From the NCBI GenBank assembly GCA_005881175.1, contig VBEN01000010.1:1-50610 (forward strand): a stretch of 50,610 nucleotides of DNA, given 5' to 3'. The position numbers and the translations under genes were made by a program. The DNA comes from Chloroflexota bacterium (lineage in GTDB: Bacteria > Chloroflexota > Dormibacteria > CF-121). Shown piece by piece: positions 1 to 50,610 of this stretch (within the stretch, counting starts at the first letter, position 1; each line of letters opens with the position of its first letter). The notes beneath the pieces were generated by a model. The model ran no database searches. It saw only the letters and a list, made by a program, of their open reading frames with translations, and had not been told where the DNA came from.

Positions 1-2424
1 GATCACCTCGGCCAGGATGCCCTGATGGCCCTGTTGACGGAAGCCACCGAGGGTGATGGGTACGTGGACATCAAGCAAGCACCGGTGCGCTACACGCTGA
101 ACCTGCAGAAGCGAACGGACACCAGCATCGAGCGCTTCGGCCTGGTCGGCCAGCTCTTCGGCCTGCCTGGTCGTGACATCGCGTTCGTGGTGGAGCGCGT
201 CCAGCCAGACCCCGACCCGACGAAGGACGCCGGCGACGTGCTCACCATCGAGGTCGCGGAGGCGGCGCTGCAGAGCGCCACCTACGTCCCCGAGGAAGAC
301 TGGGTTCGGCGGCAGCTGACCGCGCTCGAGGAGGCCGCGCAGCTTCCGCTGGTGCTGGCCGGCCAGGCGTTCGCCAACCACGAACGGCAGTGGCTCGCCT
401 GGCAGGCGGAGCAGGATGCCCGACCTTACGACGTGGAGACCGAGGGGGTGATCTGCAGCAAGTGCGAGAACCTGCAGCCCAATGGCGCAAAATGCGGCGT
501 CTGCGGCGCGACCAACGGTGACCGGAGCGCCGGGGCTTTGATCGTGCTCAGCCGCCGCGGCGGCTTCAAGGAAGGCGACCGCGTCGTCATCCGCACCACT
601 CATGGCGCGGACCGCGAAGGCAGCTTGGTCCGCGGCGAGGGCGGGGGCCGCCGCTGGCTGGTCAAGCTGCGGGAGGAGGGCGTCCTCGGCCCAGGTACGG
701 TTCGACCGCAGCCGATCACGGCCGTCGTCGAGGTACAGCAGCGCACCTTGAATGGCTTTCCCGCGGGCGACATCAGCCTCCGCCGAGTGGCCGCTCTTCT
801 GATCGCACCCGACGAGGTCCTCCCTCCCGGCACCGGAGACTTGCAGCCCTTCGACGAGCGCCTCAACCCCAGCCAGCAGCAAGCTGTGCGGAGCGCGGTC
901 GACCTGTTCCCCGGCAGCATGCAGCTGGTGCAGGGCCCACCGGGAACGGGGAAAACGACGTCGATCGTCGAGACCGTGCGCCAGCTGGTGGCGCGAGATC
1001 CGAACGTCCGAATCCTGATGACCTCGCACGCGAACACCGCAGTCGATAATGCCCAAGAGCGACTGCAGGGTCTTGACGCACTCCGGATGGTGCGCATCGC
1101 CGAACCGGAAAAGGTCGATCCCAAGTTTCGATCCAGCATCGTGGAGGCCGACGACCCGCGGGTGCGCAACGCGCATGTCGTCTTCGGCACGGTCAACCGG
1201 ATCGCGCTGGCCTGCAAGGAAGCCGAGATGTTCGACTGGCTCATCCTCGACGAGGCGAACAAGGTCCGCTTCACCGAGACGCTGCCACTCCTGCGGCTGG
1301 CGCCGCGCTGGTTGCTGGTCGGCGATCACCGCCAGCTGCCGCCGGTTCTCGATGAAAGTGCCGCGGCCTTCCCGGTTGAAGACGATGAAGCGCGAGCGAT
1401 GGTCCGGGATGCCAGCTTCTTCGAGTTGAGCTGGGCGGTCGTGCCGGAGACGAACCTGGTGATGCTCGATGAGCAGTACCGGATGGCGGCCCCCATCGGG
1501 AGTTATGTTTCGGTCGCCTCCTACGATGGCCGCCTGCGCAACTCACCCGAGATGGCAGCCCTCCGTTCGCCGCTGCCCTGGCCGTTCAACCGCAACCTGA
1601 CCTGGTTGACGATCCGCGGGCGGGAGAAGAAAGGTGGGTCGGGCAGCATCTCGAACCGCGCCGAGATCGAGGCGGTGGGCCGGGTCGTCCGCCACCTGCA
1701 GCGCCTGGGCCTGGAGCAGTTGCGGGTCGCGGTCATCGCCATGTACCAGGATCAGGTCACCCAGTTGCGCCGCGAGCTGCGGATGGTCGCCCTCCCCGGA
1801 CTGGCGGTTGACACCGTCGATGCGTTCGAAGGGGAGGAGGCGGATGTGGTCATCCTCAGCCTGGTGCGCAGCAACGAGGCCGAGCGGATTGGCTTCCTCA
1901 AGAAGGCGCAGCGGTTGAATGTCGCCATCTCTCGGGCCAAGCAACTGCTGGTGGTGGTCGGCGACATCGAAACCATGACCGGCCGCGAAGGCCAGGACCT
2001 CTACCGGCCGCTGCTCGAGCACGTCGAGCGCGAGGGCCGGGTGGCGGGGATCGGTGCCCTGCATGCGATGGACGCCGCGGCGGGCGGCCGCCGGCGCGGC
2101 GATCGCCGGCGGCCACGCCCCGCCGGTGGGCCGCTCGGGCGACCGCGCCGGCGCCGGCGCGGCTATGGTCCCCGTCCGGTCACACCAGGGGCGCCCATGG
2201 CGGCCGGCAACGGCACCGAGGCCCCGGAAGCACCAGCAGCCGAGAATGGGGCGGCGGCTCCGCCGCGGAAGTTTCGTCGCCGGCGCGGCCGGCGCCGGGG
2301 CACGTTCGCACCCGCGAACGGCGCCCAGAGCGCGTCGCCCGACGGCGGCGCACCGATTCCTTCTGAATCGGCGCCCGCCCCGCAGCCCGAAGCCGCGGCA
2401 CAAACTGCCGAGCGCGGCAGCTGA
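1..2424 (+). CDS. UPF1/DNA2-like superfamily 1 helicase (5' end outside window)
   Basis: ATP-dependent nucleic-acid helicase of the AAA_11/AAA_12 (UPF1/DNA2/NAM7) class. The frame is open to base 1, so the N-terminus lies outside the window. Residues here are counted from the ATG at 25. A four-cysteine zinc ribbon sits at C144, C147, C157 and C160. Walker A GPPGTGKTT is at 304-312, Walker B LILDEAN is near 409-410, and the GDHRQLPPV motif follows. The C-terminal helicase signature (VDAFEGEEADVVILS, then LNVAISRAK) is intact. The last ~110 residues are an Arg/Gly/Pro/Ala-rich low-complexity tail, probably for nucleic-acid binding (inference). RNA versus DNA preference cannot be read from sequence. 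The downstream gene overlaps its stop by 4 nt. Confidence 0.93.
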   Translation, partial: DHLGQDALMALLTEATEGDGYVDIKQAPVRYTLNLQKRTDTSIERFGLVGQLFGLPGRDIAFVVERVQPDPDPTKDAGDVLTIEVAEAALQSATYVPEEDWVRRQLTALEEAAQLPLVLAGQAFANHERQWLAWQAEQDARPYDVETEGVICSKCENLQPNGAKCGVCGATNGDRSAGALIVLSRRGGFKEGDRVVIRTTHGADREGSLVRGEGGGRRWLVKLREEGVLGPGTVRPQPITAVVEVQQRTLNGFPAGDISLRRVAALLIAPDEVLPPGTGDLQPFDERLNPSQQQAVRSAVDLFPGSMQLVQGPPGTGKTTSIVETVRQLVARDPNVRILMTSHANTAVDNAQERLQGLDALRMVRIAEPEKVDPKFRSSIVEADDPRVRNAHVVFGTVNRIALACKEAEMFDWLILDEANKVRFTETLPLLRLAPRWLLVGDHRQLPPVLDESAAAFPVEDDEARAMVRDASFFELSWAVVPETNLVMLDEQYRMAAPIGSYVSVASYDGRLRNSPEMAALRSPLPWPFNRNLTWLTIRGREKKGGSGSISNRAEIEAVGRVVRHLQRLGLEQLRVAVIAMYQDQVTQLRRELRMVALPGLAVDTVDAFEGEEADVVILSLVRSNEAERIGFLKKAQRLNVAISRAKQLLVVVGDIETMTGREGQDLYRPLLEHVEREGRVAGIGALHAMDAAAGGRRRGDRRRPRPAGGPLGRPRRRRRGYGPRPVTPGAPMAAGNGTEAPEAPAAENGAAAPPRKFRRRRGRRRGTFAPANGAQSASPDGGAPIPSESAPAPQPEAAAQTAERGS

Positions 2425-3083
2425 GCGCCACTCACCACCCAGCCGCCGCACTGACTGACATCGCCTCGCCGCAGCACTATCTCGACCTCGCCGACTGGCG
2501 GCGCCGGATGGGTGATCTCTACCGCCTTTCCGGTCCCGACACGCTGCAGCGATTCCGGCAGGGTCGTGATGATCTGATTCGCAGCCATCCCCAGTCCCCC
2601 CTCGCTCCGGAGGCGCGCCAGCGCTTCGGCGGCCTGAAGTACTTCGATGCCGATCCCACAGTGAAGATCCGCTGCCGCATCGAGCCGGCCGAGCGAGGCG
2701 ATCCGCTGGAGATCGATACGGGCGGTGCGGATGGCGTGATCACCTACCGGGCTGCCGGCCGGCTCGCGTTTCACATCGACGGCCAGCCTTGCACGCTCAC
2801 CGTTTTCAGCCTGGTGGGATATGGCGGTGGACTCTTCCTTCCCTTCCGCGATGGTACGTCGGGCTCACAAACGTATGGCGGCGGGCGCTATCTCTTCGAC
2901 ACTGTCAAGAACACCGACGGCCTTTCCCTCGAGTTGCAAGCCGGATCGCCCGAAGTCACGATCGACTTCAACTACGCCTATAACCCGTCGTGTGCCTACG
3001 ACGCGCGCTGGGCCTGCCCGCTCGCGCCCCGCGAGAACTGGCTGGCGGTGCCGATACGCGCAGGTGAGAAGGTGTTCGCCTGA
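2421..3083 (+). CDS. DUF1684 family protein, probable CTG start
   Basis: DUF1684 protein of unknown biochemical role. The family signature is clear near the C-terminus: FNYAYNPSCAYDARWACPLA, then NWLAVPIRAGEK. The first ATG (2508) would cut into the family's usual N-terminal stretch, because in-frame codons just upstream read YLDLADWRRRMGDLY, which is typical for the family. No ATG, GTG or TTG lies upstream in this frame. It is open back to CTG 2421, which overlaps the helicase TGA as CTGA, the same arrangement as the next gene downstream. The 5' boundary is therefore inferred. It appears translationally coupled to the helicase and overlaps the SDR gene by 4 nt. Cytoplasmic, with no signal peptide or membrane segment. 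Confidence 0.8.
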   Translation: MSATHHPAAALTDIASPQHYLDLADWRRRMGDLYRLSGPDTLQRFRQGRDDLIRSHPQSPLAPEARQRFGGLKYFDADPTVKIRCRIEPAERGDPLEIDTGGADGVITYRAAGRLAFHIDGQPCTLTVFSLVGYGGGLFLPFRDGTSGSQTYGGGRYLFDTVKNTDGLSLELQAGSPEVTIDFNYAYNPSCAYDARWACPLAPRENWLAVPIRAGEKVFA

Positions 3084-3862
3084 GCAAGACGGCGCTGATC
3101 ACGGGCGCCTCGGGCGGAATCGGTTACGAGCTCGCGCTGCTGTGCGCACAGGATGGCTTCGACTGCATCCTGGTGGCGCGGAGCCACGACAAGCTCGCCG
3201 AGCTCGCCGCGCGGCTGGAGAGCGAATTTCGAGTCAAAACGCTCGTCATTGCCAAGGATCTCTCCAGACCGACGGCCGTGGACGAGATTTATGAGGAAGT
3301 CAGCGCCGCGTCGATGACCGTCGAGATGCTGGTTAACAATGCCGGCTTCCCGGTCTTCGGATTGTTCGCGCAGACGCAGTTGGAGACGGAGCTCGAGATG
3401 TTGCATGTGAATGTGATCGCCCTCACCGCGCTGACCAAGCTATTCCTTCGGGGAATGGTCGAGCGGCAGGCCGGCCGAATCCTGAACCTGGCATCGACCG
3501 CGGCCTTTGAACCCGGACCCTTGATGGCGGTGTACTACGCCAGCAAGGCCTACGTCCTATCGTTTTCAGAGGCGTTGGCGAACGAGCTGCGCGGCACCGG
3601 GGTCACGGTCACCGCGCTATGCCCCGGACCGACCCGAACCGGCTTCCAGAAGCGCGGGGTGATGGAAGACTCGCGACTGGTGCGGGGCCAGATCGCCGAT
3701 GCGAAGTCGGTGGCGCTTGCCGGCTACCGCGCAATGATGAGCGGCAAGACCATCGTGATTCCGGGATTCAGCAACAAGCTGATCCCGTGGGTTGTCCGCG
3801 TCTCACCGCGCGGCGTGGTGACCAGGGTGGTGCGGCGAATGCAAGAGCGGGTCACGACGTAA
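3080..3862 (+). CDS. Short-chain dehydrogenase/reductase, CTG start
   Basis: Classical Rossmann-fold SDR, an NAD(P)(H)-dependent oxidoreductase of about 260 residues. Counting from CTG 3080: glycine motif TGASGGIG (8-15), NNAG (86-89), catalytic Ser139, Tyr152 and Lys156 (YYASK). The PGPTRTGF segment is typical of SDRs acting on acyl or ketone substrates; the substrate is unknown. The first ATG (3173) would remove the whole cofactor-binding strand, so it cannot be the start. An in-frame TGA at 3065 closes the upstream side. The only credible start between them is CTG 3080, which overlaps the previous TGA (CTGA) and has a purine-rich AGGTGAGAAGG about 8 nt upstream. Convergent with the nitrobindin gene 12 bp downstream. 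Confidence 0.9.
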   Translation: MSKTALITGASGGIGYELALLCAQDGFDCILVARSHDKLAELAARLESEFRVKTLVIAKDLSRPTAVDEIYEEVSAASMTVEMLVNNAGFPVFGLFAQTQLETELEMLHVNVIALTALTKLFLRGMVERQAGRILNLASTAAFEPGPLMAVYYASKAYVLSFSEALANELRGTGVTVTALCPGPTRTGFQKRGVMEDSRLVRGQIADAKSVALAGYRAMMSGKTIVIPGFSNKLIPWVVRVSPRGVVTRVVRRMQERVTT

Positions 3863-3874
3863 TCCAGCGATCGC

Positions 3875-4351
3875 TCAGTCCAATCGATGGAAGCTGGCCC
3901 TGAGGTGCTGGGATAGGGGAGCACCCTCCATTCCCATCTTCACCTGGTAGCGCAGGGTCTCGCCATCGAGCCAGAGTGACCGGCTGATCGATGTCACCGG
4001 CTTGGCGGTCGGGGTCCGACCGACGCTGGTGCATTCGACGTCGATCCGCCGACCGCTGACCTGCCCGAGGGAAATCTCGGCAAACCCGATCGGCTGGGCG
4101 ATCACAAACTCGACCTGGCCCTCGCCGACCAGACGCAGGTATCCGGCTTCGCCATGCATCGGCAAGCCGGTGTCGATGGCCTCGGTTTGCTGGGTGTAGA
4201 TGATGAATGCCTTGCCGTTGTGGGTAAACCGGATTTCCCCGCGGTAGCGGAACGGCTTGATAGTGGGATACTGCCCTTCGCCCTCCCCACGCCAGGTTCC
4301 GAGCAGAAACGCTACCGGCTTGAGCGCCGGATTCAAGTCTATGGCGATCAT
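3875..4351 (-). CDS. Nitrobindin-like heme-binding beta-barrel protein
   Basis: 158-residue protein of the nitrobindin/THAP4-C (DUF1794) family, predicted 10-stranded heme barrel. Characterised members act on peroxynitrite and nitric oxide. The N-terminal signature GTWRGEGEGQYPTI and the internal IIYTQQTEAID match mycobacterial and plant members. Candidate heme-ligand histidines lie in QHLRASFHR at the C-terminus (H155 is the likelier). The start is leaderless: TAACAT at 4363-4358, then 6 nt to ATG 4351. It is a single gene, convergent with the SDR. The 3' portion of the permease frame on the same strand ends 10 nt upstream. Confidence 0.88.
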   Translation of the reverse strand: MIAIDLNPALKPVAFLLGTWRGEGEGQYPTIKPFRYRGEIRFTHNGKAFIIYTQQTEAIDTGLPMHGEAGYLRLVGEGQVEFVIAQPIGFAEISLGQVSGRRIDVECTSVGRTPTAKPVTSISRSLWLDGETLRYQVKMGMEGAPLSQHLRASFHRLD

Positions 4352-4360
4352 GCGCCCATG

Positions 4361-5419
4361 TTAAGCGGCTGAAAATGCCCTCGGCAGGACTCGAACCTGC
4401 GACGCCCTCCTTAGGACGGAGGCGCTCTGGTCCCCTGAGCTACGAGGGCTTGAGGCCGGCAGCGCGCATGGAGAGGTTATCATTGACATTCGCCGATCGG
4501 GGCGTAGCTCAGCCAGGTTAGAGTGCACGGTTCGGGACCGTGAGGTCGGTGGTTCAAATCCACTCGCCCCGACTTCGGAGTCACCGATCGTCAGCAGGGT
4601 TATGCCCACCACGATGGCGACGGCGCCGGCAAGCCTTAGTCGGGCACCGCGCCGCTCCCTCAGCCGCCAGATGCCCCAGGCCGTGACCAGCACGATGGCT
4701 GACTCACGCAAGGGAGCCACCACCGCGAGCGGGGCAACGCTCAACGCGAAGAGGATCATGAAGTACGCCGCGGTCATCAGGACGCCGACCATGAGTGACA
4801 TCCTGGGCTCAAGCGTCAAGCGCGCTTGTGGGACATTCATCGCAGTCGCATAGCCGAGCAGGAAGACCGCCGTACAGAGCCAGAGCACCCATCCGTAAAG
4901 CCACGGGGGTCCCAGCCGCACGCCGATCCGGTCGAGCGAGCTGTAGGCGGCAATCAGAACGCCCGTCATCAACGCTGGAATCAGCGCCGCGCCCGCCGGA
5001 GACGGCCGCCGGACCGCCCAGATGCCCGCCAGCAAACAGAAGACGCCTACAACCGCCGGCACGTGCAGCCGTTCACCCAGGAGCACAAGGCCGACGCCAA
5101 CCGCGAGCAGCGGCGCGGTTCCCCTGGCGATTGGATAGACGACCGAAAGTTCGCCACGTCGATAGGCGGTCGATAGCGCGATGAAATAGAGCAGTTCGAG
5201 GGCCGCTGACCCCATGGCAATCACCCATCCCAGCGGCGCCAGGCCTGGCCTCCCCTGCCAGAACCAGACCGCGGCAAAGACGGGCAATGAGATCCCGGCA
5301 CTAAGGCTCACAGCCCGGGTGGCCAGGCCCAGTGGATGCTCTGAGGCCTTCAGCAGCGCGTTCCAGGCGGCGTGCAGGACGGCCGCGACGAGAACCAGCG
5401 CAAGCACGGCCAGAGGCAC
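4361..5419 (-). CDS. EamA/DMT-family permease whose frame runs through two tRNA genes
   Basis: Drug/metabolite-transporter superfamily membrane protein with about ten hydrophobic helices in two EamA repeats. The substrate cannot be assigned. The recognisable protein, about 281 residues and a normal family length, ends near 4577 with VVGITLLTIGD. No in-frame stop follows, and the frame continues 70-odd codons antisense through tRNA-Pro and in sense through tRNA-Arg to a stop at 4361. The tail (GFEPPTSRS..) is just tRNA sequence read as protein. Either the product carries a meaningless extension or a short frameshift hides the natural stop. GTG 5419 has TAGACT 6 nt upstream (5431-5426), so the gene looks leaderless. 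Divergent from ku. Confidence 0.82.
   Translation of the reverse strand: MPLAVLALVLVAAVLHAAWNALLKASEHPLGLATRAVSLSAGISLPVFAAVWFWQGRPGLAPLGWVIAMGSAALELLYFIALSTAYRRGELSVVYPIARGTAPLLAVGVGLVLLGERLHVPAVVGVFCLLAGIWAVRRPSPAGAALIPALMTGVLIAAYSSLDRIGVRLGPPWLYGWVLWLCTAVFLLGYATAMNVPQARLTLEPRMSLMVGVLMTAAYFMILFALSVAPLAVVAPLRESAIVLVTAWGIWRLRERRGARLRLAGAVAIVVGITLLTIGDSEVGASGFEPPTSRSRTVHSNLAELRPDRRMSMITSPCALPASSPRSSGDQSASVLRRASQVRVLPRAFSAA
4376..4449 (-). tRNA. tRNA-Arg (anticodon CCU)
   Basis: Complete cloverleaf on the - strand. The acceptor GCCCTCG/CGAGGGC is perfect, with discriminator A at 4376. The D arm is GCTC..GAGC, the anticodon stem CCTCC/GGAGG, the loop GTCCTAA (anticodon CCT, U33 present, unusual G32), and the T arm GCAGG TTCGAGT CCTGC. 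CCA is not encoded; the 3' end is followed directly by TTTT, a likely termination tract. It decodes AGG. It lies inside the same-strand reading frame of the EamA permease tail. Confidence 0.96.
4498..4572 (+). tRNA. tRNA-Pro (anticodon CGG)
   Basis: Complete cloverleaf on the + strand. The acceptor CGGGGCG/CGCCCCG is perfect, with discriminator A at 4572. The anticodon stem is CACGG/CCGTG, the loop TTCGGGA (anticodon CGG), and the T arm carries GGTTCAAATCC. CCA is not encoded. It decodes CCG. It is divergent from tRNA-Arg with 48 bp between them; TATCAT at 4478-4483 is a plausible -10. Its 3' end abuts the last permease codons on the opposite strand. Confidence 0.96.
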
Positions 5420-5472
5420 CGGGCGAGTCTACCGAGGCGGCGAGGGCGACTGCGTCGACACCTCCACTGATG

Positions 5473-5491
5473 GTGATATTCTTGATATCAC
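5473..5491. promoter_or_regulatory. Perfect inverted repeat upstream of ku (candidate operator)
   Basis: GTGATAT, a 5-nt spacer TCTTG, then ATATCAC: a perfect 7-bp inverted repeat ending 3 nt before the ku ATG. It lies in the 75-bp divergent region between the EamA permease and ku. Symmetry and position suggest a repressor or activator site, or an element overlapping the ku promoter. The identity of any binding protein is unknown. Confidence 0.45.
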
Positions 5492-5494
5492 GAT

Positions 5495-6364
5495 ATGGCT
5501 GAACGCAAGTCAAAGCCCTCTCGAGCCCCGCGAGCCATCTGGAGCGGCACGATCTCCTTTGGCATGGTGAGCATTCCGGTGCAGCTCTACACCGCCACGC
5601 AGTCGCATGACGTCCACTTCCATCTGCTGCACCGCGGCTGCGGCGCTCGACTCAAGAATGTCCGTTGGTGTCCTCGTCACGAAAAGGCCATCCCGTGGGA
5701 TGACGTCGAGCGCGGCTTCGAGTACGCCAAGGGGAAGTACGTGGCGATCAGCGAGGACGACCTCGAGCACCTGCCGGTGAAGACCGTTCACACCGTCGAG
5801 ATCTCCGACTTCGTCAAGCTGGAGGAGGTCGATCCCATCTACTACGACAAGGCGTATTACCTCGCGCCGGAGGAGACCGGGACCAAGGCTTTCGCGTTGC
5901 TGCGACAGGCTCTTCAGCAAACCGGCCGCGCCGCGGTGGCCAAGGTCGCCATTCGCGACAAGGAAAATCTCTGCCTCGTTCGCCCCTATGCGGATGTCCT
6001 GTCGATGGAGACGATGTTTTATGCGAATGAGATCCGATCGACGGAGGACATCGCCACTGATGGAGCGAAGGTCTCGCCCAAAGAGTTACAGATGGCGGTG
6101 TCCCTGGTTGAGAATCTCAGCGACCGCTTCGACGCGGAGCGCTACGAGGATGAATACCAGGCCGCGTTGAAGAAGGTGATCAACGCCAAGCTCGAGGGCG
6201 CGCCCCTACCCGAAGCGCCAACGGAGAAAGGCGGGAAGGTCGTTGACCTCATGGAGGCGCTCCGAGCCAGCGTCGAGGCGACGAAAAAGAAACCGGGCGC
6301 AACGGGACGCAAATCGGCGAGCGCCGCCCGCCACGCTGCACCGCGCCGGCGCAAGAGCGCTTGA
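5495..6364 (+). CDS. ku: Ku protein of non-homologous end joining
   Basis: 289-residue bacterial Ku that forms a homodimeric ring on double-strand DNA ends and recruits LigD. The N-terminal beta-barrel start AIWSGTISFGMVSIPVQLYTA and HLLHRGCGARLKNVRWCP are diagnostic. The core continues through YYLAPEETGTKAFALLRQAL and ends with a Lys/Arg/Ala-rich tail (from about residue 255), as in many Ku proteins where it aids DNA binding. No LigD is present in the window, so its partner must be elsewhere. Start ATG 5495 sits just after a perfect inverted repeat; no Shine-Dalgarno is visible. Confidence 0.97.
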   Translation: MAERKSKPSRAPRAIWSGTISFGMVSIPVQLYTATQSHDVHFHLLHRGCGARLKNVRWCPRHEKAIPWDDVERGFEYAKGKYVAISEDDLEHLPVKTVHTVEISDFVKLEEVDPIYYDKAYYLAPEETGTKAFALLRQALQQTGRAAVAKVAIRDKENLCLVRPYADVLSMETMFYANEIRSTEDIATDGAKVSPKELQMAVSLVENLSDRFDAERYEDEYQAALKKVINAKLEGAPLPEAPTEKGGKVVDLMEALRASVEATKKKPGATGRKSASAARHAAPRRRKSA

Positions 6365-6433
6365 ACTAGCGCATTTCCGCGACGCGACGCCTCGAAACCG
6401 GACGCGATCGGGCCAAATCCATCAACCGGATCT

Positions 6434-6649
6434 TTACGTCCAGAAGAGATGGCCGATGAGCATCCCGATGACGACGGCGACGACATAGCTGAGGCGAGGG
6501 TAGGCGCGCACCAGCGACCGGATGAGGTTGGTAAGGGGATCCTGGCCCTTGCCGAGGGCAATCGTCTCGCTCAGCATCATGACGAAGAGCACACCGACGA
6601 AAAGCGTGACGAGCAAGGATAGGACGGCGCCCGCGCTAATTTCCAGCAC
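6434..6649 (-). CDS. Two-helix membrane microprotein A
   Basis: 71 residues with two predicted transmembrane helices (about 8-28 and 50-70) joined by a short polar loop, ending GHLFWT. I do not recognise a family. It resembles the preceding gene: both share LVTxFVG near the start, a short loop, a second helix with VAVxxGxxxGH, and an aromatic end, so they are tandem paralogues. It overlaps that gene by 14 nt and is the last gene of the opuCA operon on this strand. A role with the importer, such as an accessory or sensor subunit, is inference from context only. Confidence 0.65.
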   Translation of the reverse strand: MLEISAGAVLSLLVTLFVGVLFVMMLSETIALGKGQDPLTNLIRSLVRAYPRLSYVVAVVIGMLIGHLFWT

Positions 6650-6917
6650 GTCGCCCCATCATCTCGCGCAACCGCCGCGGCGCCGGCGCGAGGGCGCCCG
6701 TGGCAGGGCCCCAGAGAAAATGCCCGAGCGTTATCCCCACCAGCACAGCAACGATGAAGGCCCAGCCTGGAAACGCATGCACGGCCTCTCGAAAGTAATC
6801 GCTGATCGGCTTATTGCCGGTGAACAGGGCCCAGGTCTCAAAGGCCATCAGCAAAAAGACCGCGCCGACGAATGCCGTCACCAGGAACGAAAAGAAGTTC
6901 CCGCGATTGAGAATCAT
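6636..6917 (-). CDS. Two-helix membrane microprotein B
   Basis: 93 residues: two transmembrane helices (about 8-30 and 52-71) and a short basic C-terminal tail (RRLREMMGRR). It starts with an ATGA overlap on the opuCA stop, so it is almost certainly co-translated with the ATPase. It is paralogous to the next gene, and the GHFLW motif ends the second helix. No known domain is recognised. The pairing with an OpuC-type ATPase is the only functional hint. Confidence 0.7.
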   Translation of the reverse strand: MILNRGNFFSFLVTAFVGAVFLLMAFETWALFTGNKPISDYFREAVHAFPGWAFIVAVLVGITLGHFLWGPATGALAPAPRRLREMMGRRAGN

Positions 6918-8032
6918 CGACGGGCGGCGGCGCCCTCAACCTCCGCCGGGACCCGCTGGATCGCCGCGACGAAGGACGCCGGTGTCAGCACCCCATAGAA
7001 GCGATCGCCATCCACGACCGCCACCCAGTTCGCCTGGTGGATCAGCATCTGCGAGAAGGCATCGTACAGGGTGCGGTCCGCCGGCACCGTTGCGTCCAGA
7101 GGACGGGCCCGCTCACGGACGGGCCCACTGCCCTCGAGCTGGCTGCCATCGAGCTCACCGACCGGGCGGCCGTCGCGGTCGAGGACGATCAGCCGCGTCC
7201 ACTTCCGGTCCAGCCGGCTGCGTGCATCGGCCAACGACTCGTCGGGGTGCACGATGGGAGGGCTCTCCAGCGCGTTGAGGTCGATAGGGGTGACCGAGAG
7301 CCGTTTCAACCCGCGGTCGGGCCCGAGCAGATCGATGACCAGGTCCGAGGCGGGCTTCGCCAGGATCGCGGTCGGCGTGTCGTACTGCTCCAGTCGCCCC
7401 TGGTTCATGATCGCGATCCGGTCGCCGAGTTTGATGGCCTCATCGATGTCGTGGGTGACGAACACCACGGTCTTGCGCACCTCGCGCTGGATCCGCAGAA
7501 ACTCGTTCTGCAGGCGCTCCCGGGCAATCCGGTCGATGGCTCCGAACGGCTCATCCATCAGCAACACCGGGGGGTCGGCGCCCAGCGCTCGCGCCACGCC
7601 GACCCGCTGCCGCTGTCCGCCGGAAAGCTGGTGCGGGTAGCGGCGCGCAAAGCCGCGTGGGTCAAGCCCGACCAGCTCGAGCAGCTCATTGACTCGGCGC
7701 GCGATCCGACGCTTGTCCCAGCCCAGCAAGCGGGGCACGGTGGCGACGTTGTCGGCGATCGTGAGATGCGGGAACAGGCCGACGTTCTGGATCACATAGC
7801 CCATCCGAAGGCGCAGGGTGACCGGGTCGATGTGGGTGACGTCCTGGTCATCGTGCAGGATGCGCCCGCTGGTCGGCTCGATGAGCCGGTTGATCATTTT
7901 CAACGTCGTTGTCTTGCCGCACCCCGACGGGCCGACCAGCATGGTGAGCTGCCCGGTATGGAAGTCGATCGTCAGGTCCCGCACCGCGGCCTGCGCACCG
8001 TACCGCTTATTAACCCCTTCCAGCCGAATCAT
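6914..8032 (-). CDS. OpuC/ProV-type betaine-choline importer ATPase with CBS domains
   Basis: 372-residue ATPase of a quaternary-amine/compatible-solute importer (OpuCA/ProV group). Walker A GPSGCGKT is at 34-41, then signature LSGGQRQRV, Walker B VLLMDEPFGAID and switch HDIDEAIKLGD. The C-terminal ~110 residues form a CBS pair, which in OpuA/OpuC sense ionic strength or cyclic dinucleotides (family knowledge). It is transcribed away from the permease genes rather than with them. A TAGAGT -10 (8049-8044) gives a very short leader before ATG 8032. Two membrane microproteins follow in an overlapping operon. Confidence 0.92.
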   Translation of the reverse strand: MIRLEGVNKRYGAQAAVRDLTIDFHTGQLTMLVGPSGCGKTTTLKMINRLIEPTSGRILHDDQDVTHIDPVTLRLRMGYVIQNVGLFPHLTIADNVATVPRLLGWDKRRIARRVNELLELVGLDPRGFARRYPHQLSGGQRQRVGVARALGADPPVLLMDEPFGAIDRIARERLQNEFLRIQREVRKTVVFVTHDIDEAIKLGDRIAIMNQGRLEQYDTPTAILAKPASDLVIDLLGPDRGLKRLSVTPIDLNALESPPIVHPDESLADARSRLDRKWTRLIVLDRDGRPVGELDGSQLEGSGPVRERARPLDATVPADRTLYDAFSQMLIHQANWVAVVDGDRFYGVLTPASFVAAIQRVPAEVEGAAARR

Positions 8033-8086
8033 TAGAAACTTCTACTCTAAATTGCGGGGCGGCGGATCGGCTGCTAGCATCGGCGA
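8033..8086. promoter_or_regulatory. Divergent promoter region between importer ATPase and permease genes
   Basis: 54 bp separates the two halves of the importer. On the + strand TAGCAT (8075-8080) lies exactly 6 nt before ATG 8087, a leaderless arrangement. On the - strand TAGAGT (8049-8044) lies 11 nt before ATG 8032. No Shine-Dalgarno is seen on either side. A shared region would allow joint control of both transcripts. Confidence 0.5.
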
Positions 8087-8770
8087 ATGCTGGCCACCGG
8101 GGTCCTCGGGGCAGCGGACGATCCGTGGATCCGGTGGGATTGGGTTTCCGGCCACACGCAGGTCATCCGCGCCGCGCTGATGCAGCACATCGAGCTGACG
8201 GTGATTGCGGTCGTGGTTGGATTGGTGATCGCGGTTCCTCTCGGATTGATCGCCTGGCGCCAGCGATTCCTGCGCGGGCCGATCTTCTCGGTCACCGGCA
8301 TCCTCTATACGATTCCCTCCCTCGCCCTCTTCGCCATCCTGATCCCCTTCACCGGGTTGACCCTCCTCACCGCGGAGATCGGGCTGGTGAGCTACACCTT
8401 GCTGATCTTGATCCGGAACATCGTCGTGGGAATGGATTCGGTTCCGGCCGAGATTCGAGAGGCCGCCCGCGGCATGGGATTTCGTCCCTTTGCTCAACTC
8501 TGGCATGTCGATCTACCGCTGGCCCTCCCCGCGATCATGGCCGGGATTCGGATCGCGACCGTGACCACCATCGGGCTGGTAACGGTCACGGCGCTGATCG
8601 GGGAGGGTGGCCTGGGCAGCTTGATTCTCGACGGGCTGATCCGTGACTTCAAGTCGCCCCTGCTCGTGGGTACCGTTCTTTCCGTCGCCCTGGCGATTGT
8701 GGCCGACGTCAGCCTGGCGGGCGCGCAGCGCGTGATTACGCCGTGGGCCCGTGGCAGGGTTCGCGCGTGA
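8087..8770 (+). CDS. OpuC-type ABC permease, first subunit
   Basis: 227-residue inner-membrane permease of the OpuCB/OpuCD (YehW/YehY) group, with about six helices and the binding-protein-dependent transport signature EIREAARGMGFRPFAQLWHVDLPLALPAI (split here: EIREAARGMG, then LWHVDLPLALPAI). It forms the translocation channel with the next gene and the divergently encoded ATPase. Leaderless start at ATG 8087. It overlaps the second permease by GTGA. Confidence 0.92.
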   Translation: MLATGVLGAADDPWIRWDWVSGHTQVIRAALMQHIELTVIAVVVGLVIAVPLGLIAWRQRFLRGPIFSVTGILYTIPSLALFAILIPFTGLTLLTAEIGLVSYTLLILIRNIVVGMDSVPAEIREAARGMGFRPFAQLWHVDLPLALPAIMAGIRIATVTTIGLVTVTALIGEGGLGSLILDGLIRDFKSPLLVGTVLSVALAIVADVSLAGAQRVITPWARGRVRA

Positions 8771-9477
8771 ACTTTCTCGGGCAGGTGCTGCAGTGGTTTC
8801 TCGACGGAATCCACTGGCAGGGCGACCAGGGCATTCCCAATCGACTCCTCGAGCATGTGTCCATGTCGGCCCTATCGCTGCTCGCCGCAGCGCTGATTGC
8901 CCTGCCCATCGGCATCATCCTCGGTCATTTCGGACGTGGGGGAAACCTGGCCATCAACATTTCCAATGTCGGGCGTGCGGTTCCGTCGTTCGCCCTGCTC
9001 GTGATCGCGGTGCAGCTTGTGGGGATCGGCCCGCTGCCAGCTTTCCTCGCTCTGGTGGCGCTTGGGATTCCGCCGATCGTGACCAACAGCTATGTCGGCA
9101 TGCAAGAAGTCGATGCGGACATACGGGAGGCCGCCAGGGGCATGGGGATGCGGGGGCGTGTCGTACTCTGGAAGGTCGAGCTTCCGATCGCGATGTCGTT
9201 CATCATGGCCGGCCTGCGGACGTCGGCCGTGAACATCGTCGCGACGGCAACGCTGGCGGCCCTGGTCGCCTGGGGAGGCCTTGGCCGGTTTATCGTGGAC
9301 GGCCTGGCCCAACGCGATGTGGTGCAGCTTTTCGCGGGGGCGCTCCTGGTGGCGCTCCTCTCGATTGCGGTCGAGCTGGGCATGACGATGCTTCAGCGAA
9401 TTACGGTGCCCCGCGGACTTCGAATCCGAGACTTTACACAGGAGGAGGTAGGGATAGACGTAGTAGCGGCCGTTTGA
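8767..9477 (+). CDS. OpuC-type ABC permease, second subunit
   Basis: 236-residue permease paralogous to the preceding one, with about six helices and the EAA-loop signature DIREAARGMGMRGRVVLWKVELP. Start GTG 8767 was chosen because it overlaps the upstream TGA (GTGA). An upstream ATG at 8743 in the same frame would add 8 residues inside the previous gene. Followed 37 bp later by the substrate-binding lipoprotein. Confidence 0.92.
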   Translation: MNFLGQVLQWFLDGIHWQGDQGIPNRLLEHVSMSALSLLAAALIALPIGIILGHFGRGGNLAINISNVGRAVPSFALLVIAVQLVGIGPLPAFLALVALGIPPIVTNSYVGMQEVDADIREAARGMGMRGRVVLWKVELPIAMSFIMAGLRTSAVNIVATATLAALVAWGGLGRFIVDGLAQRDVVQLFAGALLVALLSIAVELGMTMLQRITVPRGLRIRDFTQEEVGIDVVAAV

Positions 9478-9514
9478 CGTTGTGATCGGTTCTCATTTGG
9501 GAGGTGAAGTCGGA

Positions 9515-10459
9515 ATGCGAATGGAGCGAATCTTCGTGCTCGGCGCCAGCATGGTGGCGCTGGCACTCGTCACGACCTCGTGCGGATCGACAGGTGGGCC
9601 CTCCAGCTCGACCTCGGGACCCATCGCCAGCCAGATGACTCTTGGCGGACCCCCGGAGTGCCCCACCCGACCGTTTTGCGAGGCGGGCCTGACGTCGAAA
9701 TACGGCCTGCACTTCAAAGCTTTCAAGGCGCTCGATGCCGGCGGGCCACTCACGAAAGCCGCGCTCGACCGCGGCGACATCGATATTGGCCTGATCTTCT
9801 CGAGCGACAGCGCCTATTCGACCGGGAAGTACGTGCAGCTGGAGGATGACAAGCACCTGCAAAACGCCGACAACGTCGTGCCGCTGATCAAGAGCAGCAA
9901 GGCGAGCGCGGACGTCACCGCCCTGCTCAATGAGATCGACGGCAAGCTCACAACCCAGGACTTGATCTCCCTGAACAAGAGCGCTGATGTTGACAAGCAG
10001 GACCCTGACGTGATCGCGAAGAAATGGCTGATGGATCACAGCTACGCCACGTCGGCGTCGGGCGCCTCCAAAGGCACGCTCAACGTGGGTGCGCTCAACT
10101 TCCCGGAAAGCGCGATCATCGCCCAGATCTACGGCCAGGCGCTCAAGGGAAAAGGTTACAGCGTCAACTTCAAGCTAAACCTGGGCGCTCGCGAGGTGGT
10201 TGAGCCGGCACTCGAGCGCGGCGACATCGACCTCTTCCCCGACTACGCCGCGACCGAACTGGAGTTCCAGAACAAGGGCAAGGGTGAGGCCACGCCCGAC
10301 GCGGCGGCGACCGTCACGAAGCTGAACACCTACCTCGGCCCGAAGAACCTCAAGGCACTCGATCCGTCGCCCGCCGTCGATCAGAACGCGTTCGCCGTCC
10401 TGAAATCCGGCAAATACGGCAAGTACACCAAGCTCTCGGACCTCGCCGGAACCGCCTAG
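9515..10459 (+). CDS. Circularly permuted OpuC/OsmF-type substrate-binding lipoprotein
   Basis: 314-residue lipoprotein that captures a quaternary amine (betaine, choline or similar) for the adjacent permeases. ATG 9515 was chosen because GGGAGGTGA lies about 7 nt upstream. A signal peptide ends LVTTSC with lipid Cys23. The order of halves is inverted relative to the OpuCC/OsmF/mycobacterial ProX pattern. Residues 42-176 (GGPPECPTRPFC, DAGGPLTKAALDRGDIDIG, LEDDKHLQNADNVVPL, KLTTQDLISLN, VDVD-like DPDVIAKKWL) are normally the second half. Residues 187-314 (LNVGALNFPESAIIAQIYGQ, LNLGAREVVEPALERGDIDL, PSPAVDQNAFAVL, KLSDLA) are normally the first half. Both halves are intact. A comparable swap separates OpuAC from E. 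coli ProX. Confidence 0.9.
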   Translation: MRMERIFVLGASMVALALVTTSCGSTGGPSSSTSGPIASQMTLGGPPECPTRPFCEAGLTSKYGLHFKAFKALDAGGPLTKAALDRGDIDIGLIFSSDSAYSTGKYVQLEDDKHLQNADNVVPLIKSSKASADVTALLNEIDGKLTTQDLISLNKSADVDKQDPDVIAKKWLMDHSYATSASGASKGTLNVGALNFPESAIIAQIYGQALKGKGYSVNFKLNLGAREVVEPALERGDIDLFPDYAATELEFQNKGKGEATPDAAATVTKLNTYLGPKNLKALDPSPAVDQNAFAVLKSGKYGKYTKLSDLAGTA

Positions 10460-10473
10460 CGCCGACTGGTCGC

Positions 10474-10501
10474 GTGGCCTCGTCCCCGAGGGCGGGGCCA
10501 C
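10474..10501. terminator. Candidate bidirectional hairpin between convergent genes
   Basis: GTGGCC at 10474-10479 pairs with GGCCAC at 10496-10501 around a GC-rich interior, in the 67-bp gap between the convergent binding-protein and methyltransferase genes. The position fits a shared terminator. There is no T tract on either strand, so intrinsic termination is not established. Confidence 0.3.
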
Positions 10502-10526
10502 CGCCATCTCTCGCAGACGAGGCGGC

Positions 10527-11564
10527 TCAGCCTTTCCAGTCTGCGATGAATTGCTTTTCTTTCTCCTCGACGCGCGCGCCAATCATCGGATGCAGCTCGA
10601 TCGCCGGCGAGTAGCGACTGGCCGGAACGGTTCGCCCCAGCGCCTCGGCCATGGCCCGGACATAGTGGGGCGAGCCACCACAGCAGATTCCGATGTAGTT
10701 GACGCCCAACGCTTTGGCGCGGGCGGCGTAGGCGGCCATCTCGAAACGTGTGCAGAGGAAGGGCTCGAGCGCGATGGGAAAGACGCGCGTTCCATCGTCC
10801 GTTTTCAGTGACTCGAACGTCGGCATCTCGGGCGCCGTTTTATAGGGCACCGGCTGGGCCGCGACGTAAACGCTGACCCGGCTGCGCACCTGTTCGACGA
10901 TCGGCAGCATGGTGGCCGGCCCGCGGTCGCAGTTCAAGCCGACGATGTCCGCCCCGTTGTCCGCCAGGATCTTGCAGGCATCGACGTAGTCATAGCCGTC
11001 CCAGGTCTGGTGCGGGCGGGTCGAGGCCAGGGTCACCATGGCGGGCAAGCCGAGCTCCTTGATCACCTGGAGGGCGATCAGTGATTCTCCCAGGTAATCG
11101 TTGGTTTCGGCGATGACAAAATCGATGCCCTCCTCGGCGGCCCACGACAGCTGTTCCTCGTACATCCGGCGGACCACCTTGGAGGAGGTCGCTTTGTCTT
11201 TCGGGTCATAGGCCCAGGTGTTGCAAATGTCCCCCGCCACGAGGGCATCGCCTTCGCGGGCCACCTCGTTCGCCAGCCGCACCGCCTGCCGGTTCAGCGC
11301 CTCGAGGTCGTTTTCCCGGCCGACGGTTTTCAATTTCTGGCGATGGGCGTAGTAGGTGAGAGCGACCATGACATCGGCACCGGCGCGAAGGAATTCGCGA
11401 TGGAGCTCGCGCAGCGCGTCCGGAAAATCGAGGACGACTTCGGGGACATACGGACCGGCTTTGATGTATCCCCGCCGTTCGAGTTCGAAGACGTAGCCTT
11501 CGGCGCCGACGACAACATCCGTCTTCAGTCGTTCGAGGAGGCCGCGGCTGCTCCTAGCCGGCAT
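10527..11564 (-). CDS. Homocysteine/betaine S-methyltransferase-family enzyme
   Basis: 345-residue zinc methyltransferase of the BHMT/homocysteine S-methyltransferase family, a TIM barrel. The three zinc ligands are Cys212 (GLNCDRG) and Cys294-Cys295 (GICCGG). TFESL- and YAARAKALGVNYIG-type segments support the barrel fold. Such enzymes move a methyl from betaine or S-methylmethionine to homocysteine. Next to a betaine-type importer and a sarcosine-oxidase-like enzyme, betaine as methyl donor is the best inference. It overlaps the flavoenzyme gene upstream by 11 nt, so it is the last gene of a cupin-flavoenzyme-methyltransferase operon. Confidence 0.87.
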   Translation of the reverse strand: MPARSSRGLLERLKTDVVVGAEGYVFELERRGYIKAGPYVPEVVLDFPDALRELHREFLRAGADVMVALTYYAHRQKLKTVGRENDLEALNRQAVRLANEVAREGDALVAGDICNTWAYDPKDKATSSKVVRRMYEEQLSWAAEEGIDFVIAETNDYLGESLIALQVIKELGLPAMVTLASTRPHQTWDGYDYVDACKILADNGADIVGLNCDRGPATMLPIVEQVRSRVSVYVAAQPVPYKTAPEMPTFESLKTDDGTRVFPIALEPFLCTRFEMAAYAARAKALGVNYIGICCGGSPHYVRAMAEALGRTVPASRYSPAIELHPMIGARVEEKEKQFIADWKG

Positions 11565-12717
11565 GGCTTGTCACAAACCGCTGGGGATCGAACCGGGAAA
11601 TATCCGCGCGCGGGCTGCCGCCCAGTGCCAGCTCCGACAGGGTCCGGCCGATCATAGGAGCGAACTTGTAGCCGGTGCCGCGCCAGCCGGTTCCAATCAC
11701 TGCGCCGGGGACTCCAGGAATCTGACCGAGGATGAAGTTGTCATCTGCGACCAGATCATACGAGCATTGGTCCGCCCCTTCCACATCGACGACCTGGGCA
11801 TCCGCCAGCACCGGCATGCACTGGCTAACAAAGCTCTGGACACTGGCGATGGAGGTGGTCTGCCGGCGGACATCCGGCGGGTTGTAGTAGCCGATTTTGA
11901 CGCCCGGCGTTTTCCCGACGAGCATCGGGTGGCCGTAGATGCCAACGTCGAGATAGGCGAATACAGGTAACCGATCCGGCGTGAACTGGTCGCGCTTGTT
12001 GGGCGGGGGGATGAAATATTTCGATTCACTGGGCCGGTCCGGACGCACCGGAAGCTGGAGCGCGCAACCGTCGATGCGGGCCAGCAGCTCGTTGGAGCCG
12101 AGCCCGGCGGTGATCACCAAGCGTTCCGCCAGGCGCTCCCCCACCGCAGTCTCGATGACGATCCGGCCACCTCGCCGGTGAATCCGCTCCACGCGCGTCC
12201 CATCCTCGATGCTCACCCTTGCGGTCTTTAACCGGGCGAGCAGCGTCGCGGTGATGGGCGGCACATACAGACACCCAGCCTCGACGTCGAGCCGGCCGAT
12301 GTCGGCATCGAACTGCGGAAAGCGCGCCCGAAGGCCCGAACGGTCGAAGGCGCTGGTGCGCAGTGCAAGGTCTTGCAGGACCCGGTAGCTCTGCTCCGCA
12401 TACGTGCCCGAGAGATCCGGCGTCACGCTGGCTCGGGCGATATTGAGACAACCGCATTCGATCAGGAAGGGCTCCGACGATTCGGCCTGGAATTCAAGCC
12501 AGAGCTTTCGCGCCTCGTACGCCAGGCGCGCGTAGAGAGGATCCAGGTAATCGTTGCGGATCGACCGGGTCAGGCTGAAGGAGGCTGCTCTTCTATCCCC
12601 GATCCGCCAGGGATCGACAACCAGGATCCTCGCCGATCGCCGGCTCGCGAACAAGGCCGTGAAGAGGCCCATGACGCCGGCGCCGACGATCGCCAGGTCA
12701 TAGACGATCTCAGGCAA
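11554..12717 (-). CDS. Sarcosine-oxidase-like FAD-dependent amine oxidase
   Basis: 387-residue DAO-family flavoprotein closest in pattern to monomeric sarcosine oxidase/N-methyl amino-acid oxidases. Dinucleotide motif VGAGVMG is at 11-17. SFSLTRSIRNDYLDPLY matches the family's TR-x-IR region. DQCSYDLVADDNFI places Cys318 where MSOX carries its covalent 8-S-cysteinyl FAD, and Lys274 (GVKIGYY) matches the oxygen-activating lysine. It likely demethylates sarcosine, dimethylglycine or a related N-methyl amine, releasing formaldehyde and peroxide (family knowledge plus context). Start is TTG 12717. Same-strand operon with the cupin upstream and the methyltransferase downstream. Confidence 0.85.
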   Translation of the reverse strand: MPEIVYDLAIVGAGVMGLFTALFASRRSARILVVDPWRIGDRRAASFSLTRSIRNDYLDPLYARLAYEARKLWLEFQAESSEPFLIECGCLNIARASVTPDLSGTYAEQSYRVLQDLALRTSAFDRSGLRARFPQFDADIGRLDVEAGCLYVPPITATLLARLKTARVSIEDGTRVERIHRRGGRIVIETAVGERLAERLVITAGLGSNELLARIDGCALQLPVRPDRPSESKYFIPPPNKRDQFTPDRLPVFAYLDVGIYGHPMLVGKTPGVKIGYYNPPDVRRQTTSIASVQSFVSQCMPVLADAQVVDVEGADQCSYDLVADDNFILGQIPGVPGAVIGTGWRGTGYKFAPMIGRTLSELALGGSPRADISRFDPQRFVTSHAG

Positions 12718-12756
12718 GCGGCAATCCGGCGAGGGCCGCGGCTGGCGAAGGAGGGC

Positions 12757-13380
12757 TCAGCCGGCGAGCCGGTTCGTGTCCGGAATCAACTCTTGCCCAT
12801 CCGGCCCATCGGGCTCGTCGCCGGACCGGGTGCAGTATCGCTCGTAATGAGCACGGTAGCCGAGTAGCCAGCCGACGGGGGCCAGGACCAGGAGTCCCGA
12901 GCGCATGAACCGAGACTGGCCCAGCGGACGGGTCTCGCGGCGATAGGCGGCGGTGATGACCGCCCACTGCAGGATGTTGCGGAGCCCCCGAAGATGGTGC
13001 TTGCCGTCCCGGGCCAGCCCGAAGGTCGTTTCCGAGAACTCTTGCTTGAGGAGCCCCGGCCGGAACTCCACGATCAGGTGAGCCTCGACGTCGCCCGCGT
13101 TCCACAGGGAGTGCGGCGTTCGGGCGGGGACGATCAGCATCTGGCCGGGTCCGAGCTCGAATCGCTCCCCATCGATCGAAAACGAGGCATTCCCCGAAAC
13201 GACGGTGAACTGCGATTCCTGGATCGGGTGAACGTGGGGAACGCCGACGCTGCCCCCGGGTACGAGCCATGACTCGTATTGCACGAGCGCACCATTGGTT
13301 TCCGGGGCCGTTTTCAGGAACCGGATGCGCTCGCCATGGAGCGGATTTTCAATTATCGGGCCGGCGATGGGCGACGTCAC
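12757..13380 (-). CDS. Cupin-domain protein with C-terminal membrane segment
   Basis: About 207 residues. A single cupin barrel (VPHVHPIQESQFTVVSGNASF, then GQMLIVPARTPHSLWN) supplies metal-binding His and Glu residues. After it comes a region with one hydrophobic stretch (SGLLVLAPVGWLLGYRAHYE) likely to anchor it in the membrane, and a polar tail. GTG 13380 was preferred because the frame upstream (open to 13512) overlaps the divergent gene and looks non-coding. Function unknown; its place at the head of the flavoenzyme/methyltransferase operon suggests a sensory or chaperoning role in that pathway (inference). Confidence 0.75.
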   Translation of the reverse strand: MTSPIAGPIIENPLHGERIRFLKTAPETNGALVQYESWLVPGGSVGVPHVHPIQESQFTVVSGNASFSIDGERFELGPGQMLIVPARTPHSLWNAGDVEAHLIVEFRPGLLKQEFSETTFGLARDGKHHLRGLRNILQWAVITAAYRRETRPLGQSRFMRSGLLVLAPVGWLLGYRAHYERYCTRSGDEPDGPDGQELIPDTNRLAG

Positions 13381-13471
13381 CTCGCAACGAGTGTTTTGCG
13401 GAGTATGCCAGAAGCGGATCGCCGGCGCAAGGAATTCGGCACCTGTGTGCGATACTGCCGTCAACTCAGCC

Positions 13472-14275
13472 GTGAGAACGCTGGTTTTCGCGAACTTTCT
13501 GGCGCCCAACATGACCTCGACTTACACGGATGTCGTCCAGGAGGTCGGGCGGCGGCTCGGCCTGCCGGCGACCCTGGTCGAGGGGGTTTCCCTCGATCAA
13601 TTGCGGCAGGCCACGGTGGACGTCGCGTTCCTCTGTGGTCTTCCCTACGTGCGCCTCCTCAAGGAGCAGCCCGGGATGCTCCGTCTCCTGGCGGCGCCGG
13701 TTCTGGACGAGCCGCGCTACCGCGATCGCCCGCTCTACTTCTCCGACGTCATCGTGCGCCAGGACAATCCGAGCCGGTCGTTCGCCGAGCTGCGCGGCCG
13801 GAGCTGGGCTCACAACGTCGAGGACTCCTATTCGGGCTGTTTCGTTACCCGCTACGAGCTGCACCGCATGGGTGAAAGTGAGAGCTTCTTCGGCCGGGTA
13901 ACGTACTCGGGCGGACACCAGGAATCGATCCGACGGGTCGTCGCCGGAGAGGTCGAGGCCTCTGCCATCGACTCGCACGTGCTTGGGATTGAGCGCGTGC
14001 GAAACCCGGGGCTCGACCAACAGCTGCGGGTGGTTGCCGTGTTCGGCCCATCGGCGATCCCGCCGGTGGTTGCCACCGCCAATCTGCCCGACGACCTGGG
14101 GGCCCGGGTCGCCGCCGCGCTGGCCGCGCTCGGCGACGATCCGGCGAGCCGTGCGCAGCTCGCCCCGGGCATGATCCGGCGATACGTCCCCATCGCCGAC
14201 GAGGCCTATGACGAGATGCGGCGAATGCTCGACGCTGTGGAGCGAAGGCCGCCACCTATCCGAGTGCCGGCTTGA
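13472..14275 (+). CDS. PhnD-like phosphate/phosphonate binding protein lacking a signal peptide
   Basis: 267-residue periplasmic-binding-fold protein of the PhnD/phosphite-binding type. It begins directly with the first beta strand (TLVFANFLAPNM) and has DVAFLCGLPYVRLL, NVEDSYSGCFVTRYEL, GGHQESIRRVVAGEVEASAI and DSHVLGIE, typical of this family. GTG 13472 is the start; further upstream codons are out of family. No signal peptide or lipobox is present, so it may be cytoplasmic or a ligand sensor rather than a transporter part. No permease or ATPase partner is nearby. It is divergent from the cupin operon and overlaps the DUF2269 gene tail to tail by 20 bp. Confidence 0.78.
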   Translation: MRTLVFANFLAPNMTSTYTDVVQEVGRRLGLPATLVEGVSLDQLRQATVDVAFLCGLPYVRLLKEQPGMLRLLAAPVLDEPRYRDRPLYFSDVIVRQDNPSRSFAELRGRSWAHNVEDSYSGCFVTRYELHRMGESESFFGRVTYSGGHQESIRRVVAGEVEASAIDSHVLGIERVRNPGLDQQLRVVAVFGPSAIPPVVATANLPDDLGARVAAALAALGDDPASRAQLAPGMIRRYVPIADEAYDEMRRMLDAVERRPPPIRVPA

Positions 14276-14708
14276 CGACCATCATGAAGAGGATGGCCAC
14301 GATGGGCACCATGACACCGATGCCGATCGCCGTCGCGCGGATCGCCGAGTTTCGATAGGCAGCTGAGGTGATTCCCTCCCGGTCGAGCGTCTCGATCTGA
14401 CGGACGAGCGCCGGCGAGTACACAGCGAAGCCGAAGAGGATCGCGATGACGTAGAGGACGATCGCGGCCTGGATCCAGTGCGTTGTGTAGGACCAGTGCC
14501 ACCCGGCCAGCGTCAGCCCGCTCACCAGGAGCAGCAGGTAGGCAGGGTTCGCAACGTGGTCATCGACGAACTTGATTCCCCGAAGCACGAATGAGTTTCG
14601 CTGGGGATCGTTGCCGGCCAGCGCTTGCCAGATCCCGTAGCTGAAATTCGAACCGACCGCAGTGATCGCGAAGAGGATGTGCAGCAGCTTGAGCAGGTTG
14701 TACAGCAC
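14256..14708 (-). CDS. DUF2269-family four-helix membrane protein
   Basis: 150-residue integral membrane protein with four helices, starting NLLKLLHILFAITAVG as in DUF2269. Family role unknown; members are often compared with small heme- or redox-linked membrane proteins. GTG 14708 is chosen because TATTTT (14720-14715) lies 6 nt upstream, giving a leaderless transcript, and because helix 1 begins there. Only 18 bp separate it from the divergent SRPBCC start. Confidence 0.78.
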   Translation of the reverse strand: MLYNLLKLLHILFAITAVGSNFSYGIWQALAGNDPQRNSFVLRGIKFVDDHVANPAYLLLLVSGLTLAGWHWSYTTHWIQAAIVLYVIAILFGFAVYSPALVRQIETLDREGITSAAYRNSAIRATAIGIGVMVPIVAILFMMVVKPALG

Positions 14709-14726
14709 CCCAATAAAATACTCGCC
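14709..14726. promoter_or_regulatory. Symmetric bidirectional leaderless promoter
   Basis: The 18 bp between two divergent GTG start codons contain overlapping -10 elements: TAAAAT (14714-14719) 7 nt before GTG 14727 on +, and TATTTT (14720-14715) 6 nt before GTG 14708 on -. The AT core is the only AT-rich patch in the area. Neither gene has room for a Shine-Dalgarno sequence. Confidence 0.6.
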
Positions 14727-15200
14727 GTGTCGGCCATCTACCACTTCACAACCCAGTGGCACTTCGCCGCGCCAGTCGACCGCACCTGGTCCGTGGTGCT
14801 GGATATCGAGCGTTATCCGGGCTGGTGGAAGAACTTCCGGCGGGTGAAAGTGGTCAAAGGCGACGGCAAATCGGTCGGCTCGGTGGTGGACTGTGAGGTG
14901 CGTGGGTCCCTCCCCTACAGCCTCACCTACGCGATCGAGGTCGTCGAGGCCGAGCGGCCACGCCACATCTTGCTGCGGTCAACCGGTGACCTGGTGGGCA
15001 CCGGGCGCTGGGCCTTCTCGGAGCCAGCCCCGGGCGAGTCGCTGGCGGTCTATTACTGGGACGTCGCCACGACGAATCCCATCCTCAATCTGATTGCGCC
15101 GCTGGCTCGCCGCGCGCTGGCCAGCAACCATACACAGGTCATGGCTAACGGCTATGCGGCGCTCAGGCCGCACGTCGAAGCCGTGCCGCGCAAGCTCTAA
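14727..15200 (+). CDS. SRPBCC (polyketide cyclase/START-like) protein
   Basis: 157-residue helix-grip protein of the SRPBCC superfamily, which binds hydrophobic ligands in a deep pocket. WHFAAPVDRTWSVVLDIERYPGWWKNFRRV is the usual N-terminal strand-helix pattern (VDRTWSVVLDIERYPGWW being most diagnostic). The ligand is unknown. GTG 14727 is leaderless (see the promoter between this gene and DUF2269). Stops overlap the convergent rarA gene by 4 bp. Confidence 0.82.
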   Translation: MSAIYHFTTQWHFAAPVDRTWSVVLDIERYPGWWKNFRRVKVVKGDGKSVGSVVDCEVRGSLPYSLTYAIEVVEAERPRHILLRSTGDLVGTGRWAFSEPAPGESLAVYYWDVATTNPILNLIAPLARRALASNHTQVMANGYAALRPHVEAVPRKL

Positions 15201-16540
15201 GGCTTTCTGGTCCGGCGGCGAGCGGCCAAAAAAGCGTCGAGCCGCTCCTTGACGGACTTCTCGTAGCCGCGATCGGACGGGTGGTAATAGGTGCGGTCCT
15301 TGATCGCATCGGGCAGATGTTGCTGCTCCACCTGCGCCTCCTCGTAGTCGTGGGCGTAGCGATAGCCCTTGCCATAGCCGATCTTTCGCATCAGCGGTGT
15401 TGGGGCATTGCGAAGGTGCAGCGGCACCGGGTCGGCGCGCGTCCGCTCGACGTCCTCCTGCACGCTCGAGTACGCCGCGTAGAGCGCGTTGCTCTTGGGC
15501 GCCGTCGCGAGGTAAACCACCGCCTGCGCCAGCGTCAGGTTCGCCTCGGGCATCCCGATGAAATGGGCAGCCTGCTGGGCGGCGACCGCCTGGGTCAGCG
15601 CCTGTGGATCGGCCAGCCCGATGTCTTCGGAGGCAAAGCGGATCAGCCGGCGGGCGACGTACAGGGGATCCTCGCCGGCTTCGAGCATCCGCCCCAACCA
15701 ATAGAGTGATGCGTCCGGGTCGCTGTCCCGGAGACTCTTGTGCAGAGCCGAGATGATGTTGTAGTGCTCCTCCCCGGCGCGGTCGTACAGGAGGTTCTTG
15801 CGCTGCACCGCCTCTTCGACCAGGGCGGCGGTGACGTTCCGCCGGCCCTGCTTCGGCCTGGCAAGGGCGGCGGCGGCCTCGAGGCCGTTAAGCGCCACCC
15901 GGGCGTCGCCGTTCGCCACGCGGATCAGCGCGGCGCGGGCGTCAGCGTCGAGATCGACGTGGCGGCCTGCGAGCCCACGCTCCGCGTCCTCTAGTGCGCG
16001 ATCGACAATCTCGCCCACCTGCCCGTCGTCCAGCGCACCAAGCACGAAGACGCGGGTTCGCGACAGTAGCGCGGCATTGACTTCGAATGATGGGTTTTCG
16101 GTGGTGGCGCCGATAAGGGTGATGACGCCTTCCTCGACAAACGGCAGGACCGCATCCTGCTGGCCCTTGTTGAAACGATGGATCTCATCGATGAACAGGA
16201 TGGTTCGCTTGCCCGACTGCGCCCGCCGGAGCCGGGCTTCCTCGATGTTTCGGCGCAGGTCCGCCACCCCGGCGCTCACGGCGCTGAGGGGAACGAAGTG
16301 CGATGACGTGACGCGAGCGATCAAGCGCGCCAGGGTGGTCTTGCCGCTGCCCGGAGGGCCCCAGAGGATCATCGAGCCGACCCGATCCTCTTCGATCGCC
16401 CGGCGCAGCTCATGCTCCGGACCAACCAGGTGTTCCTGGCCCACGAACTCTTCGAGTGTGCGCGGACGCATGCGCGCCGCTAGCGGCTGATCTTTGGCGA
16501 CCGGCTCCTGCGCAGCCGGAAACAGCGTCTCCTGCGCCAT
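15197..16540 (-). CDS. rarA: Replication-associated recombination protein RarA (MgsA) AAA+ ATPase
   Basis: 447-residue clamp-loader-like AAA+ ATPase acting at stalled replication forks with SSB. Walker A GPPGSGKTT is at 61-69 and Walker B LFIDEIHRF near 116-123; sensor region GATTENPSFEVN and the C-terminal MgsA tetramerisation domain (YWLGRMLEAGEDPLYVARRL) are present. ATG 16540 is chosen because TATAGT lies exactly 6 nt upstream; the frame extends further 5' but overlaps the divergent VOC gene and looks random. Divergent from the VOC gene by 35 bp. Confidence 0.95.
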   Translation of the reverse strand: MAQETLFPAAQEPVAKDQPLAARMRPRTLEEFVGQEHLVGPEHELRRAIEEDRVGSMILWGPPGSGKTTLARLIARVTSSHFVPLSAVSAGVADLRRNIEEARLRRAQSGKRTILFIDEIHRFNKGQQDAVLPFVEEGVITLIGATTENPSFEVNAALLSRTRVFVLGALDDGQVGEIVDRALEDAERGLAGRHVDLDADARAALIRVANGDARVALNGLEAAAALARPKQGRRNVTAALVEEAVQRKNLLYDRAGEEHYNIISALHKSLRDSDPDASLYWLGRMLEAGEDPLYVARRLIRFASEDIGLADPQALTQAVAAQQAAHFIGMPEANLTLAQAVVYLATAPKSNALYAAYSSVQEDVERTRADPVPLHLRNAPTPLMRKIGYGKGYRYAHDYEEAQVEQQHLPDAIKDRTYYHPSDRGYEKSVKERLDAFLAARRRTRKP

Positions 16541-16575
16541 CAGCTGACTATAGAAGTTCGCTCTAACATCTTCCG
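16541..16575. promoter_or_regulatory. Divergent pair of leaderless promoters (rarA / VOC)
   Basis: In the 35 bp between start codons, TATAGT (16552-16547) is 6 nt from the rarA ATG on the - strand and TAACAT (16564-16569) is 6 nt from the VOC ATG on the + strand. No ribosome-binding sequence precedes either start. Confidence 0.55.
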
Positions 16576-16956
16576 ATGAGCTTGAATGACGCGATTGCGA
16601 AGACGACGCTGCCGGTGGAGGATCTCGCGCGCGCGAAGGCGTTCTATGCGGAGAAGCTGGGACTGAGGCCAACACGGGAGTTCGCGGGCGCCCTCTTCTA
16701 TGAAGGAAACGGCACCAGTGGGTTTCTCCTCTTCCCCAGTGGCGCACACGCCTCTGGACAACATACCCAGATGGCCTGGTTCGTGAAGGACATCGTCGCC
16801 AGCGTCGCCAAGCTCAAGAGTCGCGGCATCCACTTCGAGGAATATGACTTCCCCGGCCTCAAAACCAAGCAGGGCATCGCCGATCTCGGGTACGAAAAGG
16901 CAGCGTGGTTCCGCGACAGCGAAGGGAACCTGCTGGCCCTGGGTCAACTGGCTTAG
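16576..16956 (+). CDS. VOC/glyoxalase-fold protein
   Basis: 126-residue vicinal-oxygen-chelate protein with two beta-alpha-beta-beta-beta modules: LPVEDLARAKAFYAEKLGL, then WFVKDIVASVAKLKSRGI and WFRDSEGNLLAL. Related to glyoxalase I, bleomycin-resistance proteins and dioxygenases; the actual substrate is unclear and metal ligands are not all obvious. Leaderless start at ATG 16576. Overlaps the MFS gene tail to tail by 4 bp. Confidence 0.85.
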   Translation: MSLNDAIAKTTLPVEDLARAKAFYAEKLGLRPTREFAGALFYEGNGTSGFLLFPSGAHASGQHTQMAWFVKDIVASVAKLKSRGIHFEEYDFPGLKTKQGIADLGYEKAAWFRDSEGNLLALGQLA

Positions 16957-18122
16957 CCGGCCGCGGCGCGCTCCGATGGGAGTCGTACCCGGCCGAAGAG
17001 CAGCAGGAAGGTAAGGCCCGCCAGCAGGTAGAAGCCGGCGCTGACTGAGAAGGCCAGTTGATACCCGTCCCGTACCTGGAGGAATCCGCTCAGCAGCGGA
17101 CCCAGCCCACCCAGGCCGATGCCGGTCACCACCGTTTGCGCCGTGGCCAGCCGAGCCCGCTGCTGCGGCTCGACGTATTCCATCCCGAAGACCTGGCTCA
17201 GGGGTGCCTGCAGGTTCAGCGCCAGCTGGCGGAGAAAAATGATCACCACGGCAAGGGGCAGCGTCATGATGAAGGCAAGCGCCAGCACCAGCGGTGAGCC
17301 GGCGGCCTGCAGCAGTCCGACGCTTCGGCTCAATCCCACACCACGGGCCACCCGTGGCGCCGATAGGGTGACAAGCGCGGTGAGCGCGGCACCGGCGGCG
17401 AGGATCAGACCGATCGGTCCGGGAGTCAATCCAAAACGTTGCGCCAGGTAAAGCTGCAGAAAGTTGAGATACATGCCGGCGCCGATGCCGAGCACGAATC
17501 CTGGCAACAGGATCCGGGCAAAACGCCGGATGTCGACTCGAAGCAGGTCGCGAATTGGCATGACCACCGTGGGTCTCAGTCCGGCTTCCTTCGCCAGCCG
17601 GAAAAGAAACGGCAGACCCAGCACGGTCAATAGGGTCATGGCCACGAAGGCCGACCGAATCGACCCCGGCGAGGCACTCGATGAACGGGTTGCGCGGGCG
17701 GCGGCCTCCGGTATCCCGCCACCCAGCAGGTCGCCGAGAAGCACCGCCAGCCACGCCAGCGATTGGTTGACGGCAAAGAGCGAGACCCGCTCGGCTTCCC
17801 GGCTGATCTGCGCCAGCAGCGGCCCACTCAGCACCGCGAGGACGGAGAGGGCGAGGGCGAAGGTCCCGGCGGCGAGCACCGCGACCAGCCGACCGCCGGC
17901 GATCGACAGGACCAGCGATCCGATGACCGCCAGGCTGCCGCCTCCCAGGAGGAAGAGACGATAGCCGACGCGATCGGCCATAGCGGCGAGGGGAAGCCCG
18001 ACGCCGAGCAAGGCGAGAGCTGGGAGTGAGTTGAAGACGCCGATGATGTCGTTGGAGAAGCCGAGCGCGCTCATGTACAGGTTGAAGACCAGGTTGAAGA
18101 TGGCGAACGCGATCGATATCAA
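16953..18122 (-). CDS. MFS transporter, 5' boundary uncertain
   Basis: Twelve-helix major facilitator protein. FNLVFNLYMSALGF is a typical first helix, and LAAMADRVGYRL is the loop 2-3 signature. Substrate unknown. The first standard start is TTG 18122, but in-frame codons upstream continue as good protein (QARRALTLFRAFSPAARHF), extending helix 1 with a basic N-terminus. They run to the MscS stop with no ATG, GTG, TTG or CTG; an ATA at 18203 overlaps that stop as ATAG. The protein is thus probably ~27 residues longer with a non-standard start. Downstream of, and coupled to, the MscS gene. Confidence 0.85.
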   Translation of the reverse strand: MISIAFAIFNLVFNLYMSALGFSNDIIGVFNSLPALALLGVGLPLAAMADRVGYRLFLLGGGSLAVIGSLVLSIAGGRLVAVLAAGTFALALSVLAVLSGPLLAQISREAERVSLFAVNQSLAWLAVLLGDLLGGGIPEAAARATRSSSASPGSIRSAFVAMTLLTVLGLPFLFRLAKEAGLRPTVVMPIRDLLRVDIRRFARILLPGFVLGIGAGMYLNFLQLYLAQRFGLTPGPIGLILAAGAALTALVTLSAPRVARGVGLSRSVGLLQAAGSPLVLALAFIMTLPLAVVIIFLRQLALNLQAPLSQVFGMEYVEPQQRARLATAQTVVTGIGLGGLGPLLSGFLQVRDGYQLAFSVSAGFYLLAGLTFLLLFGRVRLPSERAAAG

Positions 18123-18199
18123 GAGCGAGAAGGCGAGAAAATGCCGGGCTGCCGGGCTGAAGGCCCGGAAAAGCGTGAGCGCCCGGCGTGCCTGGATCG

Positions 18200-18958
18200 C
18201 TATTTGCTCGATTGAATCGCCTGGTAGATCTGCTGCCCGACGGCAGCCTGCACCGCCAGCGGATCATTGCGGCGGTAGTCCAGCCAGTAGCGCACCTCGA
18301 GCGTCAGCCCGCCATCGACGTTAGGCTGCAACCCGACGTACGGTGCCGGGTCCTTGGCAATCTCCGGCCGAGTCTTCAGCTGCTCACGGAGGCGCGCAAC
18401 GACTCCATCGACCGCGACGTCTGAGGGGACCTTCGCCGTCAGCGTGAAAAGCCGGGTCGGGTACCTGGTCCGGTTGATGATCGTGCCCGTGTAGACGAGC
18501 GAATTGGGCGTCAGGACTTCTTCCCCATCGCTGGTGCGCAGCGTGGTGGTCCTCATCTCGATGTTCTCTACCACACCGGTGTGGTTGTCGACCGTGATCT
18601 CGTCCCCAATCCGGAAGGGCCGCTCAAGCAGCAGGAAGATGCCGGCGATAAAGTTCTTGAGGATGTCCTGGAACGCCAGACTCAGGGCAAGGGCGAAGAA
18701 TCCAAAGCCTCCAAACACTAACGTCGGATTTTTCAGCCAGACCGTGAAGAAGACGATGACACCGAGGAGGAGCGTCCCGAGATAAGCCAGCCGCGCCACC
18801 AGCAGGCTGACCGCGGGATCGACGTGAGTTCGCTTCAGTTGCCCGCGTGCCGCAGCTCGAACGAAACGAGCGAGGACGACGCTGATCAGGAATAGAAGAA
18901 GCCCTTCAACGAAGCGAGCGGCGTCCGTGTCGGCGTTCCGGACGACCCAGGCCCACAT
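18200..18958 (-). CDS. MscS-family small-conductance mechanosensitive channel
   Basis: 252-residue channel with three transmembrane helices and a pore helix, then the MscS beta domain: SLAFQDILKNFIAGIFLLLE, RPFRIGDEITVDNHTGVVEN and LTPNSLVYTGTIINRT. It releases solutes on hypo-osmotic shock. ATG 18958 is preferred over ATG 18967 because TACAAT (18971-18966) lies 7 nt upstream of it and actually overlaps the 18967 codon, so a leaderless message would begin at 18958. Followed directly by the MFS gene. Confidence 0.9.
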   Translation of the reverse strand: MWAWVVRNADTDAARFVEGLLLFLISVVLARFVRAAARGQLKRTHVDPAVSLLVARLAYLGTLLLGVIVFFTVWLKNPTLVFGGFGFFALALSLAFQDILKNFIAGIFLLLERPFRIGDEITVDNHTGVVENIEMRTTTLRTSDGEEVLTPNSLVYTGTIINRTRYPTRLFTLTAKVPSDVAVDGVVARLREQLKTRPEIAKDPAPYVGLQPNVDGGLTLEVRYWLDYRRNDPLAVQAAVGQQIYQAIQSSK

Positions 18959-18985
18959 CGCGCCCATTGTAGGGGCGCTCTGGAC

Positions 18986-19663
18986 TTAGCTTTCGGTCGG
19001 AGCCTCGCCCTCGGCGGCGGGTTCGGCGGGGGCCTCCGTCTCGCCGACGGTCGGCACCTCGGCGGCAGCCGGCGCGGGCGCAACCTCTTCCACCTCTTCC
19101 CGGTGGGCGGCGACCTTGACGATCAGGTCGTCAGGCTCATCGAGGATCTCGCAGCCTGGAGGGACCGTCAGATCTTTCACCCGGATCTCGTCGTCGATCT
19201 CTTTCAGCCCCGAGAGATCGACGGTGATAACGGGCGGCAGATCGGTCGGGAGGCACTCGACCTTGAGGGCATGGAGCCCTCGCTGGAGATCGGCCTCCCC
19301 CTTCACGACCAGCTCGATCTCACCTTCGAGTTCAATCGGCACTTCCGACTCGATCTTCTCGGTTAGGTTGACCTGATAGAAGTCCACGTGCAGGAGATCG
19401 CCGTCCCGCGGGCTCCGCTGAACCTCCCGAATGAGCGCCTTCCGGACCGGCTCGTCGCCGACCTGGAGATCGAGGAGTTGATTTCGCCCAACCTTCTGGA
19501 ACGCCTTGACGAACTCCCGGCCGTCCACCGCCACCGTCACGGCGTCTACGTTGTGGCCGTAGACGACACCGGGTAGCCGGCCATCGCGGCGAAGCGCGCG
19601 GGTGTGCTTCCCACGGTCTTCGCGGGGTTCGAGTTTGAGCGTAACGGGCGTGGCGGTGGCCAG
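18986..19663 (-). CDS. rplY: Ribosomal protein bL25 (general stress protein CTC), CTG start
   Basis: 225-residue 5S-rRNA-binding ribosomal protein of the long CTC/TL5 form. The N-terminal L25 domain has REDRGKHTRALRRDGRLPGVVYG; the C-terminal beta domain has VPIELEGEIELVVKGEADL, and the tail is Glu/Ala/Pro-rich and acidic. No ATG is suitable. CTG 19663 begins the conserved sequence (ATATPVTLKLEPRE) and has AGGAG at 19675-19671 with 7 nt spacing. A GTG at 19723 lies upstream of the likely -10 (TAAGAT, 19704-19699), so it would not be transcribed. This gene therefore has a leader and a Shine-Dalgarno site, unlike many neighbours. Confidence 0.93.
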   Translation of the reverse strand: MATATPVTLKLEPREDRGKHTRALRRDGRLPGVVYGHNVDAVTVAVDGREFVKAFQKVGRNQLLDLQVGDEPVRKALIREVQRSPRDGDLLHVDFYQVNLTEKIESEVPIELEGEIELVVKGEADLQRGLHALKVECLPTDLPPVITVDLSGLKEIDDEIRVKDLTVPPGCEILDEPDDLIVKVAAHREEVEEVAPAPAAAEVPTVGETEAPAEPAAEGEAPTES

Positions 19664-19704
19664 TGATTTTCTCCTTCGGCCCGAATTGGGCGGCGCCCAT
19701 CTTA
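19664..19704 (-). promoter_or_regulatory. rplY -10 element and Shine-Dalgarno leader
   Basis: TAAGAT (19704-19699) is followed by a leader of about 28 nt that ends with GAAGGAGAAAATCA before CTG 19663. The AGGAG core with 7-nt spacing decides the CTG start. Confidence 0.5.
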
Positions 19705-19804
19705 ACACAGCCTTTGGCGCCACTTGAACGGCCCTTCACCGGAACTTTTCCGCCGTTCGGCCGTTACCTAATGTGGCCGAACTCCTTAGAATCGGCTGAC
19801 AGCG

Positions 19805-21085
19805 ATGCTGGCATTATGTCTTAGGTTCCTCCGTGGAAACGCGCTCCGAATTGGAGTGGTGCTGGGGACGTTCGCCCTGGTCGCCAGCTTCATCTTCGTC
19901 CAGCAGATGCGGGAGGCTTTCGCCGAGCAGGATTACCAGGCTGCCCGCAACCAGGTGTTCGCGGTCCAGGCCCGCGCCGCGCAGCTAGGTCTGGATACCG
20001 CCGAGTATTCGGACCTCCAACGCCAGGACCTGACAACCGCGGCCGAAGCGCCCCCCAGCGCAACGGCGCCGTTCAACGAAGGACGGATCGCGTTTTTCTC
20101 CCGGGCGGCCGTTCAGGAAAGCGATCTCAAGGAACAGCTGGAGACGAGGATGCAGAAGCTACTGGCCGAGACCCATGACTCGGCCCAGGCGGCGATCAGG
20201 CAGCTGTCCCTCAGCCTGGGTAAGGCCAGACAGCTTGGGGTCGACGATCAGCTTCTCGACGAATTCAGGGGCCTTCCCGTCAAGGCCCAGGTCGAGGTCA
20301 ACGATGCCACGACCGTCCGCGCCTTTCGTGCTGTCAGCACCGAGCTAAAGGCGCCCCTGTCCAAAGTCTCGCTCATCATCGCCGACCAGGAGACGGCCAA
20401 CAAGCTCATCGGCGAATACGCCGCCCAGGCAGCGGCGAAAGACCACGGCGACGCCGGTCTGGCCCGGGCCGGGGTGAATGCGGCGCTCAGCCAGGTTCGC
20501 GCGGACCTGCAGACGGCGCGGATCTTCCAGATGGACGTGACGATCGTCGACGTCCATGTCCAGAAGTTGGCTGCGCAGCTGAGCAGCAAAGCCACCGTTG
20601 CCGAGCTGGAGCAAATCAACGGGGGCCTCACGGTGCAGGACAAGGTGCTGCAGGCCGCCATGAGCCAGACCCTGCCGGAGAAGGCGCTCACGATCTCCTT
20701 GAAAGAGCAGGTCATCCGGGCCTACTCACACGGCCAGCAGGTGTTCTGGACCTACGTGACAACTGGGAGGCCCGGCCTGGAGACGGACCCGGGCAGCTTC
20801 AAGGTCTACTGGAAGGTCTCACCCTGGACCATGCACTCACCCTGGCCGAAGGGGTCACCGTACTGGTACCCGGACAGCAAGGTCCGCATGGTGATGTGGT
20901 TCAACGGAGGAGCCGGAATCCACGACGCCTACTGGCGGTCTCGGTATGGACCCGGAACCCAGTTCCCGCACTACGACCCTACCGGCGAAGACAACGGCAC
21001 GCACGGCTGCGTGAACGTGCCCTACAGCAATATGGTCTGGCTCTGGAACTGGACGCCGACCGATACCCCGGTCATCGTCTACTGA
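19805..21085 (+). CDS. Membrane-anchored L,D-transpeptidase (YkuD)
   Basis: 426 residues. One N-terminal transmembrane anchor (about 15-33), a long helical, coiled-coil-like extracellular stalk (about 40-300), then a YkuD catalytic domain. The active-site pattern is His373 (GGAGIHDAYW) and H400-G-C402 (NGTHGCVNVP), the nucleophile being Cys402. It makes 3-3 peptidoglycan cross-links or attaches proteins to the wall; many Terrabacteria use such enzymes. TAGAAT at 19787-19792 gives a leader of about 5 nt before ATG 19805. Divergent from rplY. Confidence 0.92.
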   Translation: MLALCLRFLRGNALRIGVVLGTFALVASFIFVQQMREAFAEQDYQAARNQVFAVQARAAQLGLDTAEYSDLQRQDLTTAAEAPPSATAPFNEGRIAFFSRAAVQESDLKEQLETRMQKLLAETHDSAQAAIRQLSLSLGKARQLGVDDQLLDEFRGLPVKAQVEVNDATTVRAFRAVSTELKAPLSKVSLIIADQETANKLIGEYAAQAAAKDHGDAGLARAGVNAALSQVRADLQTARIFQMDVTIVDVHVQKLAAQLSSKATVAELEQINGGLTVQDKVLQAAMSQTLPEKALTISLKEQVIRAYSHGQQVFWTYVTTGRPGLETDPGSFKVYWKVSPWTMHSPWPKGSPYWYPDSKVRMVMWFNGGAGIHDAYWRSRYGPGTQFPHYDPTGEDNGTHGCVNVPYSNMVWLWNWTPTDTPVIVY

Positions 21086-21198
21086 GCCAGAACCGCCCCG
21101 AGCCGCGCTCGCTTCTACGCGGTTTGCCGTAAGGAGACCGGCCAAAGGGCGGACGTTCTTTTGTGACCCTGCGCGTTAGACAGGGTAGGAGCTCGAAC

Positions 21199-21417
21199 AT
21201 GGCCCTTGCCCACGCAACCATGCACCAGGTCGCGCCTCATACCTGGACCTTCCAGGCGCCAGAGGTTCCGGTCGCGCCGATGAAGGCCAACTGCCGGGCG
21301 TGCCGGCAATCGGTCGCCATCCTGCGCCCTTCCGCCATGGACTTGAAGACCGGCAACTACGTGGTGCGCGGCGAGTGCGAGAATTGCGGCTCCGAAGTGC
21401 TCCTCATTGTCAGCTGA
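21199..21417 (+). CDS. Small zinc-ribbon protein (DUF5679-like)
   Basis: 72 residues ending in a two-knuckle zinc ribbon: NCRACRQSV and GECENCGSEV, with LKTGNYVVRG between, resembling DUF5679. Function unknown; such ribbons often bind nucleic acid or serve as structural modules. ATG 21199 was chosen because GGTAGGAG lies about 7 nt upstream; an in-frame GTG at 21163 is less likely. Single gene, convergent with the MBL hydrolase. Confidence 0.75.
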   Translation: MALAHATMHQVAPHTWTFQAPEVPVAPMKANCRACRQSVAILRPSAMDLKTGNYVVRGECENCGSEVLLIVS

Positions 21418-21426
21418 GACGAAGCC

Positions 21427-22266
21427 TCAGACGCTCGTGAAGCCTTCACCAGTCCAGTAGCCGAGCATCTGCTCGGTCTCGTGGTAGAGCCAGATCAGGT
21501 ACCGCTCCCGGGCAGCCTCCTTCAGGAACGCGGCCTTGCGCTCCATGGCTTCCAGGGGGAATAGGTCCAGCGCGCTCACCCAGTTCACTTTCATAAACGC
21601 GCGCATGAAAAGGAAGTCACCGGTGAACACGACAGTTTGCTCCTGGTCCCGCACATAGACCGCCTGGTGTCCGGCGGTGTGACCGCCCGTCACCTTGACT
21701 CGCACGCCGGGCGCAATATCCTGGTCGCCGTCGACAACCTGCAGACGCCCCTCCTCCTCAAGGAGGGTCAGATTCTCGGGCTTATACGACGGCTTACTGC
21801 GTGGATCCGGATGGCGCCAGGCCGCGAGCTCCCTGGCCTGCACGACGTGCCGGGCGCGCGGAAACAGCGGCGTCGGTTCGCCGTCGCGGCCGGGCGTGAC
21901 CAGGGCCCCCACGTGGTCGAAATGCAGATGGCTGAGGACCACCAGATCAATGTCCTGCGTCTTTAAGCCGATTCCGGCAAGCGCATCGGGGATGCCCGGA
22001 TCTCGCTCGTACGCATAGATATCGCGTTCCTTGTCGGAGAGTTTCGGCCCGATGCCGGCCTCAACCAGGATGTTGGCGTCCGGTGTCCGGACGAGCAGGC
22101 ATTTGGTGGCCATCAGAATACGGTTGCGGGCATCCGGGGGTTTCAGTTTCTCCCACATCACCTTGGGAACGACGCCAAAGACCGAGCCGCCGTCCAGGCG
22201 CCAGAGGCCATCGCTCAAGCAGTGAAGGTCGAAACGGCCGAGCTTTCGGGGCGCGCTGGCGATCAC
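21427..22266 (-). CDS. MBL-fold metallo-hydrolase (lactonase-like)
   Basis: 279-residue metallo-beta-lactamase-fold hydrolase with the dinuclear zinc motif HLHFDHVG, downstream His in [13 protein letters not shown] and Asp in FTGDFLF. The layout resembles N-acyl-homoserine lactonases and other lactonases; the substrate is not determinable. ATGA overlap with the B12 subunit gene makes it the last gene of the meaB-mutase operon, so a link to acyl-CoA or thioester metabolism is possible (inference). Confidence 0.85.
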
Positions 22267-22706
22267 GCCGCCTTGAAGCCGTGGTTCACAAAGTCAATGA
22301 TCGATTGCAGGGAGCTCCCTGGCCCGAAGATCTCCACCACACCCATCCGCTTCAACTCGGTGGCGTCGTCCTGGGGAATGATGCCGCCGCCAAAGATCAC
22401 GATGTCGGAGGCATCGCGTTCCTTGAGGAGCTCCAGGATACGGGGGATCAGTGTCATGTGCGCACCGCTGTGCAGGCTCACGCCGATGGCGTCAACATCT
22501 TCCTGGATGGCCGCCTCCACGACCATCTCGGGCGTTTGCCGAAGCCCTGCATAGATCACTTCCACGCCGGCGTCACGGAGGGCGCGCGACACTACTTTGA
22601 CGCCACGGTCGTGTCCATCGAGGCCAACTTTGGCGGTGAGCACTCGCCAGCGCTTGTTTTGATTCATCGGCGCCTGTGACCTGGGCGACGTCTCTGCCGG
22701 TGCCAT
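22263..22706 (-). CDS. B12-binding small subunit of an acyl-CoA mutase (IcmB/McmB-like)
   Basis: 147-residue adenosylcobalamin-binding domain protein. The lower-ligand motif DxHxxG is at D30-H32-G35 (GLDGHDRG), followed by [14 protein letters not shown] and [12 protein letters not shown], typical of the mutase C-terminal domain. It pairs with a separately encoded large subunit. Gene order (large subunit, short ORF, this gene) implies its partner is the ICM-like subunit just upstream, as in IcmA/IcmB. ATG 22706 shares its A with the stop of the 29-residue ORF. ATG 22667 is an alternative start. Confidence 0.9.
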
Positions 22707-22795
22707 CAGTGTCGCATCACGTAGAGAGCGACGATCACCAAAACGGCGATGGCTGCCAGCACCCGTCCTAGCACAGAGAAGCGAAGCCGCATCAT
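22706..22795 (-). CDS. 29-residue single-helix membrane ORF in the mutase operon
   Basis: Short ORF that fits exactly between the mutase large-subunit stop (TAG 22798-22796) and the B12-subunit ATG (TGATG overlap at 22706). It begins [11 protein letters not shown], continues with about 16 hydrophobic residues ([15 protein letters not shown]) and ends MRH, a positively charged head plus one membrane helix. It starts on the codon right after the mutase stop, in the same frame. The precise fit and membrane character support a real microprotein; with so few codons chance cannot be excluded. No family is recognised. Confidence 0.55.
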
Positions 22796-24448
22796 CTAGA
22801 AGAGGATCGGCTCCCGGTAGACGCCGAAGACATCCTTGAGCGCGCCCATGATCTCACCCTCACTGACGTATGCCTTGACGCAGTTCAGCAGCGGCGGCAT
22901 CAGGTTGTCACTGCTCCGAGCCGCGACCTTGAGCTCCTCCAGCCGGTTGCGCACGCTGGTGTTGTCACGGCGGGCCTTGACGGCCTTGAGCCGCGCAACC
23001 TGGCCCCGCTCGGTCTCGGGGCCGATCTTGAGGGTGGGCACGTCGGCGCCTTCGCCCTCCTTGTAGGCGTTGACGCCCACGACGATCCGCTCGTTCGCCT
23101 CCAGCTTGCGTTCGAATTCGAAAGCCGCATCGGCGATCTCTCGCTGGAAGAACCCATTCTCGATGCAGGAAAGCACGCCACCCTGCTCATCGATGCGATC
23201 AAAGTACTGCTGCGCGCCCTGCTCCATCTCGTCGGTTAGCCGCTCCATGAAAAACGACCCGGCGAGCGGATCGATGGTGTTCGTCACACCGGTCTCGTGA
23301 GCGAGCACCTGCTGGGTACGCAGGGCAATCTGGGCCGCCCGCTCCGTCGGCAGGGCCAGTACCTCGTCCATCGAGTTGGTGTGTAGTGAATTCGTTCCGC
23401 CCAGTACCGCGGCCATCGCTTCGTAGGCGGTGCGGCTGATGTTGTTCTCGACCTGCTGCCGGGTCAAGGAGACGCCCGCGGTCTGGGTGTGGAAACGCAG
23501 CATCCAGGACTTGGGATCGCGGGCACCATATTTGTCACGCATGATGCGCGCCCACAGTCGGCGGGCGGCCCGGAATTTTGCGATCTCCTCAAAGAAATCG
23601 ATGTGCGAATCAAAAAAGAAGGAGAGACGAGGTGCGAACTCGTCGACATTCAGGCCGGCTTTGATGGACGCCTCCACATAGGCCATCCCATCGGCCAGGG
23701 TGAACGCCAGCTCCTGGACCGCGGTGGAGCCCGCCTCGCGGATGTGATATCCGGAAATGGACACCGCGTTCCAGCGGGGCATGTGGCGCGCAGCGAAGAC
23801 GATCGTATCCACCACCAGCCGCATCGACGGTTCGGGCGGGAAGATGTACTCCTTCTGCGCGATGTATTCCTTCAGGATGTCGTTCTGCAACGTGCCGCCC
23901 AGCGCCCCGAGAGCCAAGCCTTCCTTCTCGCCCACGGCAATATACATCGCATAGAGGATGGCGGCGGGGGAGTTGATCGTCATCGAGGTGGTGATCTGGT
24001 CCAGCCGGATCCCGCTGAAGAGCGTCTCCATGTCCTCCAGCGAGTCGATCGCGACCCCGCAGTGGCCCACCTCGCCTTCGCTCAGCGGATCGTCGGAGTC
24101 GTAGCCCATCAGGGTGGGCATGTCGAAGGCCACCGACAGCCCGGCCTGGCCCTGCGAGAGCAGGAACTTGTAGCGGTGGTTCGTCTCTTCCGCGGTACCA
24201 TAGCCGGCGAATTGACGGATGGTCCAGAGCTGTCCACGGTACATGGACGGATAGACCCCGCGCGTGTAAGGAAACTCACCAGGGTAGCCGAGCTTGTCGT
24301 CGTAACTCCATCCGGCCAGGTCTTCCGGCGTGTACAACGGTTCCACCGGCACGCCGGAGATCGTGGTGGCGCTCTCCTTCGGCGCCCGCTTCCCGGCTCG
24401 ATACCGGGTCGCCCACTCCTCGTACGCGGTCTTGCGGCGAAGCGCCAT
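22796..24448 (-). CDS. B12-dependent acyl-CoA mutase large subunit with isobutyryl-CoA mutase residues
   Basis: 550-residue catalytic subunit without a fused B12 domain. [27 protein letters not shown] and [13 protein letters not shown] are family marks. Two substrate-pocket positions differ from methylmalonyl-CoA mutase: the Tyr89 equivalent is Phe80 and the Arg207 equivalent is Gln198, with the active-site His at 235. Phe80/Gln198 is the pair reported for isobutyryl-CoA mutase IcmA, which converts isobutyryl-CoA to n-butyryl-CoA. ATG 24448 has AAGGAGG 7 nt upstream and overlaps the meaB stop (TGATG). Operon: meaB, this gene, 29-aa ORF, B12 subunit, MBL. Confidence 0.9.
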
Positions 24449-25395
24449 CAACTGCCTCCTTGCGATGCTCGTGCTCCGAGGACTTCCTCGGCGAGTGTGT
24501 ATGGGTTTAGTTTCCCATTCCGGTTCTCCCGCAGCCGCCGCCCCACCACGGTGTCGCCATCGAGCAGCCGGCGGGCATCCTCACGTGCGCGTTCGGCCAC
24601 CAACGCGACGACTTCCTGCTTGACCCGCTCCTGCCGGCGCGACGCCAGGGCGCCGCTTTCCTTGAGGAAGGCCTGGTGCGCGAGAATCGCGTCCCAGACC
24701 TCGCCGATCCCTTCTTCTTTCGCGGCGGATGCCATCACGATGGGCGGCCGCCAGGCCTGCTTTTGCCCGAGCGTCATGGCGTCCTGGATCAGCCGCCGGG
24801 TCTTTTCGGCACCGCCCAGGTCGATTTTGTTGATAACGAAGACATCGGCGATCTCGAGGATGCCGGCCTTGATCGTCTGGACGGCGTCGCCCGACTCGGG
24901 CATCAGCGTCAGAACCACGGTGTCGCAGATGGTCGAGATTTCCAGCTCGGACTGGCCGACACCGACGGTCTCGACCAGAATGACGTCCCGCCCGTAGGCA
25001 TCAAGCAGATGAATCGCCTCTCGGGTGGCGGCCGCCAGCCCACCCAGATGACCGCGCGCACCCATGCTGCGGATAAAGACGCCTTTGTCGAGGGTGTGCC
25101 GCGACATCCGGATGCGGTCGCCGAGGACAGCGCCGCCGGTAAAGGGGCTGCTCGGGTCGACGGCGATCACGCCCACCGTTCTCTGGCGGTCACGGATCAC
25201 CTTGACCAGCGCGTCGGCGAGAGTGCTTTTGCCGGTGCCGGGCGCGCCGGTGAGCCCCACCAGGTAGCCATTGCCGGTGTGAGGCTGCAACTCGGCCACC
25301 AGTTCCGTCGCCTGCGGATCTCGATCCTCCGCCAGGCTGATGGCCCTCGCCAGTGCCCGGACATCGCCGGACAACAAGGCCCCGGCCAAACTCAT
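24448..25395 (-). CDS. meaB: MeaB/ArgK-type G3E GTPase, mutase chaperone
   Basis: 315-residue GTPase that loads cobalamin into, and protects, B12-dependent acyl-CoA mutases. Walker [10 protein letters not shown] is at 50-58. [20 protein letters not shown] and the ETVGVGQSE switch are diagnostic, and NKIDLGG supplies guanine specificity. First gene of the ICM-like operon. TAGGAT at 25410-25405 is 9 nt upstream of ATG 25395, giving a leader of only 2-3 nt. Confidence 0.95.
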
Positions 25396-25443
25396 CTCGA
25401 ACTCATCCTATCAGCGGAGGTTTTGGCCGGGACAGCCTGTGTC

Positions 25444-26922
25444 CTAGTGGGGGGCGGGAAACGTCCTCTGCGTGAAATCCGAGCCGATGATGACCGTGAT
25501 CGCCGGACCGCTGGCCGGCGGCGGGACCGTTGTCACCACCGCGCCGAAGTAGCTCTTCAGCCAGGCCACGGTGGTTGTCGCACTGCCGCCGGAGCCGTCC
25601 AAAATCTCGGTCTGCGCCACCCGCCGGGTGCTGGCCGGAGCGGGGCGGGCGTCCCAGCCTTCAGCCTGGAGCAGGGACGTCAGGATGCTGGCGGGCGTCC
25701 CAATTCCGTACGGCAGCCAGTAGCGGCCGCTTCCATCCTGGAGCTGGAAGGGCACCCGGGTCGCCAGCACCGACCGGTCCACCAGCGCGATCGCCAGGTA
25801 ACGGTGCAGCGCGCCGTAGGTTGGATCGAGGGGTTGTAGGACATACTGGCCGTCGCTGCTGTATCCGCTGCGCAAGAAATTCGAGGTGTCGATTGCGACC
25901 CGCCGGATGTCCTCGTCCTTGAACTGCCCGGCCAGGCCGGCCAGCAGTCGCATCTCAGCGGGGCGCAAGTTGGTCCGCACATTGTCCTGCAGCGCGCCGA
26001 GCAGCGACAGCAGCCGGGGAATGGCGTTCAATGAGAACACCCGCTGGCGGACGGCCACCATGATGAGCTGCTGGCGTCGAGAGCGGTCGAAATCGGAGGT
26101 GGACTCCCGGGAACGGGCATACTCCAGGGCCCGCTCGCCGTCGAATTGCTGCAAACCCGGATTGAAGTGGATGTGCATCATTCCGGCGGTTTCACCCCGC
26201 GGGTAGCGGCGGTCGTCAAGCGCCGTGGGCACGTTGATCTGAACCCCGCCGAGGGCGTCGACGACGTCCCTGAAGGCCTTGAAATCGACGCCAACCCAGT
26301 AGTCGACCGGCTGCCCGATGACCTGCGAGATTGTCGCCGCCGTCAGGTCCCCGCCTCCGGTTAAGGTTTTCCAATCGTTGCGCACGTTCGGATAATTGCG
26401 GCGATCGCTCCCGATCGCGTAGGCGCTATTGAGCTTGCCCATCATGAAGCGGTTGTTGGGGAGGGCGGGAATCTTCACCCAGAGGTCGCGTGGCAGCGAG
26501 ACCATGATCGCTTCGTGCGTTCCCGGACGCAGGGAGAGCACCATGATGGAGTCGGTGAGATAGGGACCATCGTGCCCCGGCCCGCCGTATCCAAGCAGCA
26601 CGATGTTGATCCGCTCGTTACGCTTGATCTTCCAGCCAAGCGAACCCGGCTCGTCACTCTGGGCATGGACGAGCGCGACCAGGTCAGCCGGCTGGGCGCG
26701 TGGGGCAATCGCGTGAATGGCCGACCAGACGCGGAAGCTGAGCAGCCCCGCGACCAGTAGGGCTAATCCGGCGATCACGGCCACAGCAGCGCGCCCGGAC
26801 GGCCAGACGCGCAGCGGGCCGAGCGCGGCGGACGCGCGCCGCCGGCGCGGTTGCGTTCCCAACTGAAGCAGCCAGTCTAGCGAATGCCAAAGGTGTCGGC
26901 TGCACCGCATCCGCGCGAGCAT
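25444..26922 (-). CDS. LCP (LytR-CpsA-Psr) cell-wall polymer ligase
   Basis: About 492 residues. A basic cytoplasmic N-terminus and one transmembrane anchor (VAVIAGLALLVAGLLSF) precede the extracellular LCP domain: LTDSIMVLS, MVSLPRDLWVKIP, KLNSAYAIG, PVDYWVGVDF and ALEYARSRESTSDFDRSRRQ, including the Arg and Asp residues that bind polyprenyl-phosphate. A LytR_C domain (TEILDGSGGSATTTVAWLKS) closes the protein. It transfers secondary wall polymers to peptidoglycan. ATG 26922 is the first start that does not overlap the divergent gene; ATG 26910 is possible. Confidence 0.92.
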   Translation of the reverse strand: MLARMRCSRHLWHSLDWLLQLGTQPRRRRASAALGPLRVWPSGRAAVAVIAGLALLVAGLLSFRVWSAIHAIAPRAQPADLVALVHAQSDEPGSLGWKIKRNERINIVLLGYGGPGHDGPYLTDSIMVLSLRPGTHEAIMVSLPRDLWVKIPALPNNRFMMGKLNSAYAIGSDRRNYPNVRNDWKTLTGGGDLTAATISQVIGQPVDYWVGVDFKAFRDVVDALGGVQINVPTALDDRRYPRGETAGMMHIHFNPGLQQFDGERALEYARSRESTSDFDRSRRQQLIMVAVRQRVFSLNAIPRLLSLLGALQDNVRTNLRPAEMRLLAGLAGQFKDEDIRRVAIDTSNFLRSGYSSDGQYVLQPLDPTYGALHRYLAIALVDRSVLATRVPFQLQDGSGRYWLPYGIGTPASILTSLLQAEGWDARPAPASTRRVAQTEILDGSGGSATTTVAWLKSYFGAVVTTVPPPASGPAITVIIGSDFTQRTFPAPH

Positions 26923-26950
26923 CGACGGTGCCAACCGTAAGATGATCGCG

Positions 26951-27826
26951 ATGCGGGCCAGTCCGGCGGGCCGAAGCACGCGCGGCCCGTTCCTGGTGCC
27001 GGCGCGGGTGCTGTTACTGGCCGCCGGGCTGCTGTCTATCGCGCTGGGCGGTTTCAACCTGGCTCATGAACTCCGCAGTACCAACGTCGACATCATCTAT
27101 GTGGCGGTCGGGGGCCTCGTCGGACTCATCTGGATGGGCAGTCTGTACCTCGCGTGGCGTGGTTTTCGCCTCGCCGTGTTTGCGGCCGGCCTGATCGCCT
27201 TTACCGAATTCGGGGTGATCGCCTCGGGTCACTTCGTGAGCGCACCATGGGAGATCGATATCTACGCGAAGCATGAGGGTCTTGAAGTTGCCGGCGTGCT
27301 GATCGCCTTGCTGCCGGCCTGCGCGCTGACCGTTATGGCCGCCATCGTCAGTTGGAGTCACCCGACGGGCCGGCGCAGGCAACTGGAGATGCTGCCCCTC
27401 ATTCTTGTATCCCTCCTGGGCGCGGTACTGGCGGTCCTGCAGACCACCGACAACGTCGCGCGGAAGGACTTTGGGACGGCAACCCCAGAAGACGGGGCGT
27501 TCGCTGCCGCCATCGCCGTCATCCTCTGGCTGGTGGGGGCGTTTTGGCTTGCTCGCGCCCGCCGGACGGGCGCCCTCCTGATCATGCTGGGGACCTTCAT
27601 CCTCGCCGATGGCTTCGTCAGCCTGCACCTTCTGGGTGGTACCCCAGTCAGCGAAATCGCGTCGAAGAGCGGAGTGGCCTGGGCGGGCATCGCGCTCGGC
27701 ACAGCAACCTTGGCCGTCGCCTCATTCGTCGCGGCGCTGACGTTCCTGGTGGCCGCGCTTGTGCCCCGGCGCCCCTGGGCGTGGATCAGGCGTCAGTCGG
27801 GCAGCCGGCTGCCGTCGGGTCCATAA
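26951..27826 (+). CDS. Polytopic membrane protein of unknown function
   Basis: 291 residues with about eight hydrophobic helices and short loops; no recognised family. ATG 26951 is chosen over an in-frame ATG at 26942 because TAAGAT (26938-26943) lies 7 nt upstream of it and overlaps the earlier codon. Divergent from the LCP gene by 28 bp. Its 3' end overlaps the convergent 3-hydroxybutyryl-CoA dehydrogenase gene by 34 bp. Context with the LCP ligase may hint at envelope biology, but this is weak. Confidence 0.75.
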   Translation: MRASPAGRSTRGPFLVPARVLLLAAGLLSIALGGFNLAHELRSTNVDIIYVAVGGLVGLIWMGSLYLAWRGFRLAVFAAGLIAFTEFGVIASGHFVSAPWEIDIYAKHEGLEVAGVLIALLPACALTVMAAIVSWSHPTGRRRQLEMLPLILVSLLGAVLAVLQTTDNVARKDFGTATPEDGAFAAAIAVILWLVGAFWLARARRTGALLIMLGTFILADGFVSLHLLGGTPVSEIASKSGVAWAGIALGTATLAVASFVAALTFLVAALVPRRPWAWIRRQSGSRLPSGP

Positions 27827-28668
27827 CGGTAGAAGCCGCGCCCGCTCTTTCGTCCGAAATGGCCCGCGTCGACCAGCTGCCGCAACAACGGCGGAGCCGC
27901 GAAACGCGGGTCGTGGAGCCCGTCATAGAGCACACCGCAGATGTAGAGGTGGGTATCGAGGCCGACGAAGTCCGCCAGCTCGAGGGGTCCCATCGGATGG
28001 TTCAAGCCCAGCTTGGCCCCCCGGTCGATGTCCTCGCGCGTTCCCAATCCCTCCATCAGTGCCCGGATCGCCTCGTTGATGAAGGGCACCAGCATCCGGT
28101 TGACGATGAAGCCCGGATAGTCGAGGGAGGTGATCGGGGTCTTGCCCAGGGATTTGGATAGCTCCAAGGTCGTGGTGAGCGTGGCATCAGAGGTGTCGCG
28201 GCCGCGGGTCACCTCCACCAGCGGCATGCGGGGCACCGGGTTGAAGAAGTGCATGCCGATGAACCGGTCCGGCCGCCGAGTCACCGCCGCCATTGCGGTG
28301 ATGGGGATGGAGGAGGTGTTGCTGGCGAGAATGGCCTCTTGTTTGCAGATGCCGTCGAGGCGTCTGAAGAGGTCGCGCTTGGCCTCGAAATTTTCGGTGA
28401 TCGCCTCGATGACGAAGTCGGCTCGGCCGGCCGCCTCCAGGGAGGTGGTCGGATGCAGGCGCCCCAGGGCATCGTCACGCGCGGTGGGGTCGAGCTCACC
28501 CTTTTGCACCAGGCGTTCGAGGCGAGTCTTGATGCTCTCTATCCCCTTGGTCAGGGGCGCGTCGTCCACCTCCCGGATGGTGACCTCGTAGCCGCCGGCG
28601 ATGGCGGTTTGGGCGATGCCGGCGCCCATCAAGCCGGCTCCGGCGACGTAGAGTTGTTTGACGGTCAC
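27793..28668 (-). CDS. 3-hydroxybutyryl-CoA dehydrogenase
   Basis: 291-residue NAD(P)-dependent dehydrogenase interconverting 3-hydroxyacyl-CoA and 3-oxoacyl-CoA. The Rossmann motif GAGLMGAGIAQ begins the protein. ASNTSSIPITAMA contains the catalytic Ser/Asn region, and GMHFFNPVPRMPLVEV carries the catalytic His. C-terminal HNP motif LGLNHPMGPLELADFVGLD is present. GTG start overlaps the upstream stop (GTGA). Last gene of the thiolase-dehydrogenase operon. Confidence 0.95.
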   Translation of the reverse strand: MTVKQLYVAGAGLMGAGIAQTAIAGGYEVTIREVDDAPLTKGIESIKTRLERLVQKGELDPTARDDALGRLHPTTSLEAAGRADFVIEAITENFEAKRDLFRRLDGICKQEAILASNTSSIPITAMAAVTRRPDRFIGMHFFNPVPRMPLVEVTRGRDTSDATLTTTLELSKSLGKTPITSLDYPGFIVNRMLVPFINEAIRALMEGLGTREDIDRGAKLGLNHPMGPLELADFVGLDTHLYICGVLYDGLHDPRFAAPPLLRQLVDAGHFGRKSGRGFYRYGPDGSRLPD

Positions 28669-29819
28669 GCCGAATCCCTGAGCAGCTCGCGGGCGATGAC
28701 CAAGCGCTGGATCTCGTTCGTTCCCTCGTAAATCTGGGTGATCTTCGCGTCCCGCATCATCCGCTCGGCGGGAAAATCCCGCAGGTAACCATAGCCACCC
28801 AGGATCTGCACCGCATCGGTGGTCACCCGCATGGCGGTATCTGACGCGAAGAGCTTGGCCATCGAGGAGGTGGCCCCGATATCGGGGAGATGCCGGTCCA
28901 GCGCCTCACCCGAGGCGTAGGTCAATGCCCGGGCCGCCTCGATCTGGGTGGCCATGTCGGCGAGCATGAATTGAATGCCCTGGAATTCGACGATGGGCCT
29001 GCCGAACTGGCGCCGGTCGCGGGCGTATCGCCTCGCCAGGTCGAACGCGCCTTCGGCGATCCCAAGCGCCTGGGCCGCGATTCCGGGCCGCGAATGATCC
29101 AGCACGCGCATCGCCAGCTTGAATCCCTCGCCCTCATTGCCCAACCGGTTGACCACCGGGACCTCCAGGTCTTCAAAGAAGAGCTGGGCCGTCGGCGATC
29201 CTCGGATTCCGAGCTTCTTCTCGAGCTTGCCAACCTTGAAGCCCGGCATCGTCTTCTCAACGATGAATGCCGAGATGTTGCGGGCTGGCGTATCACCATC
29301 CTGGTCGGTGCGGGCGAAGACAACGATGGTGTCGGCCACGCTCCCACCGGTAATGAAGGTCTTGGAGCCGTTGATGACGTAGGTGTCACCGCGCTTGATG
29401 GCGCGCGTCTGCATCCCACCGGCGTCCGATCCCGAGCCGGGCTCGGTCAGGGCATAGGCCGCCAGCTGTTCGCCGCGGGCCAGCGGCGGAAGATAGCGGC
29501 GCTTCTGCTCCTCCGTGCCGGCCAGCCAGATGGGTAGGCTGCCCAGCGACTGCACGCTGAGGATGAGGGATGAGGTGACGCAGAACTTGCTGATCTCCTC
29601 AACCGCCACGATCAGTGTCAGCGCGCTGCCGCTCACGCCGCCGTAGTCCGGGGTGAACGGGATCGCCAGGACGTCGTGTTTGGCGAAGAGCTCCTTGATA
29701 TCCCAGGGAAACTCGCCCGATTCGTCGACCTCGGCCGCTCTCGGTTCCACCCGCTCGAGGCAGAGGTCGTGGACCATCTCCCGGATCTGTTGCTGCTCCT
29801 CGTTGAGCGCGAAATCCAT
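28665..29819 (-). CDS. Acyl-CoA dehydrogenase
   Basis: 384-residue FAD-dependent acyl-CoA dehydrogenase. YALTEPGSGSDAGGMQTRA binds FAD, GNEGEGFKLAMRVLDHSRPG is the mid-domain mark, and IYEGTNEIQRLVIARELL near the end carries the catalytic Glu. Chain-length or branched-chain preference cannot be assigned from motifs. Shares a TAATG overlap with the next upstream dehydrogenase; the two are diverged tandem paralogues. Confidence 0.94.
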   Translation of the reverse strand: MDFALNEEQQQIREMVHDLCLERVEPRAAEVDESGEFPWDIKELFAKHDVLAIPFTPDYGGVSGSALTLIVAVEEISKFCVTSSLILSVQSLGSLPIWLAGTEEQKRRYLPPLARGEQLAAYALTEPGSGSDAGGMQTRAIKRGDTYVINGSKTFITGGSVADTIVVFARTDQDGDTPARNISAFIVEKTMPGFKVGKLEKKLGIRGSPTAQLFFEDLEVPVVNRLGNEGEGFKLAMRVLDHSRPGIAAQALGIAEGAFDLARRYARDRRQFGRPIVEFQGIQFMLADMATQIEAARALTYASGEALDRHLPDIGATSSMAKLFASDTAMRVTTDAVQILGGYGYLRDFPAERMMRDAKITQIYEGTNEIQRLVIARELLRDSA

Positions 29820-30961
29820 TAGACGCGCACCAGTTCGCGGGCGATGACCATCCGCTGCACCTGGTTTGTGCCTTCATAGATCTGGCAGGCCTTGGCGTCG
29901 CGGACCCGCCGCGCCATCGGATACTCCTCGAGGTAGCCATAGCCACCGAACACCTGCAGGGCGTCGAGCGTGATGTCCATGGCAGCGTCGGTGGCGAACA
30001 GCTTGGCCATCGCGGCTTCCCTCGTGAAGGGTTGCCCGGCATCGCAAAGGGCCGCCGCCTTCCAGGTCATCCAGCGAGCCGCCCGGATTCTCACCGCCAT
30101 GTCGGCAAGCTTGTTCTGGATGGTCTGCAGCTCCGCGATCGGCCTGCCGAACTGCTTGCGTTCCCGGGCGTGGGCCACCGCGTCGTTCAGCGCGCCCTGC
30201 GCCAGTCCGACCGCCTGCGCGCTGGTGCCGATCCGGCCACTGTCGAGGGCGCGCATCGCGATTCGAAACCCCTCTCCTTCTTGCCCGAGTCGTTCCCCCT
30301 CATCGACGGCGCAGTTCTCCAGGTACACCTCCGCGATGGCGGAGCCGTTGAGGCCCATCTTTTTGAATTTCGGTCCGACTTTCAGGCCGGGGTTATCACC
30401 CCCGACGAGAAACCCCGTGATCCCGTCCGCACCGGAACCGGGCCGCGTGGTGGCAAAGACGATATAGAGCCCGGCCTCGCCGGCGTTGCTGATGAAGATC
30501 TTGGTGCCATTCAGGACATAGCCACCATCGCGGCGGATCGCGGTGGTGGTGAGGCTGGCCGCGTCGGACCCCGCTTCCGGCTCGGTCAGCGCGAAGGCTG
30601 CGAGCTTCTTGCCCTGGGCCAGGTCAACAAGCCATCGTCGCCGCTGATCCTCTGTGCCAAAGAGCACGATGGGCTCCGTCCCGACGGATGTATGGACGTC
30701 GAGGATGACCGAGGTGCTGGCGCAGAAGCGGGCGACCTCCTCGACGAAAATCGCGAAGGAGACGTGGTCGAGACCAGCACCGCCATATTCTTCCGGGACC
30801 AGGATGCCGAGCAGTCCGAGGTCGGCGGCCTTCTGCACCAGGTCGCGGGGGAACTCGGCGGTGTGGTCGATGGCTTCGGCGCGCGGCTTGACCTCCCGCT
30901 CGGCGAACTCCCGTACCAGCTTGCGGATCGCCTCCTGCTCCGGGCTGAGAGCGAGCTCCAC
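29819..30961 (-). CDS. Acyl-CoA dehydrogenase (tandem paralogue)
   Basis: 380-residue acyl-CoA dehydrogenase with FALTEPEAGSDAASL, GQEGEGFRIAMRALDSGRIG and IYEGTNQVQRMVIARELV (catalytic Glu). Resembles short/branched-chain acyl-CoA dehydrogenases. GTG 30961 overlaps the thiolase stop (TAGTG). Having two dehydrogenases beside one thiolase suggests that different acyl-CoA substrates feed the same downstream steps. Confidence 0.94.
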   Translation of the reverse strand: MELALSPEQEAIRKLVREFAEREVKPRAEAIDHTAEFPRDLVQKAADLGLLGILVPEEYGGAGLDHVSFAIFVEEVARFCASTSVILDVHTSVGTEPIVLFGTEDQRRRWLVDLAQGKKLAAFALTEPEAGSDAASLTTTAIRRDGGYVLNGTKIFISNAGEAGLYIVFATTRPGSGADGITGFLVGGDNPGLKVGPKFKKMGLNGSAIAEVYLENCAVDEGERLGQEGEGFRIAMRALDSGRIGTSAQAVGLAQGALNDAVAHARERKQFGRPIAELQTIQNKLADMAVRIRAARWMTWKAAALCDAGQPFTREAAMAKLFATDAAMDITLDALQVFGGYGYLEEYPMARRVRDAKACQIYEGTNQVQRMVIARELVRV

Positions 30962-32139
30962 TAGTTCACTCGCACGATGGTGGCCTCGCCCTGTGCCATT
31001 CCCGAACAGATCCCGGCCGCGCCGTAACCACCACCGCGCCGCCGAAGCTCGAAGACCAGGTGCATCAGGATCCGCGCACCGGAGGCACCGATAGGATGCC
31101 CAACCGCCAGCGCGCCCCCGTCGACGTTGACCCGCTCCTCGTCGATCCCGAGCAGGTCCATCGAGGTGCAGGCGACCGCGGCGAACGCCTCATTGATCTC
31201 GAAGAGTTTCATGTCGTCGACACGCAGACCACGCCGTTTGAGCGCGGACTGGATCGCCGACGCCGGCACCGTTGCCAGGTACGGCGTATCGGCCGCCGAC
31301 TCGCCGTAGGCGATCCAGCTGGCGAGCGGCGACAGGCCGCGCCGCTGCGCCTCGGCCCCGCTCATCACCAGCACGGCTGCCGCGCCATCGTTGACGCCCG
31401 GAGCGTTCCCGGCGGTCACTGTGCCGTCAGGCTGGAAGAGAGGCTTGAGGCGAGCCAGCCCTTCGACCGTCGTCTCCGGTCGGGGTTGCTCATCGGCCGA
31501 GACCACGGCGGTACCCTTAGCGTTGATCACGGGCACCGCGACGAGCTCTTCCGCAAAGCGACCCGCTGTGAGCGCGGCCGCATAGCGCTGCTGGCTGCCG
31601 TACGCGTACTCGTCCTGCCGTTCGCGGGAAACCTCGAATTCGCCGGCCACGTTGCTCCCCTCCACGGCCATGTGGCAGCCATTGGCTGGATCGGTGAGAC
31701 CGTCGCGCACCATGCTGTCGATCAGGGCGCTGTCGCCCAGCCGGTACCCGAAGCGCGCCTTCTCGAGCAGGTACGGAGCCTGGCTCATGCTCTCCATCCC
31801 GCCGGCGACGACGACCTGGGCGTCGCCGTTACGGATCAGCAGGGCCGCCAGGTTGACGGCCTTCAGTGACGACGCGCAAACCTTGTTGACGGTCAACGCC
31901 GGAACGCTGGTGGGCAGCCCGGCTTTTAGCGCCGCCTGGCGGGCCGGAATCTGGCCGATGCCCGCCGTGATAACCGTCCCCATGATCACCTGGTCCACCT
32001 CGGCGCCCACCACCTGCGCGCGGTCGAGCACCTCGCGGATGACCACGGCACCGAGTTCAGGCGCCGGGAGGGTGGAGAGGCCGCCGCCCAGCTTGCCAAA
32101 CGGTGTGCGGGCGGCCGCAACCAACACAACGTCCTCCAC
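30961..32139 (-). CDS. Acetyl-CoA C-acetyltransferase (thiolase)
   Basis: 392-residue thiolase II type. The acyl-accepting Cys lies in NKVCASSLKAVNLA, the His in VGHPIGASGARI and the second catalytic Cys in AGICSGMAQGEA. It cleaves acetoacetyl-CoA or condenses acetyl-CoA. GTG 32139 has TAGAAT 6 nt upstream (32151-32146), a leaderless promoter that drives the thiolase, two acyl-CoA dehydrogenases and 3-hydroxybutyryl-CoA dehydrogenase. Divergent from the enoyl-CoA hydratase operon. Confidence 0.95.
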   Translation of the reverse strand: MEDVVLVAAARTPFGKLGGGLSTLPAPELGAVVIREVLDRAQVVGAEVDQVIMGTVITAGIGQIPARQAALKAGLPTSVPALTVNKVCASSLKAVNLAALLIRNGDAQVVVAGGMESMSQAPYLLEKARFGYRLGDSALIDSMVRDGLTDPANGCHMAVEGSNVAGEFEVSRERQDEYAYGSQQRYAAALTAGRFAEELVAVPVINAKGTAVVSADEQPRPETTVEGLARLKPLFQPDGTVTAGNAPGVNDGAAAVLVMSGAEAQRRGLSPLASWIAYGESAADTPYLATVPASAIQSALKRRGLRVDDMKLFEINEAFAAVACTSMDLLGIDEERVNVDGGALAVGHPIGASGARILMHLVFELRRRGGGYGAAGICSGMAQGEATIVRVN

Positions 32140-32197
32140 GATTTCATTCTAGGAGCGCTGGCAGAGCGTCAAAATCTCGCACCATATACTTGCCTGA
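32140..32197. promoter_or_regulatory. Divergent leaderless promoters of the two acyl-CoA catabolic operons
   Basis: 58 bp between GTG starts. On the - strand TAGAAT (32151-32146) is 6 nt before the thiolase GTG; on the + strand TATACT (32185-32190) is 7 nt before the hydratase GTG. A single regulator binding here could control both operons; I see no clear palindrome for one. Confidence 0.55.
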
Positions 32198-32977
32198 GTG
32201 GAGTTGACGCATCTCCTCTACGCGCGGCGTGACGCCGTCGCGACCGTGACCATCAACCGCCCGGATGCTCGCAACGCGCTCAGCCACGAGGTGGTCGTCG
32301 AACTGCGTGCCGCGTTGCAAGAGGCAAAACTCGAGGCCGCGGTGCGCGCCATCGTCATTACGGGCGCCGGCCAGATCTTCTGCGCTGGGGCGGATCTCAA
32401 CAGTTTTCGTCGCGAGCAGCCGGAGCTGGATCGCTACTTCCAGCGGCGCCAGCTGGCCGAGCTCTTTAACGATATGACCGAACTCGGCAAACCGACCGTC
32501 GCGCGGGTCAACGGCCACGCCCTGGCGGCTGGGATGGGCCTGGTTGCGGCCTGCGACCTCGCGGTGGCATCCGATGCCGCCCAATTCGGAATGCCCGAGG
32601 TGAATGTCGGCGTCTTCCCGATGATGGTGATGGCCATCGTGTTTCGAAATCTTCCCCGCAAGGCCGCCATGGAACTGATGTTGACCGGCAAGCGCATCGA
32701 CGCGGTGGAGGCCTTAAGACTCGGTCTGATCAACCGCCAGGTGCCGGCCGAGCGACTCGATGCGGAAGTCGATGCCCTCACGCAAGAGCTGGCACGGAAG
32801 AGCCCGATCGGCATGAAGCTGGGGCTCGAGGCCTTCTACAAGATGCAGGACATGAGCTTCCCCGCGGCCATGGCCTACCTGCAAGACCAGCTCGCGCTGC
32901 TCAGCCTGAGCAGTGATTTGAAGGAAGGCGTGACGGCGTTCTTCGAGAAACGCGAGCCGAGATTCACGGGTCGATGA
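32198..32977 (+). CDS. Enoyl-CoA hydratase/isomerase (crotonase fold)
   Basis: 259-residue crotonase-superfamily enzyme. ITGAGQIFCAGADLNSF and NGHALAAGMGLVAACDLAVAS form the oxyanion hole, and MPEVNVGVFP has the catalytic-Glu region. Either 2-enoyl-CoA hydration or methylglutaconyl-CoA hydration would fit the neighbourhood (HMG-CoA lyase and a carboxyltransferase follow). Leaderless GTG start. ATGA overlap with the lyase. Confidence 0.92.
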   Translation: MELTHLLYARRDAVATVTINRPDARNALSHEVVVELRAALQEAKLEAAVRAIVITGAGQIFCAGADLNSFRREQPELDRYFQRRQLAELFNDMTELGKPTVARVNGHALAAGMGLVAACDLAVASDAAQFGMPEVNVGVFPMMVMAIVFRNLPRKAAMELMLTGKRIDAVEALRLGLINRQVPAERLDAEVDALTQELARKSPIGMKLGLEAFYKMQDMSFPAAMAYLQDQLALLSLSSDLKEGVTAFFEKREPRFTGR

Positions 32978-33885
32978 GCGCCCCATCCGTCGACTGGGTC
33001 GAGGTGGGTCCCCGCGACGGCCTGCAGAGCTGGGCAAGCCCAGTGCCGACTCCGGCAAAAGTTGGCCTGATCGCGGGCCTGCTGGACTGCGGCCTGCGAA
33101 GGGTCGAAGCCACCTCGATGGTGCATCCCAAGTGGGTGCCCCAGCTGGCCGACGCCGAAGCCGTGCTGGAAGCGCTGCAGGACCGCATGGATCGGCTGCG
33201 GGTCCTCGTGCCCAATCGCCAGGGCCTGGATCGGGCTAAAGCCGCCGGTGTGCGGAACATCGCCGTGACCGTGGCGGCGACCGACGGCTACAACCGGCAG
33301 AACCTCAATCGCTCAGTGCAGGAGACGCTGAACGACATCATCGAAATCGGCCGCGAGGCGACTGTCGATGGGGTCGCCGTTGATTCCAGCATCAGTGTGG
33401 CTTTTGGTTGCCCCTATGAGGGCGCCGTATCGCCGGCACGGGTCGAGGAGCTTGCGGTGATGCTGGCGGATGGCGGCATCAGGGAGATTACGCTGGCGGA
33501 TACGATCGGCGTCGCCAACCCAGCGCAGGTGGAGGAGCTGTTCCAGGCGATGAAGGAGCGGCTTCCCCTGGTGCGGTGGGGCGCCCATTTCCACGACACT
33601 CGCGGGGCGGCCATGGCGAACCTGTTGTCAGCGCTGGAAACGGGCGTCAGCCTCTTCGAGGGATCGGTCGGCGGCCTGGGCGGCAGCCCCTTTGCTCCGG
33701 GCGCCGGCGGCAACCTCTGCACCGAAGACGCGTTGACGATGCTGGAAGCCATGGGCATTAAGACCGGGGTCGACATCGACCGCCTCATCGAAGTGGCCCG
33801 CGGCCTCGAGCGCACGCTCGGCTCGAGACTGCCCGGCAAGATGCACGCCGTCCAACCGTCCGAAGCAAAAAGCGTGCTCGCATGA
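32974..33885 (+). CDS. Hydroxymethylglutaryl-CoA lyase-like protein with Cys-to-Ser change
   Basis: 303-residue HMGL-like TIM-barrel lyase. VEVGPRDGLQ (metal and substrate-binding Arg/Asp), FGCPYEG and the metal ligands HFHD (205-208) are intact. In characterised HMG-CoA lyases the glycine-rich flap GLGGCPYA carries the catalytic Cys; here it reads GLGGSPFAPGAGG, with Ser238. The reaction would be cleavage of HMG-CoA to acetyl-CoA and acetoacetate, the end of leucine breakdown, but the Ser may lower activity or signal another substrate. Overlaps both neighbours by 4 nt. Confidence 0.85.
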   Translation: MSAPSVDWVEVGPRDGLQSWASPVPTPAKVGLIAGLLDCGLRRVEATSMVHPKWVPQLADAEAVLEALQDRMDRLRVLVPNRQGLDRAKAAGVRNIAVTVAATDGYNRQNLNRSVQETLNDIIEIGREATVDGVAVDSSISVAFGCPYEGAVSPARVEELAVMLADGGIREITLADTIGVANPAQVEELFQAMKERLPLVRWGAHFHDTRGAAMANLLSALETGVSLFEGSVGGLGGSPFAPGAGGNLCTEDALTMLEAMGIKTGVDIDRLIEVARGLERTLGSRLPGKMHAVQPSEAKSVLA

Positions 33886-35429
33886 GCGCCGCCAAGCGCA
33901 AGGAAGCTGCCGGCGACGAGTTGAACGCGCGGTCGGACGCCGCGCGGGCCGGTGGCTCCGCGAAGTACGCCGAGAAGCTTCGCCAGGAGCACAAGCTGCC
34001 GGTGCGCCGCCGGCTCGAGCTCCTGCTGGACCCGGATTTCCTGATCGAAGACGGGCTGCTGGCGCACAGCGACGAGCCCGGTTACGGCGCCGATGGGGTG
34101 GTCACGGCGATCGGGCGGATCGATGGACGCACCGTCTGCGTCATGGCCAACGATCCGACGGTTAAGGCCGGCTCATGGGGACCGCGGACGGTGGAAAAAA
34201 TTGTTCGCATTCAGGAGACGGCGGAGCGGTTGCGGGTGCCGATTTTCTACCTGGTCGACTCGGCCGGAGCGCGGATCACCGACCAGGTTCAGATGTTTCC
34301 TGGGCGGCGGCACGCCGGCCGCATCTTCTATCAGGAGGTGCAGCTTTCCGGCGTCGTCCCGCAAATCTGCCTTCTCTTCGGCCCCTCCGCGGCGGGTGGC
34401 GCCTACATCCCGGCCTTCTGCGACATCACGATCATGGTCGAGGGCAACGCCAGCATGTACCTCGGATCACCGCGGATGGCGGAGATGGTGATCGGCGAGA
34501 AGGTGACCCTCGAAGAGATGGGCGGGGCACGGATGCACACGACCGTCAGCGGCTGTGGCGACATACTGGTGGCGTCCGATGAAGAGGCCATTGCCATGGG
34601 CCGCCGCTACCTCAGCTATTTCCCGCAGAACTGGCTGGAGACGGCCTCGCAACAGTCGCCGGCCGCAGCGCGGCCGCCCTTCCCGCTCGACAGCCTTGTC
34701 CCCGAGGATGAGGGGCGCGCCTTCAACATGCAGCACCTGATCGATGGCGTGATCGACGAGGGCAGCTTCTTCGAGATCAAGAAGCTCTACGCCAAGGAGA
34801 TCATTTGTGGTCTGGCGCGGATCGACGGGCGAGTTGTGGGGGTGATCGCCAATCAGCCGCTCCACAAAGGCGGCATTCTGTTCGTCGACTCTGCCGACAA
34901 AGCCGCGCGCTTCATCTGGCTGTGCGACGCCTTCAACATCTCGCTGCTGTTCCTCGCCGACGTGCCTGGCTTCATGATCGGCACCGCCGTGGAACGGCAG
35001 GGGATCATCCGCCACGGCGCCAAGATGGTCGCTGCGGTAGCGGAGGCGACCGTTCCGAAGATTTCGGTCATCGTCCGCAAGGCCTACGGGGCGGGCCTCT
35101 ATGCGATGGCCGGCCCGGCCTATGAATCGAATGCGACGCTGGCCCTGCCCACCGCCATGATCGGCGTCATGGGCCCGAGCGCCGCCGTCAATGCGGTCTT
35201 CTACAACAAAATCCAGGAACTCCCCGAAGCCGAGCGACCGGCCTTCGTCAGCAAGCTCCAGGAGGAATACCGGGAAGACATCGATCTCTATCGGCTGGCA
35301 TCAGATCTGATCGTCGATGCCGTGATCGCGCCGAACGATCTGCGCACCGAGCTGGTGAATCGGTTTGCCGCCTACGCAACAAGCCAGCGCTCGCGCGTGA
35401 ACCGCAAGCACGGCGTCTTCCCGGTCTAG
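33882..35429 (+). CDS. Acyl-CoA carboxylase carboxyltransferase (beta) subunit, MCC-like
   Basis: 515-residue biotin-dependent carboxyltransferase of the MCC/PCC beta family: FYLVDSAGARITDQVQMFPG, GPSAAGGAYIPAFCD, then LFLADVPGFMIGTAVERQGI and VRKAYGAGLYAMAG in the second half. The co-encoded HMG-CoA lyase and hydratase point to methylcrotonyl-CoA or a related substrate (inference). No biotin carboxylase or biotin carrier gene lies in the window, so the alpha subunit must be elsewhere. ATGA overlap with the lyase. Confidence 0.93.
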   Translation: MSAAKRKEAAGDELNARSDAARAGGSAKYAEKLRQEHKLPVRRRLELLLDPDFLIEDGLLAHSDEPGYGADGVVTAIGRIDGRTVCVMANDPTVKAGSWGPRTVEKIVRIQETAERLRVPIFYLVDSAGARITDQVQMFPGRRHAGRIFYQEVQLSGVVPQICLLFGPSAAGGAYIPAFCDITIMVEGNASMYLGSPRMAEMVIGEKVTLEEMGGARMHTTVSGCGDILVASDEEAIAMGRRYLSYFPQNWLETASQQSPAAARPPFPLDSLVPEDEGRAFNMQHLIDGVIDEGSFFEIKKLYAKEIICGLARIDGRVVGVIANQPLHKGGILFVDSADKAARFIWLCDAFNISLLFLADVPGFMIGTAVERQGIIRHGAKMVAAVAEATVPKISVIVRKAYGAGLYAMAGPAYESNATLALPTAMIGVMGPSAAVNAVFYNKIQELPEAERPAFVSKLQEEYREDIDLYRLASDLIVDAVIAPNDLRTELVNRFAAYATSQRSRVNRKHGVFPV

Positions 35430-35463
35430 CGCACGACGACGACTGTATTAGGCTGAAAGCCTC

Positions 35464-36735
35464 GTGCAGTTTGTTGTTCTTGGCCTGAGTCATAAGTCAG
35501 CCCCACTCGACGTCCGGGAACAGGCTTTCATTCCCGAAGCCGGGGTTGGCGAGTGCGTTCGTCGTCTTATCGACCATGATCTGATCGACAGCGGCGTCCT
35601 TCTCTCGACCTGCAACCGGACCGAGCTTTACGCGATCACCTCGGCGAGCGACACGCCCGATCGGCTGTTCGAATCGTTTGGCCTATGGCCGCATCAGCTG
35701 CCGTTCGAAGCCTGGCGGCGCTTCGCGTATCGGCTCACGGGCGACAATGCGATGGCTCATCTGTTTTTCGTTGCCGGCGGCCTCGACTCCCTGATGATCG
35801 GCGAGGCGCAAGTGCTCGGCCAGCTCAAGCGAGCGCTGGCCCGGGCCCGGCAGGCCGGCGCCCTCGACGTCCACCTTGAGATCATCATCCGAGGGGCGCT
35901 GCGAGCTGCCAAGCGCATTCGCCACGAAACCGGGCTCGGACGGCGCCCGGTTTCGGTAAGCCACGCCGCGGTGGCGGCTGCACAGGACGTCCTTGGCAGC
36001 CTCGCCGGCCGGAGTGTGCTGGTGCTGGGCGCCGGTGAGATGAGCGAGGTGACCTTGCGGCTATTGCGCAACCAGCGGATCGGTCAGGTCTATCTGGCCT
36101 CGAGATCATTCCAACGGGCCGACGAGGTTGCCCAGCCGGCCGGCGCGGCGGCGGTTCCCTTTGAGGCGATTGAAGAGATCATCGGTGTGGTGGACATCAT
36201 CGTGTCGTCGAGCAGCGCCCCTCACCATCTGCTCGACGCGGGCCGGGTCATGACCTTTCAGCAGCGTCGCGACGGTCGTCCGCTGCTGATCGTCGACATG
36301 GCTGTCCCGCGCGATATCGATCCCGACGCCGGCGCTGTTGCCGGCGTCCAACTCCTGAACATCGATGACCTCCAACAGGTCGCCGAGGCCAACCGCGAAG
36401 AACGTGAGGCCTTCATTCCGGCCGCGGAGCAGATCGTCGCCGAAGAGGTGCGAGCAACGCGCCATGCCCTGGATGCGAGAGAATCGGCACCCACGATCCA
36501 GGCCCTGGTCACTCGGATCGCGGACCTTCGTGACCGGGTCCTCGAGCGCCACCTGGCCCACGTGCCCGCAGCTGAGGTCGAGACGCGGGAGGCAATGCGG
36601 CAGCTGGCCGAGGCCCTGACGGCCAGGTTCCTCGACGGGCCCATCCGGGCTCTGCGCGAAAGTCCCGATCCAACCCTGGGAGCCGCCGTCATGCACGACG
36701 CCTTCGACCTCGACATCGAGCGGGAGACATCGTAG
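35464..36735 (+). CDS. hemA: Glutamyl-tRNA reductase
   Basis: 423-residue NADPH-dependent reductase making glutamate-1-semialdehyde from Glu-tRNA, the first step of tetrapyrrole synthesis. LGLSHKSAPLDVREQ and LLSTCNRTELYA (nucleophilic Cys) are diagnostic; LVLGAGEMSEVTLRLL is the NADPH-binding site and a dimerisation helix domain follows. GTG 35464; an extended -10 (TG then TATTAG, 35444-35451) gives a leader of about 6 nt. Directly followed by hemL. Confidence 0.97.
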   Translation: MQFVVLGLSHKSAPLDVREQAFIPEAGVGECVRRLIDHDLIDSGVLLSTCNRTELYAITSASDTPDRLFESFGLWPHQLPFEAWRRFAYRLTGDNAMAHLFFVAGGLDSLMIGEAQVLGQLKRALARARQAGALDVHLEIIIRGALRAAKRIRHETGLGRRPVSVSHAAVAAAQDVLGSLAGRSVLVLGAGEMSEVTLRLLRNQRIGQVYLASRSFQRADEVAQPAGAAAVPFEAIEEIIGVVDIIVSSSSAPHHLLDAGRVMTFQQRRDGRPLLIVDMAVPRDIDPDAGAVAGVQLLNIDDLQQVAEANREEREAFIPAAEQIVAEEVRATRHALDARESAPTIQALVTRIADLRDRVLERHLAHVPAAEVETREAMRQLAEALTARFLDGPIRALRESPDPTLGAAVMHDAFDLDIERETS

Positions 36736-36755
36736 GCGTCGAGCGGTCGGCCGCG

Positions 36756-38027
36756 CTGTTCGAGGAGGCACAGCGCCTGATCCCGGGCGGCGTCAACAGC
36801 CCGGTCCGAGCCTATGGCGCGGTCGGGGGGACGCCGCCCTTCATCGCCCGAGCCGAAGGTCCCTGGGTCTGGGATATCGACGACAACCGGTATCTCGATC
36901 TGGTCGGCTCCTGGGGTCCCTTGATCCTGGGTCACCGCCCGCCGGCCGTCGTCGAGGCGATACGCGCGCAACTGGAGCGAGGCTGGACCTTCGGCGCGCC
37001 GACCGAGGGCGAAGTGCGACTGGCGTCGCTTGTTTCCGACCGGATGCCGGCGATCGATATGCTCCGGCTCGTCAATTCTGGAACCGAAGCGACCATGTCC
37101 GCCGTTCGGCTCGCGCGGGCCGCTACCGGGCGGCGCAAGCTCATCAAGTTCGCCGGTGGGTACCACGGGCACGCCGACTCGCTGCTGGTGGACGCGGGCT
37201 CAGGGGTGGCGACGCTGGGTGTCCCGGGGACGCCGGGCATCACCCCGGCCGCCGCGGAGGACACAGTGGTGGCCCGGTTCAACGCGCTGGGCGACGTCGA
37301 ATCGGCGATGGAGCGCTGGCCGAAACAGGTTGCCGCTGTCATCGTCGAGCCGGTCGCGGGGAACATGGGCGTTGTCCTTCCGACGGACGGCTTCCTCGCC
37401 GGACTGCGCGACGTGACTCGCGACAGTGGGAGCCTGCTGATCTTCGATGAAGTCATCACCGGCTTCCGGATCGCCCGTGGTGGCGCGCAGGAACTCTACG
37501 GCGTTACCCCAGATCTCACTTGCCTGGGCAAGGTGTTGGGGGGCGGCCTTCCGATCGGGGCGTACGGTGGACGGCGAGACATCATGGAGCAGGTGGCGCC
37601 GGCCGGTCCGGTCTACCAGGCCGGGACGTTGTCCGGGAATCCCCTCGCCGTGGCGGCCGGGCTGGCCACGCTCGAGGCGCTGGATCATCGCGTCTACCAC
37701 CAGCTGGAAGCGACCGGCGGTCGAGTCGCCAGCGCGCTGGCGTTAGCCGCGGCGGTGGCCGGCGTCCCGCTGACCGTCAACCGGGTGGGGTCGATGTTAA
37801 CGGCGTTCTTCACCGCAGGCGTGGTAACCGACTACGACACGGCCAAGCGGGCCGACACGGTGCAGTTCGCCGCCTGGTTTCGGCGTCTCCTGCCACAGGG
37901 TGTCCTGTTCCCGCCGTCACAGTTTGAGGCGGCGTTTCTTTCGACGGCGCACGATGACGACGCGCTGGCGTTTTTGGAATCGGCTCTCCAGGAATCCTTC
38001 AGCGGCGTCCTGGCTGATCGTCGTTAA
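36756..38027 (+). CDS. hemL: Glutamate-1-semialdehyde 2,1-aminomutase, non-standard start
   Basis: PLP-dependent aminomutase producing 5-aminolevulinate. LIPGGVNSPVRAYGAVGG, YLDLVGSWGPLILGH, NSGTEATMSAVRLARAATG, GGYHGHAD, LLIFDEVITGFR and LTCLGKVLGGGLPIGAYG (PLP lysine) are all present, with full length. No ATG, GTG or TTG lies upstream of the conserved N-terminus; the first standard start, TTG 36921, would delete about 55 essential residues. Candidates are CTG 36756 (used here) and GTA 36732, which overlaps the hemA stop as GTAG with GGGAG 5 nt before it. Coupled to hemA. Confidence 0.93.
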   Translation: MFEEAQRLIPGGVNSPVRAYGAVGGTPPFIARAEGPWVWDIDDNRYLDLVGSWGPLILGHRPPAVVEAIRAQLERGWTFGAPTEGEVRLASLVSDRMPAIDMLRLVNSGTEATMSAVRLARAATGRRKLIKFAGGYHGHADSLLVDAGSGVATLGVPGTPGITPAAAEDTVVARFNALGDVESAMERWPKQVAAVIVEPVAGNMGVVLPTDGFLAGLRDVTRDSGSLLIFDEVITGFRIARGGAQELYGVTPDLTCLGKVLGGGLPIGAYGGRRDIMEQVAPAGPVYQAGTLSGNPLAVAAGLATLEALDHRVYHQLEATGGRVASALALAAAVAGVPLTVNRVGSMLTAFFTAGVVTDYDTAKRADTVQFAAWFRRLLPQGVLFPPSQFEAAFLSTAHDDDALAFLESALQESFSGVLADRR

Positions 38028-38194
38028 ACCTCGAGCCTCGAGTCTCTGGGAGCGGGAATGGTTGTGATCTCGCGGAATCAGGACAAGCACCACCTCCCAC
38101 ATCGTTCCGCCCGAGCCGCGCCATAGGAGGCCTGCGGTGGTGCAGGCTCTGACTCCGACATCGCGCTGTGGAACCCATCGGATAGGTGGCGCGG

Positions 38195-38782
38195 TCAGCT
38201 ATGGTGACTCCGCGATCTGGTCGCGACGCCAATCAAGCCGGCCAGCGCGGCCACGCCGGCGGCCAGGGCGGTCCCGAAGCCCACGCCGAATAGGATCCCA
38301 ATGGTCTGAAAGACAAGTCCGGCAGGACCGGGTGGCGGCGTAAGCGCACCCGGCGGAGGGGCCAATGCACCCGGCGGCGGTGTCAGAAAGCCAGGTGGCG
38401 GTGATGTCCCAAAGCCGAACGAGCCGCCGCCACCGAATGAGCCACCGTCCGCGCACAGGGTAGTGAGTTCCATCAGCCGGTGCATCATTGCCGGGCCGAA
38501 CGGAATGAGCGCCAGCACGGCGCAACCGCTGATCGCCCCCACCACCACTCCGGCGAGTGCCGCCGATGGCACCGTTCCATCGGCGCGACCGGCCGCGAAG
38601 CCGGCTGCGCCGGCCAGTAGCAGGAAGATGAACGCCGCGCCGAGATTCAGCAGGATGATGCTGAGGGGACCGACGCGACAGAGGTCGGCGGGACGAAGCA
38701 CGAGGATCGCCAGGTTCGCGGCCAGCGTGGACGCGAACGCGATCACGCCGGCGACGGCGCCGAAACGGACCCCGGCCAGCAT
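38195..38782 (-). CDS. Membrane protein with Pro/Gly-rich loop
   Basis: 195 residues with four hydrophobic helices. Between helices 3 and 4 is a Gly/Ser/Phe-rich stretch followed by three imperfect repeats of PPPGAL (GALAPPPGALTPPPG). I do not recognise a family. ATG 38782 is preferred; TTG 38785 is immediately upstream. It is convergent with hemL and lies downstream of the CHRD remnant. The other large open frame in this region is a shadow lacking helices. Confidence 0.6.
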   Translation of the reverse strand: MLAGVRFGAVAGVIAFASTLAANLAILVLRPADLCRVGPLSIILLNLGAAFIFLLLAGAAGFAAGRADGTVPSAALAGVVVGAISGCAVLALIPFGPAMMHRLMELTTLCADGGSFGGGGSFGFGTSPPPGFLTPPPGALAPPPGALTPPPGPAGLVFQTIGILFGVGFGTALAAGVAALAGLIGVATRSRSHHS

Positions 38783-38824
38783 CAATGTGACTCAACGGGG
38801 GGCTTCGCCGCGTGGCAGGAACCC

Positions 38825-38864
38825 CGGACGGCAATCAGATCAGTGTTGTGCTCTGAGCCGTCCG
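38825..38864. repeat. Long hairpin between minus-strand genes
   Basis: CGGACGGC (38825-38832) pairs with GCCGTCCG (38857-38864), and inside it TCAGA (38835-38839) pairs with TCTGA (38852-38856): 13 base pairs with a 2-nt bulge and a 12-nt loop. It covers the stop codon of the CHRD remnant. There is no T tract, so it is a structural or processing element rather than a clear intrinsic terminator. Confidence 0.4.
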
Positions 38865-39094
38865 CGGATCTCCCCCGCTGGATGTTGAAGCGTGTGGACG
38901 TTCGCGTACGCGTCACCACTGATGATAGCGGCCAGTAACTCCGGGGTTGGCCTGAACGTACCTTCGGCGAGGATCTTTCCGTCCGCCCCGGAAGGAGCCG
39001 AATCGTCATCCCGGACACCGGGGTAGAGCCGTGGTCGTTGATTGAGCGAGCTGGGCGCGCGCGTCGCCCCGTTACGAGTGCGTACCGTTCCTAG
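38840..39094 (-). pseudogene. Remnant of a CHRD-domain protein
   Basis: The 38783-39116 interval has no intact gene, but one - strand frame ending at TGA 38840 reads AEGTFRPTPELLAAIISGDA then YANVHTLQHPAGEIRGRL. This matches the C-terminal part of CHRD domains (AYVNVHT..PxGEIRGQL pattern). The frame starts after a TAA at 39097-39095 without any ATG, GTG or TTG, and its first ~35 codons do not look like CHRD. Only about 45 residues of a ~115-residue domain remain, so this is a decayed or truncated gene. Confidence 0.6.
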
Positions 39095-39116
39095 TTACGT
39101 CGTTCCTGGTGGCTCG

Positions 39117-40595
39117 TCAGGAGGTCCGTATTGTGAGCTGGCAACCGGTGCCTCGATCGAGCTGTAACGTGAGCCGCCCGGTGTTGGCGTCCCATTGCGA
39201 GCTGGCAAGGCACGTTCCGCGGCCAACCGGCGGGGGAAGGGTGACCGCCGGCCACCCGATCACGATTGGCTGATCGGCGTGCGATGCGTCGACCCGGATC
39301 GCCAGTGACCCCTGCACACCGTCGCCGCGTCCGGGGTGCACACCAGCGGGCGCCGCGACCACGTATGGCCTCGCGAGATGCCGCAGCGCCTCTCGATTGA
39401 CCGTCCGCCCAGTGGCGTCGCGGATCCCCCACCAGCGGTTTTCCCGCCATTGCCACCAGGCCCAGCCGATGCCAAGCCGATCGGCCTCGTCGAGAGCCGC
39501 GTCAGCGTAGGACAGGGCTCCCTCCTGGGTCAGGTCGTAACCGAGCTCGCCGATCCATAGCGGCGCGGGGACTTCAGCCGCCTCCTTGACCCGCTGCTGA
39601 ACACGCTGGCGCAGGAAGGCTGGATCACCCGTCCAGAAGGGCGGAATCAGCGAGCCTTCGTAGAGGTGCGTGCCGTACACCAGATTCGGAGCCTTGAGGT
39701 GGACGACGACGGTGTTCATGGTGAGCAGCAGGATGCCTTCGACAAGGAATAGGTGATTCGGGTCGACGGCGCCAATCGCCTCGATCGCGTCCTTGAACAT
39801 CGGCCAGAGGTAGTACTTGTCAAAGATGCGGGGTGGGATCGGCAGCGGATGGGCCTCGTTGAAGATGTCGTAGCCAGCGATCCCAGAGTGGTCTTTGAAG
39901 CGCGCGGCCACCGCCTGCCAGGTTTTATAGAAGTCCGTCTTCCAGTCCGATGACAGCCAGAAGTACGTGTCCGAGGTGAAGGAGGCGGGGGACAGCGACG
40001 GGCTCCAGGAGTATTGAGGCAGTGGATTCCAGTTCGGGACGCCAACCGTGGCCCATCCCGGCGCGCCCGAGTAGCCAAAGCGAGGGCTCCATCCCAGCCG
40101 GAAGTGCATGTCGAGGACGACGTAGAGCCCATGGCGGTTCAGCATCGCCACCGTGCCGGCGACCCGGTCGAGATACCCCCGGTCGATGCGGCCGCGCACC
40201 GGCTCGAGCTGGGACCAATCAATGCCCAGACGGACGACGTCGAAGCCGGCGCGCTGCATCAGCGTGGCGTCGGTCTCGTCGAGCGGAGCCGGCGGACTTT
40301 TCGGGTATGCCACGAGCGCGTCGGTGTTGAAGCCTCGCAGGAGCACCTTGCGGCCCTCCTCGTCGACGATTTGGCCGCGCTCCGTCCGCAGCCAGGAGAG
40401 CCCTGCGTCATCGGGGCCATAATGGGCGGGCGAAACCGAGGCGGTCAGGCTGCCAGCCGGAAGGTACGCCACGATCGTGACCAGGATTATCACGGCCAGC
40501 AGGCCCAGCGCGACGCGGCGCCATCGCTGCCAGCGACGTCCTGGAGCACGGCGCGACGGCTGAAGCGCGGGTTGCGCTGCTCGCCGTCGGCTCAG
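39117..40595 (-). CDS. Membrane-anchored GH5-type glycoside hydrolase, CTG start
   Basis: 492 residues from CTG 40595. An Arg-rich N-terminus ([19 protein letters not shown]) leads into one transmembrane anchor ([18 protein letters not shown]). The GH5/endoglycoceramidase-like barrel follows: [23 protein letters not shown], general acid in DIFNEAHP and nucleophile in [11 protein letters not shown]-terminal beta domain ends the protein. The first GTG (40493) would start mid-helix without the charged head. CTG 40595 overlaps the sucD TGA (CTGA). The substrate may be a beta-glucan or glycolipid. Its coupling to sucD is odd for an extracellular glycosidase. Confidence 0.88.
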
Positions 40596-41488
40596 CGGTG
40601 CGCGGCGCTTGACGGTTGGTCCACGGCGGCCGCGGCGGCCGCCACCACCTCCTCAATGGTGTCGCAGATCTCGGCGCCGGCCCGCTTCAGCGCTTGCACT
40701 TTCGAGGATGCCGTGCCGGTGTTGCCCGAGATAATGGCGCCGGCATGGCCCATGCGCTTCCCGGGCGGGGCGGTGCGGCCGCTGATGAACCCGATCACCG
40801 GCTTACCGAAATCGCGGCCGATCACGCTCTCCGCGGCGGCCTCCTCGTCGCTGCCCCCGATCTCGCCAATCATGACCACTGCGCGGGTCGCCGCGTCCTC
40901 TTTGAACAGGCGCAGCACTTCGCTGAACGACAGCCCGAGGATCGGATCGCCACCGATGCCGACCGAGGTGGTCTGCCCCAAGCCGGCCTGACTCAGCCCC
41001 TGGATCACCTCGTAGGTCAGGGTGCCGCTTCGCGAGACGATGCCGACGGAGCCCTCGTGATTGATGTGATTCGGGATGATGCCGACCTTCCCCTGGCCGG
41101 CCGTGACCAATCCCGGGCAGTTCGGTCCGATCAGCCTGACACCGGCAGCCTCGACGAACGCCCGCGCCCGCACCATGTCGTAAAGGGGAATCCCTTCGGT
41201 GATGCAGACGATCAGCCCGATGCCGCCGGCAGCCGCTTCCATGATGGCGTCGGCGGCAAATGGGGCGGGGACGAAAATGCCGCTGACGTCGGCGCCAGTC
41301 TCACGCCTGGCGTCGGCCACCATGTCAAAGATGGGGACGCCGAGATGGGTCGTGCCACCCTTTCCCGGGCTGACGCCGGCCACCAGGTTGGTCCCATAGG
41401 CCTTCATCTGCTCGGCATGGAACGTCCCTTCACGGCCGGTCAGTCCCTGGACGAGCACCCGGCTCTGGCTGGAGAGCAGGATACTCAT
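40592..41488 (-). CDS. sucD: Succinyl-CoA synthetase alpha subunit
   Basis: 298-residue alpha subunit. CoA-binding N-domain ([20 protein letters not shown]) and phosphohistidine loop [15 protein letters not shown] are clear. With SucC it makes ATP or GTP from succinyl-CoA, finishing the propionyl-CoA route encoded upstream. ATGA overlap with sucC; its stop overlaps the GH5 CTG. Confidence 0.96.
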
Positions 41489-42636
41489 GAGGCCGCGGCG
41501 GGCCTGTCGCCGCCCGAAGCGGCGAGCTCCACGATTTTCCGCGCCGCCGCGCTGGCGCTGGCCTCAGGCGGGATCCCCGCTTCCTTGAGCAGGCGCCGCC
41601 CTTCCTCTTCACGGGTGCCCGTCATTCGGACCACCAGCGGGAGTTTGAGGTTCAAATCACGCGAAGCCTCGATGATTCCGTGGGCGACTTCGTCGCCCCG
41701 GGTGATGCCGCCAAAGATGTTGATCAGGATCCCCTTCACCCGCGGGTCGCTGGCCAGCAACTCCAACGCACTGTGCACGACCTCCGCCTTCGCCCCGCCG
41801 CCGATATCGAGAAAATCGGCCGCATGACCCCCTTCGCGCTCCACCAGGTCAAGCGTGTTCATCACCAGCCCGGCGCCGTTGCCGATCACACCGATCGACC
41901 CGTCGAGCCGGACGTAGGTCAGCTTGCGACGCTTGGCCTCGGCTTCGAGCGGATCTTCGTCTGACTCGTCGGCGCCGTGGAGGTCCTTATGGCGAAACAT
42001 GGCGTTCTCATCGATCTCGAGCTTGCCGTCCGCCGCCACCAGCCCGCCGTCGCGGGTGAGCGCGAGCGGATTGATCTCGATGGTCAGTGCATCGAACGTC
42101 CGGCCCAGGGCATAGAGCTTGGTGATCAGCGGTGTCAGCTGCGCCTGCAGCGGGCCAAGCCCGGCCCGGAAGATCAGGTCACGGACCTCGAAGGCGAGCG
42201 GGCCGCGCCATGGGTCCGGGTGGAGCTTCGCGATCGTTGCGGGATGCGTCTGCGCAACCTCTTCGATGTCCATCCCGCCCTGGGCGCTCAGGATCAGGAC
42301 GGGCTTGCGGGCGTCGCGGTCGAGTGTTAGACCGAGGTAGAGCTCGCGCAGGATCTCCTGCGCCGTCTCGCACCAAACCTCCCTGACGGGATAACCCTTG
42401 ATCGTCATTCCCAGGATTTCAGCAGCCGCGCGCTTGGCATCCAACGGCGTCCTCGCCAGCTTGATTCCACCCGCCTTCCCGCGGCCGCCGGCCGGAACCT
42501 GCGCCTTCACCACCACCGAGCCCAGGGCCCCGGCCGCGAGCGCCGCCTCGTCCGGATTCTTTGCCAGCCGGCCATCCGGAACCGGGATGCCAGCGGCCCG
42601 GAACCGCTCCTTCACCTGGTATTCGAGAAATTTCAA
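41485..42636 (-). CDS. sucC: Succinyl-CoA synthetase beta subunit
   Basis: 383-residue ATP-grasp beta subunit: [49 protein letters not shown] and [15 protein letters not shown] 42636 overlaps the TGA of the carboxyltransferase gene (TTGA); the frame upstream is open but not family-like. Normal length for the family (about 385-390). Confidence 0.95.
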
Positions 42637-44213
42637 AGCGGGATGTTTCCGTGGCGGCGGGTAGGGCGCTCCACCTGCTTGTCCTTGAGCAGGTGCAGGG
42701 ACCGGATCAAGGTGGGCCGGGTCTCCTGTGGCTCGATGACGTCGTCGAGGAACCCTCGTTCCGCGGCCACGTAGGGATTGGCGAACTTCTCCTTGTAGTC
42801 GTCGACCAGCTGCTCGGCCTTCTTGGCCGGCTCCTTGGCGGCCGCGATCTCCCGCTTGAAGATCACGCTGACTGCGGCCTGGGGACCCATAACGGCGATC
42901 TCGGCCGTCGGCCACGCGTAGTTGAAATCGCCGCCAATGTGCTTCGACGACATGACGTCATAGGCGCCGCCGTACGCCTTGCGGGTGATCACTGTGAGCT
43001 TCGGCACCGTCGCCTCGGCGTAGGCGTACAGCAGCTTCGCGCCGTGCCGGATGATGCCGTTGTACTCCTGCGCCGTCCCCGGTAAGAAGCCGGGCACATC
43101 GACGAATGTGACCAATGGGATGTTGAAGGCGTCACAGAACCGAACGAAGCGGGCGCCTTTGACCGAGGCGTTGATGTCCAGGGCGCCGGCCAGGATCCGC
43201 GGCTGGTTTCCCACGATGCCGACCACCTCGCCGTCCAGCCGGGCAAACCCAATCACGAGGTTTGGGGCGAAATGCTCCTGGACCTCGGTGAAGGTCCCCT
43301 GATCGACGATGGCCGAGATCGCCGCCTTCATGTCGTAGGGCTGGTGTGGGTTCTCCGGAATCAGCGCCTGCAGGGATCCGTCGCGCCGCTGCGGATCGTC
43401 GCTCGGCCTCGAGCTGGGAGGCCGCTCCCGGTTGCTTCCCGGCAGGTAGGACAGCAGCCGGCGCACGCCGGAAAACGCCTCCGCCTCCGAGTCGTGGAGA
43501 AAGTGCGCCACCCCGCTCTTGATGTTGTGGACCTCGGCGCCGCCCAACTCGTCGAATCCGACCTTTTCGCCGGTCGTGACCCGGATCACCTCCGGCCCGG
43601 TGATGAACATGTAGCCGAGATGCTCGACCATGAAGATGAAGTCCGTAATCGCGGGCGAGTACACGGCACCACCGGTGCAAGGTCCGGCAATCACCGAGAT
43701 CTGGGGCACGACGCCAGACGACTGGACGTTCCGGTAGAAGATCTCGGCATACCCTGCCAGGCTGACCACCCCTTCCTGGATACGGGCACCGCCCGAATCG
43801 TTGATCCCAACGCAGGGACGGCCGGCCCGGACGGCCAGGTCCATCACCTTGCAGACTTTCTCGGCAAACACTTCGCCCAGCGAGCCGCCAAACACGCTGG
43901 CGTCATGCGAAAAGATGAAGATATCGCGGCCGTCGACCGTCCCGTAGCCGGTAACGACGCCGTCGCCCGGGATCTTTTTCTCGCCCATCCCAAACGCCTC
44001 CGTCCGGTGGACCGCAAAGGCATCGAGTTCGGTGAAGGATCCAGGGTCGACCAGGAGCTCGATGCGCTCTCGCGCCGTGAGCTTCCCTTTCGGGTGCTGC
44101 TTCTCATCGGGATCGCCGCCCCGGTGCATCGCGTCGTACTTCCGCTTGCGAAGAAGGTTGATCTGACGCTCGGAGGGCGACGGGGTGGCGTCTTTCGCGG
44201 CGCGGGTCGCCAT
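42633..44213 (-). CDS. Propionyl-CoA carboxylase-type carboxyltransferase subunit
   Basis: 526-residue carboxyltransferase of the PccB/AccD5 family: CVGINDSGGARIQEGVVSLA, GPCTGGAVYSPAITDF, TFVDVPGFLPGTAQEYNGII and VITRKAYGGAYDVM. Located between the epimerase/mutase pair and sucCD, so propionyl-CoA to methylmalonyl-CoA is the likely reaction. No biotin carboxylase/carrier gene is in the window. Begins 4 nt after the mutase stop. Confidence 0.94.
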   Translation of the reverse strand: MATRAAKDATPSPSERQINLLRKRKYDAMHRGGDPDEKQHPKGKLTARERIELLVDPGSFTELDAFAVHRTEAFGMGEKKIPGDGVVTGYGTVDGRDIFIFSHDASVFGGSLGEVFAEKVCKVMDLAVRAGRPCVGINDSGGARIQEGVVSLAGYAEIFYRNVQSSGVVPQISVIAGPCTGGAVYSPAITDFIFMVEHLGYMFITGPEVIRVTTGEKVGFDELGGAEVHNIKSGVAHFLHDSEAEAFSGVRRLLSYLPGSNRERPPSSRPSDDPQRRDGSLQALIPENPHQPYDMKAAISAIVDQGTFTEVQEHFAPNLVIGFARLDGEVVGIVGNQPRILAGALDINASVKGARFVRFCDAFNIPLVTFVDVPGFLPGTAQEYNGIIRHGAKLLYAYAEATVPKLTVITRKAYGGAYDVMSSKHIGGDFNYAWPTAEIAVMGPQAAVSVIFKREIAAAKEPAKKAEQLVDDYKEKFANPYVAAERGFLDDVIEPQETRPTLIRSLHLLKDKQVERPTRRHGNIPL

Positions 44214-44217
44214 GGAG

Positions 44218-45799
<1,582 letters not shown>

Positions 45800-45819
<20 letters not shown>

Positions 45820-46216
45820 CCGCTTCCACGAACTCCGTCAGAACGCCGCAGACGCTCTTGGGATGGACGAACCCGATCAGCGTCCCATGCGCTCCGGGAC
45901 GGGCAACCTCATCCAGCAGCTGCCCACCCGCGGCGGCCGCCTGGGCGAGCGAGGCGCCGACGTCATTGGTCGCAAAGGCAACGTGATGGACGGCCTCGCC
46001 CCGGTCTTGCAGGAACTTCTCGACCTTCGACTCGGCGTTCAAGGGCGTAATCAGCTCGATCCGACTTTCTCCAATCGGGATCATGGCGATCTCGATCCCC
46101 TCGTTCTCGAGCCGTTCCCGGCCACTGGCCCGAAGCCCAAGCCGCCGCTCATAGACCTGGATCGCCTCATCGAGATCGCGAACCGCGATTCCCACGTGAT
46201 CGATCCGGCTCAGCAT
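45800..46216 (-). CDS. mce: Methylmalonyl-CoA epimerase
   Basis: 138-residue VOC-fold epimerase: RIDHVGIAVRDLDEAIQVYE (His7 metal ligand), AVHHVAFATNDV, HPKSVCGVLTEFVE (Glu ligand). Interconverts (S)- and (R)-methylmalonyl-CoA. First gene of the propionate operon. TAGAAT (46228-46223) lies 6 nt before ATG 46216, so the operon's transcript is probably leaderless. Confidence 0.95.
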
Positions 46217-46252
46217 TGGTTGATTCTAAAGCCGCTCTCGATGCCTCCCCAA

Positions 46253-46275
46253 TCGGACCGAGTTGCCCGGTCCGA
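46253..46275. repeat. Perfect 8-bp inverted repeat upstream of the propionate operon
   Basis: TCGGACCG, 7-nt loop AGTTGCC, CGGTCCGA, located 37 bp upstream of the mce start in the 194-bp divergent region before the CHAP gene. Candidate regulator site or transcript hairpin. No T tract follows on either strand. Confidence 0.4.
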
Positions 46276-46410
46276 CGAGCTGTGCACCCTTTGTAGTAGG
46301 GTTTAACACGGCCAGTTACATCACCGGCGGACTCCCTCTCTTTACTCAGTGTTCTGAACGGCCGGCAGTAGACGGCGCGTCTGATCCAACTGAGGGAAGG
46401 AGGTTGGACC

Positions 46411-47082
46411 GTGATCCGCACCGTTGGCGTAATGCTGCGCCGCACCGTGGGCGGAGGTGTCATCGTCGCACTCGGCCTTGGCGCATTGACCTCGGCACCT
46501 CATCAACTCGTGTCGCTCGCCGCTGCGAGCGCGGTGCTGCCACTCACCGGTTCCATCGCGGGCGGTTCCATCCAGGATGACGATCGTCCACTACCTTTCG
46601 AAGCTTCGGCCGCCGTTCAAATCTACGTCCTGGCGGCTCCGACACCTCCCGCAGTCGTCAGATCTTCCGCGCCAGGAGCGGCGCCGTTACGGCCAAAGCC
46701 CCGAACGCCGGTTCGTTTGGGCACAACCTCGGCCGCCCGGCCGGTATCGGGAGCCGCCAATGGCTTCGCATACGGCTACTGCACCTGGTGGGTCGCGCAC
46801 AAGCGCTACGTTCCCTGGCGCGGCAATGCCGCCCAGTGGTGGTGGAACGCGCGGGCGTTCGGCTTCGGCGAGGGATCCGTCCCTCGGGCCGGCGCCATCA
46901 TGGTGATGGGTATCAGCGCCACGTCGCCTCAGGGCCACGTCGGCTATGTCGAGTCCGTCAATGGGAACGGCTCGTTCCTGGTGTCCGAAATGAACTGGTG
47001 GGGCGCGCCGGGCGGAGGCTGGGGCCGGGTGGACTACCGGACGGTGAGCTCCATGCGCGGCATCCTGGGCTTCATCTATTGA
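46411..47082 (+). CDS. Secreted CHAP-domain peptidoglycan hydrolase
   Basis: 223 residues. A signal peptide or N-terminal anchor (VGGGVIVALGLGALTSA) and a Pro/Ala linker precede a C-terminal CHAP amidase/endopeptidase domain: catalytic Cys in YGYCTWWVAHKR, His in GHVGYVESVNGNGSF, then VSEMNWWG. It probably acts in wall remodelling or cell separation. GTG 46411 has GAAGGAGGT about 7 nt upstream, a clear Shine-Dalgarno start. The region 46276-46400 before it shows no recognisable riboswitch. Convergent with the ABC-2 permease gene. Confidence 0.9.
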   Translation: MIRTVGVMLRRTVGGGVIVALGLGALTSAPHQLVSLAAASAVLPLTGSIAGGSIQDDDRPLPFEASAAVQIYVLAAPTPPAVVRSSAPGAAPLRPKPRTPVRLGTTSAARPVSGAANGFAYGYCTWWVAHKRYVPWRGNAAQWWWNARAFGFGEGSVPRAGAIMVMGISATSPQGHVGYVESVNGNGSFLVSEMNWWGAPGGGWGRVDYRTVSSMRGILGFIY

Positions 47083-47101
47083 TAGCGGTTGGACCAGAAA
47101 T

Positions 47102-47938
47102 TTAGCCGCTCCTCTTCAGCAAGCCCAGCCGTTTGGCGCGAACCTCGGCCCGGCCGAAGCACCAGACCGATGCGGGCACCAGGACGATGCCCATCGCGAC
47201 CAGGATGCCGACATCCGGCAGGGCACCGCCGACCGACAGCCCGTGCAGCAGCGCCTCCCTGACGCCGTCGAGCGTGTAGGTCAACGGCGAAAGAATGCCG
47301 GCAATGTGCAATGGGCCGGGCAGGACGGTGATGGGATAGTAGACGCCGGAGATCAGCAGCAGCACACCCTGCACCGCGAAAGCCATCTGCTCACCCTTCT
47401 CCGGCGAAAGAAGCGGAAGGATCGAAGTAAAGATGCCCAGCCCCAGCAGCGGGAGGGTGGCGGCGGCGAAGATCGCCAGCGCCGCCCAGTAGTTGGCATG
47501 GGAGAGGTCGAGCTTGAACAGGAAGACGAGCGCCAGCCCGATGAGCGCGGCCCGGGCGATCCCGTAGATCAGCGAGGCGGCGCACATCCCCAGCAGGTGC
47601 GTCAACCGCCTGATCGGCGCCATAAACGTGTACTCGATCGTGCCTTCCCACCGCTCCCAGGTGATGGCGAACGCGATCTCGAAGAACACCATCGAGAGAT
47701 ACGTCCACAGCAGTGCCCCCACCAGCAAGTACAGCTGCGCCTGCTGGAGGTTGGTCTGGCCCGGCTCCAGGCCGAGGCTTGACAATCCCGAGGCGAGGTA
47801 ACCGATGCTTAGCACGCTGACGAGGTTGTAGAGCAGCCAGACGGCTTCCCACGCCCAGTACCGGCGGTAAAGGTTCTTCTGCCGCTCGATAAAACCGGCA
47901 AAGGCGTTCAGCTCCCAGCGAAGCGAATTCCCTATCAT
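47102..47938 (-). CDS. ABC-2 type transporter permease
   Basis: 278-residue membrane protein with six helices of the ABC-2 export type; FFEIAFAITWERWEGTIEYTFMAPI is the typical segment after helix 2 (WERWEGTIEYTFMAP). ATG 47938 overlaps the ATPase stop (ATGA). With the ATPase it forms an exporter for an unknown substrate such as a drug, lipid or polysaccharide. Confidence 0.9.
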   Translation of the reverse strand: MIGNSLRWELNAFAGFIERQKNLYRRYWAWEAVWLLYNLVSVLSIGYLASGLSSLGLEPGQTNLQQAQLYLLVGALLWTYLSMVFFEIAFAITWERWEGTIEYTFMAPIRRLTHLLGMCAASLIYGIARAALIGLALVFLFKLDLSHANYWAALAIFAAATLPLLGLGIFTSILPLLSPEKGEQMAFAVQGVLLLISGVYYPITVLPGPLHIAGILSPLTYTLDGVREALLHGLSVGGALPDVGILVAMGIVLVPASVWCFGRAEVRAKRLGLLKRSG

Positions 47939-48780
47939 TCCTCCTTCTCCTCCTCGTCTTCCTCGAGCCGCTTGCCGGTCAGGCGCATGAAAGCGTCTTC
48001 CAGGCTGCCGCCGTCGGGCCCGGCGTGAGCTCGGATCAGCTCGACAGGCGTTCCCTCCGCCAGAACGCGACCGTGGTCGATGACCAGTACCCGGTCGCAG
48101 AGAACCTCGGCCTCCTGCAGGTCGTGCGTGCATAGCAGCACGGTCGCGGCGCGCTCGCGGCGGATTGACGTCACCAGGTCCTGGACCTCCCGTTTCGATC
48201 GAGGATCGAGCCCGGTGGTCGGCTCGTCCATCAGCAAAAGGGACGGCGAGGTGAGGAAGCTGCGCGCGATCGCCACCTTCTGCTGCTGGCCCCGCGACAA
48301 TTGCTTCATCGGCTTGTCCAGGGTGTCGAGTGGCAGCCCCAACCGCTCCAGCATCGCCTCCACCCTGCCCCGCGTCCCCGCTCCGCCGCTCCCGTACAGA
48401 CGCGCGGCATAGAGCATGTTCTCCCAGGGACTCATCTCCTTGAAGAACGACGCCTCGACCGACACTCGGTTGATGTGACGGCGCACCTCGGCCGCGCCCG
48501 TCACCACGTCATGGCCAAAGACCAACGCCGTACCGGCATCTGGCGTGAGCAATGTCGCCAGAATGCGGATCAGCGTCGACTTGCCACTGCCGTTGGCACC
48601 CAGGATGCCGGTGATCCGTCCGGTATCGACGCGCAAAGAAACGTGATCGAGCGCCAGCTTCGGGGTTTTCGCCTTCCGCCACGGCGTCAGGCGATGGGCG
48701 CGCCTGAGCTCACCGAAGCGCTTCGAAATCGAGTCGACCTCGACCGCCGCCGTATTCAGTTCGCTTACTCGGATCGCCAT
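47935..48780 (-). CDS. ABC-2 transporter ATPase
   Basis: 281-residue ATPase: Walker A GANGSGKST, signature in the variant form LSRGQQQKVAIA, Walker B LLLMDEPTTGLDP, switch CTHDLQEAEVL, and an acidic C-terminal tail (EEDEEEKEE). ATG 48780 has GAGGAG about 9 nt upstream. The 215 bp before it hold a structured segment and an intrinsic terminator, so expression may depend on read-through. Confidence 0.92.
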   Translation of the reverse strand: MAIRVSELNTAAVEVDSISKRFGELRRAHRLTPWRKAKTPKLALDHVSLRVDTGRITGILGANGSGKSTLIRILATLLTPDAGTALVFGHDVVTGAAEVRRHINRVSVEASFFKEMSPWENMLYAARLYGSGGAGTRGRVEAMLERLGLPLDTLDKPMKQLSRGQQQKVAIARSFLTSPSLLLMDEPTTGLDPRSKREVQDLVTSIRRERAATVLLCTHDLQEAEVLCDRVLVIDHGRVLAEGTPVELIRAHAGPDGGSLEDAFMRLTGKRLEEDEEEKEE

Positions 48781-48814
48781 GATGTCAACTCCTCGATCAA
48801 TTGGACTGAACAAC

Positions 48815-48844
48815 AAAAAACCGTGGGCCGGCGGGCCACACGGT
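48815..48844 (-). terminator. Intrinsic terminator upstream of the ABC-2 operon
   Basis: Read on the - strand: ACCGTG, bulged T, GGCC, loop CGCC, GGCC, CACGGT, then TTTTTTG. The 10-bp GC-rich stem followed by six T residues is a classic rho-independent terminator. It lies 35 nt before the ABC ATPase start and 150 nt after the Fe-S gene stop. It either ends the Fe-S transcript or acts as an attenuator for the ABC operon. Confidence 0.75.
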
Positions 48845-48998
48845 CGAAAGCGCTCGGAAAGGGGTTTAGGTTACTTGGCTTTCAATGCTGTGAGACCCGG
48901 AAAAGGCAGGCTCCGCCCCGGAAGGTCGGGATGCCTGCTGAACGGATCCACCGCCTCATAGCTTCCGTACAGTACCCCCTCGGCGGACTGAAAGTCAA
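48845..48998 (-). ncRNA. Candidate structured leader/attenuator RNA
   Basis: Non-coding segment with nested complementarity on the - strand. Outer stem: TTGACTTTCA (48998-48989) with TGAAAGCCAA (48884-48875), one mismatch. Middle: GCTATGAG (48962-48955) with CTCACAGC (48894-48887), one mismatch. Apical: GCAGGC (48938-48933) with GCCTGC (48911-48906). The order is properly nested, and an intrinsic terminator follows. It does not match any riboswitch class I can recall. The outer stem overlaps the stop codon of the upstream gene. It could instead be an ordinary 3' UTR. Confidence 0.4.
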
Positions 48999-50610
48999 CC
49001 AGAGGTGGTGGTTAAGCGTGGCGCCTCGCCGTCGATCGACTCGGCCAGGTACTGCGCAAGGTCTTTCACCTGCAAACGGGACTCGGCCCCTTTCGCCGCG
49101 ATCCCGTCGCGGAACATGGTCAGGCAGAAGGGACAGGCGGTCGCCACCCGCGGCGCCTCGGTGCGCAGCGTTTGCTCGACTCGCTCGTGGTTGATTCGCT
49201 TGCCGATCTTCTCCTCCATCCACATCCGCCCGCCGCCGGCGCCGCAGCAGAAGCCGCGCTTGCGGTGGCGCTCGATCTCGACCAGCTTCGCGCCCGGGAT
49301 CGCTTCGATGACCTCGCGCGGGGGGTCATAGATGTCGTTCCAGCGACCCAGATAGCACGAGTCGTGGTAGGTGAACCTGCCGTCGATCGCCTTGCTCGGC
49401 CTGAGGCGGCCCTCTTTGACCAGGCTGGCCAGCAGCTGGGTGTGGTGGACGACCTCGTAGTTGCCGCCGAACTGGGGGAACTCGTTCTTGATGGTGTTGA
49501 AGCAGTGCGGGCAGCTGGCGATCACCTTTCTGACCTTCGCGGCGGTCATGGCCGCGATGTTCTGCTGCGCCTGCGTTTGGTAGAGGTACTCGTTGCCGAT
49601 GCGGCGGGCGGGGTCGCCGTTGCAGGTCTCATGGGAGCCGAGGATCGCGAAATCGACGCCAGCCTTCTGCAGCAACCTGACGAACGCACGCGCCACCGCC
49701 CGGTTGGCCTCGTCGTAGGAGGCCGCGCAGCCGACGAAATAGAGGTACTCCGCGCCCGGGTGCTCCTCAACCGTCTTGACCCCGAGTCCCTGCGCCCAGT
49801 CGGTGCGCTGGGCGCGCGGCAGACCATAGGGATTGCCCTGCGTCTCGATGCTCCGCAGCGCGCCCTGGGCCTCCTTGGGAAATTTGCTCTCCTCCAGGAC
49901 CAGGCTGCGGCGCATGTCCATGATCTTTGGGACGTGCTCGATCAGCACCGGACATTCCTGCTGGCAAGCGCCGCAGGCGACGCAGGCCCAGATCTCGTCT
50001 TCTTTAATGGCGTCCCCAATCAACGTCTGCGGCCGCGGAGCATCGCGTCGCTGCTCGGCGGGCGCATCCCGGACGGTCTTGTAGAGGTTCTCGCGCGCGT
50101 CAACGATGATCATCTTGGGGTTGAGCGGCTTTCCCGTCAGAAAGGCCGGACACTGCTCCTGGCAGCGGCCGCATTCGGTGCAGGAGTACAGGTCGAGCAG
50201 GTTCTTCCAGGACCACTGGGTCACGGTGTTCACGCCATAGTGTTCGGCGTGCTCGAGATCGATCGGCGCGAGTGCCGCACCGGCCCTCGGTCCCAGTTTG
50301 CGGAAAAAGACGTTGGGAATGGCGACGATGATGTGCAGGTGCTTCGAGCTCGGGATATAGACCAGGAAAGCCAGCACCGCCAGGACGTGAATCCAGTAAA
50401 AAGCCTCGTGAGCCGCGATGGCCGCCGTCCCCAGCCAGCCAAGGGATTCAAAGAGACGGGCGATGGCCGAGGCAACCGGCCGCCAGCTTGCCGAAGGGTC
50501 GCCGCCCTGTGCGATCCGGGCCGCGTTCTGCCCGAGCATCCCGACCATGATGGTGGCGATCAGGCCGAGGATGATGAGGGCGTCGACTTCATTGCTCTCC
50601 TGGAACTGGC
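48995..50610 (-). CDS. Membrane-anchored (Fe-S) oxidoreductase, HdrD/GlpC-like (5' end outside window)
   Basis: At least 537 residues, open to the right edge. The N-terminal part contains several membrane helices (nitrate-reductase-gamma-like cytochrome b type). Two [4Fe-4S] ferredoxin motifs follow, CTECGRCQEQCP and CVACGACQQECP. Two cysteine-rich CCG domains end it: one has CAASYDEAN and SCPHCFNTIKNEFP, the other YHDSCYLGRWNDIYD and GFCCGAGGGRMW. This layout moves electrons between the membrane quinone pool and a soluble dehydrogenase partner; in many bacteria it sits with ETF or lactate/glycolate oxidation genes. The partner is outside the window. Confidence 0.92.
   Translation of the reverse strand, partial: QFQESNEVDALIILGLIATIMVGMLGQNAARIAQGGDPSASWRPVASAIARLFESLGWLGTAAIAAHEAFYWIHVLAVLAFLVYIPSSKHLHIIVAIPNVFFRKLGPRAGAALAPIDLEHAEHYGVNTVTQWSWKNLLDLYSCTECGRCQEQCPAFLTGKPLNPKMIIVDARENLYKTVRDAPAEQRRDAPRPQTLIGDAIKEDEIWACVACGACQQECPVLIEHVPKIMDMRRSLVLEESKFPKEAQGALRSIETQGNPYGLPRAQRTDWAQGLGVKTVEEHPGAEYLYFVGCAASYDEANRAVARAFVRLLQKAGVDFAILGSHETCNGDPARRIGNEYLYQTQAQQNIAAMTAAKVRKVIASCPHCFNTIKNEFPQFGGNYEVVHHTQLLASLVKEGRLRPSKAIDGRFTYHDSCYLGRWNDIYDPPREVIEAIPGAKLVEIERHRKRGFCCGAGGGRMWMEEKIGKRINHERVEQTLRTEAPRVATACPFCLTMFRDGIAAKGAESRLQVKDLAQYLAESIDGEAPRLTTTSG

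Follow-up and report, generated by a model that had tools for sequence, protein, structure and literature searches.

The 314-residue substrate-binding lipoprotein (SBP) encoded at positions 9515 to 10459 of the window (the whole stretch of Chloroflexota DNA analyzed here, 50,610 nucleotides long) is circularly permuted: the segments that form the second half of its relatives come first and the canonical first half follows, all within one intact reading frame. Our joint reading, which we hold to be very probable, is that this is a working, permuted binding protein of the OpuC/OsmF class (PF04069) that arose through tandem duplication, and that its rotation (M-C-N in the notation below) has appeared in about four groups and another (C-N-M) once. 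Segment order, intact frame, selection, synteny and the way in which permuted sequences nest among unpermuted ones were observed directly; we infer transport activity, the effect of moving the lipid anchor, the duplication route and the direction of change.

Permuted binding proteins are already known. Among glycine-betaine-binding proteins, OpuAC and ProX included, members are related to each other by circular permutation (PMC2395249), and Treponema pallidum MglB-2 (TpMglB-2, Tp0684) is a circularly permuted glucose-binding lipoprotein that retains ligand binding, for which its authors propose tethering as a possible reason (PMC4990184). Like the SBP studied here, TpMglB-2 is a lipid-anchored protein with swapped order, but it has a type I sugar-binding fold outside PF04069 and was described as one family. 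The surprising part is the recurrence, and the interest lies in its combination with the occurrence of both forms at a single locus of one genus. In nature such permutations mostly pass for old events that separate remote proteins; here the two forms share one locus in one genus, with an unpermuted sister 77% identical in sequence. We found no report of permutation within the OpuC group in the open-licence literature.

Segment order and locus

We denote the canonical first half of these proteins N and the two parts of the second half M and C, so that the usual order is N-M-C. Segment profiles built from unpermuted relatives recover M-C-N in the SBP and N-M-C in most relatives. The features of the locus are as follows.

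6914 to 8032, minus strand: importer ATPase (OpuCA/ProV-like, ABC_tran and CBS), divergent
8087 to 8770, plus strand: permease 1 (BPD_transp_1)
8743 to 9477, plus strand: permease 2 (BPD_transp_1)
9500 to 9507, plus strand: Shine-Dalgarno-like GGAGGTGA, 7 bases 5' of the ATG (by inspection)
9515 to 10459, plus strand: circularly permuted (M-C-N) substrate-binding lipoprotein, 314 aa
9515 to 9583, plus strand: signal peptide, ending at putative lipidated Cys23 (lipobox by inspection)
9584 to 9619, plus strand: Ser/Gly/Thr-rich tether, now entering segment M, not segment N
9620 to 9820, plus strand: segment M (canonical second half, first part: IASQMTLGGPPECPTRPFC...FSSD; segment HMM E 1e-34)
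9827 to 10048, plus strand: segment C (canonical second half, last part: VQLEDDKHLQNADN...KKWLMDHSY; segment HMM E 3e-34)
10049 to 10072, plus strand: new C-to-N linker ATSASGAS
10073 to 10447, plus strand: segment N (canonical first half: LNVGALNFPES...NAFAV...KLSDL; segment HMM E 1e-57)

The frame runs intact from the ATG at 9515 to a TAG stop at 10457–10459. Two adjacent half-genes or a frameshift are ruled out by this single open frame with its stop at 10459, the next gene lying on the opposite strand. The sole Pfam match of the protein is PF04069 (OpuAC): residues 40–172 fall on profile positions 114–255 and the downstream half on positions 2–113 (E 3.0e-19 and 1.4e-14, six-frame search), so that positions 2–255 are covered by two swapped stretches at 123.6 bits against a cut-off of 21.2. 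Because both stretches of the profile are present in exchanged positions, the order is swapped and a chance motif match is excluded.

Searches against the PDB with phmmer agree. In native order the protein gives two crossed stretches to 4z7e, 6eyg (OpuCC/OpuBC) and other entries, and no full-length colinear alignment was seen; with its halves exchanged, the same entries align as single stretches (for 4z7e, query 15–270 to chain 35–289, E 1.3e-18). As controls, an unpermuted relative from genome G016 is colinear in native order with AfProX (1sw1, 7–273, E 1e-23), and E. coli ProX is colinear on the Pfam profile. The clean half-swap within one ORF that the first-pass annotation had proposed from the sequence, with an end-to-end match expected in rearranged order only, is thus confirmed as a circular permutation. 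Two details needed adjustment: the short linker is present at the junction it had placed at residues 177–186, with boundaries closer to 179–186, and the signal is lipoprotein-like with Cys23, although TTSC is no textbook lipobox.

The SBP gene lies directly 3' of the two permease genes and completes an ATPase-permease-permease-SBP locus with a ProV/OpuCA-kind ATPase; no PF04069 protein other than its product was found in the genome (89% complete, 246 contigs). OpuCC/OpuBC, AfProX, EgtU and E. coli OsmF are homologous to it in both halves and share the locus type with two permeases and an ATPase, but all are N-M-C. It scores 61.4 bits against the OsmF equivalog NF049931, whose cut-off is 400. 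The other permuted copies examined, of both rotations, also adjoin permease genes and nearly all an ATPase gene as well, two of these loci ending at the edge of the available stretch.

Predicted fold and relation to OpuAC

AlphaFold2, given an alignment of permuted relatives together with the separate halves of unpermuted ones, predicts a complete two-lobe fold for the SBP (mean pLDDT 94.5, pTM 0.87), and the model matches PF04069 structures in Foldseek, in line with the structural check proposed at first pass. The loop connecting the SDL helix to the MTLGG strand contains the new termini, and comparison with known structures places this loop in lobe II. The top Foldseek ranks against the PDB are held, with full-length matches, by B. 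subtilis OpuAC (2b4l, 3chg, 5nxx, 2b4m; about 290–300 columns), with modest TM-scores of 0.54–0.58 that possibly reflect a difference in lobe closure. AfProX, 4z7e and 5nxy rank lower (TM 0.35–0.38) though closer in sequence, and OpuCC/OpuBC-type entries likewise fall behind OpuAC.

OpuAC (PDB 2b4l) is the relevant precedent. Compared with E. coli ProX (PDB 1r9l), it gives crossed phmmer matches (ProX 154–218, 250–321 and 28–121 on OpuAC 14–77, 89–155 and 164–255), and its rotation relative to ProX, cited as a parallel at first pass, is that of our SBP, M-C-N at the matching loop. This shared rotation and the OpuAC-led Foldseek ranking could suggest that the protein belongs to the OpuAC branch proper and has inherited its permutation from there, with no new event. 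We regard this as very improbable: phmmer against the PDB at E<=0.01 returns OpuC, AfProX, EgtU and OsmF entries and no OpuAC entry of the 2b4l type, and each half is 77% identical to an unpermuted relative. An M-C-N protein whose nearest sequences are OpuC and AfProX carries the OpuAC rotation in another branch of the family, the OpuC/OsmF-like one, and on sequence grounds we conclude that it reached that rotation independently.

Both forms at one site within the genus

The site 3' of permease 2 holds a permuted gene in five genomes of the genus (G000, G002, G005, G011, G014) and an unpermuted gene in three others (G004, G007, G013). The permuted form is carried by 5 of the 13 genus members with a match and by a small minority of genomes beyond, which disposes of the concern that the swapped order might be the common form of the subgroup. 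Outside the permuted clade, the unpermuted gene of G016 comes nearest (77–78% identity per half); the whole-protein tree gives it this position with support of 99/88, and in each half-tree it is the nearest by path. Permuted and unpermuted genes of the genus have nearly the same signal peptide (9515–9616 in the window; L095), in several cases 85–88% identical over residues 1–34, on differing bodies; the G016 gene has a different signal peptide despite its nearest unpermuted body. Between G011 and the window the SBP is 95.5% identical and permease 2 only 72%, a contrast that suggests transfer of the permuted allele among genus members by recombination.

Across four intact permuted orthologues dN/dS is 0.044–0.095 over 313–314 codons, and the permuted SBP is under strong purifying selection. 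An error of assembly or binning, a concern because the window's genome is metagenome-assembled and fragmented, has next to no probability as the source of the swap in our judgement; with dN/dS low and the same order intact in G011, G014 and G002 of the genus, in other classes and in another phylum, it is ruled out. The permuted gene of G005 (L094, 7268–7274) ends about 40 residues early, near residue 275, and is either a pseudogene or the product of an assembly error.

Distribution of rotations and number of origins

A search of related genomes for the same order, suggested at first pass, found M-C-N genes well beyond the genus. Elsewhere in its class the form occurs in G059, and elsewhere in its phylum in family f21 (G223, G411). 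Others come from one class of Actinomycetota (G446, G447, G471, G475) and from Actinomycetia (G550, G608, G772), with remote relatives in G040, G063 and G096. M-C-N is a minority form, most matched genomes having N-M-C. A third rotation, C-N-M, opens the chain between FSSD and LVVLEDDK. It was found in Catellatospora, Blastococcus and others, in about 15 of the 198 matched Actinomycetia genomes, and is likewise predicted to fold (pLDDT 90.2). Recurrence across lineages and the existence of a third rotation both go beyond what the first-pass annotation had envisaged.

A tree of 91 sequences, all brought into a common segment order, with E. coli OsmF as outgroup, requires seven changes for M-C-N, of which at least six are forced by starred branches; a single change is found in none of 200 bootstrap trees. 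The N-half and MC-half trees require six changes each, at least five and at least three of them forced, respectively. These parsimony figures count changes without direction. AU tests, run on quick trees with groups picked after tree inspection, reject the gathering of all M-C-N proteins in one clade (p 8e-32) and each of the four two-group unions examined: the window's class plus f21 (4e-6), the window's class plus the G446 class (2e-65), f21 plus the G446 class (0.004) and the G446 class plus Actinomycetia (5e-4). The placement of the remote genes is unreliable. For the window's group and G059 taken together (p 0.12), as for the G446 class by itself (p 0.57), a single origin is not rejected, so that the seven changes may represent fewer gains. 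We count the window's group and G059 once for this reason, and the two f21 genes may also form one group. Because the window's group with G059, the G446 class and f21 may each be single, our cautious count is about four separate M-C-N groups in Chloroflexota and Actinomycetota, in addition to OpuAC. C-N-M is monophyletic (99/98) and arose once, within Actinomycetia.

The AU tests rule out that all M-C-N proteins form a single clade of one origin. Such an origin could be retained by supposing one ancient permutation, with the nested unpermuted genes as reversions or as products of homogenization by gene conversion, and the near-identity of the new ends across groups (N-terminal [IV]AS[QKT][LM], C-terminal SDLA..) might seem to favor this. 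We nevertheless consider it improbable: beyond the rejected clade and the six changes demanded by each half-tree, gene conversion is implausible between proteins 45% identical, the shared end motif is present in unpermuted genes too (L018), and the tight canonical N-M junction of unpermuted genes and the colinear AfProX, OpuCC and OsmF outgroups suit N-M-C as the ancestral order. One further idea, which we hold to be rather improbable, is that the family is a permutation hot spot: one lobe II loop would have supplied the new chain end in each of about four lineages, and a different site would have done so in a fifth, because relocating the anchor between lobes is selectively useful in tethered binding proteins.

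Some further observations concern individual groups. Permuted and unpermuted copies coexist in G446, G475, G471 and G449 (L080/L086, L098/L116, L099/L122 and L125/L162, respectively), and these pairs are natural material for functional comparison. Three remote M-C-N proteins (L059, L060, L061), about 27% identical, have a long Cys-containing linker and adjoin ATPase and/or permease-like genes; G063 also has an unpermuted gene. In the C-N-M loci (L041–L046, L126–L139), C2 and C222 (alignment A2) are invariant in 18 of 18 aligned proteins and may be linked as a disulfide close to the new N-terminus.

Proposed origin of the permuted gene

Most likely, an unpermuted gene was tandemly duplicated and the outer parts, N of the first copy and M-C of the second, were then lost. 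The old N- and C-termini would thereby have been joined via a short Ser/Gly linker that is a remnant of the second copy's tether. Every permuted protein has a Ser/Gly-rich C-to-N linker resembling the tether found after the lipidated Cys of unpermuted proteins, and the linker of our SBP looks like a canonical post-lipobox tether; the N-M junction of unpermuted proteins has no extra linker. The new ends also share a few loop residues, with SDLAGTA at one and IASQM at the other, where unpermuted proteins have SDLTSVAAQM. Linker and overlapping ends are compatible with duplication and trimming of an N-M-C ancestor. Tandem or 1.5-copy intermediates (e.g., N-M-C-N) were not seen among the classified loci.

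What the rotation would alter is the tether, the lipid anchor entering lobe II instead of lobe I. The system makes possible a direct study of the duplication-and-trimming route, of the junctions and of the effect of relocating the anchor, and it offers naturally tested break points for the design of binding-protein sensors. It is also a warning that colinear annotation pipelines see such genes as two partial matches.

Probable role and candidate ligand

The two-lobe clamp and the docking surfaces should stay unchanged by the rotation, and ligand capture between the lobes with delivery to the adjacent permease pair is expected as a consequence. The most likely role would accordingly be the ordinary one of capturing a small ligand for that pair. 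For betaine, the reference is the AfProX site, which we take to consist of a four-tyrosine cage (63, 111, 190, 214) with Lys13, Thr66 and Arg149. By sequence alignment only, Y63, T66 and R149 are kept (as Y244, T247 and R52) and K13, Y111, Y190 and Y214 are replaced (by L194, N291, F95 and D119); unlike AfProX, the SBP has most of the cage missing, and the full cage of an AfProX-kind betaine binder is not present. The loss is a trait of the subgroup, since the unpermuted G016 protein also lacks these residues. The mapped residues give no clear betaine site; for M. tuberculosis ProX, a protein of a related group, a lack of betaine binding has been reported (PMC7034087).

The poor conservation of the cage, with Y111, Y214 and K13 replaced, might instead indicate that the permuted protein folds but serves a non-import role, for example as a sensor or scaffold. 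We think this quite unlikely, given that the same residues are missing in the unpermuted G016 protein and that the gene directly follows two permease genes, and we retain the ordinary importer function.

Downstream on the other strand, 10527–13512 encodes homocysteine S-methyltransferase, a SoxA/N-methyltryptophan-oxidase-like protein and a cupin. These neighbors possibly belong to methylated-amine metabolism and hint faintly at a methylated-amine ligand; the hint is weak because the homocysteine S-methyltransferase and SoxA-like genes were not found at the corresponding place in G016, G004 and G013. Further along lies an ORF for a PhnD-like binding protein (13295–14275), which in its first part overlaps the cupin ORF of the opposite strand.
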